From NCBI RefSeq assembly GCF_024808815.1, contig NZ_JANUCS010000001.1, positions 1-64,000 on the forward strand: a stretch of DNA of 64,000 bases, in the 5' to 3' direction. This document shows positions 1 through 64,000 of this stretch, in pieces; within the stretch, counting starts at the first letter, position 1; each line of letters opens with the position of its first letter. A model generated the notes under the pieces. The model was not told the DNA's origin and did not search any database. It saw nothing but the letters and a program-made list of their open reading frames with translations. Made by a program: the position numbers and the translations under genes. The stretch comes from Methanosalsum natronophilum. Its GTDB lineage: Archaea > Halobacteriota > Methanosarcinia > Methanosarcinales > Methanosarcinaceae.

Positions 1-283
1 TAACCTGACTTCCAAATTCTGCTAATTTTAGCTTGCGTTTGTAATATTCTTGTTTGATTACTTTCCTGGAACCACAAACAGGACAGTAAGGATGATGGAG
101 ATCAAAATGATTGTCTGCATGCATAACAAGCTCCTTCTCATTGTGAATATTCCTATTTTCAGTTGAAGACAATTGGGATATGATAGCATCTTCAAAGCTT
201 GTAATACCTGAAAAACAGTCGCTTAGTTTAAGCTGAATTGAGCTAATATGAGATTTGAAAGTGGATATGATATGATTTTTCAC
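1..283 (-). CDS. Transposase, N-terminal part (cut by window edge)
   Basis: An open frame enters from the left edge on the minus strand and can start at a GTG at 283; a TAA lies in frame just upstream of it. About 94 residues are visible. The second half reads HHPYCPVCGSRK followed by a basic stretch (KQEYYKRKLKL), a C-x2-C zinc-ribbon pattern like that at the N-terminus of transposases common in methanosarcinal genomes. The catalytic domain would lie outside the window, so family and intactness cannot be judged. No terminal inverted repeat was identified between 284 and 330. The transposase call rests on motif resemblance only; any zinc-ribbon protein would be an alternative. Confidence 0.5.
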   Translation of the reverse strand, partial: MKNHIISTFKSHISSIQLKLSDCFSGITSFEDAIISQLSSTENRNIHNEKELVMHADNHFDLHHPYCPVCGSRKVIKQEYYKRKLKLAEFGSQV

Positions 284-330
284 AAAACCATATTCACTTT
301 AATAATATATATTTATTGTTATTAATTAGC

Positions 331-1455
331 TCAGGCTTTGCAACCCCAAAGTTTTTGACAGCCCCGTTCTTTTTTTAGAGTCATGTATTCTTGGGGACTT
401 AGCTCAAGAAGATCAAGGACACCGTCTCTCAAAAAACATGGTTTAGATATCTTACAGCACCAAAGAAGACTTCCAAAGCATGTACTATCTCCATACTCTA
501 GCATAGTCCCTTTTCCAAATTCTTTTTTGATTTCAACAAAGTCTTGGGGAGCTAAACCCAATTTTTTTAGCTTATATAGAAGTGCACATGGTTTTACCGG
601 TACACAACAAAAAGTGAGACTTCTTAAGTCTCCTTTACCAGAGCAAAGATGCTTGGGAGAATTATACCAACCTAACTCTTCTTGAAATTGTGTTATATCG
701 TCAACTAATTCTGAGATAAGTGAAGGATTTTCAGCTACTCCTCTTGCAACGGATATAAAATCACAACCACGTGAAAGCATTTCTTTTGCTGTGTTGAAAT
801 CGGTGATTGAATTATTTCCAATGATGGTTAAGTCCGTTATGTCACGTATTTTTTTAAGAGCATCAAGGTCACTTCCCTCATCTGGAATCATTGCATCTAC
901 ATGAATGATGTCTACACCAGCATTTTCTACTGCTTTCACAAAATTAATATCATCAATGATATTTACTCTAAATTTTATTGATAAAACTACCCCAGTTTCT
1001 TTTATTTTTTTAATCCAATAAGTAAGTTTTTTTATATCAGATAATAGCGCTTCGCCTGCACCAACATCAACAATTTCTTTTTGTCTACAATGAGCATCTA
1101 GTTCTAGCACAATTTTTTTAGAATAGAATACAGAAGCAATATCTAAAATAGGATCCAATGTAGTGCTACGAAGGTTTACACCAATAGCATTTCCTGTTTT
1201 TATGTTACTTATTTCACTCAATATCTCATCAAGTGGTGAATCTAAGATGAACTCTTCCCTTCCCCTGTTGATGATTTTTTTAGAAGCATCTTTAGTTTTT
1301 TGATCTATACTATATCCACCTAGAAATGCTAGACCAGCTTTATTTGCATGTTGGTTTATGAAATTACTATCATTAATTCCACCCATTGCAGATAACACCA
1401 CAGGATTTTTGAACTTAATATCACCTATTTCTAAATCGAATGATTGATTGCCCAC
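331..1455 (-). CDS. Methanogenesis marker protein 9 (TIM-barrel plus Cys-rich domain)
   Basis: The protein has 374 residues. Residues 1-260 form a dihydroorotate-dehydrogenase/dihydrouridine-synthase-like TIM barrel (KNPVVLSAMGG near the start, then DIIHVDAM, TIIGNNSI and FISVARG in later strands). The last ~110 residues are Cys-rich (LCSGKGDLRSLTFCCVPVKPC, LLWCCKISKPC, GCQKLWGCKA), which is the arrangement of methanogenesis marker 9, a family restricted to methanogens and their relatives. Its biochemical role is not established; a flavin or iron-sulfur enzyme in cofactor or protein modification is an inference. The start is a GTG preceded by GAGG at a normal distance. It is divergent from the RNase P RNA gene, with 180 nt between them. 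Confidence 0.8.
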   Translation of the reverse strand: MGNQSFDLEIGDIKFKNPVVLSAMGGINDSNFINQHANKAGLAFLGGYSIDQKTKDASKKIINRGREEFILDSPLDEILSEISNIKTGNAIGVNLRSTTLDPILDIASVFYSKKIVLELDAHCRQKEIVDVGAGEALLSDIKKLTYWIKKIKETGVVLSIKFRVNIIDDINFVKAVENAGVDIIHVDAMIPDEGSDLDALKKIRDITDLTIIGNNSITDFNTAKEMLSRGCDFISVARGVAENPSLISELVDDITQFQEELGWYNSPKHLCSGKGDLRSLTFCCVPVKPCALLYKLKKLGLAPQDFVEIKKEFGKGTMLEYGDSTCFGSLLWCCKISKPCFLRDGVLDLLELSPQEYMTLKKERGCQKLWGCKA

Positions 1456-1600
1456 GTTTGTTCCTCTTTATCAATTTTCAAATTAAAGTTTGTTTTTTGC
1501 AATATCCTAAATTGGCCATTTTTTCAAAGTACTTAAAAGTAACTTTTTTTTATATACATAATCACTAATTCATTCAAGATATATATGTATTGAACAAAAA

Positions 1601-1609
1601 TATTTAAAT
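1601..1609 (+). promoter_or_regulatory. TATA box of the RNase P RNA gene
   Basis: TATTTAAAT, preceded by an A-rich stretch, lies about 30 nt before the inferred 5' end of RNase P RNA at 1636. That is the expected spacing for an archaeal TBP/TFB promoter. The rest of the 180-nt divergent region toward the marker 9 gene is AT-rich without other clear signals. Confidence 0.6.
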
Positions 1610-1635
1610 AATGATAATTTAGTAACATGACAAAT

Positions 1636-2009
1636 GATGAGAGAGAATGGACGGCTACCGGGTTGTTTAACCTGAGGAAAGTCTCCCCACCACAAATCAC
1701 GAGCGCCTGTAAAGGGTGCCGGGCGAGAGCTCGGGCAGTTAATTATTAATTAACTCATGTGAGATTACTCACATGATGGCACAGAAACGGAACCAATGTA
1801 TGTTTATGCTATGATGCAAATAGCTGAGGTCGCATATTATTGGATGGAACGGCGAATCCTCGTGGGTGCAAGTCAAAGAACTAAAAACAGTTCTACTATA
1901 AATGACGCTTAGCTGAATGCCGTCTTTGCTATGTTCAAAGAACTGCCTTGTAAATATAATAAACAGGGCCAATGCAATAACAGAAGGGAGCTTATTATTC
2001 TCACTCATC
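1636..2009 (+). ncRNA. rnpB: RNase P RNA
   Basis: This is the catalytic RNA of ribonuclease P, which matures tRNA 5' ends. Helix P1 is formed by GATGAGAGAGAAT (1636-1648) and ATTCTCACTCATC (1997-2009), with one mismatch. The hallmark GAGGAAAGTC (CR-I) is at 1674-1683 and ACAGAAAC at 1781-1788. A perfect 8-bp hairpin (CATGTGAG/CTCACATG, 1756-1775) precedes that motif. The 3' part has the expected ACAGAAGGGAGCTTAT run near 1980-1995. The length of about 374 nt is normal for an archaeal type A RNA. The 3' strand of P1 overlaps the stop codon of the convergent DUF116 gene by about nine bases. Ends are inferred from P1 pairing and may be off by a few bases. Confidence 0.93.
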
Positions 2010-2618
2010 TAAAAATTGTAATGTTTTTTTCACATTTACATAATCTACCTGAGTAGCATAACACCCATCATTCATTAGTGGAATTCCATATGTTACAATG
2101 CCCTTATTTTTAAGAGACATCATCACTTTATTTAGTTCATAATAACAAGCTATTAATAATGCAGCATCAGCAGATTCTTTTTTAACAATATGTCTTATAT
2201 AAGAAGAACCTGCAACAATATATAGTTTATAGTTATATTTTTTAGCATCTTTTTTTAAGTTATCAAACATGCATCTACCACATTCTTCGCACATTATACC
2301 AAATTGTGTAGAATGTGCTGGACAGTTAAGAGACCTCATACAATGAGGGGCTAAGATTAAACGATTTTTTGTATTTTTAAATCGTGAAAAATTGGCCATA
2401 TTCTTTAAAGAAACCATCCACATATCGAGTTTAGTTACATCATGAAATCTATCAAAAATAGACTTTATTGGGAGATAAAAAAAATCTAATATATTAGCAA
2501 AAAAACTTGCAAGTGATACATGTCTATTAACACTCATCTTGCTTGCGAACAAAGCTATAATGGATAAGCTAACAGATAATACAATAATCACAAAAAGAAT
2601 TAAACCAATTAAGCTATA
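2001..2618 (-). CDS. DUF116 membrane-anchored Cys-rich protein (second of tandem pair)
   Basis: DUF116-family protein of unknown function, about 205 residues. Two hydrophobic segments occupy the N-terminal ~60 residues. They are followed by a soluble domain with a Cys cluster (HCMRSLNC, then CEECGRC) that could bind a metal or Fe-S cluster. The longer frame opens at 2654, but the ATG at 2618 is preferred: it sits 7 nt after GGAG and overlaps the end of the upstream gene (GATGTATAG). The two genes are tandem paralogs and translationally coupled. Its stop codon lies inside the 3' strand of RNase P RNA helix P1 on the other strand. Confidence 0.7.
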   Translation of the reverse strand, partial: YSLIGLILFVIIVLSVSLSIIALFASKMSVNRHVSLASFFANILDFFYLPIKSIFDRFHDVTKLDMWMVSLKNMANFSRFKNTKNRLILAPHCMRSLNCPAHSTQFGIMCEECGRCMFDNLKKDAKKYNYKLYIVAGSSYIRHIVKKESADAALLIACYYELNKVMMSLKNKGIVTYGIPLMNDGCYATQVDYVNVKKTLQFLDE

Positions 2619-3252
2619 CATCACACATCTCCATTTTGGTAACCACTTCTTCAATGTCCACAGTAGTCATGTAACATCCATCTTTCAATAGAAAAACCCC
2701 TTGGACAGGTATGTGCTTTGATACTGATTGCATCGATTCCGTAAGCTCCTGAAAACAAGCTACACCAATACATGAATTTGGTTTATAACTACGCATGATT
2801 TTCTTTACAAAACTATCGCCTGGTATAACAAAAACCTTGAAATTATATTTTCTAGCTTCTTGGCACAATAGACCAATATCACACTTACCACATTCTTTGC
2901 ACTGGTAACCTACAATTGGATCACACCTTGCCTGACAAGAAGAATGCCTCATACATTGGGGCAAAATTAAGACTTTTTTATCACATATTTTTTTGAACTT
3001 ATCTATCATTACCGCGTTTCTTACTTCAACAAGTATTTCATCAACAAGTGTATCTTTAATTGAAAATACATGGCATATCCATTTTGCAGGTGAATAAAAC
3101 AGATAAAGAACAAATAAAATTAAATTAGGAAATATCATTGTATTTCTTTTAAAACTATATAATCCAATAAGTAAAGTAAAACCAGTAATTGAAAAAATAG
3201 CTATTGCCAGATATACAAATAATCTACCAAACAGCTCATATGAAAAAACCAT
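2614..3252 (-). CDS. DUF116 membrane-anchored Cys-rich protein (first of tandem pair)
   Basis: A 212-residue DUF116-family protein. Hydrophobic segments at about residues 8-35 and 38-60 suggest membrane anchoring. The soluble part carries LPQCMRHSSCQARC and CKECGKC, the same Cys pattern as in the gene directly downstream. It ends with GVFLLKDGCYMTTVDIEEV, matched by GIPLMNDGCYATQVDYVNV in the paralog, which shows a recent tandem duplication. DUF116 proteins are common in methanogens and have no established function. The gene lies 83 nt upstream (by coordinate, downstream in transcription) of hdrD on the same strand, so readthrough from hdrED is possible. Confidence 0.7.
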   Translation of the reverse strand: MVFSYELFGRLFVYLAIAIFSITGFTLLIGLYSFKRNTMIFPNLILFVLYLFYSPAKWICHVFSIKDTLVDEILVEVRNAVMIDKFKKICDKKVLILPQCMRHSSCQARCDPIVGYQCKECGKCDIGLLCQEARKYNFKVFVIPGDSFVKKIMRSYKPNSCIGVACFQELTESMQSVSKHIPVQGVFLLKDGCYMTTVDIEEVVTKMEMCDV

Positions 3253-3335
3253 GAATTATAAACAATACCTTTAATTTTAAATTTAACTATAAATTGACTA
3301 AAAAAATAGAGAAGTGGTGGGCAAGAGTGTAATTC

Positions 3336-4619
3336 TCATGCCTCATTATTTTGTTCTTCTGTCTCTTCTTGGGGTTCTTCTGGATCGGGTTCAACACTTA
3401 AGTCAAGAGCCCTAGCTGAAAGAATAACTACATCTTCGACTTCTAAATCGCTTGCATTTAATTCATCCCTTCCATCTGAAAGGTTTCTTTTGCAGAATGG
3501 ACATGCACTTGAAAGAATGTCCGCATTCACTTCCAGAGCATCTTTGACACGTGCAGTTCCTACACTAAGTGCAAGATCAGGCAAGCCCGCTTTAACACCA
3601 CCGCCAGCACCACAGCATCTTTGTTTGTCTTTAACTTCGTTCATTTCTACAAGTTCAATCCCTGGTATATCAGATAGTACTTTTCTAGGAGCTTCAAATA
3701 CTCCTATATGCCTACCAAGGTGACAAGGGTCATGGTATGTCACTTTCTTATCAATAGATTTTTCCCAATTAATTTTACCTTCATCTATAAGTTCGGCCAA
3801 GAATTCAGTCATATGTAGAACTTCAAATGGAAGTTCTTCACCAAGCTGACGGGGCCAATCAATTGTTGCTGCACGGAAACATCCAGAACAGGCCATTACA
3901 ACTCTCTTTGCGCCCTTTTCTACAATTGCATCAACATTATGGCGAGCTAATTTTTTTGGATTGTCATCTATATGAGCTTGACCCGTCCTAATCAATGCAG
4001 ATCCACAGCACCATTCATCTTCACCTAACATAGTAAATTTAATTCCAAGTTTGTTTAGAATGCGAGCTGTGCCAATTGCAACTGCAAGTTGATTATATCC
4101 TGCAGTACATCCTGTATAATAAACAATTTCTGCTTTATCTTCAATCTCTACATCTTTTGGAACCCAATCTAACCTTGCCTCTTGATCTTTCATGTAAGGA
4201 TTTTTGTATTCACCAATCAGTTTTGGGAAAAGGCCTTGTTTACCAACAGGACCATTACCTCTTTTTACTAAATTTGCACGAAGAGATTCCCAAAGTTCAA
4301 CAAGGTTCATGCCAGATTCACAATTGGTTGCGCATCTGCCGCATGTAGTGCAATGATATAGATCATCATTAAACTGCTGGAGTTCTTCATCTGTAAACTC
4401 CTTAGGTCCAAATAATTGTGCTCTAAATCCAAATGATCGGTCTATGTATTCTTTCCATCTCCTAACCTTAAATCGTGGAGATATTCCAGGCTCATAGCCA
4501 GATCCTTCATAAGTTGGGCACCATTCGTCACATTGACCACATCTTGTACATGCATCGAGTTCCATTAGTTGTACTGCTGTTAAATTTTGGGTGTTAACTG
4601 AGGGTTGTTCTTTAGTCAT
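3336..4619 (-). CDS. hdrD: CoB-CoM heterodisulfide reductase, catalytic subunit D
   Basis: HdrD reduces the CoM-S-S-CoB heterodisulfide formed in the last step of methanogenesis, on the cytoplasmic face of the membrane. Two ferredoxin-type [4Fe-4S] motifs are visible: C24-x2-C27-x2-C30-x3-C34 and C90-x2-C93-x2-C96-x3-C100. Two CCG domains follow, with [22 protein letters not shown] and ACSGCFRA in the first and [18 protein letters not shown] and [10 protein letters not shown] in the second. These bind the unusual active-site [4Fe-4S] clusters. At 427 residues it is slightly longer than usual because of an acidic, Glu-rich tail after residue ~405. It follows hdrE by 2 nt, the standard hdrED operon of methanogens with cytochromes. 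Confidence 0.96.
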
Positions 4620-4621
4620 TA

Positions 4622-5389
4622 TTATTCGCCCCCTTTGTTTGCTATGAGCGCAAGAGGTGTTGCTATCACATGTATATATTTACTAAATGGAATATATGCA
4701 ATACAGAATAGCAATGAAATTACTGAATGGAACAGTGCAACTATAGGTGCATAGAAAGGATCAATTCCAAGACCCCATACTTGGTCTATTCTAATTCCAT
4801 TTGCAACAAAACCAGTAACTATGATTAAAGTTAGACCTGCTAATAAGATAGTATCATAAGCAATTGTAGCTTCTCTAATTTTTGGTATGAAAATCCTTCT
4901 GAAAATCGCTATTAAGACACCAACAGTTAAAAGTATACTAAACCAATGGAAAGCCCATTGTGCACTCTCTCTAAATGCCATTGGGTCTACATTGATACCT
5001 GCTAAGTGCATTAATTCAACTACAAACATCGCAACTGAGAGTAGGAAAAGTGTCATCCACCCAACAAAAATAGCCATATGCATAAACCACCTTATAGGGT
5101 GTTTGCGCCAAATTCTTCTTTGTAGTAAAATATCTAATATAATTACCTTCCATAATGGTTGTGCATGGGGTGCGTGTGATGCTTGACCAAGTTGAATAAT
5201 AAACGTTTTAATAAATGCTAGTACATTGCCATTTGATGGTTCCAGTCCATAGCCTTCTGAGCCATAGCTCCATTTTTTGAGATTTAGATACATCCCATAA
5301 AGAAATATCAAAATAGCTATTGTAGATAGCACCATCATCTGTCCAAATGTTATCTTCCATTCAGGTGTGAACCCTGAGAAATATTCCAT
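4622..5389 (-). CDS. hdrE: Heterodisulfide reductase, cytochrome b subunit E
   Basis: HdrE is the b-type cytochrome that takes electrons from reduced methanophenazine and passes them to HdrD, contributing to the proton gradient. The 255-residue protein has about five membrane segments (near residues 18-36, 103-126, 145-165, 180-197 and 213-232). His residues placed in or next to the helices (H97, H104, H148, H221, H240) are candidate heme ligands. A conserved loop [12 protein letters not shown] precedes the second helix. The start ATG has AGGAGG about 10 nt upstream. The two-gene order E then D on the minus strand is as in Methanosarcina. Its presence argues for membrane-bound, methanophenazine-dependent methanogenesis. 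Confidence 0.95.
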
Positions 5390-5764
5390 GTAAACGATTC
5401 CTCCTATTGTTTATACACAGTGTTTTATGACAATTATCAAATACTTATGTAAGCTGTTTTTTAGTTGAATACTACTCAAATATATTGTCTTAGTCATCTT
5501 ATTAGAGTAGTTTTTGACGATTTAGATCATATAAGTTTATAATAACATACCAGTAAGTTTGGAATTAAATTAGTTACCTTTCACCTTAGAAACCTGTACT
5601 AGTAACATAAAGATATTGAACCATAATTAGAGCTAACTATGGTTAATTTGGATAGTGGACGAATCTATTGTATATAAATATTTTCATTGCTAGTAGTTCA
5701 ATTCTAACACGTGAAAATATTTACAATATTGAAACTGTTAATGAAATAAAAAAATAATAGAAGA
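5390..5764 (-). promoter_or_regulatory. 375-nt region upstream of hdrED
   Basis: No gene is seen here. The region lies between the end of the Dsr-LP gene and the start of hdrE, so it should carry the hdrED promoter. AT-rich boxes readable on the minus strand include AATATATTTGAG near 5475-5486 and TATAAACTTATATG near 5531-5544; I cannot decide which is used. The left part of the region holds a strong inverted repeat, listed separately. Confidence 0.45.
5676..5722 (-). repeat. 11-bp perfect inverted repeat downstream of Dsr-LP gene
   Basis: AAATATTTTCA (5676-5686) and TGAAAATATTT (5712-5722) are exact reverse complements separated by 25 nt. The repeat begins about 43 nt beyond the stop codon of the Dsr-LP gene on the minus strand. 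It could be a 3' UTR hairpin or an operator for the hdrED promoter further downstream. Confidence 0.5.
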
Positions 5765-6424
5765 TTATAACCCAACTTCTTCCTTAAACTTATCCATACC
5801 AATGCTTTCTACATATTCTCCAAGTCTTTTACGTTTTGCATTCTCTTTGTAGAAAGAAATTATTCTTTCAATGGTTGACATGGCTTCTTCTTCAGATAAA
5901 TCTTTAGCTACAATCTCACCTATTCGTGGCTTTATTCCTGCACTACCACCAATAAAAAGATTATATCCTTTGGATGTACCCAAGAGTCCAATGTCCTTAA
6001 CAGCTGGTTCTGAACAAGAATTTACGCAGCCTGCTACTCCTATCTTAAGTTTACCTGGTAGTTCCATTCCATGGTAGATTTCATCAAGTTTCAAGCCAAG
6101 ACCTACTGCATCCTGCTTGCCTCTTTTACAAAATGTTGTACCTGGACAGATTTTTATGCTCCTTATACAAATACCTATGGCTGCTCCTGGTTTCATCCCC
6201 AAATCGTTCCAAATATTGTCAAGGTCTTCTTCTTTTACCCCTACTATAGCTATTCTTTGGGCAGAGGTTACTTTTATAGCAGCTGCATCATATTTATCAG
6301 CAACATCGGCCAGTTTTCTTAAAAGTTCTGAAGAAGCAATTCCACCGGGTATGTGGGGCGCAATTGCATATGTTTCTTTGTCCCTTTGTAAAATAGCACC
6401 TTTTTCAAGTATATCTGAACTCAT
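5765..6424 (-). CDS. Small dissimilatory sulfite-reductase-like protein (Dsr-LP)
   Basis: A 219-residue member of the siroheme sulfite/nitrite reductase superfamily. Residues 1-75 form the ferredoxin-like half-domain (APHIPGGIAS, KVTSAQRIAIVGV). The siroheme/[4Fe-4S] binding motifs are ICPGTTFCKRG near residues 92-102 and CVNSCSEP near 132-139, giving the four expected cysteines. It is far shorter than DsrA or assimilatory enzymes and matches the minimal Dsr-like proteins of methanogens, whose substrate is unsettled; sulfite reduction for sulfur assimilation is possible. It is divergent from a ferredoxin gene 175 nt away, a plausible electron donor. Confidence 0.8.
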   Translation of the reverse strand: MSSDILEKGAILQRDKETYAIAPHIPGGIASSELLRKLADVADKYDAAAIKVTSAQRIAIVGVKEEDLDNIWNDLGMKPGAAIGICIRSIKICPGTTFCKRGKQDAVGLGLKLDEIYHGMELPGKLKIGVAGCVNSCSEPAVKDIGLLGTSKGYNLFIGGSAGIKPRIGEIVAKDLSEEEAMSTIERIISFYKENAKRKRLGEYVESIGMDKFKEEVGL

Positions 6425-6599
6425 TTTTATTACTCCATTTAGAAGATAGAATCACGTAATTCTATCTGTATACACTTTAGTAATTGCATAGCTCTACTAT
6501 AAAGAATCTTTCTATAAACAAAGGTTTCACCCGTTTTTCTTAAAATGTTTTCATTAGTAGAAAAATATAATTATTTAGTATGGGATAAGAGTAGTAATC

Positions 6600-6797
6600 A
6601 TGAAAATCTATATAGACGAAAATAAGTGTAATGGTTGTGGTGCTTGCAGAAGAGCTTGTCCAAAAGGGCCACGTATATACTCTATAGAAGATGTTAATAA
6701 CAAACAGGTTGCTGTTGTAAAAGATCCGAGTTATTGTTTGGGATGTAAGATGTGTACAACTGTATGTAAACCAAATGCAATCACACTTATAGAATGA
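6600..6797 (+). CDS. Two-cluster 4Fe-4S ferredoxin
   Basis: A 65-residue ferredoxin with two cluster motifs: C10-x2-C13-x2-C16-x3-C20-P and C47-x2-C50-x2-C53-x3-C57-KP. It is a small soluble electron carrier. Position suggests service to the divergent Dsr-LP reductase or to tRNA and other redox enzymes, but this is inferred only from neighbourhood. The next gene starts 39 nt downstream on the same strand. Confidence 0.88.
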   Translation: MKIYIDENKCNGCGACRRACPKGPRIYSIEDVNNKQVAVVKDPSYCLGCKMCTTVCKPNAITLIE

Positions 6798-6836
6798 AAT
6801 GAGCTATTAGTAAATTATTTTACAAACGTTGTTGAT

Positions 6837-7550
6837 ATGTCCATTAAAATTAAAGTCGTACTTGTAGAACCTTTATATGAAGGTAATGTAGGTTCAGTTG
6901 CCAGGGCCATGAAAAATTTTGGTTTAAAAGATTTAGTTCTAGTAAATCCCTGTAAACTTGAAGGTGCTGCAAAAGCAATGGCGTCGCATGCTAAAGATAT
7001 ATTAAATAAAGCTACTATCTATGAAACTTTAAATGATGCTCTTAGCGATGATTCTAGTATTGTAGTTGCGACTACTGGAATTAAAACTGCTAAAAAAGAT
7101 GAACATCTAAGATTTCCAGCTTTGAGTCCAAAAGAACTAAAGTATAAAATTAATGGTTTTTGCAAAAATAGTTCTCAGATCACTCTAATGTTTGGGAGAG
7201 AAAATATCGGATTTACTAATGATGAATTAAAACTTTGTGATCTTTTAGTTACTATACCAACCTCGCAAGAATATCCTATTATGAACTTATCACATGCAGC
7301 AAGCATTTTGTTTTATGAATTAAGTGATACGGATATTGGTAATTTTGTTCCAGCCGATAAATTTGATAAAGATTTGTTAATTGATCATATAGTTATGCTT
7401 CTTACATCTATAAATTATCCCGAGCATAAATTTGATAAAACATGTTTAATGATACGGAGAATTATTGGAAGAGCTAACTTAACATCTCGAGAAGTGCAAA
7501 CTCTTAGAGGTATAATTAGGAACATACAAAGAAAAATGAGACTATTATAG
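6837..7550 (+). CDS. tRNA/rRNA methyltransferase, TrmJ-like SPOUT family
   Basis: A 237-residue SpoU/TrmH-type RNA 2'-O-methyltransferase. The N-terminus (VVLVEPLYEGNVGSVARAMKNFG) carries the motif-1 N-x-G-S/N-x-x-R signature. Motif 2 is ITLMFGRENIGFTNDE, and motif 3 is IPTSQEYPIMNLSHAASIL, forming the SAM-binding knot. A helical C-terminal extension (residues ~165-237) is as in TrmJ, which methylates position 32 of tRNAs. The exact target is inferred from family and length. It lies 43 nt upstream of mcm on the same strand. Confidence 0.85.
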   Translation: MSIKIKVVLVEPLYEGNVGSVARAMKNFGLKDLVLVNPCKLEGAAKAMASHAKDILNKATIYETLNDALSDDSSIVVATTGIKTAKKDEHLRFPALSPKELKYKINGFCKNSSQITLMFGRENIGFTNDELKLCDLLVTIPTSQEYPIMNLSHAASILFYELSDTDIGNFVPADKFDKDLLIDHIVMLLTSINYPEHKFDKTCLMIRRIIGRANLTSREVQTLRGIIRNIQRKMRLL

Positions 7551-7592
7551 CATAAACAATAATTGCTGATACATTATTAAAAGGTACAACAA

Positions 7593-9686
7593 ATGACAGA
7601 AAATAAATGGATAGATAAGTTTAAAATATTTTTTCGCAGATATTATTGGGATGATATACTAGAACTCGCAAATGAATACCCTGATAGAAAAAATGTGGTT
7701 GTAGACTTTTCTGACTTAGACAACTTTGATAGAAAGCTGGGTGATTATCTATTATATGAACCTGATGAAGTTTTACCTTCCGCAAATAACGCACTGAAAG
7801 AATTATTGGAACTGCAAATAGAAAAAGAAGTAAGTGATCTATATGTTAGGTTTATTCACATCCCTACTAAAATTCCTAACAGGGAACTTAGAAGTAAGCA
7901 CCTCTTAAAATTGCTTGCTATTGAAGGTATGATTAGAAAAGCAACCGAGGTAAGACCCAAAATAACCAATGCTGCTTTTTATTGCATGCGATGTGAGCAT
8001 GTCACAATGCTTCCTCAGTCAGGTCCAAAATTTACGGAACCCCATGAATGTGAAAACGATACATGTGGTAAAAGAGGACCTTTTAAGATACTTGTTGAAA
8101 AATCTACTTTTGTCGATGCTCAAAAATTGCAGATACAAGAATCACCGGAAAACCTAAAAGGTGGGACTCAACCACAAAGTCTTGACGTTGATGTCGAGAA
8201 TGATCTTGCTGGTATCGCTAAGCCTGGCGATAGGATTATCATTAACGGTATTTTAAGGTCACACCAAAGAACATTACGCGATGGGAAATCTCCATTTTAT
8301 GACTTGGTACTACATGCTAACTCAATAGAATATGTTGACAAAGAGTTTGATGAGCTTGAAATTACACCTGAAGATGAAGATAAAATCTTAGAACTTAGTC
8401 GAAATCCAAATATTTACAGTTTAGTTACAAAATCAATAGCACCTTCAATATATGGATACGAAGAGATAAAAGAAGCTTTGGCGATGCAACTTTTCTCTGG
8501 GGTTGCAAAGTACTTACCAGACGGTTCAAGGGTAAGAGGTGATATTCACATTCTATTTGTTGGTGATCCCGGTATTGCTAAAAGCCAACTGTTGAGATAT
8601 ATGGTTAAGCTTGCACCCCGGGGAGTTTTTGCTTCAGGTAAAAGTGCATCATCAAGTGGTTTAACAGCAGCTGCTGTAAGAGATGAAATGGGTGATGGAA
8701 GATGGACCTTAGAAGCAGGTGCACTCGTTATGGCAGATATGGGGGTAGCCGCGGTTGATGAGATGGATAAAATGAGGTCTGAAGATAAGAGTGCTTTGCA
8801 TGAAGCTATGGAACAACAAACAATATCTGTAGCCAAAGCGGGAATTATTGCAACACTTCGATCAAGATGTGCACTTCTTGGGGCTGCTAATCCTAAATAT
8901 GGAAGATTTGATCGATATGAGGGGATTGCACAACAGATAAATATGCCACCTGCCTTAATGTCTCGATTTGATTTGATTTTTGTAATGTTAGATACACCAA
9001 ATGAAGAGATGGATAACAGGATTGCAAAGCATATACTAAAATCTCATTTTGCAGGAGAAATGTCGGAACAGAAAAGAAAATTAGCTGGATCCTTAATAAC
9101 TGATTCAGATGTTCATACACAGATGGAACCCATTTTGCCACCAATTGATCCAGAACTTATGAGAAAGTATGTAGCATATTCTAGAAAAAAAATTTTCCCA
9201 ATTATGGACGAAAATGCCAGGCAGCATTTGATTGATTTTTATCTTGACCTTAGAAAAATGGGAGAAACGAAAGATGCACCTGTTCCAGTAACTGCAAGGC
9301 AATTAGAAGCACTTGTTAGATTGGCAGAGGCGAGTGCAAGGTTAAGATTAAGCAATACTGTTAGCTTAGAAGATGCTAAAAGAACCACTACAACTGTTTT
9401 TTCATGTTTAAAGCAAGTAGGCGTTGATCCAGACACAGGTACTTTTGATGTAGATTTTATAGAATCTGGAACAACTAAAAGTCAAAGAGATAAAATAAAA
9501 GTTGTGAAAGAAATAATTCGAAAGGTTGGTGAACGTCATGCTGGAGGCAATGCTCCACTTCATGAGATATATGAAGAAGCCGAACTTGAAGAAATTGATA
9601 GAGAACATGTAGAAGATCTTATTAATAAAATGAGTCGTCAAGGTGATCTTTTAAAACCTAAGAAAGACCATGTAAGAATAGTATAA
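7593..9686 (+). CDS. mcm: Replicative DNA helicase MCM
   Basis: The minichromosome maintenance helicase unwinds DNA at the replication fork as a homohexamer. In its 697 residues the N-terminal domain (1-260) contains a zinc site, C-x2-C at about residues 131-134 (CMRC) and C-x4-C at about 153-158 (CENDTC). The AAA+ core has Walker A GDPGIAKSQLL, Walker B VAAVDEMDKM, sensor 1 GAANPKYG and arginine finger SRFDL. A winged-helix domain closes the C-terminus. No intein is present. DUF424 follows 33 nt downstream. The run ferredoxin-TrmJ-MCM-DUF424-coiled coils reads as one plus-strand transcription unit. Confidence 0.96.
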   Translation: MTENKWIDKFKIFFRRYYWDDILELANEYPDRKNVVVDFSDLDNFDRKLGDYLLYEPDEVLPSANNALKELLELQIEKEVSDLYVRFIHIPTKIPNRELRSKHLLKLLAIEGMIRKATEVRPKITNAAFYCMRCEHVTMLPQSGPKFTEPHECENDTCGKRGPFKILVEKSTFVDAQKLQIQESPENLKGGTQPQSLDVDVENDLAGIAKPGDRIIINGILRSHQRTLRDGKSPFYDLVLHANSIEYVDKEFDELEITPEDEDKILELSRNPNIYSLVTKSIAPSIYGYEEIKEALAMQLFSGVAKYLPDGSRVRGDIHILFVGDPGIAKSQLLRYMVKLAPRGVFASGKSASSSGLTAAAVRDEMGDGRWTLEAGALVMADMGVAAVDEMDKMRSEDKSALHEAMEQQTISVAKAGIIATLRSRCALLGAANPKYGRFDRYEGIAQQINMPPALMSRFDLIFVMLDTPNEEMDNRIAKHILKSHFAGEMSEQKRKLAGSLITDSDVHTQMEPILPPIDPELMRKYVAYSRKKIFPIMDENARQHLIDFYLDLRKMGETKDAPVPVTARQLEALVRLAEASARLRLSNTVSLEDAKRTTTTVFSCLKQVGVDPDTGTFDVDFIESGTTKSQRDKIKVVKEIIRKVGERHAGGNAPLHEIYEEAELEEIDREHVEDLINKMSRQGDLLKPKKDHVRIV

Positions 9687-9718
9687 TAAGTATAGCATCA
9701 TGAAAAGGGTAAGTATAA

Positions 9719-10009
9719 ATGTACTTAAAAATCCATAGATCTGAAAGAGAAATTTTAGTTGCTGTGTGTGACAAAGAAATACTAGGAGCTAAACTAGTTG
9801 ATGGTAGTTTTGCTGTAAAATTAAATGAAGAGTTTTACAAGGGAGACTTAGTGGATGAAAATGTAGTTATTGATGCATTAAAATCCGCAACAACTGCTAA
9901 TATATTTGGGGAAAAAGCAATCAATTGTGCGATTAAGTGTAAGGTTATTAACCAAAATAACATAATTGAGATTGATGGAGTACCACATGCTCAGTTATTT
10001 AGAGTTTGA
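9719..10009 (+). CDS. DUF424 family protein
   Basis: A 96-residue archaeal protein of the DUF424 family, recognised by its N-terminal YLKIHRSEREILVAVCDKE, the central GEKAINCAIKC and the C-terminal GVPHAQLFRV. Function is unknown; its wide archaeal distribution suggests a basal information-processing role. It lies directly after mcm and before two coiled-coil genes on the same strand. Confidence 0.75.
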   Translation: MYLKIHRSEREILVAVCDKEILGAKLVDGSFAVKLNEEFYKGDLVDENVVIDALKSATTANIFGEKAINCAIKCKVINQNNIIEIDGVPHAQLFRV

Positions 10010-10053
10010 ATCAATATAATTTTTATTTGCACATATAGAATAAGGGTGAATGA

Positions 10054-10710
10054 ATGAACAATGCTAGTACAGATAATTCTGAAATTGAAATACTAACTAC
10101 CAATAAACTATTGGAGGGAGTAATAAAAAAACATGAAAAGCTTTTGGAAAACTATAAACAAGAGTTTGAGGAACTTGACAATAGGTTGAAATCGTTGAAA
10201 GATAATTATTACTCCCAAAAGAAAGAAAAGGATAGAATAATAGAAAGATGCGATGTTTTAAAAGAAAAAAGACAGCAACTTTACCATCAAGCAGAACAAG
10301 CTCTATGGGATTTTATTCATAAGTCTGATCAAGTGGATAGAAAAGTTCAAGATGATTTGATGGCATCTTTCAAGAAAGTAAGAAAAACAAAAAATATTGC
10401 TGATGAAAAGGAAGCAATTGACAATTTAAATAGTTATTTAAATGAGATTAACTCCAAAGATAAATCATTAAGTAAAATAATTTCATTGATTCAAGTAAAA
10501 GTTAATGAAGCTAGAATAGCAAGTGAAGAGTTTTTTTCCATTGATGGAACTGATATCAAGATACTAGAAGATATTCATAAAACTGATAAGATAATCAATG
10601 AGATAGGGCCTCGACATGAGTGGTTAGAGAAAAGAATAAAAAGTCATGAAGAAGCTCTTAATTACTGGAGTAATCAATACAATGCAGAAAAAACAGATGT
10701 GGTGGTTTGA
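10054..10710 (+). CDS. Archaeal coiled-coil protein, first of overlapping pair
   Basis: A 218-residue, highly charged protein that is predicted to be almost entirely helical. Residues ~20-90 and ~170-205 show heptad-like Leu/Ile spacing among Lys/Glu. A middle part (HKSDQVDRKVQDDLMASFKKVRKTKN) may break the coil. It belongs to a group of archaeal coiled-coil proteins sometimes misannotated as phosphoserine phosphatase; no phosphatase motif is visible. A GGTG-like Shine-Dalgarno precedes the ATG. Its stop overlaps the start of the next coiled-coil gene (TGATG), implying coupled translation and perhaps a heteromeric complex. Confidence 0.7.
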   Translation: MNNASTDNSEIEILTTNKLLEGVIKKHEKLLENYKQEFEELDNRLKSLKDNYYSQKKEKDRIIERCDVLKEKRQQLYHQAEQALWDFIHKSDQVDRKVQDDLMASFKKVRKTKNIADEKEAIDNLNSYLNEINSKDKSLSKIISLIQVKVNEARIASEEFFSIDGTDIKILEDIHKTDKIINEIGPRHEWLEKRIKSHEEALNYWSNQYNAEKTDVVV

Positions 10711-11627
10711 TGGATAATACTTCACCGCTCTCAGAGAAAGAACTAAAAAATAAAGTCAATGAGCTGAGAACACAATTAAATCATAACGAAAGAGCTTTGA
10801 AATCAGCTTTTAACGATTTAAGAATGCATCGCACAAATGTTGATGAAATTAAACAAAAAAGGGATGATCTTAACGCACGAGTTAAACAAAAAGTAGCTGA
10901 AGCCAAGAAACTAAAAGAAGAAAGAGATCGCATAAATAAAGAAATTGCACAAATTAAAGAAGAAAGAGATCGTTTGAAAAGTGAAAATGATAATAAAATT
11001 GAAACTATTTCTAAATTAAAAAGTAAAAGAAATGGCTTAAACCAAGAATCTAAAGGTAGTGTAGATTCCTTATCTAAAGCCTATAAAGATGAACTTGATG
11101 TCTTTCTAAAAGAAGATATACCTTTAAACCATGAAATAAATTTATTTGCAAGGCTTAAAGATTTAGGATACAGGTTGAAAACTGCTTCTAATGCAGATGA
11201 CGTTCATGAACAGATTATCGAAAGTTATGTGTCGTCCAAAGATATATACGAGCAAAGCAATGATTTAAGCACAAAAATAAAATCTTTGGCTGAGAAATCC
11301 CAACTTTATCATGAGCAAATGATTGCTCAATTTAAAGAAGTTGATGAATTAAGGAAAGAAGCTGATACATATCATGCTCAAATAAAAGAGATATATGCTA
11401 CAACTGATCCAATAAGAGCAAAGATTGATCCTCTTAAAGAATCTATAAATAAGCTGAGAGCGGAACTTGATGTTTACCTAGAAAAACTAAATGAAATACA
11501 AGCTGAAAAAGATAAAAAGAAAATGGAAGACAAGCATATCCAGGCAAAAGAAAAATTAGAGAATACAGGTAAAATGAGTTTAGAAGATTTGAAGGTTCTT
11601 ATGGAAAAAGGTGATTTAGAGCTTTAA
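10710..11627 (+). CDS. Archaeal coiled-coil protein, second of overlapping pair
   Basis: About 305 residues, nearly all coiled coil: Lys/Glu-rich heptads run over residues ~5-110 and ~165-285, with a short less-charged part around 115-165. It starts at the ATG within TGATG, where the upstream gene ends. Similar paired coiled-coil genes occur widely in archaea and are often called phosphoserine phosphatase in databases without support. An SMC-like or scaffolding role is possible but not shown by the sequence. It is convergent with the S-layer-domain gene; the ends are 84 nt apart. Confidence 0.7.
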   Translation: MDNTSPLSEKELKNKVNELRTQLNHNERALKSAFNDLRMHRTNVDEIKQKRDDLNARVKQKVAEAKKLKEERDRINKEIAQIKEERDRLKSENDNKIETISKLKSKRNGLNQESKGSVDSLSKAYKDELDVFLKEDIPLNHEINLFARLKDLGYRLKTASNADDVHEQIIESYVSSKDIYEQSNDLSTKIKSLAEKSQLYHEQMIAQFKEVDELRKEADTYHAQIKEIYATTDPIRAKIDPLKESINKLRAELDVYLEKLNEIQAEKDKKKMEDKHIQAKEKLENTGKMSLEDLKVLMEKGDLEL

Positions 11628-11700
11628 AGTTAAACAAACTTTTTACATAGGCTCTAGCACCAACTTATTGTCTTCCTCAGAAATTTAACTCAAGTTAGTC

Positions 11701-11717
11701 AAATAAATGATTTATTT
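11701..11717. terminator. Palindrome at convergent gene ends
   Basis: AAATAAAT-G-ATTTATTT is a perfect 8-bp inverted repeat that overlaps the stop codon of the S-layer-domain gene. It lies between two convergent genes. It may help end transcription, but such AT-only palindromes also occur by chance here. Confidence 0.3.
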
Positions 11718-12302
11718 CCTGCTCTTGAAGTTATTTACTAAAAGGAACCACATTAATATAAGCGAAAATACAAATATGGTACCATTTACACCTGATTCTG
11801 GAATAGTATCATTATCATGATTAACGTTGTCATTATTCATGTTTGAATTATATTGATCATTATTCACTTCTGGAGGGGGGAGTGTTGGATCTTGATATTG
11901 ATATACTGGATTGAAAGTAACAAGTTCACCATCTGGGCCTATATGTATTCCATCCACTGTTATATTAAATATTTTTTCAGAATTTTTCTTATAAATCAGC
12001 GAATCACCTTCAGAAAGAATATCTTCTTCAACAAGTTCACCGTTTTGAGTTAATTGAAGCCAAATATTTTGTTGTTCTAGGTTGACATAAGTAACTTTTA
12101 ATTCATAACCTTGATAAAACCTAGTCCATGTTTCTCCAGTTTCAAGAAAGAAACTTGATTCAACAGGTAATTCTATCTGAACAGAGTTGTTATCATCAAA
12201 ACTGTTTGGACTTGTAGATACTACAAATGGTTGCAAAAAAATGATTGTTAAAGTTATAATAAATATAAATATTAGATTTTTATTTTCTTTGTTTAGTCTC
12301 AT
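11712..12302 (-). CDS. Small S-layer-domain membrane protein
   Basis: About 196 residues. An N-terminal hydrophobic segment (IFIFIITLTIIFLQPFVV) acts as signal peptide. Residues ~45-140 resemble one copy of the S-layer duplication domain of Methanosarcina (YELKVTYVNLEQQNIWLQL, then DGIHIGPDGELVTFNPVYQY). An Asn/Asp-rich spacer follows, then a C-terminal membrane helix (TIFVFSLILMWFLLV) and basic tail NFKSRK, a sorting or anchoring signal. Typical S-layer proteins have two such domains and are much longer, so this is probably an accessory envelope protein. The preferred start is ATG at 12302, after AGGAAG; it overlaps the end of birA. Confidence 0.65.
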   Translation of the reverse strand: MRLNKENKNLIFIFIITLTIIFLQPFVVSTSPNSFDDNNSVQIELPVESSFFLETGETWTRFYQGYELKVTYVNLEQQNIWLQLTQNGELVEEDILSEGDSLIYKKNSEKIFNITVDGIHIGPDGELVTFNPVYQYQDPTLPPPEVNNDQYNSNMNNDNVNHDNDTIPESGVNGTIFVFSLILMWFLLVNNFKSRK

Positions 12303-13266
12303 AATTACATCTTCCTGCAATCACTTCTTGTGTCCCAGAGTCTTTTGTTTGCACAACAAGAGAGCCTCTTTCAGTAATATTTATAGCTTTTCCTACAATA
12401 GACATATTTGGTGCACTAATTGATACTTCTTTGCCAATAGTATCTGAAAGTTCAGTCCACTCTTGAAGAATTGACTGAAAGGGTTGGGACTTAAACTTAA
12501 TGTAGTATTGGTCAAGATTGTTCAGAAGGACTCGGAATAAATCTATTTTCTTTATTGGGTAACCAAGTTCTTTTTTTAGAGTTGTGCTATTTTTTCTTAG
12601 CTCCTCATCTCCAAGATCCTGTATATCATTGTTTACATTTATGCCAATACCAACCACTACAAATTCTAGCTGATCCAGTTCTGCACCAATTTCTGTTAGA
12701 ATTCCACATACTTTTTTTCCATTAATTAAAATGTCATTTGGCCATTTTATAGAAGCATCTAAACCAAAACTTCTTATAGTCCTTGCAACTGCTATACCTG
12801 ATATAAGAGTAATTCGAGATGAATTTACTATCGATGTCCTTGGCTTTAATATAACTGAAAGCCACATTCCACCTAAGTCAGAGTACCAAACTTTCCCCAT
12901 TCTCCCTCGACCCTTCTTTTGAGTTTCAGAGACTATAACTGTACCTTCCTTTTCAATATTAGCAATTTTTTTAGCAACATCATTAGTCGAATTAGTCTCC
13001 TTATAGTATAATATTTTTTTACCAAGTATTTCAGTTTCAAGCTCAGATAATAAGTTTTCCGCATAGAGATTGTCTGGTGTATACTCTAAAGAATAGCCAA
13101 GTTTGGGCTTAGAGGATATAGGATATCCTTGTTTCTGTAATAATTTAATATGTTTCCAGACCATTGTCCTAGAAATCTTAAGGACTGTACCTATATACTC
13201 TCCAGATACAGCATCCTCCTCAGCTTTTTTGAGGATTTTAAGTATACTTGTTTTTTGATCTTCCAA
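12280..13266 (-). CDS. birA: Biotin--protein ligase with N-terminal HTH (BirA)
   Basis: The enzyme activates biotin as biotinyl-AMP and attaches it to the carrier lysine of biotin enzymes, here evidently PycB. Residues 1-65 form a winged-helix DNA-binding domain (SGEYIGTVLKISRTMVWKHIKLL). The catalytic domain has the biotinyl-AMP loop KGRGRMGKVW, IKWPNDILINGKKVCGILTE, and a C-terminal SH3-like domain. The 328-residue length is typical of the bifunctional ligase/repressor type, so it may regulate itself or pyc. It starts at TTG, preceded by GGGGA. It lies 381 nt downstream of pycA on the same strand. Confidence 0.93.
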   Translation of the reverse strand: MEDQKTSILKILKKAEEDAVSGEYIGTVLKISRTMVWKHIKLLQKQGYPISSKPKLGYSLEYTPDNLYAENLLSELETEILGKKILYYKETNSTNDVAKKIANIEKEGTVIVSETQKKGRGRMGKVWYSDLGGMWLSVILKPRTSIVNSSRITLISGIAVARTIRSFGLDASIKWPNDILINGKKVCGILTEIGAELDQLEFVVVGIGINVNNDIQDLGDEELRKNSTTLKKELGYPIKKIDLFRVLLNNLDQYYIKFKSQPFQSILQEWTELSDTIGKEVSISAPNMSIVGKAINITERGSLVVQTKDSGTQEVIAGRCNYETKQRK

Positions 13267-13647
13267 AATATCCCCACATAATTTTATTTTATATGTGAAT
13301 TATTATATTGCTTTGAACAATATGTATACATTATAATTATTAATATTTTAATCTAAAATAATTATTTAAAACGTTTTAAAGAACCAATTATTCTATAACA
13401 GTCCATATAAAGTAACTCTCTTTATAATCATTATATGATAGTGATATTAGAAAAAACATTCAGCAAAACTCTAAGAACAAACTTACTTATTTGATATTTA
13501 TACATTTTCATAGTTGTTAATAAAAAAGTTGATATCGCTATCTTGTTGGCGATAGCTATAGTATAGAATAATAAAGTAATTAGCTGAATATTTCTATTGA
13601 CAGCCTAGATTGAACCAATTTTTTAAAACCAAATAAGCCTAATAAGA
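13267..13647 (-). promoter_or_regulatory. 381-nt region between pycA and birA
   Basis: No gene is seen. The right part, just past the pycA stop, holds an imperfect hairpin around 13528-13560 (ATCGCTATC, loop, GATAGCTAT) that could mark the end of the pyc transcript. The left part, next to birA, is very AT-rich and should hold the birA promoter. As BirA has an HTH domain, an autoregulatory operator could be here, but I could not single one out. Confidence 0.35.
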
Positions 13648-15141
13648 TTATTTAGGCTTACGACGATCTAGTTCTTGGGTAGATTCCATGTAGGATTTTA
13701 CTGCAGCTGCCACTGCTGCTACTTTTGGATTATAGTCGTCAAGTGCAGAAGCTAAAGTTCGGCTTGCCTTTGAATCCGCATCTACAATCTTTTTTACTTC
13801 TTCAAGTATATTGTTATCTTCTATAAAGTGAGTTGTCAAGTTACCTTCTTTGAATTCTGAATTTGAAAGAACAGCTCTATGAAATGGAAGATTTGTAGTG
13901 ACACCTACTACCACATATTCATAAAGTGCACGTTTCATTCGATTTATTGCTTCGTCCCTATCACGTCCCCATACAGAAAGTTTTGAAATCATAGAATCAT
14001 AGTAAGGCGATATTGTGTATCCAACATGAACTCCACTATCCACCCTCACACCAGGTCCACCGGCTGACCTATATCTTCGGATTTTTCCTGGTGAAGGAGC
14101 AAAATCATTCAATGGATCTTCTGCATTAATTCTGCATTCAATTGCACAGCCGTTTATTTTAATATCATCTTGCTTATATGGTAATTCTTCACCGTATGCT
14201 ATTTTTAATTGGTCTTTAGCGAGGTCTATACCAGTTATTAGTTCAGTTATTGGGTGTTCTACCTGCAATCTTGTATTAACTTCCAAGAAATAAAAATCAC
14301 CTTTCGAGTATAAAAACTCAACAGTTCCTGCATTTTCATAGTTAATTGTTTTTGCAGCTTTAACAGCTGCTTCACCCATAGTTTCCCTGAATTCTGGTGT
14401 CATTACTGGAGAAGGAGCTTCTTCGATCAATTTTTGATGTCTTCGTTGAATAGAACACTCTCTATCAGATACATATATAGTATTCCCATATTTGTCAGCT
14501 AAAATTTGAAACTCAATATGTCTTGGTTCCGGGAGATATTTCTCAATGAAAACCGTTGGATCACCAAAGGTAGATTTAGCTACTGATTGTATTGAACGAA
14601 CAGATGCTGCAAACTTTTCTTTTGAATGCACCACTTTCATCCCAATACCACCACCCCCTGCAGAAGCTTTTATCATTACAGGATAGCCAATCGAATCAGC
14701 TATTTCCATAGCTTCATCTACATTATCTATAGGTTCACCGGTACCAGGAACGACTGGAACACCAGCTTTTTCCATAATCTCACGTGCAGAAATTTTGCTT
14801 CCCATTTTCCTAATTGCTTCGCTTGGAGGGCCTATGAATGTAATACCCGCTTTGTCACAAGCATCCGCAAAATTAGCATTCTCTGAGAGAAAACCATAGC
14901 CTGGATGTATGGCATCTACACCGCTTTTCTCAGCAACATCAAGGATTTTATCTATATTCAAATAGCTTTTACTTGCAGGTGGCTCACCTATAGCATAAGC
15001 TTCATCTGCATATTTTGTAAATAGAGCATTGCTATCAGCATCGGAATAAACACCTACCGTAGAGATACCAAGTTCTTTACAAGCACGCATAACTCTAATA
15101 GCAATTTCTCCTCTGTTCGCAACAAGAACTTTATCAAACAT
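13648..15141 (-). CDS. pycA: Pyruvate carboxylase subunit A (biotin carboxylase)
   Basis: PycA carboxylates the biotin on PycB using ATP and bicarbonate, supplying oxaloacetate for the incomplete TCA pathway. Its 497 residues show the biotin carboxylase fold: N-terminal [20 protein letters not shown]-grasp glycine loop [13 protein letters not shown], catalytic HIEFQILAD and [36 protein letters not shown], and RINAEDP. The C-terminal ~50 residues are a lineage-specific tail. It lies 19 nt after pycB. This separate alpha/beta arrangement is characteristic of methanogens. Confidence 0.96.
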
Positions 15142-15160
15142 AAAGAATCACACCAGCCAT

Positions 15161-16897
15161 TTATTCAATTAACATTAGTATATCGCCTGTGCTAACAGAA
15201 TCGCCATTTGACACATATATTTCTTTAACTGTGCCACTCTGTGATGCACTTACTGAATTTTCCATTTTCATTGCTTCAATAACACATAAAGTGTCGCCAG
15301 CTTCTACTTGATCCCCTGTATCAACATCAACTGAGAGAACCACACCTTGCATATCACATTTAACACTACCTTTACTTTCTATAGGATTTTGTGGCTTATC
15401 TTTTTCACTGTTCTCTGAAATATTCAAAGTTCCTGATTTTGGTTCCACTTTTACGTTGAAAACGTCTCCTTCTACTTCAACTTTAAATTCAGTTGGATAA
15501 CTGGTATTCTGAGAAATAATATCTTTACAATCGTTAGCCATTACAGGCGTAAGAACTTCTGGTTCAAGTTCACCTTTTAAAAACTTGGGTGCTACCGAAG
15601 GATAAAGAATATAAGTTAAAATATCTTCTTCTTTTTTAATTATACCCATTTCTTCAGCTTGAAGCTTCATTTTATCGTATTCTGGTGATAATAGGTCAGC
15701 CGGTCGAGATGTGATAGGAGTTTCTTCCCCAATAATCATAGCAACAAAATCTTGATCCATTGGTTTTGGGGGTCGCCCATAGAGACCTCTCACATAATCT
15801 TTAACTTCCTTTGGCACGACTTTGTATCTCTCTCCCATTAATACATTTAAAACAGCTTGAGTTCCCACTATTTGGCTAGTTGGGGTTACAAGTGGTGGAT
15901 ATCCAAGTTCAGCTCTTACACGTGGCATCTCTTCAAGGACTTCTTCATATTTGTCAAGTGCATTTTGTTCCTTTAATTGAGATACTAGATTTGATAGCAT
16001 ACCACCTGGAATTTGGTATAAGAGAACATTTGTATCAATTTGTTCAGATATTGGGTCAAGAATACATTGATATTTTGATTTCAGGTTTCTAAAATAGAGG
16101 GCTGCTTCGGTCATACATTTTAGATCCAGGCCTGTTTCATAAGGTGTACCTTGCAAACCCGCCACTATAGATTCAGAAGGGGGTTGGGAAGTTCCCCACG
16201 AAAGAGGAGATAAAGCCGTATCTAATATATCTACTCCTGCCTCACAAGCTGCCATATAGCTCATTGGAGCCATGCCAGATGTACAGTGTGAGTGGAGTGC
16301 AATTGGTAATGATATTTCATCTTTAAGCGATTGAATCAAACTTTTTGCATTATGTGGGGATATCAGTCCGGCCATATCTTTAATGCACAATGAATCACAA
16401 CCCATATGTTCAAGTTCTTTTGCAAACTCAACATATTTTTCAGTGGTATGTACCGGGCTAATTGTATAAGATATAGCACCCTGGACATGTGCTCCTATAT
16501 CAGTTGCTGTCTTAATTGAAGTTTGCATGTTTCTAACATCATTCACAGCATCAAATATCCTAAATATATCAATACCATTTTCAAAAGCTTTAGACACAAA
16601 TTTTTCAACTACATCATCTGAGTAGTGTCTGTATCCTACAAGATTTTGGCCTCTTAGCAACATCTGTGCCTTAGTCTTTCTCATATGTTGCTTAATTTCT
16701 CTTAACCTAACCCACGGATCCTCATTAAGATACCTTATACATGTATCAAATGTTGCACCCCCCCACATCTCAAGTGAAAAATAGCCAGCCTCATCTAACT
16801 TGTCTATTACTGGAAGCATATCTTCTGTACGCATTCTAGTTGCTAGTAGAGATTGATGTGCATCTCGTAGAACAGTTTCTGTTATTTTAACTTTCAT
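15161..16897 (-). CDS. pycB: Pyruvate carboxylase subunit B (carboxyltransferase and biotin carrier)
   Basis: PycB transfers the carboxyl group from biotin to pyruvate. Residues 1-~300 are the HMGL-like TIM barrel (ITETVLRDAHQSLLATRMRTEDML, MWGGATFDTCIRYL, GYRHYSDDVVEKFV, and metal ligands in PIALHSHCTSG). Residues ~300-460 are the carboxyltransferase C-terminal region. Residues ~505-578 are the biotinyl domain, with biotin attachment lysine in VIEAMKMENSV. A short linker carries the LSENSEKDKPQNP-like stretch. It is first in the pycB-pycA unit, with birA downstream. GAGG precedes the ATG by about 8 nt. A TGTAC/GTACA inverted repeat lies upstream at 16973-16988. Confidence 0.96.
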   Translation of the reverse strand: MKVKITETVLRDAHQSLLATRMRTEDMLPVIDKLDEAGYFSLEMWGGATFDTCIRYLNEDPWVRLREIKQHMRKTKAQMLLRGQNLVGYRHYSDDVVEKFVSKAFENGIDIFRIFDAVNDVRNMQTSIKTATDIGAHVQGAISYTISPVHTTEKYVEFAKELEHMGCDSLCIKDMAGLISPHNAKSLIQSLKDEISLPIALHSHCTSGMAPMSYMAACEAGVDILDTALSPLSWGTSQPPSESIVAGLQGTPYETGLDLKCMTEAALYFRNLKSKYQCILDPISEQIDTNVLLYQIPGGMLSNLVSQLKEQNALDKYEEVLEEMPRVRAELGYPPLVTPTSQIVGTQAVLNVLMGERYKVVPKEVKDYVRGLYGRPPKPMDQDFVAMIIGEETPITSRPADLLSPEYDKMKLQAEEMGIIKKEEDILTYILYPSVAPKFLKGELEPEVLTPVMANDCKDIISQNTSYPTEFKVEVEGDVFNVKVEPKSGTLNISENSEKDKPQNPIESKGSVKCDMQGVVLSVDVDTGDQVEAGDTLCVIEAMKMENSVSASQSGTVKEIYVSNGDSVSTGDILMLIE

Positions 16898-16972
16898 ATT
16901 TTAACCTCTGGAAATGATATAGGTTTTTTAAATGTAAAAGTAAATTTACCTAGTTAAAAACTATAAATAAAT

Positions 16973-16988
16973 TGTACCATATAGTACA
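16973..16988. promoter_or_regulatory. TGTAC/GTACA inverted repeat upstream of pycB
   Basis: TGTAC (16973-16977) and GTACA (16984-16988) form a short inverted repeat next to a TATA-like TTTATTTATA readable on the minus strand at about 16961-16971. It could be a regulator site for pycBA. Five-bp arms in AT-rich DNA are weak evidence. Confidence 0.25.
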
Positions 16989-17114
16989 GCTTAATTTATT
17001 AATATTATGGTTTCATTTATATATTAACTAATGAAACAAATAGTAGATAAAAAAATAAAAGTATAGAAAAAGGTGAAATATCATATTTTTGCAATAAATA
17101 TGTACTACATAAAA

Positions 17115-17729
17115 TCAATCTTCAGGATATAGTACATAGAGACATGCATTTTCACGCATTTCCATATAACCTTGTGTTTCAGAAACTCCGGCTTTTGACA
17201 AAAGTACTTTTTTCCAAGCTTCTGGAGGCATTGCAACATGCCCTGTATATGATTTTGCAGCTATTTGTGCATAATTTAATGGTTTACCCGCAATCTTTAT
17301 TCTTTTTGCAACTTCTTGTCGATATGTTTGATGCATCATACATGCGCTAAATGCAGCTGATGGTTGTACAGTATTGTTATAGTGGTCAGTTGCTTCCCTG
17401 TGAACTTGGTTGAAGTTCCCTAGCCTTTTTATATATTCACGTATAGCATTTGAAAATGGACAAATCTCAGTTACAAAACCGTTTGGACTAATTTGCTTTA
17501 TCCCTTCAAAAGAAGAGAAAACGGATTCGCCTGCAGATACTGCATTTGCAAAATCTTCCCAAGTTTCATATTCTTCTTCTGGGACTGCTTTTGCTAAAGA
17601 CTCTGCCTGGCTAATCATATAATTAGTGAAACCTTCAACTCCTTGTTTATCAGCTATATCCTCAAAAAACAAGAATACTGAAACATCAATAAATGGGTTT
17701 GATTTTATATCTTCTGCCACAATAATCAC
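17115..17729 (-). CDS. Uncharacterised Cys-containing protein, paralog of its neighbour
   Basis: I do not recognise this 204-residue protein. It is soluble, with no signal or membrane segment. Landmarks are EICPFSNAIREYIKRLG (about residues 89-105) and ACMMHQTYRQEVAKRI (about 130-145). The gene two bases upstream encodes a diverged paralog with VCTMAPTMHRYIQKIG and CNYCITHQKFREVA in the same places. The shared Cys and C-x2-H-Q suggest metal or cofactor binding or a catalytic Cys. The two probably form a heteromer. Position downstream of pycB's promoter region does not indicate a function. Confidence 0.6.
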   Translation of the reverse strand: MIIVAEDIKSNPFIDVSVFLFFEDIADKQGVEGFTNYMISQAESLAKAVPEEEYETWEDFANAVSAGESVFSSFEGIKQISPNGFVTEICPFSNAIREYIKRLGNFNQVHREATDHYNNTVQPSAAFSACMMHQTYRQEVAKRIKIAGKPLNYAQIAAKSYTGHVAMPPEAWKKVLLSKAGVSETQGYMEMRENACLYVLYPED

Positions 17730-17731
17730 CT

Positions 17732-18361
17732 TTACAACTCAATATCTCCATCTGAACTAGTTTTTCCTTTAATAACTAATGCATAAACACAAGAAGCACT
17801 TCTTAATATACTTTTGATATGTCTCTCGTCAACATTTATTTTTGAGAGATTTTCAGGTAGCATTTTCACTTCACCTAAACGCCCCTTATTTGCAAGTTGA
17901 AGACAATCAAGTTCTTGTTTTGCAACAGTTATATTATTGGATGCAACTTCTCTAAACTTTTGATGTGTTATGCAGTAGTTACATACAGATGAATCATGAA
18001 CTCTTACATTAAAGCTATCTGAAACATCATTATCAGATTCTGGAAGTGGACCGATCTTTTGAATATAACGGTGCATAGTAGGGGCCATTGTACATACCTT
18101 CAAAGCATAAACATACCCTATTACATCACCATCGCGATCTGTTATAGCTAAATCAGTAAGTACATTAACGCTGCCTTCCATAGTAAGAGCTGTACGCCCT
18201 TCTTTCATAGCAACATTGAATGCAGGCCAACCCACATACGCTTCTTTCCCCATTCTTTCAGCATATGATTCACCGACGCGAAGCCAATATTCTACAACTC
18301 CTTCTGTACCTGCCTTGCCGACCATATCGTCAACAAGCGAGTATAATGCAATATCCATCAT
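17732..18361 (-). CDS. Uncharacterised Cys-containing protein, first of paralogous pair
   Basis: A 209-residue soluble protein I cannot assign. It shares with the following gene a Cys before a helical Arg/Tyr-rich stretch (VCTMAPTMHRYIQKIG), and a Cys-His pair (CNYCITHQKFREVA), plus the same overall length and order. It has an additional Cys in CNYC and near the C-terminus (SASCVYALVI aligns with NACLYVLYPE). The two genes are 2 nt apart, hence one operon. An N-terminal GKAGTEGVVEYW matches DKQGVEGFTNYM in the paralog. Substrate and reaction are unknown. Confidence 0.6.
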   Translation of the reverse strand: MMDIALYSLVDDMVGKAGTEGVVEYWLRVGESYAERMGKEAYVGWPAFNVAMKEGRTALTMEGSVNVLTDLAITDRDGDVIGYVYALKVCTMAPTMHRYIQKIGPLPESDNDVSDSFNVRVHDSSVCNYCITHQKFREVASNNITVAKQELDCLQLANKGRLGEVKMLPENLSKINVDERHIKSILRSASCVYALVIKGKTSSDGDIEL

Positions 18362-18832
18362 TTTTGTACGCTCCTATTCTAGCTATTTTTTCATGAACTA
18401 TAAGTCATATAACTTGTTTAATTTTATTTGAACTTTTTTTGAATTAGGTTTAGCATTATTGCAGTTAGTTTTTAGTATACTTACCGATATATAATGATAG
18501 TTTACTCAAATAGCTTATTACTAATGTTACCAGATATTAGTACTTATTTATGCTATATCATTCTATTTTACTTTTTTATGATATTAATTTTTGATATATC
18601 AATGCAAAAATGCCGCTAAATTAAAACTATGTTCTATAAATATTAAGTTTGTTGTTTGAAAATATTTTTTCAAGCTCTGTAAAATCATATTTTCTCTAAT
18701 AAATTAACCTAAACAACTCTACCATTTAATTAATCTGACAGAAACATTTTTTACTGTTATTAAATTAAAATATGCTGAATAAATCTAGTAAATAAAATAG
18801 CATGAGAGTGTCTAAAAATTTATACAGTTTCC
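18362..18832 (-). promoter_or_regulatory. 471-nt intergenic region, promoter of Cys-paralog pair
   Basis: No gene or RNA is recognised. It is very AT-rich. It separates the che block, whose last gene ends at 18833, from the start of the paralog pair at 18361. TATA-like runs on the minus strand include TTATATATC near 18488-18496. A perfect 12-bp palindrome TTGATATATCAA lies at 18591-18602. Neither can be tied to a particular transcript. Confidence 0.3.
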
Positions 18833-19369
18833 TCATTTACTCTTATCATAGGCTAAAGCCCACAAAAGCTCACGGTTTTTTGGATATAGTTCTGTTGTCG
18901 TGAAATTATCTTCCTCAATGATTGATTTTGCTTCTGATATAGATTCTACTTTAACAAACTCGTCTTTTTTTCCATTAATTCGATATCTCAAAAATAAATT
19001 CCCATCCTTAGATTTTATTAGATCAGCAAAATCCATAGATTCATCATTTTTCTTCTTTTTTTCAAATGATTTGTGGCTTTTAGAATACCACATTGTAAAG
19101 ATGGTATCATTTTCACTTAATGAAACGTTATCATCTTCTGGAGGGGTTGTATCATGAGGTTTATTTTCATCTCTCGATAAAGTACTTAATGAACCGTCAA
19201 TAGGTTTTTCAGTTGATTTTTCTGAAACATTCTCTTTTTTTGGTTGGGTCTTATAAGAGTTTGTGTTTTTCATAGCATGAAATTTTTTAAACTCATCGAC
19301 TATAGATTTTTTATTATTGTTTCTATTTGATGGATTTTCTTGAATAAATTGTATCCACCTATTGTTCAT
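18833..19369 (-). CDS. Uncharacterised protein at the end of the che block
   Basis: About 178 residues, no recognised family. The N-terminal ~100 residues are Asn/Ser/Lys/Pro-rich and probably disordered. The C-terminal part (FADLIKSKDGNLFLRYRINGKKDEFVKVESISEAKSIIEE, split here by position 110-165) looks like a small globular alpha/beta domain, ending with NRELLWALAYDKSK. The preferred start is ATG at 19369, directly behind GGTGATT; a longer frame exists to 19408. It follows cheC by about 60 nt and is the last gene of the chemotaxis run, so a role in taxis signalling is inferred from position only. Confidence 0.5.
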   Translation of the reverse strand: MNNRWIQFIQENPSNRNNNKKSIVDEFKKFHAMKNTNSYKTQPKKENVSEKSTEKPIDGSLSTLSRDENKPHDTTPPEDDNVSLSENDTIFTMWYSKSHKSFEKKKKNDESMDFADLIKSKDGNLFLRYRINGKKDEFVKVESISEAKSIIEEDNFTTTELYPKNRELLWALAYDKSK

Positions 19370-19429
19370 GTAATCACCATGTCGTGTTGAGATTATTAAA
19401 TGAATCATTTAAGTATATACCCATAAACA

Positions 19430-20089
19430 TTAGCTCATCAAGATTTGATCCAACGAATTTATGAGACTTTCTTTTGACTCATTGTTGAGAAATAAAAACA
19501 TATCGGAATATAGGGTATTAAGTCCCGAAGAGCCTGACACTGACTCAACCATAAACATAGTTTCAAGCACTAAGGTATCATTATCTATTAAACCATCATC
19601 ATTATCATTTGAAAATTCAATTAAATTTTCTAGGACATTAAATATAGTTCCAGAAACACTATATGGAGATGAATGTGTTACATTTATACCTAAAAATTGG
19701 GAAACAGCATTAAAATAAGAACCTATTAATATATTCGTTGTTTCATTAATTGATGATTCACTATATGTAAAATCTTCATCTTCAACATTATCTAAAACAA
19801 CATCTCTCAGTAGAATAGCATTATTTACATCCATCAGCATTAATGAAAATCCATCAATATCTCCTTTTAGCCTAGATATAATTCCAACCATTGTTATTGA
19901 TTCAGGAATCGAAGTGGCCATTTGCCTGATATCAAGAGTATATACATTAGCAAGGTTCAGTTTTACCCTTTTTCCAATCATGTTTGAAAGAGATGTGGTT
20001 GCATTTCCCATACCAATGGTAGCAATTTCTTTTATAGCATCAACATGAAAAGATTTTAGCTTTTGATTGTCTTGGATGTTCTCGTCCAT
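19430..20089 (-). CDS. cheC: Chemotaxis protein CheC (CheY-P phosphatase family), copy 1
   Basis: CheC dephosphorylates CheY-P and binds CheD in archaea and Firmicutes. This 219-residue copy has both phosphatase signatures with the E-x2-N pattern: IKEIATIGMGNATTSLS near residues 20-36 and SINETTNILIGSYFNAVSQFL near 115-135. Both putative sites look intact. It is encoded 21 nt after cheD, and a second CheC precedes cheD, so CheC-CheD complexes with two different CheC partners are possible. Confidence 0.9.
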   Translation of the reverse strand: MDENIQDNQKLKSFHVDAIKEIATIGMGNATTSLSNMIGKRVKLNLANVYTLDIRQMATSIPESITMVGIISRLKGDIDGFSLMLMDVNNAILLRDVVLDNVEDEDFTYSESSINETTNILIGSYFNAVSQFLGINVTHSSPYSVSGTIFNVLENLIEFSNDNDDGLIDNDTLVLETMFMVESVSGSSGLNTLYSDMFLFLNNESKESLINSLDQILMS

Positions 20090-20109
20090 AAAGTTATTCT
20101 CTCCCTATA

Positions 20110-20586
20110 TCATATAATGATAGTTCCATAAAGTGCACTTTTAACTGTCAAATTACCAGTATTAGTATCAAGTTTGATCGTTCGCCCATAATTCTTGCCA
20201 GTATCCTGACCTTTTATTGGGATGTTTAATTTATATAATACTTCTTTAGTGGAACTAATGTTCCTTTCGCCTATTTTTAGGTTACCATTTTTTGAACTGA
20301 ACATGCTGGCTCCACCTACAATCTTAGCCTCTAATCTCCTTTTAGATGCGCCCCTTTCAATAATATCATCTATTAATAGTGGTATTCCAGTATCTGCAAA
20401 CTTAGCTAAATTTTCTTTAGACCTTGCTTGATCAACAGATGGGAGCATGATATGTAAAAGTCCACCCAATTTAGTTTTTGAATCATATAATGTAATTCCT
20501 ACACATGACCCTAAGCCTAATGTTGTCAAGCTTATAGGTGATGTACCTATAGCATAATCTGCCATTCCAACGGTAATTATATTCAT
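20110..20586 (-). CDS. cheD: Chemoreceptor glutamine deamidase CheD
   Basis: CheD deamidates glutamines on chemoreceptors and is regulated by binding CheC. The 158-residue protein carries the family signature LGLGSCVGITLYDSKTKLGG with catalytic Cys at about residue 28, and the catalytic His in GLLHIMLPS about 17 residues later. A later GGASMF and the IGERN motif are also standard. It sits between two cheC genes. No receptor gene is present in this window. Confidence 0.92.
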   Translation of the reverse strand: MNIITVGMADYAIGTSPISLTTLGLGSCVGITLYDSKTKLGGLLHIMLPSVDQARSKENLAKFADTGIPLLIDDIIERGASKRRLEAKIVGGASMFSSKNGNLKIGERNISSTKEVLYKLNIPIKGQDTGKNYGRTIKLDTNTGNLTVKSALYGTIII

Positions 20587-20619
20587 TAACTATTACATCC
20601 AACATTGTAACTACTTAAG

Positions 20620-21249
20620 TCAACTAACCATTCCATCAATTATATCCATAATGATTTTAAGTGAGGCCGTATCAACCAGTACTAAAATATTTCCTTCAAC
20701 AATATCATTTTTTACTTTCATTTCTGTATCAAGAACAAGAGAGTGTTCAAAGTCCTTGCTCATTTCTATTAAAACGAGGTCTAATATAGCACCGGCCATG
20801 TCATAAGTTGCAGAAGGTGTATCTATTGAAATATTCATGTTAAGAAAATTTGAAAGAGAAGTTACATATGTGCCACCTAAGATATGTCCAATTTCTTCCA
20901 TCATAGACATAATCATTTCATTCTTAGTCTCTTCATCGAAATTCGATAAAAGTTTTGAAGATATTGAGTTTACACTCTCAACTGGTAATAATATTGTCAT
21001 ATATCCATTCAAATCACCATATATTTGCATGACTATACCATAAACAACGGATTCTTCACCACCAATTACTTGTGGTATTTTTTCTATACGTTGCAATTGC
21101 AAAGATGGAACTTTTATTGCTACCTCATCACCAACTAACTTTGATAAAGAAGTTGCAGCATTCCCAAACCCAATATTTGCTATTTCGCATAGAGAATCAT
21201 GTTGAAACTCAGTCAAATTGTTAGTTTTGTTCAATTTAAACCCTACCAT
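20620..21249 (-). CDS. cheC: Chemotaxis protein CheC, copy 2
   Basis: A 209-residue CheC paralog. The first phosphatase signature is intact (LCEIANIGFGNAATSLSKL, E-x2-N). In the second (MEEIGHILGGTYVTSLSNFL) the Asn is replaced by His, so that site is probably inactive or altered. The two CheC copies in this operon are clearly diverged, which suggests that one serves as CheY-P phosphatase and the other mainly as a CheD partner; that split is inference. It follows cheR by 5 nt. Confidence 0.88.
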   Translation of the reverse strand: MVGFKLNKTNNLTEFQHDSLCEIANIGFGNAATSLSKLVGDEVAIKVPSLQLQRIEKIPQVIGGEESVVYGIVMQIYGDLNGYMTILLPVESVNSISSKLLSNFDEETKNEMIMSMMEEIGHILGGTYVTSLSNFLNMNISIDTPSATYDMAGAILDLVLIEMSKDFEHSLVLDTEMKVKNDIVEGNILVLVDTASLKIIMDIIDGMVS

Positions 21250-21254
21250 TATAA

Positions 21255-22082
21255 TTATTTCCGATATACTCTCTCTTTTAAATTAAAAGGGACAAATAAA
21301 TCTTTAACATCGCCTACTAATGTTTCTGTTTTGCCTATTACTAAAAATCCTTCTTTAACCAAAGAAGAATGAAATTTGTGATAAAGTTTTTCTTGTAATT
21401 CCCTTTCAAAATAGATTGTCACATTTCTGCATAAAATTAAATCAAAATTTCCAACATTCCCCCCTGAAATCAAATCATGGTGTTTGAATTTAACTAGATT
21501 TTTAAGTTTATCTTTTACATGATATTTGTTATCTTGGAATGTAAAATAAGTTTCCAATGTATTAGAATCTATATTTCTAACTTCCATTGAAGTATATATC
21601 CCTTCTGTAGCTCTATTAAGGCTCTTATTATCGATATCAGTTCCCAAGATTTTTATATTATATCTATTAATTTTACTACCTAGTGCTTTATTCAAAAGGA
21701 TTGCAACCGAATAGGCTTCTACCCCTATTGAAGAACCAGCGCTCCACACATTTACTGAGCTAACATTTTTCTTTTTGAGTATTTCGGGTAGGACTTTTTG
21801 TTCAATTAGTTCGTATGTTTCTTTATTTCGAAAAAATTCAGTTACATTTACTGTTAGTGTATCAATTAATTTTTCCAGTTCCTTGGGTTCATTTTTAAGA
21901 ACTTTTACATATTGAGAATATTCTGTACAGTTATTAGCACGCAATCGGATGTCAATTCTCCTTTTAAAGTGAGATGGTTTATATTGATCACAGTTGAAAC
22001 CTATTTTTTTATTGATTGTTTTTTTAAGTTCAATAAAATCAGAATCTTCATTTAAAGTTTTAATCTCTGTATTTCTATCCAT
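21255..22082 (-). CDS. cheR: Chemoreceptor methyltransferase CheR
   Basis: CheR methylates receptor glutamates with SAM. The 275-residue protein has the N-terminal helical CheR domain (IGFNCDQYKPSHFKRRIDIRLRA, with the Arg-rich helix), then TVNVTEFFRN, the SAM site VWSAGSSIGVEAYSVAIL, ILGTDIDNKSLNRA, and FDLILCRNVTIYFE. CheR usually has 'A-GCS-GEE' in the SAM loop; here it reads AGSSIGVEAY, so the usual Cys and first Glu are changed. No TPR extension. It lies 24 nt after cheB. Confidence 0.92.
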   Translation of the reverse strand: MDRNTEIKTLNEDSDFIELKKTINKKIGFNCDQYKPSHFKRRIDIRLRANNCTEYSQYVKVLKNEPKELEKLIDTLTVNVTEFFRNKETYELIEQKVLPEILKKKNVSSVNVWSAGSSIGVEAYSVAILLNKALGSKINRYNIKILGTDIDNKSLNRATEGIYTSMEVRNIDSNTLETYFTFQDNKYHVKDKLKNLVKFKHHDLISGGNVGNFDLILCRNVTIYFERELQEKLYHKFHSSLVKEGFLVIGKTETLVGDVKDLFVPFNLKERVYRK

Positions 22083-22106
22083 TTCTACACCACTGAATTG
22101 TTCCGA

Positions 22107-23219
22107 TTAAGTCATATTCTTGTAAAATTCAATCACTTCATATGGAATTTTGTCCAAAGGTATTACTTTTTCTGCAAGGTTGTTATCTACTATTACTTTT
22201 GGCATCCCATATACTACACATGTTTCTTTATGTTCAGCATAAGTTATACCACCCATTCTTTTAATTTCATTCACTCCGTCCAAGCCATCACTTCCCATTC
22301 CTGTAAGAACAAGAGAAAGTATGTTGGAACCATAAATAGGAGCTATTGATCTAAAAAGAACATTTACAGCTGGCCTAACTCCCTTCTCCTTTGGATTTTT
22401 ATTAAGCCTAATCACACCTTCTAATTTCCCTTTTATTTTCTCTTCAATTACTTCCATATGGAAATCCCCAGGAGCAATTAAAACTAATCCTTCCTTTACA
22501 ATATCGCCTTCTTCAGCCTCCTTAACTTTTAAATTAGAATGTAAATCCAGTCTTTTAGAGAATGATGCTGTAAAACTAGCGGGCATATGTTGTACAACTA
22601 AAACAGCTGCTGGGAAATTTTTTGGTAAGTTAGGTATGATTTTTTCAAGAGCCCGAGGACCACCAGTTGAAGACCCGATAGCTAAAATTTTTTTATTAAT
22701 ATGTGCTTTCTCGATAACTTGTACTTTTTTTTCAACTGGTATTCCTTTAACAACAGTTTTTTGTGAGTTTTGCTGGATATTCTTGCAGACATGTTCTTCC
22801 ATGAAGTTTAACTTTTTAACATCAACACTGGCTGCAATCTTTACTTTTGAGCAAATTTCATTGGCCAAAGAAGATATGTCAAGACTTATACTTCCAGATG
22901 TTTTATGCACAAAATCAACTGCTCCGTATTCAAAGGCTGTTAGTGTTGTTTCTGCGCCTTTTTCGTCTAAAGAGCTTAGCATAACCACAGGTGTTGGACA
23001 TTCGCTCATAATATATCCAAGTGCTTCCAGCCCATTCAAAACAGGCATTTCTATATCTAAAGTAACAACATCCGGTCGATACCTTTCAATTTTTTCGATA
23101 GCATCTTTCCCATTTCTTGCGGTGGCTATAACATCAATCTCAGAATCATTATCAAGTATATCTGATATCACTTTTCTCATAAATGCAGAATCATCAACAA
23201 CAATGGCCTTTATTGTCAT
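22107..23219 (-). CDS. cheB: Chemotaxis response regulator methylesterase CheB
   Basis: CheB removes receptor methyl groups or deamidates glutamines when phosphorylated by CheA. Residues 1-120 form a receiver domain with D9/D10 and phospho-acceptor D55 (VTLDIEMPVLNG). A linker of ~60 residues follows. The esterase domain (about 175-370) has the Ser in IGSSTGGPRAL, His in VVQHMPASFT and Asp in LTGMGSDGLDG. All catalytic elements are present. It lies 21 nt after cheY. Confidence 0.95.
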   Translation of the reverse strand: MTIKAIVVDDSAFMRKVISDILDNDSEIDVIATARNGKDAIEKIERYRPDVVTLDIEMPVLNGLEALGYIMSECPTPVVMLSSLDEKGAETTLTAFEYGAVDFVHKTSGSISLDISSLANEICSKVKIAASVDVKKLNFMEEHVCKNIQQNSQKTVVKGIPVEKKVQVIEKAHINKKILAIGSSTGGPRALEKIIPNLPKNFPAAVLVVQHMPASFTASFSKRLDLHSNLKVKEAEEGDIVKEGLVLIAPGDFHMEVIEEKIKGKLEGVIRLNKNPKEKGVRPAVNVLFRSIAPIYGSNILSLVLTGMGSDGLDGVNEIKRMGGITYAEHKETCVVYGMPKVIVDNNLAEKVIPLDKIPYEVIEFYKNMT

Positions 23220-23240
23220 AATATCATTTTAAAATGAATT

Positions 23241-23597
23241 TTACATGACTTTTGATATGACTTCTAGCACTTTATTTGCATCGAAGGGTTTCACAATAAA
23301 GTCCTGAGCACCATTATTGATTGCTTCAGTAACAATAGACTGTTGACCAATAGATGAACACATCACCACTTTAGCGTTCTCATCGATTTCCATGATACGT
23401 TTCAATGCATCAGTACCTTCCATGTTAGGCATAACTATATCCAAGAAAACTAAGTCTGGTTTACTTTCTTTATACTTTTCAATTGCATCAAGACCATCAC
23501 CAGCTTCAGCTACAACATCATGCCCGTTCTTAGTGAGTATGTCTTTTATTACCATACGCATGAATGCTGCATCATCTACAACCATTATTTTTGCCAT
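23241..23597 (-). CDS. cheY: Chemotaxis response regulator CheY
   Basis: A 118-residue single-domain receiver. Acidic pocket D8/D9, phospho-acceptor D53 (LVFLDIVMP), Thr/Ser CSSIGQQ and Lys in FIVKPFDANK are all present. In archaea CheY-P signals to the archaellum through CheF-type adaptors. It is the first gene of the cheY-B-R-C-D-C run and has its own upstream region of about 350 nt. No cheA, cheW or cheF gene is seen nearby. Confidence 0.95.
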   Translation of the reverse strand: MAKIMVVDDAAFMRMVIKDILTKNGHDVVAEAGDGLDAIEKYKESKPDLVFLDIVMPNMEGTDALKRIMEIDENAKVVMCSSIGQQSIVTEAINNGAQDFIVKPFDANKVLEVISKVM

Positions 23598-23948
23598 AAA
23601 TTATTCTCCTTTGTATTATAATAAATTATTTTCTTTACTTTAGACATTTTAACATATTATATTTTCAACTTTAAAACATAGTTTAATTATACCTAAAATT
23701 ATCCTATAGTTACGTGATTAGATGTTAGAATTTTATTATAGCTTCATATATTATTCAATTTGAGTTTAGTATTCTAAGTTATCTAAAAATGAAAGAATCT
23801 TTTACCTTTTTATTGCTATTATTAATTGCTATTTATGTATATTAATTTGTTTGCATTGTTTCTTAGATAGACTATAAAATACAACTTAAATGTCATTATT
23901 ATTAATCGTTTTACAACCCTTTATAGAAAATATATAATAGTTTTTTCT
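23598..23948 (-). promoter_or_regulatory. 351-nt region upstream of cheY
   Basis: AT-rich, with no ORF or RNA recognised. It separates the KaiC/roadblock cassette from cheY, all on the minus strand, and should contain the che promoter. No convincing operator was found. GGAG-type ribosome binding (AGGAGAATAATTT) precedes the cheY ATG. Confidence 0.4.
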
Positions 23949-24551
23949 TTATATTTTACCAGTCTCAAAAAATAACTTAGTATCAAGCTTATCAAGTTCA
24001 TGTTCACTATGTTTTTTAATAATATCATTTAATCTCATACGTACAGCGTTTAATTCTTTTTTGTTAGTTGAATTAACTAAAGATTCCAATGTTTTTTCAA
24101 CCATTAGCTGATAATCTCTTTCTGTACCTGTATTTCGAAGTTTTTGTATCGACTGCTCAATTATTTCACCATTCCATTCAGCATCTGAATAAAAGACCTT
24201 ATCTTCGATTTCTATTTTTTTTCGAGCAACTTCACTGTTAATTCTACTGAACATCATTTCAACAGTGTGTGGGTCACCAACAAATTCATTCATATAATGC
24301 ATAATGTCCATTACTACCTCATAATACGGAATTTCAGGATTTTCGCACTCCTTAAACAGTTGTTTTAGTTCTTTTTTAATATTGATTTCAATGGGACCTA
24401 TTAAATAGCTAGTTATTTTCTCAATATCATCCGCACACATATCTACTGTGGGCTCTTGACTAATACTATGAACATTAACTGGGTCAGCATTGTACTTTGC
24501 AACATATTTTAACAATCTTGTGCGCAACTTTTGATTATCTATGTTAACCAA
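23949..24551 (-). CDS. Uncharacterised helical protein downstream of KaiC cassette
   Basis: A 200-residue soluble protein with no family I recognise. It is rich in Glu, Lys, Ile and Met and mostly helical by composition. Features that may help a search are VDMCADDIEKITSYLIGPIE in the N-terminal third and a charged C-terminal helix (NDIIKKHSEHELDKLDTKLFF). No membrane segment, no Cys cluster. It follows the coiled-coil/winged-helix gene by 45 nt and is last in the five-gene cassette, so it may bind or regulate those proteins. Confidence 0.5.
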   Translation of the reverse strand: MVNIDNQKLRTRLLKYVAKYNADPVNVHSISQEPTVDMCADDIEKITSYLIGPIEINIKKELKQLFKECENPEIPYYEVVMDIMHYMNEFVGDPHTVEMMFSRINSEVARKKIEIEDKVFYSDAEWNGEIIEQSIQKLRNTGTERDYQLMVEKTLESLVNSTNKKELNAVRMRLNDIIKKHSEHELDKLDTKLFFETGKI

Positions 24552-24596
24552 TGTATCAGCTCAATTTATTCTATTGATAATCATATACAAATTCTG

Positions 24597-26189
24597 TTAA
24601 TTCTTTGACCTAGTATAATATACATATCGACCTTTCTTGTATTTCTCGATATATTCTGTTTCTAAAAGCTTTTCTAAGATCTTTTCTAGCACATTTTCAT
24701 CCACATCATTGGACGGTAATTTTTTTTTAATCTGTTTTAAGGTCATGCCACTATTTTCTTCTTCAATACATTTTAAGACATTCTTATCAAACAAAGATAG
24801 TTCAGTACTGAAATGCTCTTTTAGCAACCCAAGTTCATCTTTGATGCTTATTACTTCTTCATTAAGTTGAGATAGGTCAGATTCAATCTTATTGTTATTA
24901 GATTTAATAGCAACGTCAATTTTGTTGTTTACAGAATTTAATTGTTCTTCTAAAAGTTCCTGCAGTTCTTCTCTTCCCTTCTTCATTTGATTTTCTTTTA
25001 ATGTGTTTAATTGAAATTGTAATTCATTAATTTCATCTTTATTATCTGATTTTTGAGTTTCAATTTCTTTTTCAATAGCTTTTATATTTTCGCTTAATTT
25101 TTTGAGTGTTTTTGTGTGAATATTAATTGCATGTGCAACTTGGTTTGCACCTTCCTCTTCAAAAGATGAATTTTCGCTAGATTTATGATTTATTTCTTGT
25201 ATGTTATTTTCAAGTTCTTCTTGCTTGTTTGAAATATTTTCCATTTGTTCAGATATTTTATCAGCAATATCTTCAAAATAATTCATTTTTTCCAGTATGT
25301 CAACATAGAGGTCTTCGTGAAGTCTTACTTTATCAATAACATATTCCATACTTCCTGTTTCAACAAATGATTTGAAGTCTCTTGTTTCATATCCCGGAAT
25401 ATACTCCATTAAATTACGTACAAGTTCTAAATATGTAGCATGGATTTGTTTTGGGGAAACAAGTTTGTTCTCTATGGCTTCTGCGAGTTTGTATACTGTG
25501 AATCTTCCAGTTTCAAACCTAAAAAAATCAACACCTGCACTTGAAGACCTAACCTTTTTTATAACCTTAAATACGATATCATGTGCATCTTTTTCACCCA
25601 CAAAAGTAACAAGTTCTGTAAAAATATTATTCAGTGTTTTTTTATAAGCTATTTCAAGAACATCAGGAGGTATTTTTGAAGCGTCTAGAACTTCATTGTG
25701 AGAAGCATCAGCTTCTTTTGCAACCCTACGTAATCTTTTAGAAAATAAATTAAACTCATTTTTAACACTTATAAAATCTTCTTCTTCCGTTTTATTTTGA
25801 AGTCTTTCATTTACTTCAGATAACCTTCTAGAAGATGTTTCCTTTTGATCTTCCAAGGAATTTTCAAGTTCAGTTATTTCATCAGTTAATTTTAAAAGTT
25901 GATTTTGGATACTTGCTATTAGGTTTTCATCCACATCTTTTTTGTTACCTAATTCAGGTTGAGGTTGACTTAAAATATCCTCATTATTCGATTCTATTTT
26001 ATTTACTTCTGGACGATAGTCATGAGGACTTTTTTCTGGTAACATTAACTTATTAGTTTCTTCATTGTCATAATCTATATTTGATTCAAGTTCTTCTTGC
26101 TCATTATATGTACTAGAATCTTTTTTTGGTTCATGGGAACAGTTACATGTATCTTGGCTATTTGTACTACAATCAATAGATTCTTTCAT
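24597..26189 (-). CDS. Large coiled-coil protein with C-terminal winged helix
   Basis: The 530-residue protein has a Cys-rich N-terminus (C7, C15, C17), an acidic Asn/Glu-rich linker to ~85, a coiled coil at ~88-175, a globular helical domain at ~185-300 (DVLEIAYKKTLNNIFTELV, GYETRDFKSFVE), a long coiled coil at ~310-465, and a winged-helix-like end (TLKQIKKKLPSNDVDENVLEKILEKLLE). It resembles archaellum FlaD/E-type proteins in coiled-coil architecture, but I do not see their domain signature. It probably acts as a scaffold in the KaiC/roadblock cassette. The gene downstream starts after 45 nt, that upstream ends 29 nt before. Confidence 0.6.
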   Translation of the reverse strand: MKESIDCSTNSQDTCNCSHEPKKDSSTYNEQEELESNIDYDNEETNKLMLPEKSPHDYRPEVNKIESNNEDILSQPQPELGNKKDVDENLIASIQNQLLKLTDEITELENSLEDQKETSSRRLSEVNERLQNKTEEEDFISVKNEFNLFSKRLRRVAKEADASHNEVLDASKIPPDVLEIAYKKTLNNIFTELVTFVGEKDAHDIVFKVIKKVRSSSAGVDFFRFETGRFTVYKLAEAIENKLVSPKQIHATYLELVRNLMEYIPGYETRDFKSFVETGSMEYVIDKVRLHEDLYVDILEKMNYFEDIADKISEQMENISNKQEELENNIQEINHKSSENSSFEEEGANQVAHAINIHTKTLKKLSENIKAIEKEIETQKSDNKDEINELQFQLNTLKENQMKKGREELQELLEEQLNSVNNKIDVAIKSNNNKIESDLSQLNEEVISIKDELGLLKEHFSTELSLFDKNVLKCIEEENSGMTLKQIKKKLPSNDVDENVLEKILEKLLETEYIEKYKKGRYVYYTRSKN

Positions 26190-26218
26190 TATTAGGCTCC
26201 AATCTACATAATATAATT

Positions 26219-26992
26219 TTAAACAAATGCTTCAAGTTTGCGTTTTATATCAGGAATCCAATCACTTTCACATAGATCAGCAACATAGTCACCATGTATT
26301 GGCCTTATTTGCTCATTTATAACAAGATCTAACAGCATTATCCAAAGATCTTCATTCATCCATTTAGGAGATGACGCAACTTCATAAAAAGCCATTGCAA
26401 GAACTTGATCAACTTCAGTTTTTCCCATGACTGTTGAGATCTTGGTTTTAATATCTGCAAGTATCTCCATGTTTTTCTTATATTCTGATGAGTGTGTATA
26501 CATTTCTTCAAAAACATTTCTGCTTAAAATACGTAATTCTTTAGAAACTTCAGATGAATATTGATCAAGTTGATCACTAGTCATTGGTTTTTGTTCAAAT
26601 ATATGTTTAATAACTTTTCTTGAGATTTCAATTTTATGTACATTTGCTCCTAAATCTGTTTTCCCAGTGAAAAGTGAAATCAAAAGAGCTCCTTTACCTA
26701 CTGAAGAAAAAATTGCAGTAGTTCCCATATCATATTCAATTACAGCTTGATTTAAACCTAGTTCAAGTTGTTGGGCGATATGGTGCATATTATTAGTGAT
26801 TAAATTTGTCAGTTCAAATATTTTCGAGCCTATATTTTCAGGAATATATGAAGAGTAGATCTTACCATCAATTCCTGAAAACATCACAACATCAACATCT
26901 GTTGTTTCATACATTCGTTGTAGTTGTCTAGTAAGTGCAAATTTAAGAAGAGATACATCTTCTAAATCCTCTTTTGTCTTTTTAACTGACAC
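26219..26992 (-). CDS. Roadblock/LC7-like signalling protein
   Basis: A 257-residue protein. Residues ~15-125 have the roadblock/LC7 pattern: a helix, then VDVVMFSGIDGKIYSSYIPE, a helix (FELTNLITNNMHHIAQQLE), then AVIEYDMGTTAIFSSVGKGALLISLF and a final helix. Residues ~140-257 form a separate helical domain of unknown type. Roadblock domains usually work with small GTPases or KaiC/RecA-like ATPases. Here the KaiC-like gene ends only 12 nt upstream, supporting direct interaction. The roadblock call rests on pattern, not alignment. Confidence 0.6.
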   Translation of the reverse strand: MSVKKTKEDLEDVSLLKFALTRQLQRMYETTDVDVVMFSGIDGKIYSSYIPENIGSKIFELTNLITNNMHHIAQQLELGLNQAVIEYDMGTTAIFSSVGKGALLISLFTGKTDLGANVHKIEISRKVIKHIFEQKPMTSDQLDQYSSEVSKELRILSRNVFEEMYTHSSEYKKNMEILADIKTKISTVMGKTEVDQVLAMAFYEVASSPKWMNEDLWIMLLDLVINEQIRPIHGDYVADLCESDWIPDIKRKLEAFV

Positions 26993-27004
26993 ATTATCAC
27001 TTCT

Positions 27005-28066
27005 TTAATTTACAATCTCTTCGAGTTCACTTAAATCTTCCATGTCAATCAAAGAATCAGATTCCATCTCAGTACTATCAGTTCTATTATCAGTTGTTAC
27101 ATCCTCTTCTGATTTGGTATCTTTATATTCAGTATTATCTTCACTTATGGATGAGTCGACTTCAGTGTCATTTCGGGCTTTTGGAGCAGTTCCAGTGAGA
27201 TCATGCATCTCAAACATTAGTTGTAGTGTTTCTTTAGGAGAAAAACTATATGACCAGCCTTGTTTGATTTTCTTTAGTTTATCTTGTAGAGATCGAGGTG
27301 CACCTAATTCAGTAGCTGTCTTTATAGCTTTGTCAAAAACATCATCATATTTGTTAATATCTTCTGCAGATACCATTGGAGTTGTTCGTACCACAACACC
27401 TAATCCTCTTACAAAAATATATGGATAAACCTCTTCACCGTGCCTAGTAGCTCTCATTTTGATTATCTCAAGAGCACGATTAAAGGCTCCACCTATAGGA
27501 CGATATGTCAAGTGAACAGCACCATCCGATAGATAAACAGGTATAAGAACATCTTCACCCATAGTTTCACCTGGTGATGCGTGTTCTTCAGTAGTTACCA
27601 AGACCGGACCTATTTGCTTTAATGTATAAAATAACTTAGTTATTAATTCTCTTTGTTCTTGTTTATCTTTAACTGACCAAATCATAGGAGTAAGTGGATC
27701 AATTACAACACGAGTATTCACATCAAGTTCCTGACTTGCTTCAACTAATGAAGGAAGTTGTTCTTCTACTAAGTTCCTAAAGTCTTCCCCTTTTGAATGG
27801 AAAAAAAAGAGCTCATTTTCATAATATTCATCCATGTCAAAACCAAGCATTTTGGCTTCACGCATTATTTGCTCAGGGGGTTCTTCTAAACTTATATAAA
27901 GAGCATTTTCACCTCTTTCAAGGCCATACATTATATACTGCATCGAAAATGTTGATTTTCCAGTTCCACTTGATCCCACAACTAATAATGTTGTATTATC
28001 AAGTACCCCTCCTTCAATTACTCTGTCAAGTCCAGTAATTCCTGTTGGAATTCTTTCTACATTCAT
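27005..28066 (-). CDS. KaiC-like RecA-superfamily ATPase
   Basis: A 353-residue single-domain KaiC-like protein. The N-terminus RIPTGITGLDRVIEGG is standard. Walker A is GSSGTGKST (residues 31-39), the catalytic Glu pair is in YISLEEPPEQI, Walker B is TRVVIDPLTPMIW. Later RATRHGEEVYPYIF matches the KaiC end of the ATPase core. Residues ~240-290 form an extra helical part and the last ~60 are acidic and probably disordered. KaiC-like ATPases have been proposed to be signalling hubs in archaea. This one is flanked by a V4R-like and a roadblock-like gene and is not the archaellum motor protein FlaH, as no other archaellum genes are adjacent. Confidence 0.85.
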   Translation of the reverse strand: MNVERIPTGITGLDRVIEGGVLDNTTLLVVGSSGTGKSTFSMQYIMYGLERGENALYISLEEPPEQIMREAKMLGFDMDEYYENELFFFHSKGEDFRNLVEEQLPSLVEASQELDVNTRVVIDPLTPMIWSVKDKQEQRELITKLFYTLKQIGPVLVTTEEHASPGETMGEDVLIPVYLSDGAVHLTYRPIGGAFNRALEIIKMRATRHGEEVYPYIFVRGLGVVVRTTPMVSAEDINKYDDVFDKAIKTATELGAPRSLQDKLKKIKQGWSYSFSPKETLQLMFEMHDLTGTAPKARNDTEVDSSISEDNTEYKDTKSEEDVTTDNRTDSTEMESDSLIDMEDLSELEEIVN

Positions 28067-28154
28067 TTTTTTACCTCAAAGTTCCTATTGTGATTAAATA
28101 ATCACCAAGTTATCCTAAAATTCAATTTTCACAGAATAACCAATTATTTAGAAC

Positions 28155-29054
28155 TTATTTTTTCTTTTTCATCTTTGAAAGTAAATCTGAAAAACTATCC
28201 CCTTTTGATGTTGATGTGTTGGGTTCACTGTTTTTTGCACTGTCATTTCCATTATTTGTGGGTTTGGCCTTTGTAAAGAGATTTTCCTCTGAGGGAATTT
28301 TCTGACTGTTGCCCTCTTTATTTGTAGACTTATCTTTCATTGCACCAAAAGCTGCCCCAAATGTTCCTTTTTCTTTAGCTATTGATTCTAACTCTTCATG
28401 TTTTTTCCAAGGAGGATCAAATACTTTTTCTTGGTAGGATAAATTTCCTGCATATTGCATATAGGTCTTCCCTATTTCAGACATTTTATTTTCTTCAATT
28501 AACTTGTAAATTGATAATAGTTCAATTCTTTTTTTGTATTCTGTAGAATCAATATCTAGTGGACTTTGTCCGGTTAATATATTTTTATCAATCTCATCAA
28601 TCAAAATTTTGTATGCAGATATTGGTTGCAAGCCAACCTTAAATTTACATGCCGAATCACCATTCTTTACACATTCTATTTCTTCGACATTGCATTCAAT
28701 TTCAAGAGCTTCTGTGAAAAATCTATATAATGCATCAGTAGTTGCTGTACAAACCTTTTGATTATTTAAAGCGGGGTATAGACTACAGACTGGGCACTTA
28801 GCTACTCCGTATATATAATTCATAGGAGCAAAGCCGATTAGTTGAAGGTTACCAAGACCAAATTTTTTGAACAGGCCAACATGGAATTTATATAGAGACG
28901 TTGCCTTAATATCATCGATTGTGATAGATTTTAAAAATTTTCTAGATTCATTCCATGGTACTTTCGACTTTGGCAAATTTTCTGTAATAGCTTCTTGTAT
29001 TTTCAGCATCTTACCAAAAGCACCCATTGACTGTGCGAAACCAGTACCTTCCAT
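28155..29054 (-). CDS. V4R-like ligand-binding protein (start uncertain)
   Basis: At least 299 residues. Residues ~30-145 resemble a V4R (4-vinyl reductase/hydrocarbon-binding) domain: FHVGLFKKFGLGN, then CPVCSLYPALNNQKVCTATTDALYRFF and CNVEEIECVKNGDSACKFKV with several Cys that may bind metal. The C-terminal third is polar, probably disordered, with short repeats of Lys/Ser. The first ATG is 29054, but no Shine-Dalgarno precedes it. A strong GGAGG at 29130-29126 is followed after 8 nt by an in-frame ATA (29117), with no stop between, so translation may begin there. It is the first gene of the KaiC cassette. Confidence 0.6.
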   Translation of the reverse strand: MEGTGFAQSMGAFGKMLKIQEAITENLPKSKVPWNESRKFLKSITIDDIKATSLYKFHVGLFKKFGLGNLQLIGFAPMNYIYGVAKCPVCSLYPALNNQKVCTATTDALYRFFTEALEIECNVEEIECVKNGDSACKFKVGLQPISAYKILIDEIDKNILTGQSPLDIDSTEYKKRIELLSIYKLIEENKMSEIGKTYMQYAGNLSYQEKVFDPPWKKHEELESIAKEKGTFGAAFGAMKDKSTNKEGNSQKIPSEENLFTKAKPTNNGNDSAKNSEPNTSTSKGDSFSDLLSKMKKKK

Positions 29055-29603
29055 TGAAGGGGGGGTAGATGATGTTATATCCTCAAAAGGAGGAGAATCT
29101 GTGTGATTGTCAGTTATTTTATCAGCCTCCAGTTTACAATTTCATAGATAGGAACCATCCCTCAATCTCCTTATTTATTAATACACGTATTTATTTACTT
29201 ATTGATGTCTAAACAATATATTCTCTATTAACTATAAGTTTTAAATTAAGCAATATATTAAATTAATTTATTTTCATATGGATTTTTCATCTAATATTAG
29301 AAATATTAACAAATATTTTTGTTTTACCATGCATTTTTAAACTCATTGATAGTATCAATATACAATTAAAATCTTACATCACTTAGAATATTAAAAAGAA
29401 AATTTTGAAATACAATACTTATTTCTCAAGTAAACACATCATACTAGATAAATCAACAATAGAATATTGTTAGCATTTCTATTTCTTTTGGTACTACTAT
29501 ATTATTTAACTATTTTATACCTTCCTTCTTTATAATCCAAGGAATATTTTGTATGTTTAAATATTTTATGTCTACAATTATCTTTTTTTTGCTTATTTTA
29601 AAA
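29055..29603 (-). promoter_or_regulatory. 549-nt intergenic region, promoter of the KaiC cassette
   Basis: Very AT-rich. The left end may encode an N-terminal extension of the V4R-like protein (29055-29117). Beyond that no ORF, RNA gene or clear inverted repeat was recognised. It should contain the promoter for the V4R-KaiC-roadblock genes and the 3' end of the acetyltransferase transcript, both on the minus strand. Confidence 0.4.
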
Positions 29604-30473
29604 TTATCTTCTCTGCGTTCCTTTAATAAAATACCTTTGCTTTCCACATTCCGAACACAGTATTAAAATACCATTTCTTTTACCCGAAATGATATATTTT
29701 TTCCCATGAAAATTTCCACAAGTACAAGGAGATTTCATTTGAAATGTTCCATTATACCTTGGTTTGTTACAAGAATTTAAAGACTTCTTTTTAATATCTA
29801 CTAAATCCTGTTCATTTTGAACATTATTTAATTCATTCATACTTGATTTAGTTGATTTTGTACAATTATCACTACTAAATTTGTCTTTTTTATCCTTTTT
29901 TTGAATATTGTGAGTATCAAAAAGACTTTCTGTGCATTCAGATATGTTTTTACAATTCAAGCTAATACCGTGTATTGGTCTATTAATATTCATTTTGCTT
30001 ACATCAAGTGCCATATATCCAGGGTAATTACCTAGCTCAATTGGAACATCTTTTTGAGAAGAGCTGAAATTTAGTGATGAAAAGAAATTTTTAGCATCTT
30101 TATTTACTGGTTTTGTGATAATATAGCCTATTAACACCATTGAAGACAGAGTGAAAAGTGCTTTACCTATACCTTTTCTTTTAATATTTGGATGTACTTC
30201 AATTCCTCTTAATACAAATATTGGTTTTTCTTGTGATGAGCAGTCATTCCATCTTTCATTCATAACCCAACCAATTATATTAAATTTAAAAACAGCAACT
30301 ATGAAAAGGATATTTTTTCTTTTTAGCCAGCTTTTAAAGTTAAGCAGATAATCAGACATACCAAGGTGATGTTTAAAATATACATACTCGCCAATTCTTA
30401 GTTTATCAACTTCTGTAGGATCCTCTAAGCGATAAAAGAAAATGCCATTTTCTGATTTAGCGAGTTGTTTCAT
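29604..30473 (-). CDS. GNAT acetyltransferase with C-terminal zinc ribbon
   Basis: The 289-residue protein has a GNAT acetyl-CoA binding core at ~40-150; the signature is VHPNIKRKGIGKALFTLSSMVL, matching the R/Q-x-x-G-x-G/A loop. A low-complexity Lys/Ser/Asn linker covers ~165-240. The last ~50 residues have a Cys pattern C-x-C (PCTCGNFHG) and C-x2-C (LCSECGKQR), a zinc ribbon. It lies 46 nt downstream of a histone-deacetylase-family gene on the same strand, so the pair may write and erase acetyl marks on the same substrate. Substrate is unknown. Confidence 0.7.
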   Translation of the reverse strand: MKQLAKSENGIFFYRLEDPTEVDKLRIGEYVYFKHHLGMSDYLLNFKSWLKRKNILFIVAVFKFNIIGWVMNERWNDCSSQEKPIFVLRGIEVHPNIKRKGIGKALFTLSSMVLIGYIITKPVNKDAKNFFSSLNFSSSQKDVPIELGNYPGYMALDVSKMNINRPIHGISLNCKNISECTESLFDTHNIQKKDKKDKFSSDNCTKSTKSSMNELNNVQNEQDLVDIKKKSLNSCNKPRYNGTFQMKSPCTCGNFHGKKYIISGKRNGILILCSECGKQRYFIKGTQRR

Positions 30474-30519
30474 CTTAACCTACCTTAAATGTTAGTTAGT
30501 GGCAGTATAAATAATATAT

Positions 30520-31884
30520 TTATTTTCCAAATGACGTTAGTTTTTTTAGCTTACTTAGATTTTTCTGAGTGTCTATGTAAATATTCTTTTGCATATTTTT
30601 TTCATATTGTGAAAATATATTTTTTTCAATAAATGGATTTTTTCTGCCTAATATGCCTGATATGAAACTATGACATAGTTGACCGTTATACTTATGGTAG
30701 CCACCCTCTAATAAAACTACAAATGGAACAGAAGAATTTGACTTCAGCCAGTAGCCAATTTCATAATAACCTTCTGATGTCATGTTTAACTTATTATTTT
30801 TTTCTTTATAATAACCATCAAAACCACAGCAACAAATAATAAAATCAGGAGAATAAGTGATTAATACATGTGAAATTATTTCATTAAAAACTAGTTGATA
30901 ATCTTTATCCCCTGCCCCTTTAGCCATTTCAATGTTTAATGTATATCCTTTTCCTTTACCATCTCCAAGTTGATCGCTGAACCCAGTTCTTGGGTAATAG
31001 TTTCGTGGATCATGGTGAATTGAAACAGTCATTACCGTAGGATCCTGATAAAAGATGTCCATAGTTCCATTACCTGAATGTGCATCCCAGTCCAGTATTA
31101 GAATTTTTTTATATTTATGGTATTTTTGGAGATATCTAGCAAGTATTGCGCCATTGTTCAATAAACAAAAACCACTGTATTTGTCAACACCTGCATGATG
31201 TCCAGGTGGTCTTACTAAAGCAAATGAAGAATAATAGCTGCCTTCTATCACAAGTTCGGCGGCTTTTATGGAACCCCCTACTGCTTTTAAGGCTACATTA
31301 TAAGATGATTCAGTAATATAAGTACTATCACCTAAAAAGCCACCACCTTTTGAAGCATATGATTTTAAGAAGTCTAAATAGGTCTTTGAGTGTACAAGCA
31401 TTATATCTTTTTCATTAGCTTTTTCAAAATCATTAAACAAGTCTATCATTTTATCCTCAAAGACTCTATTTTTTTTTAAGTACCAGTAGGCTTCAAACAA
31501 TCTTTGGGGGTTTTCTGGGCTTTCTATACCTAACAAAGAAGAAGTATGGGTGCTGTGATATTCATCATATACAATGGCAATTTTTGGAATTTTTTCTAAA
31601 AAAGACTCATTTGAGCAAATTTTATTATCATCACCCACCGAGTTAATTTTTTTCTGAAAGGTTTCTGCAAGATTTTTAGATGTTGAGCCATTATTTCCAC
31701 ACTTTGAAGAAGATTGATGGTGATATTGATCAGCTAAACTTATGTTTGTGGTTAATACATGTTCGTCATTAATATCTAGATCTTCCATCTCAATTGACTC
31801 ATAATCATGGTCATCAAATTTCGAAGCTACAAAATCATTGAGTTTTTTAATGTTATCTTTCTTAAAATTTGATTTTTTAACCAT
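30520..31884 (-). CDS. Histone deacetylase family (class II-like) protein
   Basis: A zinc amidohydrolase of the arginase/deacetylase fold, 454 residues. The catalytic domain starts near residue 98 (IAIVYDEYHSTHTS) after a polar, probably disordered extension not usual in the family. RPPGHHAG (225-232) has the charge-relay His pair. DWDAHSGNGT (265-274) gives zinc ligands D267 and H269, and GFDGYY gives D356. LLEGGYHK has the catalytic Tyr at ~395. Motif choice resembles class II and bacterial acetylpolyamine or acetoin-type deacetylases. Its substrate may be protein lysine, polyamine or another acetylated amine. The gene is followed by a GNAT gene. Confidence 0.88.
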   Translation of the reverse strand: MVKKSNFKKDNIKKLNDFVASKFDDHDYESIEMEDLDINDEHVLTTNISLADQYHHQSSSKCGNNGSTSKNLAETFQKKINSVGDDNKICSNESFLEKIPKIAIVYDEYHSTHTSSLLGIESPENPQRLFEAYWYLKKNRVFEDKMIDLFNDFEKANEKDIMLVHSKTYLDFLKSYASKGGGFLGDSTYITESSYNVALKAVGGSIKAAELVIEGSYYSSFALVRPPGHHAGVDKYSGFCLLNNGAILARYLQKYHKYKKILILDWDAHSGNGTMDIFYQDPTVMTVSIHHDPRNYYPRTGFSDQLGDGKGKGYTLNIEMAKGAGDKDYQLVFNEIISHVLITYSPDFIICCCGFDGYYKEKNNKLNMTSEGYYEIGYWLKSNSSVPFVVLLEGGYHKYNGQLCHSFISGILGRKNPFIEKNIFSQYEKNMQKNIYIDTQKNLSKLKKLTSFGK

Positions 31885-32133
31885 AAAATGGCTCCTAAGT
31901 TAACAATTTAAGATTCGCTTTAAAGCATATAGAATTGTCGATATTCATAAATCCTGAAACAGAACCATGTGCTATATTATAATCCTACATCATTTAATTT
32001 AGAATTCAATTTTATTATTTTTATATAATAGTAATCCAAACTCCAGAATAAAGAATTAAAGAAAATCCTCTTAAAAAACTAATTCCTAATGTTAAAGTTT
32101 TGTTCGAAACAAATAAATATGTGCTCATGTATA

Positions 32134-32157
32134 CATATGTACTATAATGTACATATG
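32134..32157 (+). promoter_or_regulatory. Inverted-repeat operator upstream of trpCBA
   Basis: CATATGTAC (32134-32142) and GTACATATG (32149-32157) are exact inverted repeats with a 6-nt spacer. They lie just before the Shine-Dalgarno (ATGAGG) and ATG of trpC, and about 25-40 nt after an AT-rich box at 32111-32120 that can be the TATA element. The right arm contains TGTACA, the box recognised by the tryptophan regulator TrpY in Methanothermobacter. A TrpY-like operator overlapping the transcription start is the most likely reading. Confidence 0.6.
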
Positions 32158-32166
32158 AGGTTTTAG

Positions 32167-32958
32167 ATGCACATACTAATTGAAGACATTATTAGCTCTA
32201 CAAAAAAAAGAAATCGCACTCTAGTAAAGCATGATAGCTATCAAACTAAAAAAAATAAAACACAAATATCTAACTCTATTTACGATAAGAAGTTAGAAAA
32301 TAGAGTTCCTATAATAGCTGAAGTTAAGCCTAGTTCTCCTAAAGAAAAGTTGAGATCAATATCACCTAATGAAGCTTCAGTTATAGGTAAAGATATGGAG
32401 CGTGCAGGTGCTGTAGCAATATCAGTTCTCACTGAACCCGATTATTTCAAAGGTTCTAAAGAAAACTTATTTGCTGTATCAAAAGCTGTTTCAATACCAA
32501 TCCTTAGAAAGGATTTTATACTTGACATTAGGCAAATTGATGAAACATCAGCAGAAATGATTTTGTTGATCACCAGCATTCTTAAACAAAACCTCGAAAC
32601 TTTTGTTAATGAAGCACTACTTAGGGGAATCGAACCACTAGTTGAGGTGCAAAGTCCAGATGAATTAAAGCTTGCACTAAATACTAAAGCAACTTTTATT
32701 GGAATAAATAATAGAAATTTTTCTACTTTAGAAGTAGATCTTAACAATACAGAAAAAATTGCGCCTTTAATAAAAGAGTATGACAAAAAAAATAAAACTA
32801 ACCATATTATTATAAGTGAAAGTGGGATACGCGATACAACAGACATTCAAAAATTAATGTCTATAGGAGTTGATGCTTTCCTTATAGGAACTTCAATTAT
32901 GAAGAGTGTAGACATATATGAAAAAACAAAAGAATTGGTGGACTGTTTACATTCTTGA
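32167..32958 (+). CDS. trpC: Indole-3-glycerol-phosphate synthase
   Basis: TrpC closes CdRP to indole-3-glycerol phosphate in tryptophan synthesis. The 263-residue TIM barrel shows IIAEVKPSSPKEKLR (catalytic Lys), GAVAISVLTEPDYFKGS, ILRKDFILDIRQI, GIEPLVEV, FIGINNRNF, IIISESGI and FLIGTSIM in order. It is the first of trpC-trpB-trpA here; trpD, trpE, trpG and trpF are not in the window. The ATG follows the ATGAGG site at the end of the operator. Confidence 0.93.
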   Translation: MHILIEDIISSTKKRNRTLVKHDSYQTKKNKTQISNSIYDKKLENRVPIIAEVKPSSPKEKLRSISPNEASVIGKDMERAGAVAISVLTEPDYFKGSKENLFAVSKAVSIPILRKDFILDIRQIDETSAEMILLITSILKQNLETFVNEALLRGIEPLVEVQSPDELKLALNTKATFIGINNRNFSTLEVDLNNTEKIAPLIKEYDKKNKTNHIIISESGIRDTTDIQKLMSIGVDAFLIGTSIMKSVDIYEKTKELVDCLHS

Positions 32959-33032
32959 GTTCATCAAATTCTAAAAAAATGAATGGATTGCAAAAAATTT
33001 AGGTTTCTTAACTCAACAAGAAGGTTTTTACG

Positions 33033-33051
33033 GCATTTTAGACTAAAATGC
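33033..33051 (+). repeat. 19-bp palindrome between trpC and trpB
   Basis: GCATTTTAG-A-CTAAAATGC is a perfect 9-bp inverted repeat in the 168-nt gap between trpC and the true trpB start at 33127. It may be an mRNA hairpin that affects trpBA expression or processing, or a regulator site. No ORF convincing as trpF lies in this gap. Confidence 0.4.
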
Positions 33052-33126
33052 TATATATTTGATTTTTATTTGATTTGTCAAAAAGTTTCTATTGAATTTT
33101 ATATTAGATTTAAAAGAGGAAAATAT

Positions 33127-34323
33127 ATGCACACGAAAAAGTATGGCATTTATGGAGGCCAGTTCGTACCTGAACTTCTAATGCCTGCATTAGAAGACTT
33201 AGAAAGTGAATATAATAAATTCAGCAAAAACCCTGATTTTTTAAAAGACTTAACTTATTATTTAACTGACTTTGCAGGCAGAAAAACCCCATTGTATTAT
33301 GCAAGAAATTTAAGCAAGAAGTATGGCATTAAAATATATTTGAAGAGAGAAGACCTTGTTCATGGTGGAGCTCACAAGTTAAACAACACTATAGGCCAAG
33401 CATTGCTTGCTAAGTATATGGGTAAAAAAAGAATTGTTGCTGAAACTGGAGCTGGACAGCATGGTACTGCAACCTCTATGGCTGGTGCAACCCTTGAGCT
33501 TGATACACTAATATACATGGGTTCAAAAGATGTTAAAAGGCAAATGACAAACGTTCAACGTATGAAAATGCTTGGCTCTGGTGTTAAAGCTGTTGAAACT
33601 GGATCAAAAACCCTAAAAGATGCAATTAACGAAGCTTTACGTGATTGGGTTACAAACATAGAAACAACCCATTATTTAATAGGATCCGTTGTGGGTCCTC
33701 ATCCTTATCCTATGATTGTGAGAGATTTTCAAAGTGTTATTGGAAACGAGGTGAAGAAACAGATACTTGAAAAGGAAGGAAGGTTCCCCGATTCTATTGT
33801 TGCTTGTGCAGGTGGTGGAAGTAATGCGATAGGAATATTTTATCCATTCATTAATGAAAATAATGTGAAGCTTTTTGCAGTAGAGGCTGGTGGTAATAGT
33901 ATGCAAGTTACAGATAAAGCTGCAATGCATTCAGCTTCAATGTGTTCAGGCGAGATTGGAATTTTACATGGGGCCTGTACCAAAGTATTGCAAAATAGAG
34001 AGGGTCAGATCTTGGAGTCACATTCAATTTCAGCTGGCCTAGATTATTCGGGTGTAGGTCCAGAACTTGCATATTTTGCAGAAAATGGCAGAGTTAGTCC
34101 ATGCAATGTAACAGATAATGAGGCTTTAAATGCATTTCATGAGCTCTGTTTTACTGAAGGTATTATTCCAGCATTAGAATCTTCTCATGCACTTGCATAT
34201 GTTATGAAAAATGCTAAATCAGGTCTTCTTGGAGATTTAGTAGTAGTAAACTTGTCTGGCAGAGGAGACAAGGACCTAAACACTGTCATAAATATTACAG
34301 GAGATTCATATGAAAATTGCTGA
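33127..34323 (+). CDS. trpB: Tryptophan synthase beta chain
   Basis: TrpB condenses indole with serine using PLP. With start ATG 33127 (GAGGA six bases before) it has 398 residues, the usual TrpB1 length; a longer open frame to 32983 is not used. Motifs: [29 protein letters not shown] (PLP Lys in HKLN), [18 protein letters not shown] (phosphate loop), [12 protein letters not shown] and NLSGRGDKD. It overlaps trpA by 14 nt, and the two products form the alpha2beta2 complex. Confidence 0.96.
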
Positions 34324-35095
34324 AAAATTTGAGGAGTTAAGAGAAAACAAAGAGAGTGCTCTAATAGCTTACATATGCGCAGGAGATCCTGATTCACACG
34401 TTACTAAATCCGCAGTTGAAACACTTGTAGAAGGTGGAGCTGATATAGTAGAGCTAGGATTACCATTTTCTGACCCAATTGCAGATGGACCTACAATACA
34501 AGAAGCTAGTGATAGAGCAATTCGTAAGGGTATGAACCCCGATAAATATTTTGAACTGGTAAAATCATTGAGTGTTAAAGTACCACTTATTTGCATGACA
34601 TATTATAACATAATTCATAAGTATGGTATTAGATCTTTTGTTGATAGTTGTATTGAAGCGAGAATCTCTGGGATTATAGTCCCTGACCTTCCAATAGAAG
34701 AATCAACTGAATTAAAACAATGCTGCGAAAATAATAATATAGATTTGATACACCTAATTTCACCTATCACCAACGATGAAAGGCTTAAAAAAATTTTAAA
34801 TAATAGTTCTGGTTTCCTTTATTTAATATCTCAAACCGGCGTTACTGGTAGTGATAGTAATATTGATTCTGGTTTAGAATCATTGATTAAAAAAATAAAA
34901 AAATATACTGATACACCAGTAGCTGTAGGTTTTGGAATCTCAAACCTAAGCCAAGTAAGAAATATTATATCCTATGGGGCTGATGGTGTGATTGCGGGGT
35001 CAGTATTCGTAAAAACCATTGCTTCAGGAAAAAACATGGAGCATGAACTTCTTCAAATCGCAAAAGAATTGAAAATGGGAACAAGGCATGATTAA
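34310..35095 (+). CDS. trpA: Tryptophan synthase alpha chain
   Basis: TrpA cleaves indole-3-glycerol phosphate to indole, channelled to TrpB. The 261-residue TIM barrel shows [29 protein letters not shown] (catalytic Glu and Asp region), [40 protein letters not shown] and [10 protein letters not shown]. The start ATG overlaps the trpB end; GGAG precedes it at 7 nt. The gene ends convergent with ftsY, only 5 nt apart, so the two terminators overlap. Confidence 0.95.
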
Positions 35096-35100
35096 ATTGC

Positions 35101-36132
35101 TTATTCAAATATTTTATCTACAAACCATTCTGGGTCAAACTTTTCGATTTCATTGTACTCTTGCCCAACGCCTAAAAACAGAATTGGCTTGTTAGTAATA
35201 TATGCAATTGAAATCGCTGCACCACCCTTTGCATCAGCATCAATTTTGGTTAAAATGGATCCATCTATAGGAACTGAATCATTAAACTGTGATGCTCTTT
35301 CTACTGCATCATTACCAGCAACAGCTTCATCTACAAATATAATTAAATCTGGAGGTGAAACCCGACAAATTTTTTTGAGCTGAGCCATAAGATTTACGTT
35401 TGTATGCATTCTACCGGCTGTATCCGAAAGTACAACATCAATATTATGAGATTTTGCGTATTGCATCGCATCATAGATTACTGCTGCAGGATCGCCTCCC
35501 TCTTGATGTTTTATTATTTTAGTACCAAGTCTTTTAGCATGGATATCTAACTGATCAATTGCACCTGCTCTAAATGTGTCGCCTGCTGCTAATAGTGGAA
35601 TAAAGTCATTCTCTTTTAAATAATGAGCCATTTTTGCTATTGTGGTAGTTTTTCCTGTTCCGTTAATCCCTACAAAAACTATATTTACAGGTTTTTCTGC
35701 ATTTCGAACAAATTTGTCAAAGTCTAAGGTGTTAGCTGACATTATATTAAGAATTGCATTTCTTATAGCTGTTTCAACAACTTCTTCTGTGTTCTTTCCA
35801 ATACGTTTTCGGCTACCAACTAAATCTTCTTTCACAGAATCTATTATTGCCTCAGAAACAGATATAGCAATATCGCTTTCCATTAGAGCAATTTCAAGTT
35901 CCCATAAAGAATCTTCTATGTCTTTTTCAGAAAGAATTACTTCTCTCTCAAATACAAATGCTTTAGCTCTCTGAGTTATACTACTGTTCTTTTTTTGACC
36001 TACAGATATTTCTTCATTTGTATTTATACTACAGTCTGATTCTTCTTGCTCTATAGATACTGCTTTTTCATCGATTTTGGTTCCTAAGTTAGTTTTAAAG
36101 TTTTTTAATCTATCCTTAAGTTTGTTAAACAT
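35101..36132 (-). CDS. ftsY: Signal recognition particle receptor FtsY
   Basis: FtsY binds SRP54 with its nascent chain at the membrane and hands it to the translocon. The 343-residue protein has an N-terminal Lys/Glu-rich A region (1-50), an N domain with a four-helix pattern (~55-140), and the G domain: G1 GINGTGKTTTIAKMA, AAGDTFRAGAIDQL, DTAGRMHTN, FVDEAVAGNDA, and TKIDADAKGGAA. Ends WFVDKIFE. It follows prefoldin alpha, LX and eIF6 on the same strand, the usual archaeal order. Confidence 0.95.
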   Translation of the reverse strand: MFNKLKDRLKNFKTNLGTKIDEKAVSIEQEESDCSINTNEEISVGQKKNSSITQRAKAFVFEREVILSEKDIEDSLWELEIALMESDIAISVSEAIIDSVKEDLVGSRKRIGKNTEEVVETAIRNAILNIMSANTLDFDKFVRNAEKPVNIVFVGINGTGKTTTIAKMAHYLKENDFIPLLAAGDTFRAGAIDQLDIHAKRLGTKIIKHQEGGDPAAVIYDAMQYAKSHNIDVVLSDTAGRMHTNVNLMAQLKKICRVSPPDLIIFVDEAVAGNDAVERASQFNDSVPIDGSILTKIDADAKGGAAISIAYITNKPILFLGVGQEYNEIEKFDPEWFVDKIFE

Positions 36133-36159
36133 GTAAATCTCTAGCTGATATTTATTTGC

Positions 36160-36609
36160 TTATTGCCCTGAATATTGTGGAGGCTGCCTTTGCTGGGACT
36201 GTGAATAATCTTGAAATTTATTTTCGATTTCTTCGATACTCTTAGTCAATTGATTCATGCTACTTTGTAACTGTTCAACGGTTTTAGTCAAGTCGTCTTT
36301 TCGTCTATTTAAAGTTTTAATTGCGTTTTCAACCGTCTTTTCGACACTTATACCTGCACCTATATTTACAACAACTGTATCTGGTTTAGTCAGTTTAGCA
36401 TGTAAGTAAGAACCTGCTCCTATAGGTACCATAGTATCTAACTCATCATTTATTTCTTTGAGTTCATTTATAGTGTTAAGAGCACTTGTACATTCATCTA
36501 TCTGCGATTGCACTGCATTAATTTGTTGATAAAGAGTTTCAACACGGGCTTTATACTCTCTATGCTGTGCTAATAAATTCCTCGCATCTTGTTCATTCAT
36601 TTGAGACAT
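36160..36609 (-). CDS. pfdA: Prefoldin alpha subunit
   Basis: Prefoldin captures unfolded proteins and delivers them to the thermosome. The 149-residue subunit has two coiled-coil helices (about 5-50 and 92-138) around a beta-hairpin core (TMVPIGAGSYLHAKL, DTVVVNIGAGISVEKTV), the typical alpha layout. The C-terminal ~12 residues are Gln/Pro-rich. It lies only 6 nt after the LX gene and 28 nt before ftsY. Confidence 0.93.
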   Translation of the reverse strand: MSQMNEQDARNLLAQHREYKARVETLYQQINAVQSQIDECTSALNTINELKEINDELDTMVPIGAGSYLHAKLTKPDTVVVNIGAGISVEKTVENAIKTLNRRKDDLTKTVEQLQSSMNQLTKSIEEIENKFQDYSQSQQRQPPQYSGQ

Positions 36610-36615
36610 TTTATA

Positions 36616-36795
36616 TCAAGCCTCTTGATGAACACTATCTATTTTTATTAAGTTCCTCTTTAGACCGTGTTCACTACCTATCAATGAATAAACCTTCTCA
36701 TATGCATTTTTTTCATTCTGACTGGCTACAATTTTTGTAAATGTTTCCCAGTTTTGTCCTGCTTTAAATGTTCCTTTGACAACAAAATTATTCAC
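36616..36795 (-). CDS. rplX: Ribosomal protein LX (L18Ae/L20e)
   Basis: A small gene of 59 codons. It reads VNNFVVKGTFKAGQNWETFT and later KNAYEKVYSLIGSEHGLKRN, the archaeal large-subunit protein LX. It starts at GTG and ends with EA followed by TGA. GGTGATTATTT ahead of it serves as Shine-Dalgarno. Located between eIF6 and prefoldin alpha as in most archaea, which supports the call. Confidence 0.9.
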   Translation of the reverse strand: MNNFVVKGTFKAGQNWETFTKIVASQNEKNAYEKVYSLIGSEHGLKRNLIKIDSVHQEA

Positions 36796-36866
36796 AAATA
36801 ATCACCTATATTCTTAGTTAAAGAAAATTAATTACTATATTTCGTTAGCTTTATTTATTCAATCTT

Positions 36867-37520
36867 TCAGATAAATCCAAGTATTTCTTCAACTCTACCC
36901 AGCTCATGACCAGTTGTTTGTGAACCTGCTAAAAATCCTTTCGAGTTAGCTAATATTCCCGATCCTACCATATGTGTTCCATAATTAATAGTTCCGGTTA
37001 GAACTTCAAGATTAAATACTTCTCTTAGTTTTTCAATCTCATCGTTAGAAACTCTTGGGTTTACTAGCAAACCCTTACTCGTTACAACTCCTGCCATACC
37101 AACGGTTTTAATGCCTGCTATAGTTCCTCTGAAAGTTTCAACTCCTAGTGCATTAGAAATTAATTCAACAGCTTTATCTGATAAATCAGGGTGGACTAGG
37201 GCTGCATAGTCATTGGCAAGCACAATATTACCAATAGCATTTATTTTATGAGGAAGTGAAGTTGCCTTTAATCCCAAATCAACAAGATATTTATCACTCA
37301 TGTTTTTTGGAATAACGAATCCATTAGAATTTCCTCTTATAAGTGAACCTATAACTGTACATCCATCTGCCAAAGTTGAATATACATCTACATCGAGAAC
37401 ATCTTCTATTATTTTAATTTCACTCTCATTTGTACCTGTGGGCACAAGAGCTACTTCTTCCGTACAAGTAGCAAACACACCAATTAGAGGACTTTCATAT
37501 ATTTCAGTTGTATAGTTCAT
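36867..37520 (-). CDS. eif6: Translation initiation factor aIF6
   Basis: aIF6 binds the large subunit and prevents premature joining. The 217-residue protein shows the pentein repeat fold: recurring patterns such as [72 protein letters not shown] and [22 protein letters not shown]. It is between L31e and LX in the ribosomal protein run. Confidence 0.95.
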
Positions 37521-37573
37521 TGTATTCAGCCATGATTATTTAGGTTAAATGAAGATATTAAATAATTAAGGAT

Positions 37574-37846
37574 TTAAGCTAATTCTACTTGAATCTCACC
37601 ATCTTCAAATCTAGCTGCTCTAACTCTAATAGAAGAAGGTGGTTTTTCTCTTCCCTTCTCCCATATTTTTTCGTTTACTGATTTATCTATTTTAATTAAG
37701 TTTTCTTCACTTTTCATATGTCGAACAAGATACTTTTTTATCTCGTTCATAGCTTTGTTAGCTCGGTTTGGTTTTGATGTCCCTTTTACAACCCTTAAAG
37801 GAATTGTGTAAATTTGTTCCGTTGGTGCTACAACTGTATCTGCCAT
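37574..37846 (-). CDS. rpl31e: Ribosomal protein L31e
   Basis: A 90-residue protein of the large subunit near the exit tunnel. [48 protein letters not shown] and a short C-terminus are diagnostic. The ATG at 37846 follows GGTGATTGAAA, so the in-frame TTG two codons earlier is not needed. It follows L39e by 12 nt. Confidence 0.93.
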
Positions 37847-37858
37847 TTTCAATCACCT

Positions 37859-38014
37859 TTATTTGAGTTTAAGACTACTTCTTCTCCAATTTCTCCTTTT
37901 TGGATGAGTTACAACATTTCTATTAGTCTTCACAATAGCCCACATTGGAACTCTTTGGTTTTGCCTATGAGCTTTAGCCAATCTCATTTTTTGTCCTTTT
38001 GTATTATGACTCAT
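37859..38014 (-). CDS. rpl39e: Ribosomal protein L39e
   Basis: 51 residues, very basic: [20 protein letters not shown], then [12 protein letters not shown] and PKRRNWRR. These are the family signature. The start is the ATG at 38014, after GAGGT; a longer open frame to 38071 has no ribosome site. It is first in the L39e-L31e-eIF6-LX-prefoldin-FtsY run. Confidence 0.95.
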
Positions 38015-38121
38015 AAAAATTACCTCTATATATCTATTAACTAAAGTAAGAACATTAATGAAAATTATCATATAAATTTTTACTTATGATCTAGAACCAT
38101 TTGCACTTAACTGCATATTAA

Positions 38122-38718
38122 CTATTTTATTCTTTCTATAATTCTTGATTGAACATGTGGAGGAAAAAGTTCTTTTACAGCGTCTCCACCTATTTCACAT
38201 GCAATTTTTTCCCTTAGTTCTGCTTCATAATCTGCTTTTGCAAGATTTTCGCTCTTATCTTCATGAATAAGTAAATGTTTATCAACAAGGGCATTTACTG
38301 CTGATCTACCATAACCACCAAGAGGAGATATGTAGCTTATAGAATATTTGTCTTCTAGACTGCGTATTTGAGAGTTGTTTAAGCGTGGTACCCTATCATC
38401 CCTTCTTACCCCATCAGCAATAAATTTTGTATTCTTCTCCTCAGCTAGGGTTTTCAACGCACTTAAATGGATATAATTTAAAGCATTTTTGGGAAAACCA
38501 TCTTGAACTATGATTTGATAAGCATCATCTAAAATACTGTTCTCTAAACAAACTATTCTATGCCTCATCTCTAATTTCTCGGCCGCTTCAGATCCTATTG
38601 AACCATTAGATAATAAAGAAAAAGTACATGTAACTAATTCTACTTCAAATAATGGCTCTAAAAGTATAGCTGCAAGAGCACTATCTTTTCCTCCACTGAA
38701 AAGAACTGAAACTTTCAT
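38122..38718 (-). CDS. PP-loop ATPase, diphthine-ammonia ligase-like (DUF71)
   Basis: A 198-residue adenine-nucleotide alpha-hydrolase. The PP-loop SGGKDS is in VSVLFSGGKDSALAAI near the start; DGVRRDDRVPRL in the middle and a charged C-terminal helix follow. Members of DUF71 include Dph6, which amidates diphthine on EF-2, but archaeal genes of this branch may modify other targets. It is 16 nt after PDCD5. The function is inferred from family only. Confidence 0.75.
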   Translation of the reverse strand: MKVSVLFSGGKDSALAAILLEPLFEVELVTCTFSLLSNGSIGSEAAEKLEMRHRIVCLENSILDDAYQIIVQDGFPKNALNYIHLSALKTLAEEKNTKFIADGVRRDDRVPRLNNSQIRSLEDKYSISYISPLGGYGRSAVNALVDKHLLIHEDKSENLAKADYEAELREKIACEIGGDAVKELFPPHVQSRIIERIK

Positions 38719-38733
38719 AGCTCAAATAAAATG

Positions 38734-39087
38734 TTAGATATGAGTGATTTTTTGATCTTTCTTTTTAGGCATCATTTTTTGTAACAGATGCTTTAATTGT
38801 TCATCATCTATTCTGGATTGTATCCGTCCATTCTGAGCTAGCATCACAAGTTGAGATTCTAGTTGTTCTGCAAGTTCAGTTCTTGACATCTTCAGTGTTG
38901 TAAGTCGTTCTCTGGCTTCAGGTGTTAGGATTTGGCGCATTATAGCTTGTTTTTGGGCTTCCCTTTCAGCATTTGCCTGTTCTTGTTGGTATGCCGCTTG
39001 GAGATTTTCACTCGAATATTGAGAACCTTGTTGTTCTTGTAACTGTTGCAGTTTTTTTCTTCTTATTTGCTCTAAATCATCTTCCAT
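38734..39087 (-). CDS. PDCD5-family DNA-binding protein
   Basis: A 117-residue protein with the archaeal PDCD5/TFAR19 pattern: an N-terminal basic helix (QIRRKKLQQLQEQQ), a Gln-rich linker, then QAIMRQILTPEARERLTTLKMSRTELAEQLE and the C-terminal IDDEQLKHLLQKM. Archaeal members bind DNA or act with translation; precise role is unknown. It lies downstream of S19e after a 249-nt gap and upstream of the PP-loop gene. Confidence 0.88.
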   Translation of the reverse strand: MEDDLEQIRRKKLQQLQEQQGSQYSSENLQAAYQQEQANAEREAQKQAIMRQILTPEARERLTTLKMSRTELAEQLESQLVMLAQNGRIQSRIDDEQLKHLLQKMMPKKKDQKITHI

Positions 39088-39336
39088 AAATTCTCACCCA
39101 TCTAGTTATATAGATTTTCATTAATCAATATGTTACTAATAACAACAGTCATATAATTAATGCTTATGTTCCTTAAAAGAAACAAAGAATAGCTATATAG
39201 AAGCTTCCCTTACTAAAATAGAGCAATGATAAGTCCCATGTTGGTAATGGGTTATCTTATGCTCTTAATCAATTTTAGATTTGAATCTTTTATACAATTA
39301 ATATGTTCAAACTAAAACTGCTATATTATAGACTAA

Positions 39337-39786
39337 TTAATATTTAGCCAACTCTGGGACTTCCTCAACTAATTCCCCTTTTACTTCATATGCAGCATTA
39401 TCAAGAAGTGATTGACCTTCAGGAGACATAACACGTCCCGTTTTCAATTTGCGCACATATCCTGCTTTTTCAAGCTGTTGGATTGCTTTACGTGCTACTG
39501 ACCCACTTCCTTTCATTTTTTTATAAGGGTTTGTACCTTTATCTTTCTTTCCACCATAAACTGATCTAAGTCTTTCTACACCAATGGGTCCATCTTGGTA
39601 TACCTTCCTTAAAACAGCTGCACACCGTATATACCACCAATCACCTTCATTTGGAGGTAGTTCTTTATGTACTCCTGTCTTCACGTAATCAGCCCAAGTT
39701 GGGGGTTTTACATTATCGTTTTCTTTTAGCTTTTCTGCAACTTTATTGATTAGATTAGTTGCAGGAACGTCATATGCTGTTGTCAT
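39337..39786 (-). CDS. rps19e: Ribosomal protein S19e
   Basis: The 149-residue small-subunit protein is recognised by [77 protein letters not shown] and the wing [15 protein letters not shown]. It is often next to PDCD5 in archaea, as here. GGAGGAA-type ribosome site precedes the ATG. Confidence 0.95.
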
Positions 39787-39948
39787 TTTGTTCCTCCGAT
39801 TATAAATTTATCAATTATACTTAAAATCTATTTTTTAGTAGTTCAGATTAGTTTTGCTGGTTAAAAGTAAAATGTAGCTATATGCATGTGAAATCTGATT
39901 CATTAATCTATCGGTTAGTATTTTCCAATTATCAAAAACTATCGAAAA

Positions 39949-41223
39949 TCATAATTTTCTAAATGTCTGCTCCCTACCTGGACCCACAGAAACATATTTA
40001 ATTGGTACATCCATCATATTTTCTAGCAAATCAACATATTTTTTAGCAGATTCAGGTAAATCACCATATTTGTTAACATTTGAAAGGTTCTCATCCCAAC
40101 CACTTAGTTCTTTGTATATTGGTGCGCATTCAAATAATTGCGATGTTTTAGCAGGTGGATACTCATATGTTTCTCCCTGAAAACTATATCCCACACATAT
40201 CTTAATTGGGTCTATGTTAGTAAGAACATCTAATTTAGTTAAAGCAAGGCTACTATATCCGTTTAAATTTATAGCTTTTTTAGCTAAAGGTAAGTCAAAC
40301 CATCCACATCTTCGGGCTCTTCCTGTGGTAGTGCCAAATTCTCCACCCTGTTCCTGAATTTTTCTTCCAATATCATCATGCAGCTCTGTTGGTAGTGGGC
40401 CTTCGCCTACTCGTGTAATATAGGCTTTCACAATACCTATAACTTCATCAACTTTTGTTGGTCCAACGCCTAAATTAGAACATGCTGATCCAGCTATAGT
40501 ACTAGAAGATGTAACATATTTTTGAGTTCCATGGACAACATCCAAGTGTGAACCTTGAGCACCTTCAGCCATTACATTTTTACCTTTCTTTATTGCATCA
40601 TTTATCTCTGAAGATACATCAGTGATATAAGAACTAAGTACTTTTCCAGCTGCTAAATACTCATCTAAAACCGAAACATCAAAAGCTTTAGAGTCTTGGT
40701 TATCATAAGATTCAAGCATTTTTTGTTTCTGTTCACGAATATCCTCTAACTTACTGTAAAATGTTTCTTCATTTGCAATATCAAACAGTTGAATTTCTTC
40801 CCTTGATATTTTATCAATATAAGCAAAGCCTATTCCTCTTTTAGTCGTCCCAATCTTTTCTGATACTGCAGATTCACGCAGGGTGTCTAGTTCTATATGA
40901 TGCGGCATAATTATACTTGTTTTACCATCAATTCCAAGCTTTTGAGGTGTTATTTCAATTCCACCTTTTTTGAGCATATCGATTTCTTCTAGCAAGACTT
41001 TGGGATTTAAAACAGTACCTGGTCCAATAAGTACTCTGGAATCCAAAAGAAATGCAGAAGGAATTAGGTGAAGTTTATAGACCTGGTCTGCAACTTTTAC
41101 AGTATGACCCGCATTGTCTCCACCTTGGAACCTTACTACCAAATCATAGTTTTCCGCCATGAGATCGACGATTTTACCCTTTCCTTCATCTCCAAATTGT
41201 GCTCCTGTAAGAATTGTGAACAT
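39949..41223 (-). CDS. purA: Adenylosuccinate synthetase
   Basis: PurA converts IMP to adenylosuccinate using GTP and aspartate. The 424-residue protein has the P-loop GAQFGDEGKGKIVDLMA, the IMP loop GGDNAGHTVKV, DGKTSIIMPHH, TTKRGIGFAY, EGAQGSHLDVVHGTQKYVTSS, GPLPTELHD, TTGRARRCGWFDLP, LTKLDVL and the GPGREQT end. No oddities; it starts at ATG. The region 41224-41290 upstream is short and AT-rich. Confidence 0.96.
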   Translation of the reverse strand: MFTILTGAQFGDEGKGKIVDLMAENYDLVVRFQGGDNAGHTVKVADQVYKLHLIPSAFLLDSRVLIGPGTVLNPKVLLEEIDMLKKGGIEITPQKLGIDGKTSIIMPHHIELDTLRESAVSEKIGTTKRGIGFAYIDKISREEIQLFDIANEETFYSKLEDIREQKQKMLESYDNQDSKAFDVSVLDEYLAAGKVLSSYITDVSSEINDAIKKGKNVMAEGAQGSHLDVVHGTQKYVTSSSTIAGSACSNLGVGPTKVDEVIGIVKAYITRVGEGPLPTELHDDIGRKIQEQGGEFGTTTGRARRCGWFDLPLAKKAINLNGYSSLALTKLDVLTNIDPIKICVGYSFQGETYEYPPAKTSQLFECAPIYKELSGWDENLSNVNKYGDLPESAKKYVDLLENMMDVPIKYVSVGPGREQTFRKL

Positions 41224-41290
41224 GGTTTGATGGATTTGTTTTATAACTTATAAGTTTTTGTTTTAATAATGAGAGTTATAAGCACTTTTT

Positions 41291-41653
41291 TTATAGATCA
41301 GAGTCAAACAAAATAGTTTGATTCCCCTGATAGTAGTCACTTCCCGGTTCTTTATCAATATTACACAAGATAATATTAAGCCACCCATAATCCATCAGTG
41401 TAAAAATCATCTTTTCTGAAATATCTGTACTTATATTAAATTCTGATTCTAGCAAAGACATTGCATCTTGTTTTTTAATTGTGTGGAGACAATTTATAGA
41501 TTTTCTATCGAACTGGCAGGTATCATAATTTTTACATCTACCTACACGATCTCTGTTTTTAAGATGAATTGCAAGACCTTTCCATGTGAAAATGTTGTTC
41601 TTCCCTTTAATTCCATAAATAGTAGATTTGGTTCTGTTTAATTGTTTTACCAT
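41291..41653 (-). CDS. Uncharacterised 120-residue Cys-containing protein
   Basis: No family recognised. The protein has YGIKGKNNIFTWKGLAIHL, then three Cys (GRCKNYDTCQFDRKSINC) that with His may bind a metal ion, and a helical C-terminus. Soluble, no signal peptide. Directly divergent from the M42 aminopeptidase gene (156 nt). Codon use looks like its neighbours. A small metal-binding regulator is possible but unsupported. Confidence 0.5.
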   Translation of the reverse strand: MVKQLNRTKSTIYGIKGKNNIFTWKGLAIHLKNRDRVGRCKNYDTCQFDRKSINCLHTIKKQDAMSLLESEFNISTDISEKMIFTLMDYGWLNIILCNIDKEPGSDYYQGNQTILFDSDL

Positions 41654-41808
41654 AATATCCTCTATCTTATTTATAAAAATAAATATATATCTGTACCTAT
41701 GCTTTAATTATTGTAAACCAACAAAATATCAGCACCGAAATATATAACATTATTTTAACCATTTATAGACTCACTACATAAGTTACTAGCCTAAAATAAG
41801 TGATTACA

Positions 41809-42864
41809 ATGAAACATACAGAAGAATTACTAGAAAAACTTTCAAATGCACATGGAATATCGGGATTTGAAGGTAATATTAGAAAAATTTTTGAGGATGA
41901 ATTAACTCCATATGTAGACTCTATAACTACTGATAAAATGGGTAATATTGTAGCAACTAAAAAAGGGTCAGGCCCCAGTGTAATGATTGCTGCTCATATG
42001 GATGAAATCGGCCTTATGGTTAAATATATTGATGAGAATGGTTTTTTGAGATTTGTCAAGATAGGAGGATGGTTTGATCCTACCATCCATAGCCAGAGGG
42101 TTATTATCCACTCTAAAAAAGGAGAAATAAAAGGTGTAATTGGTTCTAAGCCTCCACATGTAATGAAAGAAGAAGATAGGAAAAAACCACCAAAGGCTGA
42201 AGACATGTTCATAGATATAGGAGTCACTACTAAAGAAGAAGCTGAAGGTTTGGGAGTTGAGGTGGGTTCCCCAATATCACTTGATAGACATTATTCTAAG
42301 TTAGCCAATAATATAGTTACAGGTAAAGCATTTGATGATAGAGTAGGATTGGTTATTCTAATACAAGTACTGAAAGAACTTTCTACTAAAAACATAGGAT
42401 TAACCATCCATGGAGTTGGTACCGTTCAAGAAGAAGTTGGATTAAAGGGAGCTCGAGTGGCTGCATTTGGATTGAATCCTGATATTGCACTTATTACAGA
42501 AACAACTATTGCGGGTGATTATCCAGGTATAGACAAAAAAGATTCTGCAATTGAAGTAGGAAAAGGTAGTGCAATAACTATAGTAGACGCTGCTGGCCGT
42601 GGGCTGATTGCCAATCAAAAGATTATTGAATGGCTAAGAACAACAGCTGATGAAAACAATATAAACTATCAGATGGATGTTGCTGATGGCGGTACTACAG
42701 ATGCAACAGCTATTCATATTACAAAAGAAGGAATTCCATCTGGTGTCCTAAGCATACCTACTAGATACATACATTCACCAGTAGAAGTACTAAGCTTAGA
42801 CGATATTGACTCATGCATAGATTTGATTTTAAAATCATTTGATAATATTGAAAAGTTTTTTTAG
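41809..42864 (+). CDS. M42-family metalloaminopeptidase
   Basis: A dinuclear-metal aminopeptidase of the TET/glucanase-like M42 family, forming tetrahedral particles that degrade peptides. The 351-residue protein shows ISGFEGNIRKIF, metal ligand IAAHMDEIGLMV, IHSQRVIIHSKKG, KAFDDRVGLVILI (bridging Asp), VQEEVGLKGAR (catalytic Glu pair) and the third ligand in PTRYIHSPVEVLSL. The ATG at 41809 follows GTGATTACA; a GTG nine bases earlier is less likely. The leuA-like gene follows after about 80 nt. Confidence 0.92.
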   Translation: MKHTEELLEKLSNAHGISGFEGNIRKIFEDELTPYVDSITTDKMGNIVATKKGSGPSVMIAAHMDEIGLMVKYIDENGFLRFVKIGGWFDPTIHSQRVIIHSKKGEIKGVIGSKPPHVMKEEDRKKPPKAEDMFIDIGVTTKEEAEGLGVEVGSPISLDRHYSKLANNIVTGKAFDDRVGLVILIQVLKELSTKNIGLTIHGVGTVQEEVGLKGARVAAFGLNPDIALITETTIAGDYPGIDKKDSAIEVGKGSAITIVDAAGRGLIANQKIIEWLRTTADENNINYQMDVADGGTTDATAIHITKEGIPSGVLSIPTRYIHSPVEVLSLDDIDSCIDLILKSFDNIEKFF

Positions 42865-42945
42865 GTTCCTGGTTTAAAAAATCGTTAGATATATCTAACA
42901 TAAGAGTATCAAACAGTAAGGTTATATAAAGCAAATATGTGAGGG

Positions 42946-44430
42946 ATTATATTATTCAATGATATTCAATTTCTAGATACTACATTAAGAGATGGTGAAC
43001 AAACCCCAGGCGTTGCCCTATCAACTGATGATAAAGTGTTTATAGCCAAAAAAATTGACGAACTAGGAGTCAATATAATTGAAGCAGGGTCTGCAATCAC
43101 ATCTGTTGGCGAACGTCAATCTATAAAAGCAATTACAGCTGAGAATTTAAGTGCAGAAATTTGTAGCTATGCACGTATTATGAAACAAGATATTAATTAT
43201 GCTATAGATTGTAATGTTGACTCTGTTCACCTAGTTGTTCCAGTTTCTGATTTACATATTAATGTTAAACTCAGGAAAGATCGTGAAGCTGTTAGGCAGA
43301 TGGCAGTTGAAGTAACTGAATATGCAAAAGATCATGGACTAACAGTAGAGCTTAGTGGAGAGGATGCTTCAAGAGCCGATTTAGACTTTTTAGAATCCTT
43401 ATATTCTAGTGGAATAGAAGCTGGTGCTGATAGAATATGTTTTTGCGACACAGTAGGTATGCTTGTACCTGAAAAGACAGAGCAGATATTCAACCATTTA
43501 GCTAGCTCAATACAAGTACCGGTTGCAATTCATTGTCATAATGATTTTGGTTTAGCGGTTTCTAACACTTTAGCTGCTTTAAGAGCAGGTGCAAAAGAAG
43601 CTCATATGACTATAAATGGAATTGGTGAAAGAGCAGGAAACACTTCTTTTGAAGAAGTGATTATGGCTTTGGAGTGGCTATACAAATATAACACAGGTAT
43701 CAACTGTGAAGAAATATATCGCACATCAAGGTTGGTGAGCAGGTTAACAGGTATAGCTGTTTCAGTTAACAAATCATTAGTTGGAGCAAATGCATTTACT
43801 CATGAAGCTGGAATTCATGTACATGGTCTGATCGCTGATACGTCTACATATGAACCAATCAGTCCAGAAATAATAGGGAGAGAGAGAAAAGTAGTTTTAG
43901 GAAAACATGCTGGAAAAAGCTCAGTTACATTGGCCTTAAAAGAATTAGGATTGGATACAGATGCAGCTCAATTAGATGAAATTGTATCCCGTGTTAAAGA
44001 ATTAGGAGACCATGGTAAAAAAATAACAGATTCCGATTTGCAATCAATAGCAGAAACTGTTCTTGACATATATCGTGAATCAATGGTAAGTATTGAAGAA
44101 TTTACTGTTGTATCAGGTAACAAAATAACTCCAACTGCATCTATAAAACTTAATGTCAACAATAAATCGATTGTTGAAGCAGGTATAGGTGATGGACCCG
44201 TTGATGCAGCAATTAATGCCATAAAAAAAGCAATTTCAGGTGTTGCAGATATACAACTTGAAGAATATCATGTAGATGCTATTACAGGTGGCACAGATGC
44301 ACTTGTTGAAGTAATAGTAAAATTATCAAAGGATGGAAAAATGATTACTTCAAAAGGTGCAAGAACTGACATAATTATGGCATCTGTAGAAGCAGTTTTA
44401 AATGGAATCAATCAGTTGATGAAAGAGTAA
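42946..44430 (+). CDS. leuA: 2-isopropylmalate/(R)-citramalate synthase family (start non-canonical)
   Basis: HMGL-like acyltransferase condensing a 2-oxoacid with acetyl-CoA for leucine or isoleucine. LDTTLRDGEQTPGV begins at ~42973; IIEAGSAI, EDASRAD, ICFCDTVGM and IHCHNDFGLAVSNTLAAL follow, then ITINGIGERAGN-like MTINGIGERAGN and the regulatory LeuA-dimer domain. The first canonical start (GTG 43036) would cut off the catalytic RD motif. The true frame is open from 42943, with only ATT or ATA codons (42946, 42949, 42964) and no ATG, GTG or TTG; a GTGAGG site is at 42939-42944. An ATG at 42959 is in another frame. Either a rare start or a sequence indel. Substrate choice is not decidable from motifs. 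Confidence 0.82.
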   Translation: MILFNDIQFLDTTLRDGEQTPGVALSTDDKVFIAKKIDELGVNIIEAGSAITSVGERQSIKAITAENLSAEICSYARIMKQDINYAIDCNVDSVHLVVPVSDLHINVKLRKDREAVRQMAVEVTEYAKDHGLTVELSGEDASRADLDFLESLYSSGIEAGADRICFCDTVGMLVPEKTEQIFNHLASSIQVPVAIHCHNDFGLAVSNTLAALRAGAKEAHMTINGIGERAGNTSFEEVIMALEWLYKYNTGINCEEIYRTSRLVSRLTGIAVSVNKSLVGANAFTHEAGIHVHGLIADTSTYEPISPEIIGRERKVVLGKHAGKSSVTLALKELGLDTDAAQLDEIVSRVKELGDHGKKITDSDLQSIAETVLDIYRESMVSIEEFTVVSGNKITPTASIKLNVNNKSIVEAGIGDGPVDAAINAIKKAISGVADIQLEEYHVDAITGGTDALVEVIVKLSKDGKMITSKGARTDIIMASVEAVLNGINQLMKE

Positions 44431-44509
44431 ATCAGGAACTATATTTTATAGATTTGTTCTGCAAAAATAATTACATTATAATCATTAAATGAATACAGGT
44501 AAGATTTGT

Positions 44510-46198
44510 ATGTCAGAATTTACTAACAAGATGACAGGAGCCAGAGCCTTAATAGAATGTTTATATAGAGAAGGCGTAGATACAATATTTGGTTATCCTG
44601 GTGGAGCTGTACTCCCCATATATGATGAATTGTATCATTCAAAAATAAAACATATTTTGGTAAGACATGAACAGTCCGCAGCACACGCAGCTGATGGTTA
44701 TGCTAGAGCTACAGGGAAAACAGGTGTCTGTCTATCTACATCTGGCCCTGGTGCAACTAATTTAGTAACTGGGATTGCAACGGCGTATATGGATTCAGTT
44801 CCAATAGTAGCATTTACAGGTCAAGTTCCAAGTTCACTTATAGGCAACGATGCATTCCAAGAAGCTAACATAACCGGTATTACATTACCAATTACAAAGC
44901 ATAACTACTTAGTACAAGATGTTAAAGAGTTGCCGAAGATTATAAAAGAAGCATTCCATATAGCTTCCACTGGAAGACCTGGACCCGTACTAATAGATAT
45001 ACCTAAAGACATAACTACTGAAGAATTTGAGTTTTATTACCCTGAAAAAGTTGAGCTAAGAAGTTATAAGCCAACATATAAAGGGAATAAACAGCAAATA
45101 AAAAAGGCCGTAGAAGAAATTAAAAAAGCATCACAGCCTGTCATTTATGTAGGAGGTGGTGTAATTTCATCAAACTCAAGTGAATCCCTTTTAGCATTTG
45201 CTGAAAAAATTAATGCTCCTGTAACTTCAACTTTAACAGGAATGGGAGCTTTTCCTGGGAATCATCCTTTGTACTTGGGAATGCTAGGAATGCATGGAAC
45301 AAAATATGCTAATTATTCAATACAGGAAGCAGATCTAATTATTGCAATCGGTGCCAGGTTTGATGATAGGGTTACCGGTAAAGTAGAATCTTTTGCACCA
45401 AACGCAAATATCATACATATTGACATTGATCCAGCTGAAATTTCAAAGAATATTGAAGTCATGATTCCAATTGTTGGAGATGCTAATTGGATATTGAAAG
45501 AATTAATTAAAGAAACTGAGCATAAACAGCATAGTGAATGGCTTGCCAAAATCAATCGATGGAAAAAGGATTGCTGCCTCCATTATGTGAAAAATGATAA
45601 ATTAAAACCTCAGTTTATAATTGAGCAAATATGTGAAAGCTCAAAAGATGCAATTATAGTTACTGAAGTTGGACAACATCAAATGTGGGCTTCCCAATAT
45701 TTCCAATACACTAAACCTCGCACTTTTATAACTTCAGGTGGATTAGGTACTATGGGATATGGATTTCCAGCTGCAATTGGTGCCAAAGTTGGTATGCCTG
45801 AAAAGGATGTTTTTGATATTGCAGGAGATGGATCATTTCAAATGAGTTCTCAAGAGTTAGCTACTGTTGTATCCAGTGACATTCCCGTTATTATCGCAAT
45901 CTTAAATAATGGATATTTAGGAATGGTGCGGCAGTGGCAAGAATTATTTTTCAGTAAAAGATATTCATCAACTTGTATAAAAGATAGTGTTGATTTTGTT
46001 AAATTGGCTGAAGCTTATGGTGCTTTAGGAATAAGAGTCCAAAAGCAAGAAGAAGTTAAGCCTGCAATAGAAAAAGCAATTGCATCAAAAAGACCTACTT
46101 TAATAGATTTTATCGTAGAATGTGAAGAGAATGTGTCTCCCATGGTACCTGCTGGTGCTGCCATCAATGAAATTTTAGACTTGGAGGTAAAAAAATGA
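44510..46198 (+). CDS. ilvB: Acetolactate synthase, catalytic subunit
   Basis: ThDP enzyme making acetolactate from two pyruvates. The core has [33 protein letters not shown] (with catalytic Glu further on in [15 protein letters not shown]), [26 protein letters not shown], and the ThDP motif [16 protein letters not shown] to [13 protein letters not shown]. The ATG at 44510 is a normal start; a longer frame begins at 44489. It overlaps ilvH by 4 nt. It follows the leuA-like gene by about 80 nt. Confidence 0.96.
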
Positions 46199-46680
46199 AG
46201 CATACATTGGCAGTATTGGTAGAGAATAGACATGGTGTTCTTTCAAGGGTTGCTGGTTTGTTCTCAAGACGTGGGTACAATATAGATAGTCTTGCGGTAG
46301 GTGTTACAGAGGATCCGACGATTTCGAGAATGACAATTGTGGTTAGAGGTGATGACAGGGTTCTTGAACAGGTTGTAAAACAATTGAATAAGCTAATTGA
46401 TGTTATACGTGTTACAGATATTGAATCTGAGGATTCGGTAGATAGAGAACTTGTACTGATCAAAGTTGCATCTGATGTTAATACTAGAGCAGAAATTATT
46501 CAAATTGTTGATATCTTTAGAGCTAGGATTGTAGATGTATCAACTAAATCTCTTATAATTGAAATCACAGGAAATGAAGATAAAATATTAGCACTTGAAA
46601 AACTTTTAAGACCATTTGGTATAAAAGAACTAGCAAGAACAGGTAAAATAGCACTTACAAGAGGAGCAAAGAAAGTTTAA
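46195..46680 (+). CDS. ilvH: Acetolactate synthase, regulatory subunit
   Basis: 161-residue regulatory subunit, valine-sensing. N-terminal ACT domain: [37 protein letters not shown]; a second domain includes [30 protein letters not shown] and [12 protein letters not shown]. The first ATG overlaps the ilvB stop (ATGA-type), with GGAGG before it. Called ilvN or ilvH in different organisms. Confidence 0.95.
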
Positions 46681-46713
46681 CTATTCACTTAATTCATGGA
46701 GGTTTTTAAAATT

Positions 46714-47721
46714 ATGGTTGAAATGTATTATGATAAAGATGCAAGCTTTGAGATTTTGAAAAATAAAACTATAGCAGTCTTAGGATATGGAAGTCAGGGA
46801 CATGCACAGTCACAAAACCTTAAAGATTCGGGATTAAATGTTATTGTAGGACTTAGAAAAGGAAGTAAAAGGTGGCAACAAGCTGAAAATGACGGTATGA
46901 GCGTTAATACTGTTTCTGAAGCTGTTAAAGATGCAGATATAATTCAAATCCTTTTACCTGATGAAGTCCAAGCAAAAGTATATGAAGAAAAAATAGAACC
47001 AAATCTCGATCCAGGCAACGCACTAGTGTTTTCACATGGATTTAATATCCATTATAATCAAATAGTTCCACCTAGTGATGTAGATGTCTATATGGTAGCA
47101 CCAAAAAGTCCTGGGCATTTAGTTAGAAGAACTTTTAAAGATAATACCGGAGTACCAGGACTAATCGCAATATATCAAAACGCCACTGGCAAAGCTCACG
47201 ATCTTGCATTAGCGCATTCTAAAGGCGTTGGGTGCACAAGAGCTGGTGTGTTTGAAACTACTTTTAGAGAAGAAACTGAAACTGATCTTTTTGGAGAGCA
47301 GGTAGATTTATGCGGTGGTGTTGCTTCATTAATTAAAACTTCTTTTGAAGTACTTGTTGAAGCGGGTTACCAACCAGAAATGGCTTACTTTGAAACTTTG
47401 CATGAATTAAAACTAATTGTTGACTTAATTCATGAAGGGGGTCTTGAAAAAATGTGGTACTCTGTCTCAAATACAGCAGAGTATGGAGGCTTGACTGTAG
47501 GGCCTAAAATCATAAATGAGTTATCAAGAGAAGCTATGTATGAAGCTCTAGAAAGAATCCAAAATGGAGAGTTTGCCAGAGAGTTTGTCCTAGAAGGAAG
47601 AGTTAATAATCCTGTACTAAAATCAATGGAAAGAAAAGAACGAGAACACGCAATTGAAGAGGTTGGTAGAGAATTAAGAGCCAAAATGCCGTGGTTGAAT
47701 AGTGAGTTGAATGAGAAATAA
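46714..47721 (+). CDS. ilvC: Ketol-acid reductoisomerase
   Basis: IlvC isomerises and reduces acetolactate with NADPH. The N-terminal Rossmann part has [21 protein letters not shown] and LRKGSKRW (cofactor-specificity loop), followed by [15 protein letters not shown] and FSHGFNIHY. The helical C-terminal domain contains the metal-binding [13 protein letters not shown] and [13 protein letters not shown]. Start chosen at ATG 46714 after GGAGG; an ATG at 46696 would add six residues. Last of the leuA-ilvB-ilvH-ilvC unit. Confidence 0.95.
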
Positions 47722-47786
47722 TCAGGTTTCATGTAGCTGCTTTGGAAGTAGCTACATATAACTATAGTAAAAAGGGCGTGTATAAT

Positions 47787-48311
47787 TTGAACTCGATTCT
47801 AGAAGCTATTATTTCAAGAAGAAGCATTCGCAATTTTACCAAAAAAAAGGTAGAAGATGATAAAATAAATAGCATACTCAAAGCAGCTATATGGGCTCCC
47901 TCTGGACTAAATAATCAACCTTGGAAATTTATAGTTATAGAGAATGAAAACACGATACAAAGTTTATCAAAGTTAACTCATTACGAAAAAGTAGTCAAAA
48001 ATTCCCCTCTATTGATAGCAGTATTTCTTGACAGTGATGAAAGTTATAATTTTGTTAAAGATGTACAAGCAATTGGGGCATCTATTCAAAACATGTTACT
48101 TGCTTCTTTTGAAATGGAATTAGGGTCAGTTTGGTTAGGTGAAATACTCAATAATAAATATGAAGTTCATAAACTACTAGATACACCTGAAAATTTTGAA
48201 CTTATGGCAATAGTAGCATTAGGTTATCCAGTAAATAAGGAGCAGAAGTCTACAAGGAAAAATCTGCATGAGGTAGTATATTATGAGCACTATCAAAGTA
48301 AAGTTGTTTAA
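47787..48311 (+). CDS. Nitroreductase-family flavoprotein
   Basis: About 174 residues. LEAIISRRSIRNF is the FMN-binding N-terminal motif; then AAIWAPSGLNNQPWKFIVIEN, GASIQNMLLASFEMELGSVWLG and ELMAIVALGYP, as in the FMN-dependent nitroreductase family. TTG at 47787 is preferred as start because it puts the motif at the usual distance; an alternative TTG at 47742 would give 189 residues. Substrate is unknown. It lies 20-60 nt after ilvC, possibly in the same transcript. Confidence 0.82.
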   Translation: MNSILEAIISRRSIRNFTKKKVEDDKINSILKAAIWAPSGLNNQPWKFIVIENENTIQSLSKLTHYEKVVKNSPLLIAVFLDSDESYNFVKDVQAIGASIQNMLLASFEMELGSVWLGEILNNKYEVHKLLDTPENFELMAIVALGYPVNKEQKSTRKNLHEVVYYEHYQSKVV

Positions 48312-48338
48312 TTGTATCTATTCATGAGATTTATATTT

Positions 48339-48437
48339 AAGACGAAGAGAAAGTATGTATGGGGTGTAGGAGGAAAAGGAGAGTTTGCTCACTTTGGGTG
48401 AAAATGGCTAGTAATAACATCTACATCTCTTCGTCTT
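48339..48437. ncRNA. Candidate structured RNA or 3' element between convergent genes
   Basis: AAGACGAAGAGA (48339-48350) and TCTCTTCGTCTT (48426-48437) are a perfect 12-bp inverted repeat enclosing 75 nt that is less AT-rich and purine-rich (GGGG, GGAGG, GGGTGA). An inner TGTAG/CTACA pairing (48365-48369 with 48421-48425) would continue the stem after a bulge. A second 5-bp hairpin ACGAA/TTCGT follows at 48441-48456. TTATATTT at 48331-48338 could be a TATA box or coincidence. No RNA family was recognised. Confidence 0.4.
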
Positions 48438-48496
48438 TATACGAACAAATTTTCGTTCTTATGATAGATAAATATTTTGCTCCGATCGGTAAATAT

Positions 48497-50803
48497 CTAC
48501 TTTTTTATACACTTACGGTTTATACATCCAACAAAAGGGTCTGTTTTTGATTCTTTAACCCTAACAATTTTCCAGTTACAGATCTTACAAAAATCTGAGG
48601 TTATGCTTAATCTACCTTTTTTTGGAAGTGAATGAGTAAAGCCACACTTATTGCTACAGCCTAAAAACCTACCAGATTCAGTATTAATTACAAACAAATA
48701 ACCATCGCAATTTAAGCAGGCTCCTACTATATCAGGAGGAAAACATTCTTTTTCTAACTCACATTTAAAACAGGGTCCTATACTCAAAGCCCAGTGAAAC
48801 TTTCTTCCTACCTTTAAAACCGCAGGAGCCCCCTTTTTGCATAAAGCTTTTTTTGCAACCACAATAGATCCTTTTTTTGGTAAACTAAATGTGTTTTTAC
48901 ATGAAGGAAAACCCGTGCATCCAACAAACCTGCCATTCTCAGTTTTAATAATTCTTAAAATTCGGTTGCATTTTGTGCACTTTCCTACAACATTCTTTTC
49001 ATCTCTGCTTACATATTCATCATAAATAGAATCTGCTAGTTGATCAATTACTATTTCTTTTTTTGCAACAAGTTGGTTAAACATACTTTTAATTTCATCG
49101 ATTCCTTTCAAAATAACCTGATTAAAATCATCTTTTCCTGATTCAACATTCTGAATAAGTGTCTCTATATTTGCTCTTACTTCTGGTTTAACAATAATAG
49201 GTGCAGCAGCGTTTAAAGAGTCCATTAAAATATAGCCTTGGTCTGAGATAGAAATGGTCCTACCTTTTTTCTCAAGATACCCACGGATTTTATTAGTTTC
49301 TATATGACCAGAAGATGTCGCTTTTGTTCCGATATTATTTTTTTCCATGAGAGTTAACAATTCTGCTTCTGTCATTTTTCTAGGTGGAGTTGTCTGGGAA
49401 TTTTCACAGGAAATATCAATTACTTCAACAACATCTCCTTTTGCACATAATGGAAGTGTCTTATCTTTCTTATCTTCAAAAGGATACATTTCTAACCAGC
49501 CAATTTCTTTTAGGACAGAGCCCTTTGAATCAAAAATAGAGTTCTTTATGGATAATGTCAATTTAGTTTTTTCGAATATAGCTGGAGGCATTAAGTTTGA
49601 AAAAAAATGTAAAACTATATAGTTATATACATTCCAGTAAGATGAATCCTTATAATTATTAAGTATTTTTTTATTTGATACTGCTTTTATTGGGTGAATA
49701 GGAGGATGGTCTTGTGCATTATTTTTCCCATTATTAGGAGATATGCTTTTAGGTAGCTTCTTAATATAACTAGAATATTCGCTGTTCTTAAAAGCCTCGA
49801 CAATTTCTTTAAAATTGAAATCCGTGCTATATTGATTTGTTTCCGTCCGAGGATAGCTTATAAATCCTGCTAGGTATAAATCTTCTGCAATAGTTAGGGC
49901 TTCTTCTGGGCTCAAACCAAAATAAATTGATATTTTTTTTAGTAACTCTGTTGTGTTCAGTGGCAATGGGGGGTTCATTGTGTTTTCTTTTGTCGTTTTA
50001 TTTATGACTTTTGCCTTATTTAACTTTTTAATTTCATTAAACTCTTGAACAGCCTCTTCTTTTTCGGTTATTTTCCCCTTCCTATGAATTCCATTAAATT
50101 TAATTTTATCAAAACTAAATATAGCTTCCAACTTCCAAAAATCAGTTGATTCAAAGTTTTTAATTCTTTTCTCCCTCTCATAAACAAAACCACATGTTGG
50201 AGTTTGACATGGGCCGATAGAAAACATACGCCTTGTTCTGATTTTTGATTGAACTGAAATTGTTAAATAACGAGTGAAAATAACACCCATCTTTAGGTCT
50301 AATATTTGCCGGGCTTCAGCTGCCATAGCCATATTTTCGTTAATTTCAGTCAAAGAATTAAATGAATTCAAAATCTCATTAGAAGACAGAGAAGAAAACT
50401 TAGCACGTTTGAATGGAATATTAGACACGCTTTCAATGATTTTTTTCGCTTCAAAGCCTATATTTTCTCCCTCTCTATCAAAATCACAAGCTAAAATTAC
50501 CTTATGAGCAGAAGTAGCAAGTTTTTGAATAGCATCAGCATATTTTTTTTTTGTGATATATTTTTCAGGAGTAATGTTAATTAGAAATTTAGGATCTATT
50601 GAATTCCAATCTTTATATTTTTCTGGAAAATCATATCCCATAATATGTCCAGCTAAACCAATTATGACATAGGATTCGTTCTTTAATTCAAATTCATAGT
50701 ATGGAACTGAATAAGCATATTTTTTACAGTATTTATGATTGCCCAATATACTAGCAATCTTTTCAGCTGCTTTATTCTTTTCAGCTATGATCAAAGTTGA
50801 CAT
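48497..50803 (-). CDS. topA: DNA topoisomerase I (type IA) with C-terminal zinc ribbons
   Basis: Relaxes negative supercoils by single-strand passage. Residues 1-150 are the Toprim domain (TLIIAEKNKAAEKIA, ACDFDREGENIGFE). The active-site Tyr is in AGFISYPRTETNQYS near residue 317. The C-terminal ~180 residues carry several zinc-ribbon modules: CTKCNRILRII with CTGFPSC, CKKGAPAV with CFKCELEKEC, CLNCDGYLFVI with CSNKC, and CKICNWKIV with CINRKC. The 768-residue length is typical of archaeal topoisomerases. Confidence 0.95.
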   Translation of the reverse strand: MSTLIIAEKNKAAEKIASILGNHKYCKKYAYSVPYYEFELKNESYVIIGLAGHIMGYDFPEKYKDWNSIDPKFLINITPEKYITKKKYADAIQKLATSAHKVILACDFDREGENIGFEAKKIIESVSNIPFKRAKFSSLSSNEILNSFNSLTEINENMAMAAEARQILDLKMGVIFTRYLTISVQSKIRTRRMFSIGPCQTPTCGFVYEREKRIKNFESTDFWKLEAIFSFDKIKFNGIHRKGKITEKEEAVQEFNEIKKLNKAKVINKTTKENTMNPPLPLNTTELLKKISIYFGLSPEEALTIAEDLYLAGFISYPRTETNQYSTDFNFKEIVEAFKNSEYSSYIKKLPKSISPNNGKNNAQDHPPIHPIKAVSNKKILNNYKDSSYWNVYNYIVLHFFSNLMPPAIFEKTKLTLSIKNSIFDSKGSVLKEIGWLEMYPFEDKKDKTLPLCAKGDVVEVIDISCENSQTTPPRKMTEAELLTLMEKNNIGTKATSSGHIETNKIRGYLEKKGRTISISDQGYILMDSLNAAAPIIVKPEVRANIETLIQNVESGKDDFNQVILKGIDEIKSMFNQLVAKKEIVIDQLADSIYDEYVSRDEKNVVGKCTKCNRILRIIKTENGRFVGCTGFPSCKNTFSLPKKGSIVVAKKALCKKGAPAVLKVGRKFHWALSIGPCFKCELEKECFPPDIVGACLNCDGYLFVINTESGRFLGCSNKCGFTHSLPKKGRLSITSDFCKICNWKIVRVKESKTDPFVGCINRKCIKK

Positions 50804-50844
50804 GTAATTAAGTCCATTGAGTTCTTTATTTACTTATTATAAGT

Positions 50845-51564
50845 TTAGTTGTTCATAAGTTTCCTTTTGAGCGTGTAAACCTTGGATTTAAGCTTTTCAT
50901 TATCATACCTAAATATTAGCAGGCCAACAAATAATAGGAAAAATGTAATTAAATTAATGAATAGTGTAACAATTATTTCAATTCCACCAATTCCACCACC
51001 GGTGGTACCATAAAAAGTATCACCAAACATTACAGGATGAACTGATCTCCAAAGTCTAATTGAAAAAAAGCTCAGTGGGACTGAAATAAATCCCACTATT
51101 CCAAAAATTGCTGATAATCTTGCACCTTTTTCGGGTTCGTCCACTGATTGGCGAACCATAATATAGCCAACATAAACTAAAAAAAGTACTAGTGACGTAG
51201 TTAGCCTGGGTTCCCATACCCAATACCAGCCCCAAACATCATTTGCCCATATTGATCCAGTTAACAATACTAAAAATGCAAAAATGGCACCTATTTCTGC
51301 AGAAGATGCCGCAAATTTGTCCCATTTATTATTAAATGTATGTAAATATAAAATACTTGATACAAAAACTAGCATAAAAGCAAAATATGATATTAATGCA
51401 ATTGGAAGATGGATAAAGAAGATATTAAAGCTTTCATTGAGAAGAGTCCCTGCTCCATCATACATGGGGGGAGTATATATGAAAATTGCTCCTAGTGAAA
51501 TTATCAATGAAACTAATATTAAATAAGGCAATAACCTTAATATTTGCTTGTTAAATTCTATCAT
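50845..51564 (-). CDS. ccmC: Cytochrome c maturation protein CcmC
   Basis: Heme-handling membrane protein. About 239 residues with six hydrophobic segments. The tryptophan-rich heme-contact motif reads NDVWGWYWVWEPRLTTSLVLF; the usual Asp in WWVWD is Glu here. Conserved His lie in FIHLPIAL and SVHPVMFG. The start is taken at ATG 51564; the open frame reaches 51603. It is third in ccmA-ccmB-ccmC. CcmE and CcmF are not in the window. Confidence 0.88.
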   Translation of the reverse strand: MIEFNKQILRLLPYLILVSLIISLGAIFIYTPPMYDGAGTLLNESFNIFFIHLPIALISYFAFMLVFVSSILYLHTFNNKWDKFAASSAEIGAIFAFLVLLTGSIWANDVWGWYWVWEPRLTTSLVLFLVYVGYIMVRQSVDEPEKGARLSAIFGIVGFISVPLSFFSIRLWRSVHPVMFGDTFYGTTGGGIGGIEIIVTLFINLITFFLLFVGLLIFRYDNEKLKSKVYTLKRKLMNN

Positions 51565-51680
51565 CAATTCTACACCTGCTAATATAGTATTATTGTTAAG
51601 CATTAACTAATTAGATAAACATTTTGTCTTCTAAGGAGCTCGTAGGAATGTTAACACTTTTTCGATATAATTTAAAATTC

Positions 51681-52355
51681 TTAATCTTGTATAGTCCATT
51701 CAAATAAAAGCCTAGATGTTGTATAAAACATTATTACATATACTACCAATAACCTTAACTCATCTAAAATATCCACAAAAGTAGAGCCAGAAATGATTTT
51801 TCCTGTTGCAAGTACGGATGGTATTATCACAGGTACAATTAAAGGAAAAAGAAGTACTGGAAGTAGTAGCTCCCCGCTACGTGTATTCATTGTTATTGCC
51901 GCCAATAGAACACCAACACTCACAATTCCAGATGTACCTACAAGTACAACAACTGCAAGTAAAAATATTCCTTGAAACGAATAGTTAAACATTAAAGCGA
52001 AAATAGGTATGATAAATAATTGTACCAAATAAAGTAGAGTTAATGTAGATAATATCTTTCCTGTATAAATTGCATTCCACTGAGCAGGACATAGCTTTAG
52101 AGCATTAATGCAGCCATTTTCAATCTCATCAGAAAATGATTGAAATATGGCAATTGTAGAAACAAAAGTAAAAGAGACCCAGAGTACACCTGGAACAAGA
52201 GAATCAATAAATGATGATTTGCCTATAAAATTTCCAAAAGATATACTAAAGATTAATACTACAAGTAAAGAAAATATAATCATTGAATTTAGCTTTTTTT
52301 TTGACCTAAATTCTGACTGAAGGTCTTTAAGACAGATATTCAAACTTTTAAACAT
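51681..52355 (-). CDS. ccmB: Heme exporter permease CcmB
   Basis: The 224-residue protein has six membrane segments and the family features FRSKKKLNSMIIFSLLVVLIFS near the start, PGVLWVSFTFVSTIAIFQSF, NGCINALKLCP and LLPVLLFPLIVPVIIPSV. It pairs with the CcmA ATPase in the ABC complex that releases holo-CcmE. 26 nt after ccmA; ccmC starts about 115 nt further on. Confidence 0.88.
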   Translation of the reverse strand: MFKSLNICLKDLQSEFRSKKKLNSMIIFSLLVVLIFSISFGNFIGKSSFIDSLVPGVLWVSFTFVSTIAIFQSFSDEIENGCINALKLCPAQWNAIYTGKILSTLTLLYLVQLFIIPIFALMFNYSFQGIFLLAVVVLVGTSGIVSVGVLLAAITMNTRSGELLLPVLLFPLIVPVIIPSVLATGKIISGSTFVDILDELRLLVVYVIMFYTTSRLLFEWTIQD

Positions 52356-52381
52356 GTTAATTGTAAACCATTATCATTAAG

Positions 52382-53098
52382 CTAGTTAGATTGAAAATTA
52401 AACTCACATAAAGTTTTAAAATCAGCATAGCTTCCAATCTCATTTTTCTTTTTATCAAAAGTTATTTTTCCATTCTTTATTATTATTGCCCTATTACAAA
52501 CGTTGAAACCTCTTTCTAAGTTGTGTGATACCATTATTTTTACTTTGGTATGACTATTATTCAATACTAAGTTTTCAAATACTTCAATAGCATTTAAATC
52601 CAGTCCTGTGTAAGGTTCATCAAGAAGTAATATAGAAGGTTTATGAATAAGAGCTCTAATGATAGACAATCGTTGTTTCATTCCTCTAGATAGAGTGCCG
52701 GCTCTTTCTTTTCTGTATATACATAGCCCAGCTTCTTCAATCATTTTATTTATCCTTGTTTCTAGTTCTACAGAGTCAATATCAAACATTTTACCAAAGA
52801 AACGAAGGTTTTCCTCAACTGTAAGGTTTTCATAAATAAAAGTTTCATGGGAAACAAAACCAATGAGTTGTCTAGCTTCAATTAAGTTTTTTTCCATATT
52901 AGTTCCATTTATAGATATAACTCCGTCAGTAGGTTTCAATAGGCTAGCTATCATTTTAAGGATGGTTGTCTTGCCAGCACCGTTAGGGCCAAACAGAACA
53001 ATAAACTCATCGTTAAAGATATCAAAACTAATATTGCTTACTGCATATCGGCCTTCAAACTTTTTAAATAGACCTTTGATTGAAATGTAAGGTTTCAT
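52382..53098 (-). CDS. ccmA: Heme exporter ATPase CcmA
   Basis: ABC ATPase, 238 residues. Walker A GPNGAGKTTIL, signature TLSRGMKQRLSIIRAL, Walker B SILLLDEPYTGLD, and switch VSHNLERGFN. The position upstream of ccmB and ccmC decides the CcmA assignment over other ABC ATPases. C-type cytochromes occur in a few methanosarcinal genera and ANME relatives, so the operon is informative about physiology. Its 113-nt upstream region toward phoU is AT-rich. Confidence 0.88.
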   Translation of the reverse strand: MKPYISIKGLFKKFEGRYAVSNISFDIFNDEFIVLFGPNGAGKTTILKMIASLLKPTDGVISINGTNMEKNLIEARQLIGFVSHETFIYENLTVEENLRFFGKMFDIDSVELETRINKMIEEAGLCIYRKERAGTLSRGMKQRLSIIRALIHKPSILLLDEPYTGLDLNAIEVFENLVLNNSHTKVKIMVSHNLERGFNVCNRAIIIKNGKITFDKKKNEIGSYADFKTLCEFNFQSN

Positions 53099-53211
53099 TT
53101 AAATTACAGCCGTCTTATCTTTTAATCTATTATTGAAAAGTTAGGTGAGAACAATGTTCTAACATATGGCCATATGTTAGATGTTAGTCAATTAGATTTT
53201 ATTTTAATATA

Positions 53212-53874
53212 TTAGTTTAACTCAGTTCTTTCTCCTGTAACCATGTAAACAACACTTTCACAAATGTTACATGCATGGTCACCAATACGCTCAAGATACC
53301 TGATAACAAACAAAAGATTAGAAGCATTTGTAATGATGCTTGATCCCTCTTTGCAGTCAGATGTCATCATTTCAATTAATTCCATCCATACAGAATAAAA
53401 TAGTTTATCTATCCCCTCATCTTTTTTTGCGGTTTGTTTTGCTAATTCTATATCAGAAGTTTCAAACGCTATTATTGAATCCTTTAACATAGAGTAAGCA
53501 ATATTACCCATTTTCTCAGTATCAATCAATGGTTTGATATGAGAATTCTCAATACGTTCCGATAATATTGCAATGTTTACAGCAAGGTCACTCATTCTCT
53601 CGAGATCAAGTGATATCTTAAGACAAGATGTAATTAACCTAAGGTCACCAGCCATTGGTTGTTGTAACGCGATCAGTCTTAAAGCTGAGGCCTCGACCTC
53701 CATTTCCTTATTATCTATAAGATCATCCATAGCAACTGTAGATTTGGCTAGTTCATAATCTAGATCGATAAATGACCGCATGCCATTCTCAATAATTTCA
53801 TTCGACATGTCACCCATTTCAACAATTTTCTTCTTCAACTTTAAAAGTTCATTCTCATATCTCTCTCTTACCAT
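53212..53874 (-). CDS. phoU: Phosphate transport regulator PhoU
   Basis: PhoU modulates PstSCAB transport and signalling. The 220-residue protein has two PhoU repeats: ELLKLKKKIVEMGDMSNEIIENGM and a second with SMLKDSIIAFETSDIELAKQT. A conserved E-x-x-x-D pattern appears in LERMSDLAVNIA and LERIGDHACNICE (metal binding). ATG at 53874 is the preferred start; the open frame reaches 53955 within pstB. Ends the pst operon. Confidence 0.93.
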   Translation of the reverse strand: MVRERYENELLKLKKKIVEMGDMSNEIIENGMRSFIDLDYELAKSTVAMDDLIDNKEMEVEASALRLIALQQPMAGDLRLITSCLKISLDLERMSDLAVNIAILSERIENSHIKPLIDTEKMGNIAYSMLKDSIIAFETSDIELAKQTAKKDEGIDKLFYSVWMELIEMMTSDCKEGSSIITNASNLLFVIRYLERIGDHACNICESVVYMVTGERTELN

Positions 53875-53878
53875 TAAA

Positions 53879-54658
53879 TCACCCAAATCTACCAGTAATA
53901 TAATCTTCAGTACTTTTAACTCGTGGATTCTCAAAAATCTGTTCAGTATCTCCATACTCCATTATTTTACCATGTAGGAAGTACGCCGTATAGTTTGAGA
54001 TCCTAGCAGCTTGTTGCATATTATGTGTAACAATAACAATAGTGTAGTCCTTTTTCAAATTCATTATCAATTCTTCAATCTTAGCAGTTGAAATTGGGTC
54101 TAGGGCACTACAGGGTTCATCGAATAAAATGATTTCTGGGTTGACAGCCAACGTTCGTGCAATACATAATCTTTGCTGTTGACCTCCACTTAAATCTAAA
54201 GCGGACTTATCTAATCTATCAGAAACTTCATCCCATAATGCTGCAGCTTTAAGGGATTGTTCAACTATTCGATTTAATTCATTCTTATTCTTAATACCAT
54301 GGATTTTTGGACCATAAGTTATGTTCTCTGCTATTGACATTGGAAATGGATTAGGCTTTTGGAAAACCATGCCAACTTTTTTTCTTAATTCTACAACATC
54401 AATATCTTCATTATATATGTCCTCATCATAGACTAGAACTTCGCCTTCTATGCTGCATGTTCTAACTAAATCATTCATTCTATTAATGCAACGTATAAAT
54501 GTAGATTTACCACATCCTGAAGGACCTATCAGGGATGTGACTTTATTTTTTGGAATGTCAATAGAGATTTCTTTCAGTGCATTGTTATCTCCATACCAAA
54601 GATTTAAGTTATTTACTTTAATTGCAATTTCAAAATTTTGAAGAAAATCTTCACCCAT
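53879..54658 (-). CDS. pstB: Phosphate ABC transporter ATPase PstB
   Basis: 259 residues. Walker [14 protein letters not shown], the PstB-typical [23 protein letters not shown], signature [15 protein letters not shown], Walker [16 protein letters not shown] and [11 protein letters not shown]. The combination is diagnostic for PstB. It drives phosphate import with PstC and PstA. 35 nt after pstA, 4 nt before phoU. Confidence 0.97.
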
Positions 54659-54693
54659 TTATTAACCTCATCACATTTTTGATTGTTCAAATA

Positions 54694-55554
54694 TTAGTTT
54701 AACCTTAATTTTTTCTTATAATGCCGCCTTATAAGTATAGCAATCGAATTTACACCTAAAACTACTAGCAATAAAACTAATGCAGTTCCATACTGAATAT
54801 GTCTAGTTCCTTCTATATCAATTCCAGAAGTTGCTAAAACATATAAGTGATATGGAAGTGCCATAAACTGGTCAAATATTGAGTTGGGTACCCGTGGTAA
54901 AAAATAGGCTGCACCTGTGAATAAAATAGGGGCAGTTTCTCCAGCAACCCTACCTATACTTAAAATAGATCCTGTTACTATGCCAGGTAAAGCTGCTGGT
55001 AATACCATGCTTTTTGTTGTCTGCCAGCGTGTTACACCAAGAGCAAGTGATGCTTGTCTATACTCCATTGGAACTGCAAGTAGTGCTTCTTGACTTGAAC
55101 GAATTACTATAGGCAAAACAAGTATCCCTAAAGTTAACGATGCCGCAATAACAGATGGCCCAAACCCAAAGTACCTCACAAAAAGGGCAAGCCCGAATAA
55201 GCCAAAAACAACTGATGGAGTCCCTGCTAGATTATTTATAGCCATTTCAATGACCCACTTTATTTTACCAGGTTTAGCATATTCATTAAGATAAACTGCT
55301 GCTAGTATACCAAAAGGAAGTGCAGCAAGCATTGAGCCTATTATTAGAGATATGGTACCAATCAATGCTGGATATATTCCACCTTCCATCATCCTATTTC
55401 TGGGCATACTTGTGAAAAATTCCCAGCTTAAAGCAGGATAGCCATTTGAGATAATATAGTATAATATTATACACACAAATAGAACAACAGTAAAAATAGA
55501 TGCTCCAATAAAACCAAATGCAATTTTCTCTGTCAACTTTGCATTAACATTCAT
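54694..55554 (-). CDS. pstA: Phosphate ABC transporter permease PstA
   Basis: 286 residues with six membrane segments. SWEFFTSMPRNRMMEGGIYPALIGT and the EAA-loop region IVIRSSQEALLAVPMEYRQASLALGVTRWQT are typical of PstA. The ATG overlaps the pstC stop (TAATG). Forms the membrane channel with PstC. Confidence 0.95.
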   Translation of the reverse strand: MNVNAKLTEKIAFGFIGASIFTVVLFVCIILYYIISNGYPALSWEFFTSMPRNRMMEGGIYPALIGTISLIIGSMLAALPFGILAAVYLNEYAKPGKIKWVIEMAINNLAGTPSVVFGLFGLALFVRYFGFGPSVIAASLTLGILVLPIVIRSSQEALLAVPMEYRQASLALGVTRWQTTKSMVLPAALPGIVTGSILSIGRVAGETAPILFTGAAYFLPRVPNSIFDQFMALPYHLYVLATSGIDIEGTRHIQYGTALVLLLVVLGVNSIAILIRRHYKKKLRLN

Positions 55555-56453
55555 TAGGAGCCCTCCAACTTGAATCTATATTTTTTCTTTATAATGTCGG
55601 CAGCAAGATTAATGAGAAATGTCATAATAAACAACACCGATCCAACAGCAAACAAGGCATGATAATGTTCACTGCCTATAGGTACTTCACCCATTTCAAG
55701 TGCAATTGTTGCTGTCATCGTCCTAACTGATTCTACAATTCCTTCAGGCATTCCTGGTATTACCGCAGCATTCCCTGTTACCATCATCACAGTCATAGTT
55801 TCACCTATTGCCCGACCCATACCAAGCATAACAGCTGCCGAGATTCCCGACAACGCTGCTGGTAGAACCACTTTATAAATTGTTTGCCAATTCGTTGCTC
55901 CCATAGCTAAAGATCCTTCTCTAATTGATGAGGGTATCGAGCTAATCGCATCTTCGGAAATAGAAATTATTGTGGGTAAAGCCATGACTGCAAGCATCAC
56001 CGAGCCTGTAAGAGCTACTTGACCTGTTGACAAATCTAACCACAACTGCAGATACGGTGCTAATACCACTAAACCAAAAAAACCATAAACTACAGATGGT
56101 ATACCTGCGAGAATTTCAATAAATGGTTTTAAAAAGGAAGCAACTCTTGGACTTGCTATTTCAGAAATATATATTGCTGAAGTTATTCCTAAAGGAACCG
56201 AAATACATATTGCACCAAAAGTTACTAAAACTGAGCCCAAAAGTAGCGGAATTAAACCATATAATGGAGGGTCTGCTGTAGGATACCATAAGGATCCTGT
56301 TACAAAAGAATAAAATGAATGTGTACTAAAAAGAGTTAAAGCATCCCTAAACAAAAAAAGGCATATTAAGATTAATATAATGATGGTTAAAGAACCAATC
56401 CAAAACAAAGTAGCTTCAATTAACTTTTCTTTGTGCCTCCTCTTAAAAACCAT
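55554..56453 (-). CDS. pstC: Phosphate ABC transporter permease PstC
   Basis: About 299 residues, six membrane segments. SLWYPTADPPLYGLIPLLLGSVLVT, EILAGIPSVVYGFFGLVVLAP and the EAA loop DAISSIPSSIREGSLAMGATNWQT are the PstC pattern. ATG at 56453 has GGAG six bases upstream; an ATG at 56465 in the same frame has none. It follows pstS by about 45 nt. Confidence 0.95.
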   Translation of the reverse strand: MVFKRRHKEKLIEATLFWIGSLTIIILILICLFLFRDALTLFSTHSFYSFVTGSLWYPTADPPLYGLIPLLLGSVLVTFGAICISVPLGITSAIYISEIASPRVASFLKPFIEILAGIPSVVYGFFGLVVLAPYLQLWLDLSTGQVALTGSVMLAVMALPTIISISEDAISSIPSSIREGSLAMGATNWQTIYKVVLPAALSGISAAVMLGMGRAIGETMTVMMVTGNAAVIPGMPEGIVESVRTMTATIALEMGEVPIGSEHYHALFAVGSVLFIMTFLINLAADIIKKKYRFKLEGS

Positions 56454-56498
56454 AGTTATCTCCATTCATTTTTACAATATTACATTTAATTTTAAATT

Positions 56499-57350
56499 TT
56501 AATTAACACGGAAGTACCCTATATCTAATACCAATTTTTGCCCTTCATCACTCAGCAAGAAGTCCAAAAACTTTTCTGATGCTATTGATGCATCTTTTTG
56601 AATATAATAATAAAGAGGTCTTACAAGTGGATATGTTTCCGTTTCAATTGATTCTACAGTTGGTTTTATTGGTCCATCATCAAAGTCCAAACTAAGTATC
56701 TGTACATTATTAGTTGCATATGCAAAACCAACATAACCTATAGAACCACGGTTTTGTGATACTTCTTGTACAACACCACCAGTAGCTGACATAGATAATG
56801 CATCTGATCTGAAATTGTCACCTTGAAGAGCTTTATCTCTAAAAAATTGATACGTTCCAGAGCCACTATCTCTAGTTATTGCACTTATTCTCCTATCTTC
56901 ACCGCCCACTTCTTTCCAATTAGTAATGGAGCCATTATAAATCCCTCTAAGCTCGTTAGATGTTAGGTTTGTGACTTCGTTTTCAGGATGCACAATTGTT
57001 ACAATTCCATCTAGTGCAACTTCATGTTCATCGAGTTCTATGCCCTTTTTCCTAGCATTGTCTAGTTCTGAAGAACTCATTTGTCTTGATGACATAGCAA
57101 TCTCAATCTCATCATCAATAAGCGCTGCTATTCCTACACCTGAGCCTCCTCCAATAACGGTCACAGTAAAATCGGGGTTTCTGAGCATGAACTCTTCAGC
57201 TGCATACTGAGTCAATGGTAAAACAGTATCAGATCCTTTTATAAGAACCATCTTTTCTTTATCGGGCCTCTCTAAGCAGCCAACAAAGGACAATGAGATT
57301 ATCAATCCCAAAAAAACTATTAATATAGGTATCTTTTTTGAATGGTTCAT
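56499..57350 (-). CDS. pstS: Phosphate-binding lipoprotein PstS
   Basis: Periplasmic-type phosphate receptor, 283 residues. The signal peptide ends in the lipobox FVGC at about residue 25, so it is lipid-anchored outside the membrane. LIKGSDTVLPLTQYAAEEF, GGGSGVGIAALID, AITRDSGSGTYQFF and GSIGYVGFAYA contain the phosphate-contact residues. First gene of the pst operon. Putative control site at 57427-57444. Confidence 0.95.
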   Translation of the reverse strand: MNHSKKIPILIVFLGLIISLSFVGCLERPDKEKMVLIKGSDTVLPLTQYAAEEFMLRNPDFTVTVIGGGSGVGIAALIDDEIEIAMSSRQMSSSELDNARKKGIELDEHEVALDGIVTIVHPENEVTNLTSNELRGIYNGSITNWKEVGGEDRRISAITRDSGSGTYQFFRDKALQGDNFRSDALSMSATGGVVQEVSQNRGSIGYVGFAYATNNVQILSLDFDDGPIKPTVESIETETYPLVRPLYYYIQKDASIASEKFLDFLLSDEGQKLVLDIGYFRVN

Positions 57351-57426
57351 TTAATCAAGCCTATAATTGATTTTTTCTGCAAGCTATTTAACATAAAAGA
57401 CTATATTTAGATATTATCTATATATT

Positions 57427-57444
57427 CTATATAGACCTATATAG
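57427..57444. promoter_or_regulatory. Two CTATATAG boxes upstream of pstS
   Basis: CTATATAG occurs at 57427-57434 and again at 57437-57444, exactly 10 bp apart, so both faces point the same way on the helix. Each box is itself a palindrome. They lie about 77-94 bp upstream of the pstS start codon within a 136-bp gap. A phosphate regulator site is likely but unproven; TATA-like boxes could look similar. Confidence 0.4.
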
Positions 57445-57486
57445 TAAAATGATAGACTTTAATTAATATTTAAATAAATTGTATTA

Positions 57487-58686
57487 TCATCTAATATTTC
57501 TAGTAAATACTTTCAGCAATTTAATCAAAGAAGAAGACGTTTTCAAAGATATTAATTTTTTCATTAAAACCGATGGGTGGTCAATATCCCCATATTCAGT
57601 TATAATATCCCTTACCTTATCATTATTTAGAGCTGATATTATCTCGTTCCAATCATTATCTGAGAAGTTATTGCTAATTTTTCTAAACCTAAAACCTATA
57701 TCTAATTCTTTACCAATAGATTTTCTCCATTTAGTTTCATACTGAATTAAGTGATTGTTAGCTAAATTGTTATTCAAAGCTGCATTTGCTGCAACCTCGC
57801 CAGCTATTTTTGCACATACAGCACCTGGATAAATACCACCACCTGATGTAGGTTTCACTTGGCCAGCAGCATCCCCAACTATTAATGTCCTATGTGAAAC
57901 AGTGCTCTTTAAAGTTCCTAATGGAATACAACCTACAGATAAATCAAGTACTGAGCCTATTCTATTACCTTTTATAGTAGAATTTTGTTCACAAAAGTTA
58001 TTTAAATATTCAAGGGCGTTAATATCCGAGTTAGAATCGATTGCTAGTCCAATTCTAGATAGTTTTTCATTGATTGGAACCGTCCATGCAAAAAAGCCTG
58101 GTGCACATGAACCTAAAAAAAGTTCTACATGGTCAGGACATCTTGACATATATTGTGTTTCAATCTGTATACCTGATAAAACTTTTTTAACATTCCCAAG
58201 ACCTGATAGTTTTGCAACATTGGATTTAATCCCATCTGCACCAATGATTATTTTAGTCTTGATAGATTTAGTAGTTCCATTTTTTATTACTAAAATATGT
58301 TGATATTCATTTTTAGAACAAATATCTACTAGTTTTGTATTCAGCAATAAAGTGACACCTGATTTAATAGCCTCATATGTAAGGGTTTGATCAAAGCTTT
58401 TCCTCGACACTACATAAGCTTTTATATCTTTACCTTGAACATCAATAAAATTACCGTTTGGAGAATAAACATATGCACTTGATATTTTGTTAAGAATGAA
58501 ACTATCAGAGGGTGACAAATCACATTCATAAATAGCTTTAGTGCTAAGGAGTCCTGTACATTCTACAGGTGATCCAATTGAAGAATGCTCCTCAATTAAA
58601 AGAACTTTTGCACCGTTCAGAGCAACATATTTTGCTGCAAGACTGCCGGTTGGACCTGCACCAACTACAACAACATCATATATCAT
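57487..58686 (-). CDS. Geranylgeranyl reductase family FAD protein
   Basis: FAD-dependent reductase, 399 residues, probably saturating the isoprenoid chains of archaeal lipids. N-terminal Rossmann VVVVGAGPTGSLAAKYVALNG; VECTGLL carries the conserved Cys; a middle FAD motif is LIVGDAAGQVKPTSGGGIYPG. The substrate motif region reads GFFAWTVPINEKLSRIGLA. Exact lipid substrate (archaeol or menaquinone-like chain) cannot be fixed. It is the gene after the str operon on the same strand, 160 nt from rpsJ. Confidence 0.85.
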   Translation of the reverse strand: MIYDVVVVGAGPTGSLAAKYVALNGAKVLLIEEHSSIGSPVECTGLLSTKAIYECDLSPSDSFILNKISSAYVYSPNGNFIDVQGKDIKAYVVSRKSFDQTLTYEAIKSGVTLLLNTKLVDICSKNEYQHILVIKNGTTKSIKTKIIIGADGIKSNVAKLSGLGNVKKVLSGIQIETQYMSRCPDHVELFLGSCAPGFFAWTVPINEKLSRIGLAIDSNSDINALEYLNNFCEQNSTIKGNRIGSVLDLSVGCIPLGTLKSTVSHRTLIVGDAAGQVKPTSGGGIYPGAVCAKIAGEVAANAALNNNLANNHLIQYETKWRKSIGKELDIGFRFRKISNNFSDNDWNEIISALNNDKVRDIITEYGDIDHPSVLMKKLISLKTSSSLIKLLKVFTRNIR

Positions 58687-58812
58687 CGGGTTTTGCTATA
58701 ATTGACTTTATATAAAATATTTTAGCTATATAAATCAATATTACTGAATAAAGTTATGATGTCAGCAACAGTGCAACATCTGAATTGTAAGTAAAGGAAA
58801 GCATTAGTGACT

Positions 58813-58837
58813 CTATAGTTATTTCAAATAACTATAG
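58813..58837 (-). terminator. 25-bp palindrome after rpsJ
   Basis: CTATAGTTATTT-C-AAATAACTATAG is a perfect 12-bp inverted repeat with a one-base centre, 10 nt after the S10 stop codon. It sits between the str-type operon and the geranylgeranyl reductase gene, both minus strand. It may terminate or stabilise the long translation-gene transcript, or be an operator for the next gene. Confidence 0.5.
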
Positions 58838-58846
58838 ACCACATGT

Positions 58847-59170
<324 letters not shown>

Positions 59171-59197
59171 TCATTTTAAAAATAGAAAAGAGGAGTG

Positions 59198-60466
59198 TTA
59201 CTCTTTCTGTTTAACACTCATACACATACCAGCAGCAATTGTCATTCCCATATCTCGTATAGCAAACCTACCTAAATGTGGTATTTCCTTTACAGGTTCA
59301 ATTACCATTGGTCTTGTAGGTTTTACAGTAATGATTGCTGCATCTCCTGCTTTAATGAATGTTGGGTTTTCTTCTTTGACTTGACCTGATTTTGGATCTA
59401 ATTTTTTGTCAAGTGACATGAAAGTACATGCTGTTTGAGCTGTATGGCAATGGAACACTGGTGTGTAACCTACTGTAATTGCAGATGGGTGCTGTAAAAC
59501 AACTATTTGTGCTGTAAATTCTTCTGCTACAGTTGGTGGATTCTTGCTTTCACCACAAACATCTCCTCTTCTTACATCAGATTTGCCTACACCACGAACA
59601 TTCCATCCTATATTGTCACCAGGCCTTGCCTCGTTTGCTTCCTCATGATGCATTTCAATTGTTTTGACTTCACCACTAGCACCTGTTGGCATGAATGTAA
59701 CCTTATCTCCTTTCTTCATAACGCCAGTTTCTACACGTCCCACTGGAACAGTTCCAATACCTGAAATCGTATAAGCGTCTTGTACAGGAACACGTAGCGG
59801 TAAGTTATCCGGTACTTCTGGTTGTTTCAAGTTATCAAGAGCTTCTAGGATAGTTTCACCATTATACCATGGAGTATTGTCACTCTTCTTAGATATGTTA
59901 TCTCCTACATATGCAGATATTGGAATAAATGGAATTTCAGATGCTTTAAATCCTACCATTCCTAATAGTTGAGATACGTCTTCCTTGACTTTATTGAACT
60001 TCTCTTCACTGTATTGTGTATCGTCCATTTTGTTAACAGCAATTATCAGTTGATTAATACCAAGAGTTCTAGAAAGGAAAACGTGCTCTTTTGTTTGGGC
60101 CATTACACCATCCGTACCTGCCACGACTAGTACTGCTGCATCTGCCTGTGACGCACCTGTAATCATATTTTTGACAAAATCACGGTGACCTGGGCAATCT
60201 ACGATAGTAAAGTAGTACTTGTCAGTATCAAATCTTTTGTGAGCAATATCAATTGTTATTCCCCTCTCTCTTTCTTCTTTGAGGGAGTCCATTACCCAAG
60301 CAAATGCAAAGCTTTCTTTTCCTTTTTCTCTTGCTTCATTCTTATATTTCTCAATCAAGTGTTCAGGAATTGCACCTGTTTCAAACATCAGTCTTCCAAC
60401 TAGTGTTGACTTTCCATGGTCAATATGACCAATAACTGCTAAATTCATATGGGGTTTTTGTGCCAT
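59198..60466 (-). CDS. tuf: Elongation factor 1-alpha
   Basis: aEF-1alpha brings aminoacyl-tRNA to the ribosome. The 422-residue GTPase has G1 [15 protein letters not shown]2 with the ERGITID switch, G3 [10 protein letters not shown]4 [12 protein letters not shown] and domain 2/3 features including [15 protein letters not shown]. No intein. It precedes S10 by 39 nt and follows aEF-2. Confidence 0.98.
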
Positions 60467-60580
60467 TTATTTTTCCTCCATTTTACTTCATTTTTATGTG
60501 TTTTTGCCTAATTGTTCTTTTTAGGTTTAAACCTTTCTGAATTTTGTCTACTCAATATATTAACATATATATTAATCTAT

Positions 60581-62773
60581 TCAAGCACTAATAAAATCAG
60601 ATGGTTGAGGTAGATCTTTTTTAAGTCCTTTTCTCTCTCTAATTGATGAAACTATCTCATTGATTAAACTTGCAGGAAGTGGTTCAAACCCTAAAAACTC
60701 GGTACTCCACATCGATCGGCCTTCAGTAGCAGACCTAATATCGCCTGCAAATCCAAACATCTCTGCCACAGGAACTTTAGAGCTAATAGTTGTCATGTCA
60801 CCTTCACTAACCATATCTAAAATAATACCACGCCTACCTTGAATTTCTTTAGTTGCTCCACCCATCTGTTCTTGTGGGACCTGGATGAAAAGTTTCTGAT
60901 AGGGTTCCATCAATGTGTCATTTGCCATCAACATTGCGGCTTGGATAGCTTGCCTTGAAGCAGGTATGACTTGAGCAGGACCACGGTGTATAGCATCTTC
61001 ATGGAGCTTTGCATCAACTAGCCTTACTTTTACACCCATACAAGGCTCTCTTGAAAGAGGACCACCTTTCATTACCTCCTCAAAGCCTTCTAAAATCAAT
61101 TCCATAGTTTCATTCAGGTGTTGAATTCCTTTGGTCACATCAATAAATATATTGCTTTCATGAATTTCGGTTATTCCTTTTGCTTCCTCTTTGGACATAC
61201 CTTTTTCCATAAGCTTTTCTCGACGCTCTAGTTCAGGCATATCCATAGAAATCTCACCTTCTTTTATAGCAGCTACAATTTCTTTATCTAATGGTTCCAC
61301 TTCAATGTAAAAGCGATTATGTCTGTTAGGCGATTTTCCTTCAACAGGACCTGCAGTACCTTGGATTGTTTCCCTATAAACCACAATAGGAGGAGTTGTG
61401 GAAATTTCAACACCTTTATCTCTGCGGATACGATGTGCTATGACTTCTAAATGAAGCTCACCCATTCCAGCCATAAGGTGTTCACCTGTTTCTTCATCAA
61501 GTGTTATCTTAAGTGTTGGATCTTCTTTTGACACCTGTCTAAGAACTTCAACAAGCTTTGGTAAGTCACGCATATGTTTAGCTTCAACAGCAACAGTTAC
61601 GACGGGCTCACTTGCATGTCTAATGCTTTCAAAAGGAGTCATCCCTTCCATTGTAGTAACCGTTGAACCAACAACTGCATCTTTTAATCCCGTTACCGCA
61701 GCAATGTTACCTGCAGGAATATTTTCCACTTCAATCCTCTCAGGACCCATGAAAACTCCTACTTGTTGAATTCTGTTTTTTTGGGCTGTTCCAGAAACAC
61801 TTACTTCCATTCCTCTTGAAAGTGTGCCACTAAACAATCTACCTGTCGCAACTTCTCCTGCATGAGGGTCCATTGAAATATCAGTTACCATAAAAGCAAT
61901 GGGTGCACTTGCATCTGCTTTCATCATGGCATGACCAATTTCTGTAGAAACATCTCCATGCCAAATCGTATTCACACGCCCCTCCTGCGCATCAATTGGG
62001 CTTGGTAGGAAATAAATAACCATATCATTTACAGCTTCATGAAGTGGACACTTTTCTGCTAATGTTTTCATATCCTCTTGTTTACAATATTCATAAACAT
62101 CATTGAAGCTTATTTGTGTCTTTTTCATCATTGGAACACTAATTGCCCAGTTATACAAAGCTGATCCAAAAGCAACTGTTCCTTCTGAAGCATCTACTTT
62201 CCAGCCCGCTTTATACTTTTCTTCATTCATTCCTTTAATTAGTTTGTTCACATGATCAATAAGTTTTCCAAGCCTAATTTGCATTTCTTGAGAATCTACT
62301 TGTAGTTCATTAATCAAACGATCAACTTTGTTTATAAAAAGAACTGGTTTTACATGTTCTTTTAATGCTTGTCTAAGAACAGTTTCGGTTTGTGGCATTG
62401 TTCCTTCAACAGCATCAATTACAACAACTGCACCATCTACTGCACGCATTGCACGAGTAACATCACCGCCAAAATCAACGTGGCCGGGAGTGTCAATCAA
62501 ATTAATCAAGTATTCGTTGTCATCGTATTCGTGAACCATTGACACATTAGATGAGTCAATTGTAATTCCCCTTTCCTGTTCTTCTTCATCTGAGTCCATG
62601 AATAGTTGTTTACCCGCAAGCTCATTAGAAATCATTCCAGCGCCTGCAAGCAAGTTATCTGAAAGAGTTGTTTTTCCATGGTCTATATGTGCAACTATTC
62701 CTATATTCCTGACATTCTCTGGATTTTTCATGAGCGTTTTTACACGCTCTACCATTTTTTTTCTTCTTCCCAT
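60581..62773 (-). CDS. fusA: Elongation factor 2
   Basis: aEF-2 catalyses translocation. In 730 residues: G1 [15 protein letters not shown], switch QERGITID, G3 [12 protein letters not shown]4 [10 protein letters not shown], and domain IV with the diphthamide loop [15 protein letters not shown]; the modified His is the one in AIHRGP. A PP-loop ATPase at 38.1-38.7 kb belongs to the family of diphthamide amidases. S7 precedes it by 36 nt. Confidence 0.98.
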
Positions 62774-62809
62774 TGTAATACCTTGAAACTCATTAATTAA
62801 ACATAAATA

Positions 62810-63370
62810 TCAACGTGCTGCTTTTGCAACTCTTTCCTTTGAGTCTTTTCTATTTATAGAGAAGCATTTTGCATCATGGTTTGAAGCTGAAATGAGTTCA
62901 CTTGCCAGACATTCTGCAAGTGTTTTCTTGGATTTGAAAGCTGCTTGGCTTGCACCAATTGAAATATACCTTAATGCATTATCAATTCTTCTTTGAGGAG
63001 CTGTGTCAACAGCTTTAGGTACAGAAATCCCACCGTACTTCAATCTAACAACTTCTTCACGCGGACCTGCATTTGCAATAGCTTCTACTAAAACTTGTAC
63101 TGGATTCTTTTTTGTTTTTTGATTAATTATATCAAACGCGTCTTCTACTGTGCGCATTGTGAGTTGTTTTTTGCCAGTATTATTTTCTTTCCTCATCATA
63201 TTATTGATAAGTCTTTCAACAATTGATATTTCAGATTTATTGAACTGTTGCCTGGCGTGTTTACCGCTAGTGTGTGGAATGATTACTGGGTCTATGTTAA
63301 CATATCTTCTAATTCCAGGATCTGTTACTTCAACTTCTTCCATGTCCCATTTTCCAAATAGTTTATACAT
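62810..63370 (-). CDS. rpsG: Ribosomal protein S7
   Basis: 186 residues. [24 protein letters not shown] begins with the archaeal extension; then [71 protein letters not shown] and the C-terminal helix [17 protein letters not shown]-like end. Initiates 16S rRNA folding. Starts 4 nt after S12. Confidence 0.97.
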
Positions 63371-63373
63371 AAG

Positions 63374-63802
63374 TTATCTCCTTGGTTTTTCTTTTCTTCC
63401 AATAACCATTTCATTTAAGGAAACATTATTCACAGCTGTAACTTTAAATCTTACACCTGGAATATCACCCATGGCACCACCCATTCGTCCACCAATTCTT
63501 TCTACTGTAACTTCATCATGTTCATCAATAAAGTTAATTGCTCCATCTCCGGGGCAGAAAGCTGTAGCTTGACGACCATTTTTAATAAGCTGAATTCTAA
63601 CACATTTCCTTATAGCTGAATTTGGTTGTTTTGCTTCAACTCCTACTTTTTCAAGGACAATGCCCCTTCCTTGTGGTGCACCGCTCAGAGGGTCAGCTTT
63701 AACATCTAACCTAAGGGTACGTCTACTATACCGTCTATCTTTCCACCTAGATTCTTTACGTATTTGTTTTAATCTTCTTGCTGCGTATTTTCCTGTTGGC
63801 AT
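63374..63802 (-). CDS. rpsL: Ribosomal protein S12
   Basis: 142 residues of archaeal S12: [60 protein letters not shown], and [17 protein letters not shown]. Decoding-centre protein. It lies 57 nt after nusA and just ahead of S7. Confidence 0.97.
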
Positions 63803-63858
63803 TAATAAAAATCCTCCATAATAATATCTTACTTGATATGAAATTCATTACTATAAAC

Positions 63859-64000
63859 TTATTGCAAGATTACATCATCTATTCCGTGATGTCTACTTGC
63901 AAGTAATTTAACCTTTTCAATATTTCGACCTTCTCTACCAATTGCGAGGCCTTTATCTGTATTAGAAATTTCTACATAAGCGAGCTGTTTGTCACCTTTG
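63859..64000 (-). CDS. nusA: Archaeal NusA-like KH protein, C-terminal part (cut by window edge)
   Basis: The last 46 codons are visible, from the right edge to a TAA at 63859. They read KGDKQLAYVEISNTDKGLAI then GREGRNIEKVKLLASRHHGI, a KH domain with the GREG loop. Position directly before S12 identifies it as the archaeal NusA homolog, a transcription factor made of two KH domains. The N-terminus lies outside. Confidence 0.9.
   Translation of the reverse strand, partial: KGDKQLAYVEISNTDKGLAIGREGRNIEKVKLLASRHHGIDDVILQ

Follow-up and report, generated by a model that had tools for sequence, protein, structure and literature searches.

A V4R/KaiC/roadblock gene cassette of Methanosalsum natronophilum and its linkage to archaellin genes in relatives

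KaiC ATPases have been proposed as signalling hubs in archaea, and a five-gene cassette that places one of them upstream of chemotaxis genes raises the question of what such a hub might control. In the window, the 64,000-nt stretch of Methanosalsum natronophilum DNA analyzed here, five minus-strand ORFs at 23949–29117 encode, in order on that strand, a V4R-domain protein, a KaiC-like ATPase, a roadblock protein, a coiled-coil/winged-helix protein and an unknown helical protein, U (Table 1). All five were present as described in the initial annotation, with the small inner spacings that it had reported (KaiC-roadblock 12, roadblock-coiled-coil 29 and coiled-coil-U 45 nt) and an 88-nt gap between the V4R and KaiC genes. 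The neighboring cheY-B-R-C-D-C block (19430–23597, minus strand), also named there, was borne out by Pfam. It lies beyond a 351-nt gap between U and cheY, which provides no argument for a single transcript of the cassette and the che genes.

Table 1 Features of the cassette region in the window
Feature	Position	Strand	Basis
Histone-deacetylase-superfamily protein, conserved neighbor	30520–31884	−	PF00850, synteny
GNAT acetyltransferase, conserved neighbor	29604–30473	−	Acetyltransf_1, synteny
Site of short CheF-like gene in relatives; empty in window	29118–29603	−	synteny
V4R-domain protein, ~320 aa if started at ATA 29117	28155–29117	−	Pfam V4R, NCBIfam, alignment
Site of ~112-aa Sm-like gene in relatives; empty in window	28067–28154	−	synteny
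KaiC-like ATPase, single domain	27005–28066	−	Pfam KaiC, alignment motifs
Roadblock/LC7-fold protein, GTG start, C-terminal helical extension	26219–26992	−	PDB profile, AF2, Foldseek
Coiled-coil protein, C-terminal winged-helix-like end	24597–26189	−	alignment, AF2, weak HTH_27
Unknown helical protein U, TTG start	23949–24551	−	alignment
cheY	23241–23597	−	Pfam
cheB	22107–23219	−	Pfam
cheR	21255–22082	−	Pfam
cheC	20620–21249	−	Pfam
cheD	20110–20586	−	Pfam
cheC	19430–20089	−	Pfam

The V4R protein matched Pfam PF02830 at 33.3 bits, above the cut-off of 31, and the NCBIfam model of the MsvR C-terminus at 28.8 bits; the cysteine pattern noted earlier in this domain comprised five cysteines invariant across 15 aligned orthologues. 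The protein has a proline-rich conserved N-terminus and a conserved C-terminal SF(A/S)(E/D)L..KMKK tail, and gave no match to PDB profiles. Its profile match spans 28158–29114 and the frame begins upstream of the first ATG (29054); the start codon is probably a non-standard ATA at 29117. The KaiC-like ATPase was likewise confirmed (Pfam PF06745, 157.5 bits), with the Walker A (GSSGTGKST) and Walker B (VVIDPLTP) motifs and the EE pair (SLEEP) conserved in 14 orthologues. Its C-terminal part consists of a variable linker followed by a conserved acidic tail, LIDxxxLxELEE. Identity with ArlH was rejected on a score of 50.9 bits versus the ArlH equivalog cut-off of 215, and so was a replacement of ArlH, of which a canonical copy scoring 270 bits is encoded elsewhere in the genome (G000:C5:11345-12019).

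The roadblock assignment was supported by structure and by a PDB profile but not by Pfam, whose Robl_LC7 model matched none of 21 orthologues. The sole PDB match of the family profile was a roadblock/LC7 protein (9jue, E = 1.9e-4). The AF2 model showed the a-bb-a-bbb-a order, with pLDDT of ~75–90 across most of residues ~20–155, and its top Foldseek matches were all roadblock/MglB proteins (best E 2.4e-6, probability 1.00). For the coiled-coil/winged-helix protein the initial domain call stood, with weak coiled-coil-type matches, PDB profile matches that were mostly unrelated, and a C-terminal HTH_27 match that remained sub-threshold at 16.6 bits. Alignment delineated a conserved helical core at residues ~130–310 (AF2 core pLDDT 80), for which no PDB fold match was obtained at E ≤ 0.001. 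U is a less constant member, whose gene occurs in many fewer genomes than that of the roadblock protein and carries in-frame stops in four genomes; its origin as a paralogue of the coiled-coil core was rejected (hhalign probability 0.3%).

Conservation placed the cassette in an archaellum context. The V4R-KaiC-roadblock-coiled-coil set is conserved in Methanosalsum, Methanolobus, Methanomethylovorans, a Methanohalobium-like genus and one further genus, and of the 238 genomes representing the class, 37 encode a roadblock orthologue, spread over 5 of 39 genera. The gene order CheF-like, V4R, Sm-like, KaiC, roadblock was kept in 23/23 named loci, a conservation far above chance, with the CheF-like and Sm-like genes of the window species located on contig C15; the coiled-coil gene came next in all 22 loci whose contig continues. 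Archaellins, HDAC, GNAT, CheF-like and Sm-like genes are the stable neighbors. Archaellin genes lie upstream of the cassette in 16/16 named loci whose contig reaches far enough, and two to four of them were found nearby in 14/14 other genomes checked. In a set of 60 relatives, Arch_fla_DE and CheB are both present in each of the 12 genomes that carry the cassette, counts that are not corrected for kinship. The set noticed in the initial annotation is a genuine co-inherited module, but its association with che genes was confined to the window's own genus, Methanosalsum.

A ~195-aa CheF-like protein is encoded between the GNAT and V4R genes in the relatives. Its profile scored 40.6 bits with a genuine CheF, hhalign gave a probability of 97.3% (E = 2.2e-11), and the PDB CheF was matched weakly (E = 0.011). 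All 15 members matched CheF-arch weakly (best E = 7.6e-4), with at most 18.5 bits among the members listed against the Pfam cut-off of 25, which was reached in none of the cassette genomes. The homology covers the last ~175 residues of CheF, comprising the second PH-like domain and the C-terminal domain, and, judged by its sequence, the protein is a short member of the CheF family. A search with the CheF profile over 326 ORFs (the window and the M. zhilinae and Methanolobus che/archaellum regions) returned only the two CheF-like proteins. In other genera, longer proteins related to it are encoded beside KaiC and REC-PAS-DUF835 genes. Since ordinary CheF was absent from the che regions examined in the cassette genera, short CheF may be the adaptor that is missing between chemotaxis and the archaellum. 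In the window species its gene (C15:44022-44615) and the Sm-like gene (C15:44709-45068) sit side by side in the archaellin/ArlCDE locus on that other contig, beside archaellin and ArlD/E genes, and no remnants of either were detected in the two corresponding gaps of the window.

Our preferred reading, a tentative one to which we give slightly less than an even chance, is that the cassette forms the core of an archaellum-linked V4R/KaiC/roadblock signalling module with output to the motor via the short CheF adaptor; the cassette probably helps steer or switch swimming. The V4R domain would act as a sensor of a small ligand or of redox state, thereby setting the ATPase state of a putative KaiC ring, on which the coiled-coil protein and a dimer of the roadblock protein may serve as scaffold and regulator. 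The output could reach the archaellum switch ArlCDE through short CheF, which would combine one PH-like domain with the C-terminal domain responsible for CheY-P binding in CheF, so that the motor might be affected alongside, or by convergence with, ordinary Che signalling; the HDAC/GNAT pair may also have a role in the module. CheF itself docks on ArlCDE and binds CheY-P (PMC9126983), and the KaiC homologues ArlH and CirA act in archaellum function (PMC13286277). The earlier suggestion that the cassette feeds taxis is plausible in this form, via the archaellum and short CheF, but not via the che operon. A bolder version, which we consider distinctly unlikely, would have short CheF supply the adaptor that the che regions lack, with a V4R/KaiC/roadblock complex acting directly on it as a second, CheA-independent input to the archaellum switch; in two or three other genera, the longer CheF-like proteins with their KaiC and REC-PAS-DUF835 neighbors would have an equivalent role, also in four genomes where archaellum genes were present and CheB was not found.

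Several points weigh against the module reading: the CheF-like protein has a single PH-like domain where CheF has two and scores below the Pfam cut-off, the ArlC-J motor operon is distant in most genera, and the presence of Sm-like, winged-helix, HDAC and GNAT genes would fit control of archaellin expression or modification just as well. The HDAC-superfamily protein scored 281.5 bits with PF00850 and carries the motifs RPPGHHA, DWDAHSGNGT and EGGY; the GNAT protein scored 23.5 bits with Acetyltransf_1 (cut-off 20.7) and has a zinc-ribbon-like end with a C-terminal Cys-pair. Both genes are conserved in the cluster, and the Sm-like profile matched SmD3 (E = 1.5e-3). Under this alternative the cassette would act on archaellin, setting its amount or its modification, and not on the motor: its KaiC would work like Haloferax CirA, with the winged-helix and Sm-like proteins conveying its effect to the expression of archaellin genes, and HDAC and GNAT would (de)acetylate a regulator or surface protein. 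Archaellins are indeed the nearest conserved filament genes, the ArlC-J motor operon lying far from the cassette in most genera, and CirA and CirD affect archaellation (PMC13286277). We nevertheless regard this explanation as somewhat unlikely, given the CheF-family gene between GNAT and V4R, the sub-threshold winged-helix match and a conserved core without a clear DNA-binding regulator.

MglB and MglC were among the best Foldseek matches of the roadblock model, and in Methanolobus the cassette is often followed by MinD-like, TrmB-like and second KaiC genes; for MinD-like ATPases, a location near type IV pilus loci has been described (PMC4858521). These observations favor a role in positioning, with an MglB-like roadblock protein, a coiled-coil scaffold and, in Methanolobus, a MinD-like ATPase defining where archaella or motors are assembled. 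This role appears quite improbable, as the cassette showed no MglA-like GTPase, the fold similarity to MglB is common to all roadblock proteins, and the MinD gene is absent from the window cluster.

A general che module was rejected by genomic distance: no che linkage is conserved across genera, and outside Methanosalsum same-contig CheB genes lie ~137 kb or more from the cassette. A missing and replaced CheA was rejected as well, contig C15 of the window genome carrying MCP, CheW, a second CheY and CheA (CheA-CheC with MCP-CheW-CheY); the replacement of receptor/CheA input that the initial annotation considered possible is not supported. That a V4R-KaiC switch feeds the adjacent che operon, replacing or complementing this input, is the least probable explanation. 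In its favor, the cassette adjoins cheY-B-R-C-D-C in the window and MCP-CheW-CheY-CheB-CheA in M. zhilinae, and every cassette genome (12/12) has CheB; against it, no other genus keeps the cassette next to che genes, and MCP, CheW, CheY and CheA are still in the window genome.

KaiC-like ATPases had been reported before in the vicinity of archaellum and type IV pilus loci, and their partners are mostly unknown (PMC4858521). The cassette suggests V4R and roadblock proteins as possible partners and gives a testable way for KaiC ATPases to act on the swimming motor. Methanosarcina che2 regions lack CheF, which left their route to the archaellum open (Schlesner et al. 2009, PMC2666748), and for related genera the cassette supplies a specific candidate for the adaptor. 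KaiC and roadblock genes near archaellum or pilus loci were known before; no description of the fixed set of V4R, Sm-like, KaiC, roadblock, coiled-coil, short CheF and HDAC/GNAT genes was found in the literature searched.

Among known systems, KaiC genes beside archaellum genes, as in the cassette, and arCOG02603 roadblock/LC7 proteins and MinD-like ATPases near pilus loci have been reported (PMC4858521). ArlH shares with the cassette ATPase the KaiC superfamily and the archaellum context. CirA and CirD of Haloferax volcanii are KaiC-like archaellation regulators, cirA lying close to an arl gene; the passages of PMC13286277 consulted mention neither roadblock nor V4R nor CheF partners for them. 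The V4R-type domains of MsvR and MetOD1 of methanogens share the cysteine-rich V4R-like domain (PMC5847659), whereas the cassette protein has long flexible N- and C-terminal tails and no detected DNA-binding domain. MglB/roadblock proteins share the fold of the cassette roadblock protein at a low sequence identity of about 10–22%; the latter differs from MglB by its C-terminal extension and by having KaiC instead of the MglA GTPase as gene neighbor. Finally, CheF (DUF439, PF04283) has two N-terminal PH domains and a C-terminal domain and was reported only from che regions, except for two Haloarcula paralogues (Schlesner 2009, PMC2666748), whereas the short CheF-like protein has one PH-like domain and its gene adjoins V4R/KaiC rather than cheY in most genera.

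All five genes of the cassette were confirmed as real at the positions given in the initial annotation, with intergenic gaps of 88, 12, 29 and 45 nt. Pfam identified the KaiC protein clearly (157.5 bits) and the V4R protein narrowly above the cut-off (33.3 bits), and matched the identities previously assigned to the che genes. The proposed roadblock protein was supported by profile and structure comparison but not by Pfam, which gave no match in any of the 21 orthologues tested. A PDB search with the family profile returned a single match, a roadblock/LC7 protein (E = 1.9e-4), the AF2 model showed its secondary elements in roadblock order, and its top Foldseek matches were all roadblock/MglB structures. 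The fold call is based on the N-terminal ~150 residues of this model, whose mean pLDDT was only 64 overall and whose C-terminal helices were unreliable. The coiled-coil protein contained a helical core conserved in alignment (AF2 pLDDT 80), the model of which had no match among PDB structures.

The V4R frame was conserved 5′ of its first ATG with no in-frame ATG, GTG or TTG ahead of it; an ATA located behind GGAGG at normal spacing is a possible non-standard start codon. Alignments also revealed, after variable linkers, a conserved acidic motif at the KaiC end and a conserved lysine-rich KMKK motif at the V4R end, both of which look like candidate docking or modification (acetylation) sites.

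Coordinates of the cassette and associated features (C15, other contig of the window genome; L021 and L111, M. zhilinae loci; L099 and L100, loci in genera without the cassette)
Feature	Location	Remark
V4R	28155..29117 (-)	
V4R 5′ region	29054-29117 (-)	ATG 29054, ATA 29117
V4R end	28155-28200	KMKK
KaiC	27005..28066 (-)	
KaiC end	27005-27100	acidic motif
Roadblock	26219..26992 (-)	
Coiled-coil	24597..26189 (-)	
U (unknown helical protein)	23949..24551 (-)	
CheY, two copies	23241-23597; C15:19703-20056	91.5% identical
CheF-like, short	C15:44022-44615	~195 aa
Sm-like	C15:44709-45068	~112 aa
Adjacent protein pair	17115-18361; L111:5321-6567	17115-17729 tested
191-aa protein	18833-19408; L111:4729-5205	
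M. zhilinae HDAC	L021:3012-4504	
Locus with longer CheF-like	L099:3755-10644	CheF-like 289 aa
Locus with longer CheF-like	L100:6729-10342	CheF-like 378 aa

Gene order was conserved: CheF-like–V4R–Sm-like–KaiC–roadblock was found in 23 of 23 named loci. The full order in relatives runs from archaellin(s), a secreted protein, a lipoprotein, histone-deacetylase-like gene(s) (HDAC), an acetyltransferase (GNAT) and CheF-like through V4R, Sm-like, KaiC, roadblock and coiled-coil to a second GNAT and, variably, U, often followed by second KaiC, TrmB-like and MinD-like genes. Archaellins lay near the cassette in all 16 named loci on sufficiently long contigs, and each of 14 other genomes checked carried 2–4 archaellin genes there; the canonical motor operon with ArlH was usually elsewhere. 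The suggested association with che genes held within the window genus but not outside it, where CheB and the cassette were unlinked, at least about 137 kb apart wherever both shared one contig.

Across 238 genomes of the class, the roadblock profile matched 37 (5 of 39 genera) and the coiled-coil core profile 36 in the same 5 genera. Among 60 relatives, the 12 genomes with roadblock were also those with the V4R protein, for which there was one extra, weak match. Roadblock co-occurred with archaellum and CheB jointly (Fisher p = 1.2e-5, uncorrected for kinship and descriptive only). U was found in far fewer genomes than roadblock, being absent from some and carrying in-frame stops in four (three TGA, one TAA), and is thus the least constant member, decaying or dispensable.

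In M. zhilinae (which we take to be genome G001, 2,138,444 bases), one stretch carries trp genes, an archaellum block, HDAC, GNAT, CheF-like, V4R, Sm-like, KaiC, roadblock, coiled-coil, U, an opposite-strand PAS-type protein, and then MCP, CheW, CheY, CheB, CheA and more che genes. In the window (genus Methanosalsum, genome 2.03 Mb), the genes immediately after trp are HDAC, GNAT, V4R, KaiC, roadblock, coiled-coil and U, and then CheY, CheB, CheR, CheC, CheD and CheC; C15 carries the archaellum block together with CheF-like, Sm-like, MCP, CheW, CheA and another CheY, and the che set is thus split into two halves with one CheY copy apiece. Nearly all genes were retained exactly once. This pattern suggests that a duplication or translocation was accompanied by complementary losses, and it speaks for every member being required; we infer that the window is the rearranged version. 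The M. zhilinae HDAC is seemingly split into two overlapping frames, possibly by a frameshift. Two adjacent proteins of similar size are both also retained after che in M. zhilinae, the one tested having no Pfam match, and the uncharacterised 191-aa protein closing the che set, likewise without a Pfam match, has a similarly placed ORF there.

The CheF-like protein is a CheF homologue. It matched Pfam CheF-arch weakly in 15 of 15 members (best E = 7.6e-4), as well as GRAM, and in the PDB it matched the C-terminal domain of CheF (E = 0.011); its profile scored 40.6 bits against a Pfam-accepted CheF, and profile-profile comparison gave a probability of 97.3%. No cassette genome passed the Pfam CheF cut-off, and when 326 ORFs from the window genome, from M. 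zhilinae and from the examined Methanolobus che region were searched with a CheF profile, nothing beyond CheF-like was found. In genera without the cassette, longer CheF-like proteins had a REC-PAS-DUF835 protein on one side and a KaiC ATPase on the other (two loci read). Among the genomes carrying longer CheF-like proteins, four had archaellum genes and no CheB match. The short and longer kinds never co-occurred in 60 genomes.

The analysis establishes the protein identities, the roadblock fold, the homology to CheF and the patterns of linkage and co-occurrence. In the proposed mechanism, V4R would sense a ligand or redox state, KaiC would act as the switch, roadblock and coiled-coil may form a scaffold, and output might pass through the short CheF, with acetylation possibly playing some role. 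None of the papers searched describes the cassette set, its short CheF or the complementary distribution, although they may have been mentioned in other work, of which Makarova 2017 is the most relevant. It is already known that KaiC and MinD-like ATPases, as well as roadblock proteins, occur close to archaellum or pilus loci (PMC4858521), and the KaiC homologues ArlH and CirA act in archaellation (PMC13286277). The CheF-like protein has one PH-like domain whereas CheF has two; the PH domains of CheF are thought to dock on ArlCDE, and its C-terminal domain binds CheY-P (PMC9126983).
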